A stretch of DNA of 18,850 bases from Gammaproteobacteria bacterium (lineage in GTDB: Bacteria > Pseudomonadota > Gammaproteobacteria > SZUA-152), in assembly GCA_003229995.1 (NCBI GenBank), contig QIGJ01000018.1, positions 1 through 18,850 of the forward strand, in the 5' to 3' direction. The stretch's first letter is position 1, and every line of letters starts with the position of its first letter. Shown here piece after piece: positions 1-18,850 of this stretch. The position numbers were made by a program, and so were the translations under genes. Under the pieces are notes generated by a model. It was not told the DNA's origin. It ran no database searches and was given only the letters and a program-made list of their open reading frames with translations.

Positions 1-152
1 GGCATTCTAATGTCGGCAGTTACGCGCTCGACCACGTCGACAACCGTCAGGCTTGCTTGGTTGTTTTCAGTCAGCGTGGCTGCGCGTTCCAGCGCGGGTT
101 TGTGTCCGGCCCCTGACGTCACCACACAAAGAATATTATTGAATCTTTTCAT
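1..152 (-). CDS. Universal stress protein (UspA family), N-terminal part, runs off the window
   Basis: The minus strand from an ATG at 152-150 reads through the window edge without a stop (50 codons visible). It begins MKRFNNILCVVTSG and continues with an ERAATLTENNQASLTVVDVV stretch. This is the first beta strand, the first helix and the second beta strand of a UspA alpha/beta domain, which binds ATP or acts as a cytoplasmic stress protein in known members. A strong ribosome binding site (GGAGGTG) lies 7 bases upstream, which fixes the start. The gene follows the antiporter gene by 60 bases on the same strand, so they probably share a transcript; Usp proteins often accompany ion transporters. 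The C-terminal part, including any ATP-binding G-rich motif, is outside the window, so ATP binding cannot be judged. Confidence 0.88.
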   Translation of the reverse strand, partial: MKRFNNILCVVTSGAGHKPALERAATLTENNQASLTVVDVVERVTADIRM

Positions 153-212
153 TTCATTCACCTCCGTTGGATGGAGGCAAAGAGATACCGAATATCGCGG
201 ACACTCTTTGCT

Positions 213-1979
213 TTACCGTTTCGGGTTCTGAGTAAAAAAATCCTTCCGTTTATCGTACACATGCATACCATTTGCACTGGGCTCCGCGCCCAAAAAGGTG
301 GTGTCGGCATTGTTCCTGTTTCCATCAGACTGCCTGCCGGTCACGCCAAACAGATTATCAACAGCCTCCACAGCCGCATCAGCGTAAGGAAGTAACACCA
401 AGTCGGCACCAGCCTGCTTTAATTGCTGGGCACAAGTGGTGGCATGAGCTGTTACCGCCACGCGCCCTTTGTAACCATGATCACGCAAGCCGTGCAGCAA
501 GGCGAAATTAACAGACTTTTCTCGCAAGCTGCTCAAAACCCAACGTGCCTGCCCAAGCGGCAAGCTGGCGAGAAATTCCGGGTCTTCAGCATCGCCGTAA
601 TACACTTCATAACTCTTTTCTTCCTGTCCGTGTATCAGGTTGGGATCGAAATCGACCCCGAGCACCCGGTAGCCGCGTTGCTCCAGTTCCCGCGCAATCC
701 TTGTGCCGAACCGTCCCAGACCAAACAGGATGACATCAATTTTGTGTTGTTCCATATGCCGATCCTGAGCTTCTTCCCGATATGCTCGTTTGCGCTCGAA
801 CAAACCCAGCCAGGGGGAAAGTCGCTCGTAGAGGATGTGGGAGTACAGAATCATGTAAGTAGAGGCGCTGATAGTGATCAAGCCTACCAGGGTGATGAGA
901 CCCATGGTGTCGGCATCAATATGGCCCAGACTCAGGCCCAACGCTCCCAGGATCAGGGAAAATTCGCTGATCTGCGCCACGGTCAAACCGGCCAGAAAGC
1001 TGGTGCGCTTACGGTAACCCATGACACCCAGGATGATCATTACGATCAACGGGTTACCAAGGAGCACAAACAACGACAGCAGAATGGCCGGTACTACCTG
1101 TGCATCGAGCGTTGCCAGATCCAGCCCGGCACCGAGGTCGATGAAAAAAAACAGTAACAGAAAATCCCGCAGACTCACTAGGCGCGAGCCAATAGCCTCG
1201 CGGTAGGGCGTGGAGGCCAGCGACACTCCGGCGAGAAAGGCACCGACCTCCTTGCTGAATCCCAGATGGCTACCCGCCGCTCCCAGGGCTACCGCCCAGG
1301 CAATGGCGAACAGTACCAGCAACTCTGGAGAACGGGCTAATTGGTGCAGTAGCGGCGTTAATACGTAGTGCATCAACAAGCCAATGGCAACGATAAACAG
1401 CCCTCCCTTGATCAATACCGCAAGTGCTTCCCTGCCCAGGCCAGCAGTGTCACCTGCTTCGCCCAGCGCGGTCAGGCCAATCATCACCAGCACCACAACG
1501 ATATCTTGAACGATAAGAAAACCGATGGCGATGCGTCCGTGTAGCGCGTTTACCTCACGCTTGTCGGACAGCAACTTGACGATAATAATGGTGCTGGAAA
1601 AGGTTAATGCCACTGCGACATAAAGAGCTGTCACCGGGGACATCCCAAGGGCAATGGCGATAAAGTAGCCAACGATGGAGGTAAAAAAGACCTGCCCCAG
1701 TCCGGTGGCCAGCGCCACTGAGCCCATGGTGCGGATGATATGTAGATCCAGCTTGAGCCCAACCACGAACAACAACAGTGCAATACCCAATTTGGCCAGC
1801 AGATCAATCTGATCATTTGCTGATACCCAGCCGAGTACGGATGGTCCCACTAGGACGCCTACAGCGATAAAGGCAACAATCAGCGGTTGTCGCAACCGCA
1901 TGCCGATAGCGCCGATGATGGCGGCTACCAACAGGAGCACTGCCATTTCCGTAAAGACGTCACCGAAGATTGATGTCAT
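213..1979 (-). CDS. CPA2 family monovalent cation:proton antiporter with TrkA-N domain (KefB/YbaL-like)
   Basis: A 588-residue inner-membrane protein. Residues 1 to about 385 form a string of about 12 hydrophobic segments typical of the Na+/H+ exchanger (CPA2) fold. A cytoplasmic linker rich in charged residues follows. Near residue 414 a Rossmann-type RCK/TrkA-N domain starts with the nucleotide-binding motif GLGRFGTRIA and an acidic end of strand two (VDFD). By family, it exchanges K+ or Na+ for protons and is gated by nucleotide or ligand binding to the RCK domain. No glutathione-gated KefC identity can be claimed. An AGGAT ribosome binding site precedes the ATG. The downstream universal stress protein is probably co-transcribed. 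Substrate ion and gating ligand are inferred from family only. Confidence 0.93.
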   Translation of the reverse strand: MTSIFGDVFTEMAVLLLVAAIIGAIGMRLRQPLIVAFIAVGVLVGPSVLGWVSANDQIDLLAKLGIALLLFVVGLKLDLHIIRTMGSVALATGLGQVFFTSIVGYFIAIALGMSPVTALYVAVALTFSSTIIIVKLLSDKREVNALHGRIAIGFLIVQDIVVVLVMIGLTALGEAGDTAGLGREALAVLIKGGLFIVAIGLLMHYVLTPLLHQLARSPELLVLFAIAWAVALGAAGSHLGFSKEVGAFLAGVSLASTPYREAIGSRLVSLRDFLLLFFFIDLGAGLDLATLDAQVVPAILLSLFVLLGNPLIVMIILGVMGYRKRTSFLAGLTVAQISEFSLILGALGLSLGHIDADTMGLITLVGLITISASTYMILYSHILYERLSPWLGLFERKRAYREEAQDRHMEQHKIDVILFGLGRFGTRIARELEQRGYRVLGVDFDPNLIHGQEEKSYEVYYGDAEDPEFLASLPLGQARWVLSSLREKSVNFALLHGLRDHGYKGRVAVTAHATTCAQQLKQAGADLVLLPYADAAVEAVDNLFGVTGRQSDGNRNNADTTFLGAEPSANGMHVYDKRKDFFTQNPKR

Positions 1980-2169
1980 GATTCAGTTATCCTGTACCCA
2001 TATGGGCTTCAGCCTGTGACAGGTTGTCGGCAAATTTAGCAATGTAGTGGGTTATTAATGCAGCCCTTTCAAGGTGACAATTTAACTGATAAAGCACGAT
2101 ATATATAGTGTTAAGCGAACCCCAAGTCCGAGTGATTTTTAGTTAGTTCTCATATTAGGAATATTCCTT

Positions 2170-2332
2170 ATATACTCGTGGCGTTTGGGATTTAGGTGTC
2201 AATGTGCGTCCTATTTATTTCATGGCAAGGCGAAATGACGCGTAATAGTCGCTCTATTGCAAGGAGTTTCAACGCAGCCATGGAGCAAATAGGGCATGCA
2301 CACGATCTAAATCTCAATCGCCACGAGTATAT
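2170..2332 (+). repeat. R1 repeat, copy 1 (MITE-like, about 163 bp)
   Basis: Ends are inverted repeats of about 27 bases: TATACTCGTGGCG at the left and CGCCACGAGTATA at the right, extending imperfectly inwards through GGGATTTAG / CTAAATCTC. The interior holds the diagnostic core CATGGCAAGGCGAAATGAC. Four further copies occur at 5539-5693, 6985-7147, 14612-14696 and 15002-15076. There is no transposase and no credible gene inside. Both ends finish in TATA, compatible with TA-target insertion, which is an inference. The copy lies between the antiporter promoter region and the 3' end of the LysE gene. Confidence 0.85.
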
Positions 2333-2411
2333 GTAGGTGAAATAACGGTATTTTCGGTGAAAACGATGTAACTCACCTTGAAGGGGGGTGATGACAGACA
2401 CCTTAGATTTT

Positions 2412-3041
2412 TTACTCTCTATGTATAGTTGCAAGCCATACACCTGCGCCTATAAAAAGAAGACCTGAAATAATATTTATTCTCCTCCCAATGTATGAGT
2501 TTCTAAGTTTAGTTCGAATATGTTCCCCCATCACTCCATAGGCAATTGACACGATTGCTTGTGTAAACAGAAGAATAAAACTAATGATCAGAACCTGAAG
2601 TAGCATCGGTTTTTCTAAATCAATAAATTGAGGCAGCAAGGCTCCGAAAAAAAGCATCGTTTTTGGGTTTGCTAAATGAACAACAAATCCTTTTAAGAAT
2701 GCATGATGGAAAACTATTCCATGTGTAAATTTTTCATTTTTTTCAATGCTAGTGGAGCAATTACTAAATATAAGCTTTACGCCCAAATACACCAAATACA
2801 ACACTCCAAGCCATTTTATTAAAAAAAACAGCTCATGAGAGGCTAACAAAATGACCCCTAAACCGGTAACGGTCAGTAGAAAATAAATAAAGTCCGCAAC
2901 CAACACACCTAAACTAGCAGGCAAATATCCCTTACTTCCATGAGAGAGACCACAAGAAGCGATGTAGAGCATTGTTGGTCCGGGTGTCACCGTTGCAACA
3001 ATTGTGATAAGAATAAAAGTAATTATAGTTTCCAAGGACAT
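2412..3041 (-). CDS. LysE/RhtB family amino-acid (metabolite) exporter
   Basis: A 209-residue, six-segment inner-membrane protein starting MSLETIITFILITIV. It carries the family hallmark TPGPTMLYI near residue 20 and a conserved NPKTMLFFGALLPQF stretch in the middle. Members export amino acids such as threonine, homoserine lactone or lysine by proton antiport; the substrate here is unknown. An in-frame ATG at 3092 exists, but the extra residues fall in a group II intron relic and do not resemble the family N terminus. I therefore chose 3041, with 3050 as an alternative; the ribosome binding site is weak for both. The gene is visibly more AT-rich than its neighbours and is flanked by repeats, so recent acquisition is plausible. 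Confidence 0.88.
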   Translation of the reverse strand: MSLETIITFILITIVATVTPGPTMLYIASCGLSHGSKGYLPASLGVLVADFIYFLLTVTGLGVILLASHELFFLIKWLGVLYLVYLGVKLIFSNCSTSIEKNEKFTHGIVFHHAFLKGFVVHLANPKTMLFFGALLPQFIDLEKPMLLQVLIISFILLFTQAIVSIAYGVMGEHIRTKLRNSYIGRRINIISGLLFIGAGVWLATIHRE

Positions 3042-3071
3042 TAAACGCATCTCATCATTTATTGAACGCAC

Positions 3072-3146
3072 TGGGTAGGTTGTTACGGGCATTGCAGCCC
3101 GATTTCCTTCTCAGAACCGTACGTGATCATTTTTCATCTACGGCTC
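3072..3146 (-). mobile_element. Relic of a group II intron 3' end (domains V and VI)
   Basis: Read on the minus strand, 3146-3114 gives GAGCCGTA at one side and TACGGTTC at the other. These are the paired strands of group II intron domain V, with the GAGCC catalytic-triad side and the CG bulge. The apical part is degenerate, with no clean GAAA tetraloop, and the total is 33 rather than 34 nt. It is followed by a domain VI-like hairpin (GGGCTGCAATGCCC) and a CCTACCC intron-end motif near 3074. No reverse transcriptase remains upstream. The putative 3' exon leads straight into the LysE gene start. Confidence 0.6.
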
Positions 3147-3204
3147 AAGAGCATCTATTAACGTTCTCACCTTGGCCCTCATAGCGTCATCAGACTAAGC
3201 CTTA

Positions 3205-3338
3205 TCCGGGTAGATGGTAGAGTTAAGGTGTTCATCAATTTTTTGTTCCGCTTTATTCAACATAGGTTAAAATCGTAGGGTGGAACAAGCGCAGCGGTTC
3301 CACCATGACCTTGCATACATCCTACAAACTCGATTGCC
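3205..3338 (-). repeat. R2 repeat, copy a (single-hairpin form)
   Basis: Contains the hairpin GTGGAACCGCTGCGCTTG/TTCCAC with the flanking CCCTACG and the leader TAGGATGTATGCAAGG, here in minus orientation. The homologous linker (GTTGAATAAAGCGGAACA then GATGAACACC) follows and decays near 3205. The distal hairpin seen in copies b and e is missing. The remaining bases between this copy and the intron relic (3147-3204) hold nothing I can assign. Confidence 0.8.
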
Positions 3339-3346
3339 TAAAGCAG

Positions 3347-3377
3347 GAAAAACGTAAGCGCCAAATTAAGCACTTAC
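3347..3377 (-). terminator. Intrinsic terminator of the 43-residue ORF
   Basis: On the minus strand GTAAGTGC and GCGCTTAC form an 8-bp stem (one G-U) around an 8-base loop, followed directly by GTTTTT. The stem starts within the stop codon of the small ORF at 3374-3505, which it would terminate. Confidence 0.6.
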
Positions 3378-3505
3378 TTCTTTTCCACCAATACCTGAAT
3401 GTGTTGTTGTTTGCGGTGGACACGTTTATTACTCGGCCATACACCCCTTGTGTTCTGTTTTAATTGTAACCTTTCTCCTGTATCAGAATCTATTTTATCA
3501 GGCAT
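3374..3505 (-). CDS. Small basic protein, 43 residues, unknown function
   Basis: The ATG at 3505 opens a 43-codon frame starting MPDKIDSDTGERLQLKQN and ending in QVLVEKK. About ten Lys/Arg against five acidic residues make it basic; there is no signal peptide or membrane segment. The conserved-looking tract GVWPSNKRVHRKQQH is rich in basic and aromatic residues and could bind nucleic acid, which is only a guess. An AGAGAAG ribosome binding site precedes the ATG. A sigma-54-like promoter lies at 3557-3542, and an intrinsic terminator begins at the stop codon. The promoter-to-terminator order is the main reason to believe it is a gene. I do not recognise the family. It could instead be an sRNA of about 185 nt with a chance frame. 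Confidence 0.45.
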   Translation of the reverse strand: MPDKIDSDTGERLQLKQNTRGVWPSNKRVHRKQQHIQVLVEKK

Positions 3506-3541
3506 TGTTCTTCTCTATTTATTTTTCCAGATTAAAGCCAA

Positions 3542-3557
3542 GGCTAGTACAGTGCCA
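3542..3557 (-). promoter_or_regulatory. Candidate sigma-54 promoter for the 43-residue ORF
   Basis: Minus strand TGGCACTGTACTAGCC. The GG (-24) and GC (-12) dinucleotides have the correct spacing. It departs from TGGCACG-N4-TTGCW at three positions, so it is weaker than the other -24/-12 sites in this window. The predicted start near 3531 would give a leader of about 26 nt. Confidence 0.4.
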
Positions 3558-3601
3558 CTTTATATTGACGGATAACAAATACAATATTTCGGTTAAGTAG
3601 A

Positions 3602-3629
3602 TTGCTTTTCTCATTAGTTTAGCTAGTAT
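3602..3629 (+). promoter_or_regulatory. Possible sigma-70 promoter of the beta-helix gene
   Basis: TTGCTT, 16 bases, then TAGTAT, about 70 bases upstream of the start codon at 3698. Each hexamer is a partial consensus match, so this is only a suggestion. Confidence 0.25.
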
Positions 3630-3697
3630 ATTCTCGCAACACCCAGCTATGAATTTATAACTGGTGGAGTTTTTTTATTCTCAGGGAGCTATACCAA

Positions 3698-5005
3698 ATG
3701 AAAAATAAGTATTTTACTGTGTTATTTTCTACCTCCATGTTACTTTTTTCGTTCACATCTCATGCGCAGACAGTATCAATTGATTGTGACAGTGGCGACT
3801 CATTAATCGATGCGGTTAATGGTGCATTGCCAGGCACCACTATTTTAGTCAGCGGTACTTGTTATGAGTCCATCACAATCACAACTGATGATTTAACACT
3901 CATTGGCGATGACAGTGGATCAAAAGCCACCCTGTCAGGTATAACTTTTCCATTTCCCCAAAGTCTGATAACGGTTGAGAGTGCTGTACGTGTTAACATT
4001 TCCGGTTTTATGTTGGAAAAAGGTTTATTCGGTGTACTTGCCAAAGATAATGCCAGTATCAGTGTTGCTAACACTGATATCGTTGATAACACTATCGGAA
4101 TATCTATTACCACTAATGCCCACGCCCATCTCAAAGACATCAATATCGAAGGAACCGAACCTCGTACGATGGTACTTGGCCTGGAAATCACCGATAGCGC
4201 GGTGGTTAGAGTCGAAGGCACCATCAACATTTCCGGTAGTCATGCTTTTGGATTTCAGGTTATCACAACTTCCTCACTCACGCTTCTCAAAGATGCTATT
4301 TTTAACAGCACCGGAAATACTTTGGGAGGACAAATTTCAGTCGGGTCAGCCTTTTTTGCTAATGATAACGCGTCAATGAATACCAACGAGAATAGTACCA
4401 TTGGGTTTTCCTGTAATACAGGCTCTTCCTGCCTGCTGTTTAATGCCTCAATCAATGCCAATGACAATGGCTTGGATGGTGTCGATATCGTATCGGCAGG
4501 AAACCTGGAAGTTGATGGTCACTCAGTCGTAACAGCAACTAACAATGGTCGTGAAGGAATCAGTATCGATGACAGCACGGTCAACCTGTTTGGCTTCTTT
4601 TCTACCGCTCCAGGCTTACCCAAAATTGTTGCCACTAATAATGGTAATAATGGTGTATTTGTCGAGTTTGGCAGCAAATTGGATATTGGTCGCAACAGCG
4701 CTATTATTGCCTCCGATAACGGTGCAGCGGGCGTTCGTTTAGATGATAACAGCAGTGCCATTATACAACGCAGTGAAATAACGGGTAATCATGGCTCAAT
4801 ACACGAACACAACAATCCTCCTCCAAAGCATCTTGGAGCAAAACATCACCATGCCGATATTATCGCCTCCTTTGGCTCACGTATTTCATTTCGCCAAAAT
4901 CCTGATAGCGCAGGAGTTGTAACACCAAACAATGTTGGTGTGGCGTTCTGTGACCGTAGCTCAAGGGCACGCGGAGATATCAAGTGTAAACGACGTAACT
5001 TCTAA
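3698..5005 (+). CDS. Secreted right-handed parallel beta-helix protein
   Basis: A 435-residue protein with a Sec signal peptide (MKNKYFTVLFSTSMLLFSF, cleavage expected near SHA-QT). The mature part is a ladder of short repeats rich in Asn, Gly, Ser, Ile and Val (for example DNASISVANTDIVDNTIGIS and NNGNNGVFVEFGSKLDIGRN). This is the pattern of PbH1 / Beta_helix (pectate-lyase-like) folds. No pectin-lyase catalytic Asp/Arg set can be identified, so carbohydrate binding or a structural surface role is as likely as enzymatic activity. The C-terminal region carries a His-rich segment (residues about 366-385, with PPPKHLGAKHHHAD) and a basic tail (KCKRRNF). Four Cys residues could form disulfides. 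The ribosome binding site AGGGAG sits 10 bases before the ATG. It stands alone, divergent from the 43-residue ORF. Confidence 0.8.
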   Translation: MKNKYFTVLFSTSMLLFSFTSHAQTVSIDCDSGDSLIDAVNGALPGTTILVSGTCYESITITTDDLTLIGDDSGSKATLSGITFPFPQSLITVESAVRVNISGFMLEKGLFGVLAKDNASISVANTDIVDNTIGISITTNAHAHLKDINIEGTEPRTMVLGLEITDSAVVRVEGTINISGSHAFGFQVITTSSLTLLKDAIFNSTGNTLGGQISVGSAFFANDNASMNTNENSTIGFSCNTGSSCLLFNASINANDNGLDGVDIVSAGNLEVDGHSVVTATNNGREGISIDDSTVNLFGFFSTAPGLPKIVATNNGNNGVFVEFGSKLDIGRNSAIIASDNGAAGVRLDDNSSAIIQRSEITGNHGSIHEHNNPPPKHLGAKHHHADIIASFGSRISFRQNPDSAGVVTPNNVGVAFCDRSSRARGDIKCKRRNF

Positions 5006-5044
5006 GGAATGCATGTGTACTAACTTCTTATGTTCAATCTCTAT

Positions 5045-5100
5045 GGGTTCAATTCCCCGTAGCTTGCTATATAAATTTTTTGTTCAAATACGTAAGCGTT
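5045..5100 (+). repeat. R6 repeat, copy a
   Basis: GGGTTCAATTCC, then a variable part, then TTTTTTGTTCAAA and ACGTAA. The same arrangement recurs at 6331-6371. Both copies lie 25-40 bases after the stop codon of an accessory gene. The GGTTCAATTCC piece resembles a tRNA T-arm, but no tRNA can be folded around it. Confidence 0.55.
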
Positions 5101-5103
5101 TGA

Positions 5104-5271
5104 ATTAGTCGCTTGAGTTTATAGGATGTATGCAAGGTCATGGTGGAACCGCTGCGCTTGTTCCACCCTACGATTTTACCTTGTGTCAAATAAAACGGAA
5201 CAAAAAAGTCTATGAACGTCCAACGCCACCCTCTCACTGGGTAGGGTGGAACAAGCGTAGCGGTTCCACCA
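5104..5271 (+). repeat. R2 repeat, copy b (complete two-hairpin form)
   Basis: Leader GTCGCTTGAGTTTATAGGATG, then hairpin GGTGGAACCGCTGCGCTTG/TTCCACCC, a linker of about 75 bases, and the same hairpin inverted (GGGTGGAACAAGCGTAGCGG/TTCCACC). The whole unit is therefore a long imperfect palindrome. It contains no gene. Confidence 0.85.
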
Positions 5272-5538
5272 ACGGGATAAACGTAAGGGACACATTCAAG
5301 GTTCGAGATCAGTCATCGACGTCCACCTTGATTCACCGTTTGTCGGTGAATGGTTGTTGCATAAGAGCCTTTTTTTCCTGTTTCAGGCAATCGGGTTTTT
5401 GTTGCCGGGATTCGATTTTTGTCAGGGGTAGTGAGTACAGAGGCGATGAGTTGTTGTTCCTGATCATCAGAAGATACGGCGACTTTGAATGTTTTTAGAT
5501 AATAGGTGGTCACCCGTTTTTGCCCTACCGAGCCCTGC
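5272..5538. other. Spacer between R2b and R1 copy 2
   Basis: The first about 60 bases (ending CGACGTCCACCTTGA) also occur after the last R2 unit near 14955-15005, so they belong to a composite repeat. From 5330 to 5538 the sequence is unassigned. A 75-codon minus-strand frame (5540-5313) crosses it, but it begins inside the R1 terminal repeat and has no ribosome binding site, so I do not call it a gene. Confidence 0.5.
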
Positions 5539-5693
5539 ATATACTCGTGGCGATTTAGATTCAGGTGTCACTGCACGTCCTCTTTGCTGTGTTGTTGTCC
5601 TCGCAATAGAACGACTATTACTGGTCATTTCGCCTTGCCATGAAATAAATAGGACGCACATTGATACCTGAATCTCAAACGCCACGAGTATAT
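5539..5693 (-). repeat. R1 repeat, copy 2
   Basis: A 155-bp copy in reverse orientation with intact ends ATATACTCGTGGCG and CGCCACGAGTATAT. It has the core GTCATTTCGCCTTGCCATG. It abuts R2 copy c with no spacer at 5693/5694. Confidence 0.85.
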
Positions 5694-5754
5694 TGGTGGA
5701 ACCGCTGCGCTTGTTCCACCCTACGGTTTTACGCTGTGTTGAATAGAGCGAAAC
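5694..5754 (+). repeat. R2 repeat, copy c (proximal hairpin and start of linker)
   Basis: TGGTGGAACCGCTGCGCTTG/TTCCACCCTACGG followed by GCTGTGTTGAATAGAGCGAA. It lacks the GGATGTATGCAAGG leader, having been joined directly to R1 copy 2. Confidence 0.8.
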
Positions 5755-5871
5755 TTATGCCTCTCCTTCTGTTGTTTCTTTCAAATTATAAATCATTGTG
5801 AGATGTCGCTGTTTTACGACGAGCCTAATCGGCTATATTGCACGGTTTTCTTCTCTTTACTCAAACTCACC

Positions 5872-5894
5872 GTCTCTTCAGGGAGACACTTTTT
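5872..5894 (+). terminator. Possible weak intrinsic terminator
   Basis: GTCTC-TTCAGG-GAGAC stem-loop followed by ACTTTTT. The stem is only 5 bp, and no gene on this strand ends immediately upstream. It may insulate the sigma-54 promoter that follows. Confidence 0.3.
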
Positions 5895-5962
5895 ACTCGT
5901 CGATAGGGTGTAGATACGGTAATTATTGAATAACCTGTTGAATAATAGAAAAATAATAAACC

Positions 5963-5978
5963 TGGCACGCTGTTTGCT
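5963..5978 (+). promoter_or_regulatory. Sigma-54 (-24/-12) promoter of the small membrane protein gene
   Basis: TGGCACGCTGTTTGCT matches the TGGCACG-N4-TTGCW consensus at every position and is preceded by C (consensus Y). Predicted start near 5989, leaving a leader of about 63 nt to the ATG at 6052. A GTCG-N8-CGAC inverted repeat at 5805-5820 is a possible activator site about 145 bases upstream. The AT-rich tract at 5920-5960 could bind IHF. Confidence 0.8.
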
Positions 5979-6051
5979 TATGTCTTGGCGTTGATATCTT
6001 AGTTACGGCTTGTTATCAGGATAATATAACCAAACATTCAGGATGATAAAT

Positions 6052-6306
6052 ATGAAAACACAATATACATTTACGCTGGTTACACGATCAATTCTTGTAC
6101 TCACGAGTTTAGCTGCACTTGCATCATTCATGTTTTTTAAAGATGCTTCCCCGCTCATTAACTGGCTGGTACTTTCAAGTATCATTCCGCTCATTATGGG
6201 GATGCTGGGTGAAAACCTCGTGCGTGAACTTTTTACCAGTACAGTCCAAGTTCATACTGTAAAAATAGATCTGAGTCACAGAGTGATAACCCCCATCGCT
6301 GCATGA
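6052..6306 (+). CDS. Small two-helix inner-membrane protein, unknown function
   Basis: An 84-residue protein starting MKTQYTFTLVTRSILVLTS. Two hydrophobic segments lie at about residues 8-30 and 36-56, separated by a short KDASP turn, which suggests a hairpin in the inner membrane. The remaining 28 residues (GENLVRELF onwards) are polar to amphipathic and probably cytoplasmic or periplasmic. No catalytic motif or family is recognised. The start at 6052 is chosen because AGGAT lies 7 bases before it; the ATG at 6043 overlaps that ribosome binding site. It is preceded by a consensus sigma-54 promoter, so it should be expressed only when a bacterial enhancer-binding protein is active. This makes it more credible as a real gene than length alone would. 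Confidence 0.7.
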   Translation: MKTQYTFTLVTRSILVLTSLAALASFMFFKDASPLINWLVLSSIIPLIMGMLGENLVRELFTSTVQVHTVKIDLSHRVITPIAA

Positions 6307-6330
6307 AACCGAAAGAGGAAGATCGTCTTT

Positions 6331-6371
6331 GGGTTCAATTCCGCGCGTAAGTTTTTTGTTCAAACGCGTAA
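6331..6371 (+). repeat. R6 repeat, copy b
   Basis: GGGTTCAATTCC, CGCGCGTAAG, TTTTTTGTTCAAACGCGTAA. Related to 5045-5100 and, like it, placed shortly after a stop codon. Confidence 0.5.
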
Positions 6372-6399
6372 AGAATAGAACACAATAACTTATATCATG

Positions 6400-6538
6400 G
6401 CATCCCTGCTTCAACTCATCTTTGCTCGTTCTTCAATCGAAAGAGTTCGAAATAAGAGTGACTATTTCGAGTTTTTGTGGTTGAAGAACGGGCAAAGACG
6501 GGATGCTAAACAGGGAAATTATTGCGTGTCATTCCTAA
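6400..6538 (-). repeat. R3 repeat, copy 1 (long hairpin with one terminal repeat)
   Basis: 6400-6454 and 6463-6506 are complementary over about 44 bases (GCATCCC outermost, CTCGTTCTTCAA and TTGAAGAACGGG within, TTCGAAATA / TATTTCGA at the tip). The right side continues into CAGGGAAATTATTGCG, which is the terminal repeat of the complete R3 at 8356-8563. The other terminal repeat is absent. Confidence 0.75.
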
Positions 6539-6667
6539 GCATTTGGACTGGCAGTTTACTGGAGCCTACTCCGTTTATTCTGTTACCTGTACTAGTTTTT
6601 ATACGCCCCCCCCCATAGCCGTCAGGCTAAGCAAGTTTGTTAATTATTTATAATGAAAATTTTTATT
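6539..6667. other. AT-rich spacer with a nine-C homopolymer
   Basis: No gene seen. It includes a run of nine C at 6606-6614 followed by a small AGCC-GTCA-GGCT hairpin, then an AT-rich tract. Confidence 0.4.
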
Positions 6668-6795
6668 AATCAGTCGCTTGAGTTTATAGGATGTATGCAA
6701 GGTTATGGTGGAACCGCTGCGCTTGTTCCCCCCTACGGTTTTATGCTGTGTTGAATAGAGCGAAACAAAAAAATCGATGAACACTCCAACTTTAC
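6668..6795 (+). repeat. R2 repeat, copy d (single-hairpin form)
   Basis: CAGTCGCTTGAGTTTATAGG leader, GGATGTATGCAAGG, hairpin GGTGGAACCGCTGCGCTTG/TTCCCCCC (one arm mutated), then the linker GTTGAATAGAGCGAAAC and GATGAACACTCC. The distal hairpin is missing. From 6796 to 6984 I see no supportable gene; a short plus-strand frame starting at an ATG near 6880 runs into R1 copy 3. Confidence 0.8.
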
Positions 6796-6984
6796 TTACG
6801 CACCAAAGACGTACCACCATAATCAGACATCTTATTGATACCTGATGTCATTATTTCACCTCAAAATGTTTGTGCGGCATGAAATGCACCGACCAGCAGG
6901 CTGGAAAACGTAAAAATCTGTCAGTGGCTGATCTACACCCTTTCGAAAGACCTGATTTCGATTCGTTTGAGGGGAATATTGGAC

Positions 6985-7147
6985 ATATACCCATAGCATT
7001 TGGGATTTAGGTCTGAATGTGCGTCTTATTGATTTCATGGCAAGGCGAAATGACAAGTAATAGTCGTTCGATTGCGAGGACAACAACGCAGCCATGGAAT
7101 AAAGAGGGCGTGCAGTCAGGTCTAAATCTCAATCGCGATGGGTATAA
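6985..7147 (+). repeat. R1 repeat, copy 3
   Basis: About 160 bp with the same core (CATGGCAAGGCGAAATGAC) but more diverged ends (ATATACCCATAGC and GCGATGGGTATA). Its right end runs into the left end of R4. Confidence 0.8.
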
Positions 7148-7293
7148 GTACCCACGCAAAATTAATTTAACATTTCAAGAGTTGGAATTTACAGCCCCAT
7201 CGCCAGTGCGTTTGTAAGTGAATGATTTAAAATGAATAATACGGAGTTTTGAATCATGATGGAATGTTAAATTAATTTTGCATCGGTGCTTAT
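7143..7293. repeat. R4 element with 19-bp perfect inverted repeats
   Basis: GCAAAATTAATTTAACATT at 7156-7174 is matched exactly by AATGTTAAATTAATTTTGC at 7263-7281. The match continues imperfectly outwards (ATAAGTACCCAC against GATCGGTGCTTAT-like sequence). The 88-base interior has no gene. It has the form of a small non-autonomous element or of a very long hairpin, and only this copy is in the window. From 7294 to 7468 nothing can be assigned. Confidence 0.7.
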
Positions 7294-7468
7294 TCAATGA
7301 AAAGGATCGAAAAATGGGCCAAAATGAATTTTCCGCAGTAGATTCATCCTAAGTTCGACAGGTTTCTAGGGGAAATTCCTTGTGGTTGCCTTGGCTGTGG
7401 TGCCCCTGCGATTAATTTGACTATCTCGTGTTCGCGTCCTGATGACTTCCTGTGCTCCTGCGCCAATC

Positions 7469-7485
7469 TGTCGGAATATTTTACA
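7469..7485 (+). promoter_or_regulatory. Candidate enhancer-binding protein site (TGT-N11-ACA)
   Basis: TGTCGGAATATTTTACA is an interrupted palindrome 64 bases upstream of the -24 element of the PEP-CTERM gene. That is the usual distance for a sigma-54 activator site. A second GGAGACA half-site lies just downstream near 7492-7498. Confidence 0.45.
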
Positions 7486-7547
7486 CTATTCGGAGACAGC
7501 AAGATGCGTTCAGGCGCATCGCTAATGAAACCAACAGTTTTCATTGT

Positions 7548-7563
7548 TGGCACGATACATGCT
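7548..7563 (+). promoter_or_regulatory. Sigma-54 (-24/-12) promoter of the PEP-CTERM gene
   Basis: TGGCACGATACATGCT, preceded by T, matches TGGCACG-N4-TTGCW with a single mismatch (ATGC for TTGC). GG and GC have exact spacing. Predicted start near 7574, giving a leader of about 72 nt. RpoN control through PrsK/PrsR is an established feature of PEP-CTERM/exosortase systems. Confidence 0.75.
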
Positions 7564-7645
7564 TGTGGTAAACAGGTGTAGTAGTGAGAAAGGCTTAATT
7601 ATTAGCCTTGTGGTCAAAAACAGGAATTGGGGAGAAGTAGAGAAA

Positions 7646-8179
7646 ATGAAAAATTTACTGATTGCAATAGTATTGGTTTTAGGGGTGGTGGGAACTGTGA
7701 ATGCAAGTGTCATTTACACTGATACCTATAATGCGGGTGGTGTTCTGATGAAAGGCTCCCTGTTTGGTGCTGATGATAGTGTTTCCTGGCAATTTAATAT
7801 TCTTGGTGATGGCTATAATCCTGCCAGTCAGGAAATTACATCTGCAACAATTGGACTTAACCTTCGGGATGATCGTGGATGGTTTGAGCGATTTTTTATA
7901 TTCGAATATGCTGAGCTGGAGTTGGGCACAAACAAAATTTTCTGGGAAGTTGATACTGGGTTGCGTAATTTTGTTGTAGATTCTCTTGTGATTCTGAGCA
8001 ATACCGGTTTGCTGGATGTGACGCTTACCGCTAGATTAGGGGATTTCTACTTTGACTCTGCAACATTAACCGCCAAGGGGATGGACAGAGTTGTTTCTGT
8101 TTCCGAACCGGCTCCTTTTGTTCTGATGGGCCTTGGGTTGCTGGGTCTGGCTGCTGTTGCACGCCGCCGTCGCACATAA
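7646..8179 (+). CDS. PEP-CTERM sorting domain protein
   Basis: A 177-residue exported protein. Residues 1-20 are a Sec signal peptide (MKNLLIAIVLVLGVVGTVNA, cleavage after NAS-type site). The mature domain is about 125 residues, rich in Asp, Phe and small residues, with alternating beta-strand character; I do not recognise its fold. The C terminus is a PEP-CTERM signal: SEPAP, a hydrophobic helix (FVLMGLGLLGLAAVA) and RRRRT. The Pro-Glu-Pro core is present as E-P-A-P. By family, exosortase (EpsH/XrtA) cleaves at this motif and the protein is displayed or released with exopolysaccharide; no exosortase is in the window. The start is fixed at 7646 because the longer frame would begin inside the sigma-54 promoter. 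The purine-rich GGGGAGAAG serves as the ribosome binding site. Confidence 0.9.
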   Translation: MKNLLIAIVLVLGVVGTVNASVIYTDTYNAGGVLMKGSLFGADDSVSWQFNILGDGYNPASQEITSATIGLNLRDDRGWFERFFIFEYAELELGTNKIFWEVDTGLRNFVVDSLVILSNTGLLDVTLTARLGDFYFDSATLTAKGMDRVVSVSEPAPFVLMGLGLLGLAAVARRRRT

Positions 8180-8355
8180 TCTCAAAGGAATATGGTCTGA
8201 GGCATTATATTTTTTCCGGTGTTTGGTCGCCATACAGGACATCCACTCATCAATCAATTAACATTCAGACCGATCCTCGTTCGATTGTAAGACATATTTT
8301 GTTCGCATGGATAGAAGGAGGGCACGGATGCCAAAACCCCGAAGAACACTGGGAC
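8180..8355. other. Spacer after the PEP-CTERM gene
   Basis: No gene, terminator or repeat could be supported here. It leads directly into R3 copy 2. Confidence 0.4.
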
Positions 8356-8563
8356 TTAGGAATGGGCACGCAATAATTTCCCTGTTTAGCATCCCGACTT
8401 CGCCCGTTCTTCAATCACAAAAGCTCGAAATAGAACGACTATTCCTGCACTTTTGTTCGGCAACTGTTCCTGCGTTGCTCTACCTCCATGCAGTCGTCAA
8501 TCAGAACGAAGTCGGACTAAATCCGGGCGCTAGACCGGGAAGTTATTGCGTACCCATTCCTTA
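8356..8563 (+). repeat. R3 repeat, copy 2 (complete, about 208 bp)
   Basis: Terminal inverted repeats of about 25 bases: AGGAATGGGCACGCAATAAT at the left and GTTATTGCGTACCCATTCCT at the right, with few mismatches. GTTTAGCATCCCGACTT and GCCCGTTCTTCAATCACAAA inside match the hairpin arm of copy 1. No transposase. A solitary end recurs at 17478-17515. Confidence 0.8.
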
Positions 8564-8623
8564 GGTCTTGCAATCATGCAAGAGCGAGCCCAAGTCATTT
8601 GCTTGACTTCAAACGTTCATTGT

Positions 8624-8890
8624 CTAACGAAATTGGTTAACCCCTGTCCAGCGCATATTTCCCTGATGATTTTTTCCAGCATGTTCTTCCGCATCACGTT
8701 GAGCCAATGTCCGCTGGGTGTAACAATTTCTGCTGAACCAGCCTTCCAGGTTGTGCAGGCTGTGGGTGCAAATCGCAAAATAGGGTCTGCTTAAGGAGCA
8801 GATTCCAGCTTCGGGGTGATTGCCTAATGCAAGCGTGGTGTTTGCTGGAATGCTGACAAGCAGTAGCCCATAAAAAAGTATTTTTTTCAT
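8624..8890 (-). CDS. Small secreted cysteine-containing protein, unknown function
   Basis: An 88-residue protein with a clear Sec signal peptide (MKKILFYGLLLVSIPANTT, cleavage near ALA/LG). The mature part of about 66 residues has three Cys (31, 41, 56), an aromatic-rich middle (SRPYFAICTHSLHNLEGW) and a polar His-containing tail (AEEHAGKNHQGNMRWTGV). The residue density and spacing look conserved, but I do not recognise a family. An odd number of Cys suggests one free thiol or an intermolecular disulfide. The start lies 9 bases after the stop of the GNAT gene, so it is probably the last gene of the roxA operon and is translated by coupling, because no good ribosome binding site is visible. 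Periplasmic location is inferred. Confidence 0.7.
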   Translation of the reverse strand: MKKILFYGLLLVSIPANTTLALGNHPEAGICSLSRPYFAICTHSLHNLEGWFSRNCYTQRTLAQRDAEEHAGKNHQGNMRWTGVNQFR

Positions 8891-8899
8891 ATCAATAAA

Positions 8900-9886
8900 T
8901 TATAAATGCAGGCAGCGCAATTCAGGTTCCGGCTGACTGCGCTCCCAGGCGTCGTTGAAAATTTTGAGTAACAGCCGTGCTTCAGCCGGGTTGTTGAATT
9001 CTGCCAAGCCTTCAAAGCGATCATTGTGCGCACGGCGGATGATACCCACACCATCGACAACCATAAAAGTATCACATGGTTTTGTGTCATCTTCATCGGC
9101 GCGGTGAATAAAAATGTGACTACTGACACGTCGTGCCAGTTCTACGATGCGGTGCCCATGCGCCACGATTTCGGAAGAATCCAATATCAAAATGTTGACT
9201 TTGGATTGTGGGTTGTTGATGGCCAGTTTTTTAACGGCTTCGATAAAGTCTGTGTTGTTGAAGATCCGAGGGTCAAGATTGGGGGTGAACAAATTTAATG
9301 ATCGTTGGCCTTGTGCAACCATGTGTATGGCGGCCTGTTTATTGTCCTCCCGTCCTTTCAGGTCAATATGGCCACGAGTTTCACCCAAAACCTGTTTGGA
9401 TAAATCGTTGACGTTGATATGCACATCCAGCGACGGCAGGCTGCGTGTCATGTGCTGATGGGGAATGTTGGCATCCATGAAAACTTCACCTTGCGGTGCA
9501 AAATCGTGGCGTAGGTAAAAGTCGATGGCTTGTGTTTGTGCATCGAGTTTCACACGGGGCAGCTGTCGTGCGCGGGCAATGGTGATCAGTGCGGTGAGCA
9601 TTTTGCTGCCTACGCCACGTCGTCGCCAGGCACGTAACACTGCCATACGTCCGATGTGTCCGTCGAGGGTCATGCGGGCAGTGCCGATGCCGCGCCCCTT
9701 TTCGTCGTGGGCCAGTACATGCACTGCATTTTCATCTTTCTCATCCCATTCCAGCTCAGGAGGAACGTTTTGTTCCTTGATGAAGACAAATTCACGCAGG
9801 ATACGCAACTCAGTCTCGGCATTTTGCCAAGTGACGCGCTGGACTGTAAAAGGTTTAGCGACAGTGGGATCAGGTGAAGTAGACAT
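8900..9886 (-). CDS. GNAT family N-acetyltransferase with C-terminal PLD-like domain
   Basis: A 328-residue cytoplasmic protein. Residues about 13-145 form a GNAT domain, with an ElaA/YjcF-like N terminus (VFIKEQNVPPELEWDEKD) and the acetyl-CoA pyrophosphate loop in motif A (MAVLRAWRRRGVGSKML, RRRGVG at 88-93). Residues about 160-328 form a second domain (RSLNLFTPNLDPRIFNN ... ILDSSEIVAHGHRIVELAR) resembling the phospholipase-D-like fold. A single H-x-x-x-E stretch is visible rather than a full HKD motif, so it is probably non-catalytic. The target is unknown. The ATG at 9886 overlaps the 3' end of roxA by 17 bases; an upstream ATG at 9922 would lengthen the overlap and adds residues unlike the family. 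Translational coupling to roxA is likely. Confidence 0.85.
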   Translation of the reverse strand: MSTSPDPTVAKPFTVQRVTWQNAETELRILREFVFIKEQNVPPELEWDEKDENAVHVLAHDEKGRGIGTARMTLDGHIGRMAVLRAWRRRGVGSKMLTALITIARARQLPRVKLDAQTQAIDFYLRHDFAPQGEVFMDANIPHQHMTRSLPSLDVHINVNDLSKQVLGETRGHIDLKGREDNKQAAIHMVAQGQRSLNLFTPNLDPRIFNNTDFIEAVKKLAINNPQSKVNILILDSSEIVAHGHRIVELARRVSSHIFIHRADEDDTKPCDTFMVVDGVGIIRRAHNDRFEGLAEFNNPAEARLLLKIFNDAWERSQPEPELRCLHL

Positions 9887-11024
9887 AGGCGTGGTTGTAC
9901 AACGTTGTGAGTAATTTTGCAAAACCGGGTTGTGTTAATTCGTTTTGCAGTTGTGCATGCGACCATTGGTGCTGATCACAAAGCAGGGGGGCGGCGAAGG
10001 CCAGCTCTGCGGATAGGGGGTAGTGTTGGCCATTGATGAACAATGCAGTGTTGTTTGCAATGAAGGCGAATCGTGTTTGCTCGTTACGGTGCAGTCTGTT
10101 TTTTGTTGCAAAGGTCTGTAAAAACCGGTGTTCATCGAGTGTTTCGATTTCTTCCGGTACGTGTTCGTTTTTTGCTTCGGTGATGAATTCGCCAAACCAT
10201 TGCTCAATACTGGTATCGTCTGCCAATACTTTTTGCAGGATGCCCCGTACCTGGGTGAGGGCATCGCGGGATATTTCGCCGGGATGTTGTTGCAGGCGGA
10301 GCGCCGGGTCGGCAAATCGTTGTGCGGGCGTAAGTTGTGAAGCTACATGCTCTGCAAAACTGTTGAGTAATTCGGCATGGCTGGGGGCGCGAAAACCCAC
10401 GGAGAGGGTGATATTGTCTTCCAGTGCAACACCATGATGGGCAACCCCCGGTGGCAGGTAGAGCATGTCGCCAGGATGCAGTATCCATTCTGTTGTAGCG
10501 GTGAATTCACGCATGATGCACAAATCAATATCCGGCAAAAAATTATCGTCGGGCACGGGATCGGTGCTGATTTGCCAGCGGCGTGTGCCGTGTGCCTGAA
10601 TCAGAAAGACATCGTATTGATCCGTGTGCGGGCCCACGGAGCCTTGCCTTGGGGCGTAGCTGGCCATAACATCATCGACACGCCAGTCGGGGATGAAGTT
10701 AAATTGCTCACGCAATTCCGCCAGCTCGGGGATATAACGATTGCATTCCTGTACCAGCAGTGTCCAATGAGTTTTCGGCAGTTCAGCAAAGCGGTTTTCA
10801 GAAATGGGGCCGTACTCCACTGTCCAGGGTGCAGAGTCGGCCTGTTCCAGCACCAGTCGGGATTCCACTTCGGCTTCGCAGCAGAGACCGGCCAGTTCTT
10901 CAGGTGAAATGGGGGACGTAAAACCGGGCAATGCATCACGAATCAACAAGGGTTGTTTTTGCCAGTATTCGGCAAGAAAAGTCTCGGGGCAGCGGTTTCC
11001 CAATAGCGTCAAGGGTTCATTCAT
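9870..11024 (-). CDS. roxA: Ribosomal protein uL16 3-hydroxylase (JmjC/cupin oxygenase)
   Basis: A 384-residue cytoplasmic Fe(II)/2-oxoglutarate dioxygenase of the RoxA/YcfD type, which in E. coli hydroxylates Arg81 of ribosomal protein L16 (uL16). The JmjC core has the iron triad His133 and Asp135 (in GPHTDQYDVF) and His196 (in PPGVAHHGV). A long C-terminal winged-helix-like and dimer region follows; length is close to the 373 residues of E. coli YcfD. It lies downstream of purB on the same strand. In E. coli ycfD also sits near purB, so the placement supports the assignment. It heads an apparent operon with the GNAT and small secreted protein genes, overlapping the GNAT start. No Shine-Dalgarno is obvious before its ATG. 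Its promoter must lie between 11025 and the sRNA terminator at 11114. Confidence 0.9.
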   Translation of the reverse strand: MNEPLTLLGNRCPETFLAEYWQKQPLLIRDALPGFTSPISPEELAGLCCEAEVESRLVLEQADSAPWTVEYGPISENRFAELPKTHWTLLVQECNRYIPELAELREQFNFIPDWRVDDVMASYAPRQGSVGPHTDQYDVFLIQAHGTRRWQISTDPVPDDNFLPDIDLCIMREFTATTEWILHPGDMLYLPPGVAHHGVALEDNITLSVGFRAPSHAELLNSFAEHVASQLTPAQRFADPALRLQQHPGEISRDALTQVRGILQKVLADDTSIEQWFGEFITEAKNEHVPEEIETLDEHRFLQTFATKNRLHRNEQTRFAFIANNTALFINGQHYPLSAELAFAAPLLCDQHQWSHAQLQNELTQPGFAKLLTTLYNHAYVYFT

Positions 11025-11113
11025 GGTGGTAGTGTACGCGAAGCTGTGGCGTGGGTGGAGGGGGGCGGTTTTACCGGCAGTGTAAATACAGAGTAAACAT
11101 AAAAAATAAAGGC

Positions 11114-11148
11114 AAAAAAACAGGTCGCGCCATAGGATTGCGCGACCT
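11114..11148 (-). terminator. Intrinsic terminator of sRNA A
   Basis: Minus strand AGGTCGCGC, 9-base loop, GCGCGACCT, then GTTTTTTT. A perfect 9-bp GC-rich stem with a seven-T tract. The stem is preceded by TTTTTT, which gives A residues on the other strand, so it could work weakly in both directions. Confidence 0.85.
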
Positions 11149-11206
11149 AAAAAAGGAGAATGCGACGGCTACTACATGGGAGGGAGGAATTACCGTCGCG
11201 CCCTTC
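11114..11206 (-). ncRNA. Predicted sRNA A with anti-Shine-Dalgarno loop
   Basis: On the minus strand, GCGACGG (11199-11193) pairs perfectly with CCGTCGC (11168-11162). The loop between them contains CCUCCCUCCC (11187-11178), complementary to Shine-Dalgarno sequences. A C-rich linker (AUUCUCCUUUUUU) and a strong intrinsic terminator end the RNA near 11114. A CATACT hexamer at 11219-11214 is a plausible -10 box for a start near 11206; the -35 is poor. Predicted length is about 93 nt. Sequence order and loop motifs match sRNA B upstream, so the two are siblings by duplication. Confidence 0.6.
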
Positions 11207-11304
11207 AATGCTAAGTATGTAAAGATTGGGAGACATTTCTGTGACATGGCTCACAGAATGGTGGAGAAAAGGAAGAAAGGTGTTTGTCCCGGGAAATGCA
11301 GGGC

Positions 11305-11330
11305 AAAAAAAAGGGCGCTTGCGCGCCCTT
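11305..11330 (-). terminator. Intrinsic terminator of sRNA B
   Basis: Minus strand AAGGGCGC, loop GCAA, GCGCCCTT, followed by six further T. Very stable and compact. Confidence 0.9.
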
Positions 11331-11389
11331 CAAAAGGGAGAGTAATCGTGCAATAAAACCCCGGGGAGGGAGAGGGTTGTATCGCACAT
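11305..11389 (-). ncRNA. Predicted sRNA B with anti-Shine-Dalgarno loop, sigma-54 driven
   Basis: The RNA predicted from the -24/-12 promoter begins AUGUGCGAU near 11389. Its first bases GUGC pair with GCAC at 11351-11348, with inner pairs AU-AU and ACCC-GGGU, leaving a loop UCUCCCUCCCC that is complementary to Shine-Dalgarno sequences. A second C-rich linker (UACUCUCCCUUUU) and a terminator stem of 8 bp follow, ending at about 11305, for a length of about 85 nt. The coincidence of promoter start, 5' hairpin and terminator makes an independent RNA more likely than a purB 3' untranslated region. Confidence 0.7.
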
Positions 11390-11398
11390 GTATTCATT

Positions 11399-11414
11399 AG
11401 CAATGTGCGTGCCA
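11399..11414 (-). promoter_or_regulatory. Sigma-54 (-24/-12) promoter of sRNA B
   Basis: Minus strand TGGCACGCACATTGCT matches TGGCACG-N4-TTGCW at every position; only the preceding base (A instead of C/T) departs. Predicted start is 11388-11389, exactly at the foot of the 5' hairpin of sRNA B. Confidence 0.8.
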
Positions 11415-11466
11415 TCTTTAATAGGTTGGCACAGAATGGGGGTTTGATGCAGTGTAGGTAAAAAAT

Positions 11467-11496
11467 AGTGTCGTTATTATGTCGTTGTTGTACCGT
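11467..11496 (-). promoter_or_regulatory. Three phased repeats, candidate activator site for sRNA B
   Basis: On the minus strand ACGGTACA, ACGACATA and ACGACACT are each separated by 3 bases, giving a period of 11 bases, about one helical turn. They lie 55-85 bases upstream of the -24 element, where sigma-54 activators usually bind. Confidence 0.4.
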
Positions 11497-11572
11497 TATG
11501 CACTTCCCCATGGCAGAGCGTGACGGTTTTTTGTTATCCCGGTGTCTGAATTTTGTCAGGATCTAGGTCACA

Positions 11573-12985
<1,413 letters not shown>

Positions 12986-13214
12986 CTATATTCGACGGTC
13001 GCAGGGATCAGCGAGTATAGCGATTTGTGATTCACCCGAAAACGTAATGTTTATGGACGCGCAACCAATGTCATTCAGTTAAGCTGGATTTTCTGTTTGT
13101 TAACTTAATGGCATTGGGCGCGTAACAGTTTGTGCAAAAAACTGTCTGTTTTATATCCAGGGTCTTTTTCTACCCGCATCCTGGCTTTGTTAACCACCAA
13201 GGAAAAATAAACTT

Positions 13215-14501
13215 GTGTCACAGCCTATTTTACGCTGGGTTTTTGTCTTTTTATTCAGTTTTTATCCGCTGGCCGTTTCAGCCATACCCTTCGGTACCTA
13301 CGATCCGCGGTCCATTGCTATGGGCGGGGCGGGTGTTGCTTCGGGTAACAGCGCCAATGCGGTGTTTTTTAATCCTTCCCTGTTAGCACAATACACGTCG
13401 CGCAAACACCGTGCGCGTAATTCCCATTATGTTTTTCCGGTTGCCAGTCTGAGTGTGTCGAAGGTGGCTGAGGACATCGCTGATCTGGTGGACAGCAATC
13501 CGGAACAAGTATTATCCGACTCGATTGCCACCTACAACGCTAACCCCAATGTAATCACCGTAGAAGGTGTGCTGACGGCTTCACGCAATCTGCAAAATGA
13601 CCTAGAGCCGATAGCCAATGAAACGGTTTTTTTTGACGGTATTGTTGGCATGGTGATTGGTATTGGCGACCGTCGGGAAGGCGGTGCGTTTGTTATCAGC
13701 CGACGTTTCGTCGGTGATGGTATTGCTGACCAGACCGCTGCCGACAAACAGTTACTTGCTGATTATATCGAAGGCCTGGATTTTATCGTCAGTGCGGGTG
13801 CCAGTGGTGCGCCGCATCCTGAATTGTTTGATGTTAACGGTAACCTGCTGGATCAAACCGACAACCTGACCAGTACCGCTATAGGACGGGGATTGTTGTT
13901 GACGGAACTGGGTATTGCCATGTCCTGGGGCGTTGAACTGTTCCGCAACAAAATCGACGTGGGCTTCACGCCAAAATTTGTGCAAGGCACCACTTACGAA
14001 TACAACGGCACTCTGGGCAATTCTCAATTGGAAACTATTGCCCGCAAAGAAAATGAAGATTGGCAATTTACGTTGGATGTAGGAGTGAGTAAAGCTGTGA
14101 ATGACCAATTAAAGTTAGGTCTGGTTGTGAAAAATATTATTCCACTGGACTTCAGTACCAAGTCTGGTGGAAGCATCAATATTCAGCCCCAACTACGTGC
14201 CGGAGTTGCCTATCGTTCAGCTAAATGGGGGTACTGGGCGTTGGATATGGACGTGCTGGAAAATAAATCCATCGGTGGTGGTGACAATACTCAGTATCTG
14301 TCTTTGGGTGGAGAATGGCGCGTGAAAACCTGGGCGCTACGCGCTGGTTACAAGCAAAATTTTGTTGGGCGTAGTGATTTCTCTAAAGGTGTTTTCACGG
14401 TAGGAACAGGTTATGGCTTTGCGGGTGTGAGCCTTGATATCGCCTACATCGATTCCGGACCGGAAAGGGCTGTTTCGTTGCAAATGAGTCGTCGTTTTTA
14501 G
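13215..14501 (+). CDS. Outer-membrane protein of the TraF_2 (conjugal transfer TraF-like) family
   Basis: A 428-residue exported protein with a GTG start and a signal peptide (MSQPILRWVFVFLFSFYPL, cleavage after VSA). The mature N terminus IPFGTYDPRSIAMGGAGVA, followed by NAVFFNPSLLA, is the entry signature of FadL/TraF_2-type barrels. The remainder alternates beta strands with polar turns and ends in a C-terminal Phe (SLQMSRRF), as outer-membrane barrels do. Despite the family name there is no conjugation gene nearby, so a role in envelope transport or structure is more likely. AGGA lies 11 bases upstream of the GTG, a rather long spacing. A TTGTGC / TATATC pair near 13131-13160 is a weak promoter candidate. 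The gene is monocistronic and divergent from purB. Confidence 0.8.
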   Translation: MSQPILRWVFVFLFSFYPLAVSAIPFGTYDPRSIAMGGAGVASGNSANAVFFNPSLLAQYTSRKHRARNSHYVFPVASLSVSKVAEDIADLVDSNPEQVLSDSIATYNANPNVITVEGVLTASRNLQNDLEPIANETVFFDGIVGMVIGIGDRREGGAFVISRRFVGDGIADQTAADKQLLADYIEGLDFIVSAGASGAPHPELFDVNGNLLDQTDNLTSTAIGRGLLLTELGIAMSWGVELFRNKIDVGFTPKFVQGTTYEYNGTLGNSQLETIARKENEDWQFTLDVGVSKAVNDQLKLGLVVKNIIPLDFSTKSGGSINIQPQLRAGVAYRSAKWGYWALDMDVLENKSIGGGDNTQYLSLGGEWRVKTWALRAGYKQNFVGRSDFSKGVFTVGTGYGFAGVSLDIAYIDSGPERAVSLQMSRRF

Positions 14502-14611
14502 ACGTTGTGGAGATTGATAGCAGCAGATGAAATGACACATGCTTTAGTGAATTATTTGCCAATTTCTGCATGGTTAAATGAAACTTTGTAAGGGCAGTAT
14601 GGTAACAATGA
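14502..14611. other. Spacer after the outer-membrane protein gene
   Basis: No gene, terminator or repeat could be supported between the stop codon and R1 copy 4. Confidence 0.4.
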
Positions 14612-14696
14612 TAGAATGACTATTCCGCGCCATTTTGTCTATCCATGAAATAAATACGACGCACATTCAGGCCTAAATCCCAAACGCTATGGGTAA
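14612..14696 (-). repeat. R1 repeat, copy 4 (half element)
   Basis: Only the half with GAATGACTATTCC, CATGAAATAAATACGACGCA and the end AAACGCTATGGGTA is present; the opposite terminal repeat is lost. It joins directly to R2 copy e. Confidence 0.7.
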
Positions 14697-14953
14697 AGTT
14701 TGTAGGATGTATGTAAGGTCATGGTGGAACCGCTGCGCTTGTTCCACCCTACGGTTTTATTCTGTGTTGAATAGAATGGAATAAAAAATCTATAAATTCC
14801 CCAACTCCACTTTCTACCTGGGTAGGGTGGAACAAGCGCAGAAAGGAACATACGGTTTTATTCTGTGTTGAATAGAGTGGAATAAAAAATCTATGAATGC
14901 CTCAACTCCACTTTCTATCTGGGTAGGGTGGAACAAGCGCAGCGGTTCCACCA
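14697..14953 (+). repeat. R2 repeat, copy e, with a 92-bp internal tandem duplication
   Basis: Leader GTAGGATGTATGTAAGG, proximal hairpin, linker, distal hairpin. The segment 14750-14841 (from TACGGTTTTAT to AAGCGCAG) recurs as 14851-14942, equal in length and with about five substitutions, separated by GAAAGGAACA-type junction bases. The first copy's distal hairpin is truncated at the junction; the second is complete. Confidence 0.85.
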
Positions 14954-15001
14954 AATGGGAAAGGAACCTATTCAACGTTTGATCAGCCATCGAGATCCAC
15001 C

Positions 15002-15076
15002 TTGACTCGTCATTTCACCTTGCCACGAAATAAATATGACGCACATTTAAATCTAAATCCCAAACGCAACGGGTAT
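15002..15076 (-). repeat. R1 repeat, copy 5 (half element)
   Basis: TTGACTCGTCATTTCACCTT, GCCACGAAATAAATATGACG, end AAACGCAACGGGTATA. It lacks the same half as copy 4. It is linked to R2 copy e by the about 48-base joint also seen after R2 copy b. Confidence 0.75.
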
Positions 15077-15363
15077 AGAACCAAGATTTTTAACTTTTTA
15101 AAAAAGTTGGGTATAAATGCTGAGTAATATCAGTTGTTTTCTCTTTTTTTTATAACAATAAAAAGAGGATAAAATAAAATAACGGGTTTTTGCTTATTAT
15201 TGTTTCTGTATATGTGGTATTGAAATGTTTATTTTAAGTCGATACCATCGGTGTCAGTTGGCACCAGAGTTGGTGCAGATTCATCCACTTTCTCGTGCGC
15301 ATTGCCAGATAAATGTAGCGAAAGAAAACGGATATTTTCGCTCATGATTTGGAGATGTATTTT
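15077..15363. other. AT-rich leader region of the multicopper oxidase gene
   Basis: Contains the inverted repeat GCACCA-GAGT-TGGTGC at 15261-15276, a possible operator. The overlapping TTGGCACCAGAGTTGGTG resembles a -24/-12 promoter, but the invariant -12 GC is GG. The rest is AT-rich without a gene. GGAG at 15351-15354 is the ribosome binding site of the next gene. Confidence 0.4.
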
Positions 15364-17457
15364 ATGCGCCATAGTATTGTAATAAGAATTTTTTCAATAG
15401 CGACCTGTCTTGCTGTTTTAATGGTTTTATCCAGCTGTAGTGACGATGGTTCTGTCAGTGATACCTCTAACGAGAAACCCATAGCGAGGATTTCACCCAG
15501 CGCTGAACAGTTTGTTCAGGTTGGAGATAGTATTAATTTTATTGGGAACAGCAGTAGTGACCCTGATGGAAATAACCCGCTGAGTTACCAATGGACGTTT
15601 TCCGGTGCCGCGACGTCAATCCAACAGTCAATTGACAGTAACACTGGGACAGTATTGTTTACCGAAGTCGGCACGGTTACCGTAAATCTGGTGGTAACAG
15701 ATAGCTTAGGGCTGACATCGAATGCCAAGGTTATTACTATTAATGTTGTCGCAGCTAACGGCAATCAGGCACCTACCGGATCAATCAGCCATGATAACGG
15801 CAACGACAGTGTTGGCAGTACCGGTAGTTTCAGCATTGCGGCAGGCAGCAGTGTAGTATTTGCCAGTACAGTCACCGATCCAGAAAATAATCCAATAAGT
15901 TATGCATGGGATTTCCAGGGCGGGACTCCGGTGACATCAAGTAGCAGTAGCTCAGTCACCGTCAATTATCCAAATACAGGTACGTTTTCCGTATCGCTGG
16001 TCATTCGTGATGATAATGCCAACACGGTAACGATTCCTACAACACCCCTGATGGTTACGGTGATCGCAGACCTTCCAGTGTTTAAACATCTGCCGGTATT
16101 AGTGCCGACGATGGTTAGTGGTGTGGCGACTTATACTTTAAATGCCCAGGAAAACGTTAATGTTATGGTTGAGACACCAGACGGAAGCTGGACAACGCCG
16201 ATGATGCGTTACAATGAATTGCAACTTGCACCGGTTATTGTTGCCAAGCGTGGTGATACCATCGAAGTGAATGTTAACAATAATTTGACTGCCAGCAATG
16301 AGGATACAACCGTACACTGGCATGGATTCAAGATTCCAGGCTCTCAGGATGGTGGACCGGATATCCCTATTGCTCCGGGTAATTCAAAAACCTATCGTTT
16401 TACTCTCGCGCAACCAGCGGCCTCCCTTTGGTTTCACCCTCATGCCCATGGCACAACAGCGACACAGGTCTATAAAGGTTTGGTGGGTGCTTTCATTCTT
16501 ACCGATGATATTACTGATGCTCTGGAAACCAACAATGAACTACCTTCGGGTGAATATGATGTTGCCCTGTTAATTCAAGATCGTCAATTTACGGCGGATT
16601 CTACAGCTACCGGTGTACGTAATCTTGTCTATGAGTTCGGTATGGCAGGGGTGTTGGGTGATCGTATATTGGTTAATGGTGTTGAGATGCCTGCTCTGGG
16701 AGTCGCGACAAGCCAGTACCGGTTTAGATTATATAATGCTTCCAACGCACGTACTTATAATTTTGCTCTGGATAACGGCGCTGATTTTTATGTGGTTGGC
16801 AGTGATGGTGGACTTTTGAATACACCCGTACGCACGGATCAAATTATGCTGGGTGCAGGTGAACGCGCTGAAATTGTGGTAGATTTTCGTTCTTTTTTAA
16901 ACCAGCAGGTCAAATTAGTCCGCCGTGCATCTAATGGTGAAACTTTTGATGTGATGCGCTTTGATGTGAACAGAGAGGTGATCGATCCGGTGGTTTTGTA
17001 CACCAGTTTACCTGCCAACGCAGAGATTAATACTCGGTTAACAGAAGCTCAAGCGAATGTTACCCGGGATTTTGTGATGAGTATGGGGTTGGTTTCTGGT
17101 CGTATGGCACCTTTGATCAATGAAATGACTTTCGATATAAATCGTGTTGATGAGACTGTTGCTTCAGGTGCCATTGAAATCTGGAATATTCAAAACACCT
17201 CGATGATGGAGCATCCATTCCATGCCCATGCGATACAATGGCAGGTGCTTGATCGTGGACCGATAGGAGGGACACTTTCACCAGCCAGCGGGGTTGAGCT
17301 TGGTTGGAAAGACACGGTGCTTGTGCAACCTGGTGAAATGGTCCGGTTTATTGGTCAATTTGACCCGGTTATAAACAATGGACTGTATATGTATCACTGC
17401 CATATTCTGGAGCATGAAGATGCTGGTATGATGGGAACCTTTGAAGTGTTGCCATAA
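15364..17457 (+). CDS. Multicopper oxidase lipoprotein with two N-terminal PKD domains
   Basis: A 697-residue envelope protein. Residues 1-25 are a lipoprotein signal with lipobox LSSC (Cys25), and Ser at +2 suggests the outer membrane. Two PKD-like beta domains follow, at about 38-128 (SSSDPDGNNPLSYQWTFSG) and 135-235 (DPENNPISYAWDFQGG). The rest is a laccase/CueO-type oxidase with all four copper motifs: HWHG at 318, HPHAHG at 358, HPFHAH at 617 and HCHILEHEDAGM at 678-689. Cys679, the following His and Met689 form the type 1 site. It would oxidise Cu(I), other metals or phenolics using O2; no Met-rich insert like that of CueO is evident. The start is placed at 15364, where GGAG lies 9 bases upstream; an upstream in-frame TTG (15349) and ATG (15355) overlap that site. 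A PKD fusion to a multicopper oxidase is uncommon. Confidence 0.92.
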   Translation: MRHSIVIRIFSIATCLAVLMVLSSCSDDGSVSDTSNEKPIARISPSAEQFVQVGDSINFIGNSSSDPDGNNPLSYQWTFSGAATSIQQSIDSNTGTVLFTEVGTVTVNLVVTDSLGLTSNAKVITINVVAANGNQAPTGSISHDNGNDSVGSTGSFSIAAGSSVVFASTVTDPENNPISYAWDFQGGTPVTSSSSSSVTVNYPNTGTFSVSLVIRDDNANTVTIPTTPLMVTVIADLPVFKHLPVLVPTMVSGVATYTLNAQENVNVMVETPDGSWTTPMMRYNELQLAPVIVAKRGDTIEVNVNNNLTASNEDTTVHWHGFKIPGSQDGGPDIPIAPGNSKTYRFTLAQPAASLWFHPHAHGTTATQVYKGLVGAFILTDDITDALETNNELPSGEYDVALLIQDRQFTADSTATGVRNLVYEFGMAGVLGDRILVNGVEMPALGVATSQYRFRLYNASNARTYNFALDNGADFYVVGSDGGLLNTPVRTDQIMLGAGERAEIVVDFRSFLNQQVKLVRRASNGETFDVMRFDVNREVIDPVVLYTSLPANAEINTRLTEAQANVTRDFVMSMGLVSGRMAPLINEMTFDINRVDETVASGAIEIWNIQNTSMMEHPFHAHAIQWQVLDRGPIGGTLSPASGVELGWKDTVLVQPGEMVRFIGQFDPVINNGLYMYHCHILEHEDAGMMGTFEVLP

Positions 17458-17477
17458 TGTAAAATATGGATTAGATA

Positions 17478-17515
17478 CTTAGGAATGGGCACGTAATAAC
17501 TTCCCTGTTTGGCAT
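17478..17515 (+). repeat. R3 repeat, solitary terminal end (copy 3)
   Basis: TTAGGAATGGGCACGTAATA, ACTTCCCTGTTTGGCAT matches the left end of the complete R3 at 8356. Nothing of the interior or the other end is present. Confidence 0.7.
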
Positions 17516-17565
17516 TTGTTGGAACAGAGTATTCCTTGATTACGAATCATTGCGTCATAGGTTCC

Positions 17566-17646
17566 AACGCAAAGGCGCAAAGATACAGAGAACGCAAAGT
17601 GTAATGAACAAAAAATATAAAAATCTCAACTTCGCGCCTTTGCGTT
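17566..17646. repeat. R5 inverted repeat (AACGCAAAGGCGC)
   Basis: AACGCAAAGGCGC at 17566-17578 is repeated exactly in inverse orientation at 17634-17646, with a partial third AACGCAAAG at 17591-17599. This kind of AACGCAAAGGCGCAAAG repeat is scattered through many bacterial genomes. It lies between two converging genes and could act as a bidirectional transcription stop, although no proper T tract follows. 17647-17799 holds nothing assignable. Confidence 0.65.
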
Positions 17647-17799
17647 AGATTTTCATTTATTTACAAACTTCTAATTCACATTAAAAATTGAAAACAAAAA
17701 ATGTGTACAGAAAATATGCGGTGTTGTTAACAAAAATTATTGACGATATTTTTCCCGGGAGGGGAACTGGTTTTTTTTAGCGAAAACAATCACAGCAAG

Positions 17800-18204
17800 T
17801 CAGGTATCCTGACTTTTTTCTATACCTTCAATAATGGGGCAGCCTTCTTCACTACCCGTACACAGATTCACCAACAGAGTGAGTTCGTTACGCAGGATGG
17901 TAAGGTCTTGTAAATGGGTTTCAATTTCTGCCAGTTTACGATGACTCAACTCGCGTACTTCTGTACGCGCGTGTTGTGGGTCTTCACGCATTTGCAGCAG
18001 GTCTTTTATTTCTGTCAGGGTAAAATTCATTTTCTGTGCGCGCTGGATGAATTTGAGGCGCGAAATATCTTTATCGTTGTAGACACGAATTCCCGATGCC
18101 GTACGGCTGATATTTTGTAACAGGCCAATTTTTTCATAATAGCGCAAAGTGTCGGCAGTGAGCCCGAGCCGTTTGCTAATATCACCGATACGGTAGTCAC
18201 TCAT
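17800..18204 (-). CDS. MerR family transcriptional regulator, metal-sensor type
   Basis: A 134-residue DNA-binding protein. The N-terminal winged helix (YRIGDISKRLGLTADTLRYY then EKIGLL) is typical of MerR regulators, which distort the spacer of target promoters. A dimerisation helix follows (residues about 75-108, KLAEIETHLQDLTILRNEL), then a C-terminal CTGSEEGCPI loop with two Cys separated by six residues, comparable to the metal-binding loop of CueR/ZntR/HMR regulators. At the position of CueR Ser77 / ZntR Cys79 I align Arg or Thr, so metal preference is unclear and a +1 ion or non-metal signal cannot be excluded. AGGAG precedes the ATG, which overlaps the stop of the thioredoxin-fold gene by 4 bases (ATGA). 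No MerR operator is recognised in the window. The target may be its own operon upstream of 18850. Confidence 0.9.
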   Translation of the reverse strand: MSDYRIGDISKRLGLTADTLRYYEKIGLLQNISRTASGIRVYNDKDISRLKFIQRAQKMNFTLTEIKDLLQMREDPQHARTEVRELSHRKLAEIETHLQDLTILRNELTLLVNLCTGSEEGCPIIEGIEKSQDT

Positions 18205-18494
18205 GATTTCTCCTGATTCGTCGGTATTTGTTGTGAGAGAATCGCTCTGCGTAACGCCTCTGTGCGGGGCATTGTTGTAAACACCAGTACGCCGTTAATA
18301 ACGATGCCGGGTGTCGCACGAATACCCAGCTCAACCGCATAATCCAGTTCGTCCACAATATTCACCCGACGCAGATTTATGGACTCATCAGCCAGTTCCG
18401 TTAATACCGCTTTTACCTGTTGAAATGCCTTGCCACATTTATTGCAGCCGGGTACGGAGAATATCTCTATCGTAATAGTGGTATTGTCGGGCAT
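18201..18494 (-). CDS. Small thioredoxin-fold protein with CxxC (Thioredoxin_3-like)
   Basis: A 97-residue cytoplasmic protein beginning MPDNTTITIEIFSVPGCNKC. The CNKC motif at about residues 17-20 sits after the first beta strand, and the cis-Pro loop ATPGIVINGVLVF is preserved. This pattern resembles the compact TM0996/MTH895 group of thioredoxin-like proteins, which act as disulfide or metal-thiol handling partners. An alternative start at 18518 would overlap the NHL gene by 19 bases; 18494 leaves a 5-base gap and aligns with the family N terminus. Its stop overlaps the merR start, so the three genes form one transcription unit. A role in metal or redox sensing alongside the MerR regulator is inferred from this arrangement. 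Confidence 0.85.
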   Translation of the reverse strand: MPDNTTITIEIFSVPGCNKCGKAFQQVKAVLTELADESINLRRVNIVDELDYAVELGIRATPGIVINGVLVFTTMPRTEALRRAILSQQIPTNQEKS

Positions 18495-18499
18495 TGGAT

Positions 18500-18850
18500 T
18501 TATTTTCCAGGACGCCATTTTTGTATTTGATGATTGGCGTAGTCTGCCACGAATACACTGCCATCGTCAGTCTCTGCGACCGCAATACTGGTATGTGTTG
18601 GTCCGGTGCTTTTGATGCCGAAGGCAGTAAGAAATACACCGTCCTGGGTAAATTTTTGCACTCGGTCATTATAAAAATCAGCAACAAACACATTACCGCT
18701 GGGCCCAACCGATATTCCGGTAATGGTGGTAAACCAGCCATTGAATGAGCCAAAAATATTCATCGCAAAAGGGCCGCCCCATTTATTGAGTAATTGCCCG
18801 TTGGACCCGATGACCAATACCCGGTCATTGTAGCCATCGGCAATAAACAG
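18500..18850 (-). CDS. NHL-repeat beta-propeller protein, C-terminal part, runs off the window
   Basis: The last 116 residues are visible, open to the window edge. At least three NHL blades can be read: LFIADGYNDRVLVI, VFVADFYNDRVQKF with TQDGVFLTAFG, and VFVADYANHQIQKW, ending RPGK. Such propellers bind proteins or carbohydrates, or act as peptidylglycine-lyase-like scaffolds; no catalytic function is visible here. The N terminus, including any signal peptide, lies beyond 18850. It is the first visible gene of the operon with the thioredoxin-fold protein and MerR. Confidence 0.85.
   Translation of the reverse strand: MFIADGYNDRVLVIGSNGQLLNKWGGPFAMNIFGSFNGWFTTITGISVGPSGNVFVADFYNDRVQKFTQDGVFLTAFGIKSTGPTHTSIAVAETDDGSVFVADYANHQIQKWRPGK

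What the first reader, a model, noticed from the sequence alone, without database searches (positions are those of the whole stretch)
11114..11389. Tandem sibling small RNAs with anti-Shine-Dalgarno loops between purB and roxA
Two units on the minus strand share one order: a 5' stem-loop whose loop holds a run of the CCUCCCUCCC type, a C-rich linker (UCUCCUUUU or CUCUCCCUUUU), then a very stable intrinsic terminator. Their upstream DNA also shares CCATTCTGTG. Stem sequences differ while loop and linker are kept, the pattern expected when pairing to ribosome binding sites is the selected function. C-rich-loop sibling sRNAs are known in other proteobacteria (for example the CcsR/CuckooRNA group of alphaproteobacteria), but I recognise no described member at this locus. 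This is the strongest candidate for an undescribed system in the window.
Basis: partly seen in the sequence, partly recalled or inferred. Interest (0 to 1): 0.85.

Follow-up and report, generated by a model that had tools for sequence, protein, structure and literature searches.

The report
Twin C-rich small RNAs, different switches
Between two housekeeping genes of an uncultured gammaproteobacterium lie two look-alike small regulatory RNAs, predicted to be switched on by different signals and to shut off other genes by covering their ribosome-binding sites; relatives of one of them turn up in other gammaproteobacteria and match no catalogued RNA family.

Summary
Both minus-strand units (U1 about 11389-11303, U2 about 11206-11114) have a 5' hairpin with a C-rich loop, a C-rich linker and a terminator (fold z -4.3 to -5.3). 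They stand in tandem upstream of roxA in 18 of 22 genomes read. All 9 pairs of the U1 hairpin show two-sided compensatory changes, while the linker C-x3-CCCUU is invariant. U1 has a sigma-54 element (TGGCAC-N5-TTGC) in 19 of 19 carriers. U2 has a CRP-type site (TGTGA-N6-TCACA) at about -41.5, scoring 9/10 or better in 12 of 19. A covariance model of U1, blind to the promoter, matched other families of the class; 11 of 23 matches examined carry the same sigma-54 element upstream (expected about 0.1). No Rfam family reaches threshold; nearest are alpha-R8 MmgR/Sis RNAs and, in layout, Campylobacter CJnc230. Best reading: trans-acting anti-Shine-Dalgarno sibling sRNAs that bring two signals (a sigma-54 activator and CRP) onto overlapping mRNAs. 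Expression, targets and the sigma-54 activator are not shown. The shared upstream CCATTCTGTG is not a conserved element.

The parts
11303..11389 (-). U1 sRNA: hairpin with C-rich loop, C-rich linker, intrinsic terminator (~85 nt)
   Evidence: Fold z -5.3; model R1 match 11305-11388, E 7e-12; found in 19 of 24 family genomes, own included
11363..11372 (-). U1 anti-Shine-Dalgarno loop CUCCCUCCCC
   Evidence: Cs 26-27 of U1 invariant, 25 and 28 nearly so, in 18 aligned U1
11332..11347 (-). U1 linker with CUCUCCCUUUU
   Evidence: C-x3-CCCTT invariant in 18 of 18 aligned U1
11310..11331 (-). U1 intrinsic terminator stem-loop
11400..11414 (-). sigma-54 element of U1, TGGCACGCACATTGC
   Evidence: same element at U1 in 19 of 19 carriers; independent enrichment upstream of distant model hits
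11520..11557 (-). possible enhancer (activator) sites: two repeats, GTCTGAATTTTGTC and GTGACGGTTTTTTGTTAT (read on +)
   Evidence: seen by eye about 100-150 bp upstream of the sigma-54 element in 9 g1 and 5 of 6 g3 genomes, not in G012, G014, G015; regulator unknown
11114..11206 (-). U2 sRNA: hairpin with CCUCCCUCCC loop, UCUCCUUUUUU linker, intrinsic terminator (~93 nt)
   Evidence: Fold z -4.3; found in 19 genomes; recovered by the U1-only model, E 1.4e-5
11178..11187 (-). U2 anti-Shine-Dalgarno loop CCUCCCUCCC
   Evidence: CCUCCC in 16 of the 18 U2 that have a U1 partner
11240..11255 (-). CRP-type site TGTGAGCCATGTCACA centred at about -41.5 of U2
   Evidence: 10/10 consensus in 9 of 19, at least 9/10 in 12 of 19 genomes
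11212..11219 (-). probable -10 element of U2 (CATACTTA)
   Evidence: weak match; CATAAT or GATAAT at the same place in several relatives

Best explanation
U1 and U2 are two stand-alone, trans-acting small RNAs of one build. Each shows a C-rich anti-Shine-Dalgarno sequence in a rigid hairpin loop and a second one in the linker, and ends in a strong terminator with a U tail of the kind Hfq holds. U1 is made by sigma-54 RNA polymerase with an unidentified enhancer-binding activator; U2 is made from a class II CRP-type promoter. Each RNA would pair with GGAGG-type ribosome-binding sites, block translation and speed decay of an overlapping set of mRNAs, so that two physiological signals reach the same post-transcriptional switch. 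Shown by sequence: the structures, their conservation and covariation, the promoter elements, the presence of Hfq and CRP genes. Inferred: transcription, Hfq binding, targets and direction of regulation.
For: Folding z -4.3 to -5.3. Covariation: 94.8% of cells paired, 13 of 17 pairs and all 9 of helix 1 changed on both sides, slid controls 36-58%; 17 of 17 pairs on the 34-row set. Both units in the same order in 18 genomes of 5 genera, 87-136 bp apart in 16 of them (267 bp in G013, 698 bp in G005). Sigma-54 element at 19 of 19 U1 and in 11 of 23 examined class-wide hits of the promoter-blind model R1 (16 of 31 with R2's new hits), against 0.004 expected per window. CRP-type site at least 9/10 in 12 of 19 U2. 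Hfq in 24 of 24, CRP equivalog over cut-off in 17 of 24 family genomes, own genome included in both. Unrelated neighbours in other families (phoB-phoR, nagZ, ctpA with a polysaccharide deacetylase, aldolase) argue for trans action. Precedents for the mechanism, from passages: SisA, CyaR, NfeR1.
Against: No transcript data. The 10-nt perfect complement of the loops gave one clear ribosome-binding-site case in one genome, no conserved target, and no excess over the reversed-pattern control. The CRP-type site is degenerate in genus g3 (5-8 of 10) and absent in G015. U1 was not found in 5 of 24 family genomes, including G010 at 99% completeness. One covariation measure, further pair types, is no better than shuffles on the U1 set (22 against 22.4), and both covariation alignments were fitted to the model, which favours the structure. 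U2 of G012 and G016 has CUCUCCCC and no CCUCCC. The rpoN gene itself was not searched for.
Confidence: 0.68

Rival explanations
1. U1 and U2 are true sRNAs but act mainly by titrating a protein or another RNA (an RNA-binding protein that likes C-rich loops, or a G/A-rich sponge partner) and not by covering many ribosome-binding sites.
For: No conserved perfect-complement target found; alpha-R8 siblings have a G/A-rich sponge partner, CrfA; C-rich loops on rigid stems would also suit protein binding.
Against: The linker with CUCCCUU is predicted single-stranded and is invariant, as is the alpha-R8 10-mer that pairs with mRNAs; Hfq is present in 24 of 24 family genomes.
Confidence: 0.17
2. The units are cis elements or read-through terminators of purB or leader attenuators of roxA, not independent RNAs.
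For: They lie between purB and roxA on the same strand, and both end in terminators.
Against: Each has its own conserved promoter element. Class-wide U1 relatives sit beside unrelated genes. Two full terminators in series with a new promoter between them are not needed to end purB.
Confidence: 0.05
3. U1 and U2 are not paralogues: U2 is an unrelated CRP-driven sRNA that converged on the same C-rich design, and the class-wide sigma-54 RNAs are likewise several convergent families.
For: A DNA search with the pair gave no cross-match between U1 and U2. R1 scores of U2 (21-31 bits) overlap those of hits without a promoter element in whole genomes (up to 34.6 bits, G296). Loops and linkers differ between families.
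Against: R1 picks U2 out of the local sequence in 9 of 19 genomes, with only one other non-U1 hit below E 1e-3, itself a sigma-54 unit. The units are adjacent with the same order of parts; extra sigma-54 units in G012, G014 and G201 show that such units do occur in tandem.
Confidence: 0.3

Closest known systems
alpha-R8 / MmgR-SisA-D sRNAs (Rfam RF00519 suhB; PMC12559287 and PMC7143759, passages read)
   Same: Hairpin, single-stranded anti-SD stretch (UUUCCUCCCU there, ACUCUCCCUUUU here), terminator; sibling copies with unrelated promoters; Hfq. MmgR is induced by NtrC and is listed with RpoD and RpoN in the review's table. Model R2 picked up one true mmgR (L182).
   Different: Alphaproteobacterial. 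Its hairpin is described as weak, whereas here it is long with a C-rich loop. The window scores 19.9 bits against a gathering score of 41.
CJnc230, RpoN-dependent sRNA of Campylobacter jejuni (PMC11187230, passages read)
   Same: 98 nt, needs RpoN, two stem-loops around a 12-nt single strand with a putative anti-SD motif.
   Different: A distant lineage (recalled), flagellar context, CCUU motif; relationship not tested here.
Cuckoo / alpha-r14 (NfeR1) RNAs (PMC10746234 and PMC3927594, passages read)
   Same: Anti-SD motif in hairpin loops while the stems vary freely.
   Different: Three or four hairpins with similar CCUCCUCCC loops in one RNA, in rhizobia. Here one such hairpin per RNA and a C-rich linker.
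CyaR (PMC11795201, passages read)
   Same: CRP-dependent, Hfq-dependent sRNA that covers a Shine-Dalgarno sequence (ompX): a functional parallel to U2.
   Different: No CyaR match at Rfam threshold here; enterobacterial; no sigma-54 twin known to me (recalled).
Qrr and NrsZ sRNAs (Qrr in a passage; NrsZ in a passage; rest recalled)
   Same: Sigma-54-dependent sRNAs (Qrr's sigma-54 control recalled); Qrr are siblings.
   Different: Architecture recalled as multi-hairpin; no Rfam match at threshold in these loci.

Membership tests
Rfam RF00519 suhB/mmgR (alpha-R8) | Score at or above gathering threshold (41 bits) | tested here: not met
   19.9 bits for U1; no match at threshold in 17 loci of the family and distant carriers
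Rfam RF00519 suhB/mmgR (alpha-R8) | Hairpin - UUUCCUCCCU single strand - terminator | tested here: inconclusive
   Same order of parts, linker CUCUCCCUUUU instead of the exact 10-mer
Rfam RF02784 SorX (CcsR group, grouping recalled) | Score at or above gathering threshold (46.6 bits) | tested here: not met
   16.1 bits
Cuckoo / alpha-r14 | Several hairpins each with a CCUCCUCCC loop in one RNA | tested here: not met
   One C-rich-loop hairpin per RNA; CCUCCCUCCC or CUCCCUCCCC
Sigma-54-dependent sRNA (class by regulation) | GG-N10-GC element, TGGCAY...TGC, about 12 nt before +1 (consensus recalled) | tested here: met
   19 of 19 U1 carriers in the family; 16 of 31 distant hits examined
Sigma-54-dependent sRNA (class by regulation) | Loss of transcript in an rpoN mutant | not testable with these tools
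   needs a cultured carrier
CRP class II-activated sRNA (as CyaR) | TGTGA-N6-TCACA centred near -41.5 (consensus recalled) | tested here: met
   window 10/10; 12 of 19 genomes at least 9/10; degenerate in g3, absent in G015
Hfq-dependent base-pairing sRNA | Hfq gene and U-tailed terminator | tested here: met
   24 of 24 genomes; U runs. Binding itself is not testable here
Hfq-dependent base-pairing sRNA | Conserved mRNA target at a ribosome-binding site | tested here: inconclusive
   Only the exact 10-nt complement was searched; 1 clear case, not conserved

The most novel reading that the evidence does not exclude
The locus exposes an undescribed class of sigma-54-driven anti-Shine-Dalgarno sRNAs spread over Gammaproteobacteria: the gammaproteobacterial counterpart, possibly the homologue, of alphaproteobacterial MmgR. 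In this family it duplicated, and the copy came under cAMP-CRP, so that a sigma-54 signal (nitrogen, motility or surface life) and carbon status converge on one set of mRNAs.
Probability: 0.3. Interest if true: 0.78.

Novelty: new variant of a known kind. Interest (0 to 1): 0.63.

Why it matters
Sigma-54-controlled sRNAs with an exposed anti-SD sequence are known to me from a few isolated cases. A covarying, promoter-linked class found in eight families of one class so far, with no Rfam match at threshold in the 17 loci scanned, would be a general post-transcriptional arm of sigma-54 regulation. The tandem with a CRP-driven twin makes a direct test possible of how two global signals share one seed sequence.

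Tried and rejected
PrsR (PEP-CTERM response regulator) as the sigma-54 activator: TIGR02915 over cut-off in 19 of 40 genomes, but not in 6 of 19 U1 carriers (G002, G005, G012, G015, G021, G023; G002 is 99% complete), with only the best candidates of each genome scored; rejected as a general answer.

Enhancer motif GWCNGNWTTTTGWC as a regulon finder: 72 places in 10 genomes against 107 for the reversed control. I examined 68; the other 4 are the U1 sites of G003, G004, G006 and G009. A strict sigma-54-like element lay within 300 bp in 6 of 68: four are U1 itself, one is a GGDEF gene in G005 (L220) and one a lone match in G007. A looser scan added a few, among them TGGCAAGCGCTTAGCA in three genomes upstream of a fructosamine-kinase gene. 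The activator stays unknown; an NtrC-like site was seen by eye only at G128.

Target search by exact complement: 47 places in 8 genomes against 58 for the reversed control. Nine are the sRNA loci themselves; 24 others had a fetched locus and were examined, 14 were not. Of the 24, one is a clear ribosome-binding site (G009:C32, 498-aa ORF) and one a doubtful GTG (G002:C48).

MAFFT alignment of 18 U1 (A1) with RNAalifold missed the hairpin, which I put down to misaligned stems; a short-form subset (A3) with a hand-given structure, then model-fitted alignments (A5, A6), were used instead. Coding reading: 86-aa (-) and 101-aa (+) ORFs overlap the units; the relatives' indels and the covariation make coding unlikely, but no codon test was run.

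Hits of R1 or R2 without a sigma-54 element (12 of 23 and 3 of 8 examined) I take for chance terminators; G338 has a near miss. Not in that count: L144 and L139 (clipped by contig ends or not full length), and L174 (clipped; no element by the pattern) and the second G227 hit (no locus). Phylum-wide, R2 matched 5 of 398 genomes, own included; none of the 4 others has the element, and one is mmgR.

Full report
What is there. The window is contig 33 of a 2.2-Mb draft genome. No Rfam family reaches its gathering score in the window. The best sub-threshold sRNA matches over 621 bases are suhB/mmgR (19.9 bits, threshold 41) and SorX (16.1, threshold 46.6). The simple terminator scan called U1's terminator only, at about chance level, and no sigma-70 promoter.

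Conservation. DNA of the pair matches 13 of 40 genomes, own included, in two genera; the G013 match lies elsewhere in that genome, not at roxA. Reading the sequence upstream of roxA in 22 genomes gave U2 in 19 and U1 in 18. All 18 have both, in the same order, in genera g1, g2, g3, g5 and g6 of one family, 87-136 bp apart except in G013 (267) and G005 (698). G008 has U2 only. The three genomes of other families (G025, G032, G035) show neither there. U2 of G012 and G016 was assigned by eye. In G014 (g4), purB is followed by two sigma-54 units. A covariance model R1 built from ten U1 sequences, nine of them from outside the window's genus, finds U1 in 19 of 24 family genomes, own included; the misses are G001, G008, G010 (99% complete), G018 and G020. 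In the window R1 scores U1 at E 7e-12 and, without having seen any U2, U2 at E 1.4e-5; it recovers U2 below E 1e-3 in 9 of the 19 genomes that have one.

Structure under selection. On the model-fitted alignment of 19 U1 (18 distinct), 94.8% of pair cells are standard, 13 of 17 pairs have two-sided changes, including all nine of the 5' hairpin, and sliding the partner by 1-3 columns drops pairing to 36-58%; one of five measures, further pair types, does not exceed shuffles (22 against 22.4). On 34 sequences that include U2s and distant relatives, all 17 pairs have two-sided changes and all five measures exceed all 500 shuffles. Both alignments were fitted to the model, which favours the structure. 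Against this turnover of the stems, the linker C-x3-CCCUU and two loop Cs are invariant in 18 of 18 aligned U1. CCUCCC is present in 16 of the 18 U2 with a U1 partner; G012 and G016 have CUCUCCCC.

Promoters. Upstream of U1 stands TGGCAC-N5-TTGC (11414-11400), a sigma-54 element (consensus recalled). It is present at U1 in 19 of 19 carriers and places +1 at about 11388, the base of the hairpin. Farther upstream, two TGWC-type repeats were seen by eye in 9 g1 and 5 of 6 g3 genomes. Upstream of U2 stands TGTGAGCCATGTCACA (11255-11240), a perfect CRP-type site (consensus recalled) whose centre lies 41.5 bp before 11206. Its score is 10/10 in 9 of 19 and at least 9/10 in 12 of 19 genomes, but 5-8 in g3 and 5 in G015. 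The genome has a CRP equivalog over cut-off (17 of 24 family genomes do) and Hfq (24 of 24). It has 24 matches to a response-regulator model of the enhancer-binding type, one over cut-off, but that model also rings in 12 of 14 control genomes. rpoN itself was not searched.

A wider class. R1 over 369 genomes of the class matched 26 genomes, 22 outside the family, at E 1e-3 or better. The model begins at the RNA start and knows nothing of the promoter. Of 25 matches outside the family I examined 23; 11 have GGCAY-N6-TGC within 76 nt upstream, against a background of 0.004 per window. The other 12 lack it and I take them for chance. R2, built from family members and from distant members chosen for that promoter, again matched 26 of 369; 5 of its 8 new matches examined also carry the element. 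The 16 loci lie in 15 genomes of 7 families besides the window's. The neighbours that I annotated, in four families, differ: phoB-phoR, nagZ, a ctpA-type protease with a polysaccharide deacetylase, a bifunctional aldolase; three flanking ORFs in G378 (f151) had no Pfam hit, and f84 and f127 were not annotated. G201 has two in tandem, both with sigma-54 elements, and G012 and G014 each have an extra sigma-54 unit. Phylum-wide only 5 of 398 genomes match, own included; one is a genuine mmgR (Rfam 54.5 bits). None of the 17 loci that I scanned has an Rfam match at threshold.

Mechanism. Varied gene contexts, separate promoters and free-standing terminators argue for trans-acting RNAs. Exposed CCUCCC-type sequences in loop and linker argue for pairing with Shine-Dalgarno regions, as shown for SisA in Caulobacter and CyaR in Yersinia (passages) and for NfeR1. 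That step is inferred here: the only target test, the exact 10-nt complement, found no conserved target and no excess over its control. The activator of U1 is unknown; PrsR is excluded as a general answer.

What is known. Searches for sigma-54- or RpoN-dependent small RNAs with anti-SD motifs, for sibling sRNAs with C-rich anti-SD, for sibling sRNA with CRP and sigma-54, for Chromatiales, and for the cuckoo, mmgR, alpha-R8 and CyaR terms listed no paper that, by title and abstract, describes this locus; most subscription papers are not in that library. They did list CJnc230, an RpoN-dependent Campylobacter sRNA with two stem-loops around an anti-SD strand (passages). The closest family in build is alpha-R8, whose member MmgR is NtrC-induced and listed with RpoN in a review table. 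The window's units do not meet the alpha-R8 gathering score, so they are filed as working like alpha-R8, not as members.

Noticed in passing
L220 (G005:C301) 1500-2621: A 308-aa GGDEF protein gene has a sigma-54-like element (TGGCACGAAAATCGC) and TGWC-type repeats at the same distance as U1; perhaps a shared activator.
   Followed up: partly
L233, L234, L267 (G009, G004, G006): A conserved TGGCAAGCGCTTAGCA element lies upstream of a fructosamine-kinase gene with similar TGWC-type repeats.
   Followed up: partly
L023 (G005), between U1 and U2: 698 bp instead of about 100 separate the two sRNAs; the extra DNA looks by eye like a ParE/RelE-type toxin-antitoxin pair.
   Followed up: no
L158 3038-3301 (G201): Two sRNAs with nearly the same hairpin in tandem, both with sigma-54 elements, downstream of a CtpA-type protease gene: a second tandem, in another family.
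   Followed up: partly
L155 (G128, single-contig genome), upstream of the sRNA at 3043-3130: An NtrC-like palindrome TGCACC-GCGG-TGGTGC (seen by eye, consensus recalled) upstream of the sigma-54 sRNA beside nagZ; hints that nitrogen control may apply in that family.
   Followed up: no
window 7544-8179 and 15349-17457: A PEP-CTERM-like protein (Pfam motif just under cut-off) and a multicopper oxidase with N-terminal PKD domains.
   Followed up: partly
L028 (G013), between U1 and U2: 267 bp separate the units; the extra DNA is flanked by mirrored copies of AACCTGAATCCGTAGGTTCA-like sequence (by eye); possible small mobile element.
   Followed up: no
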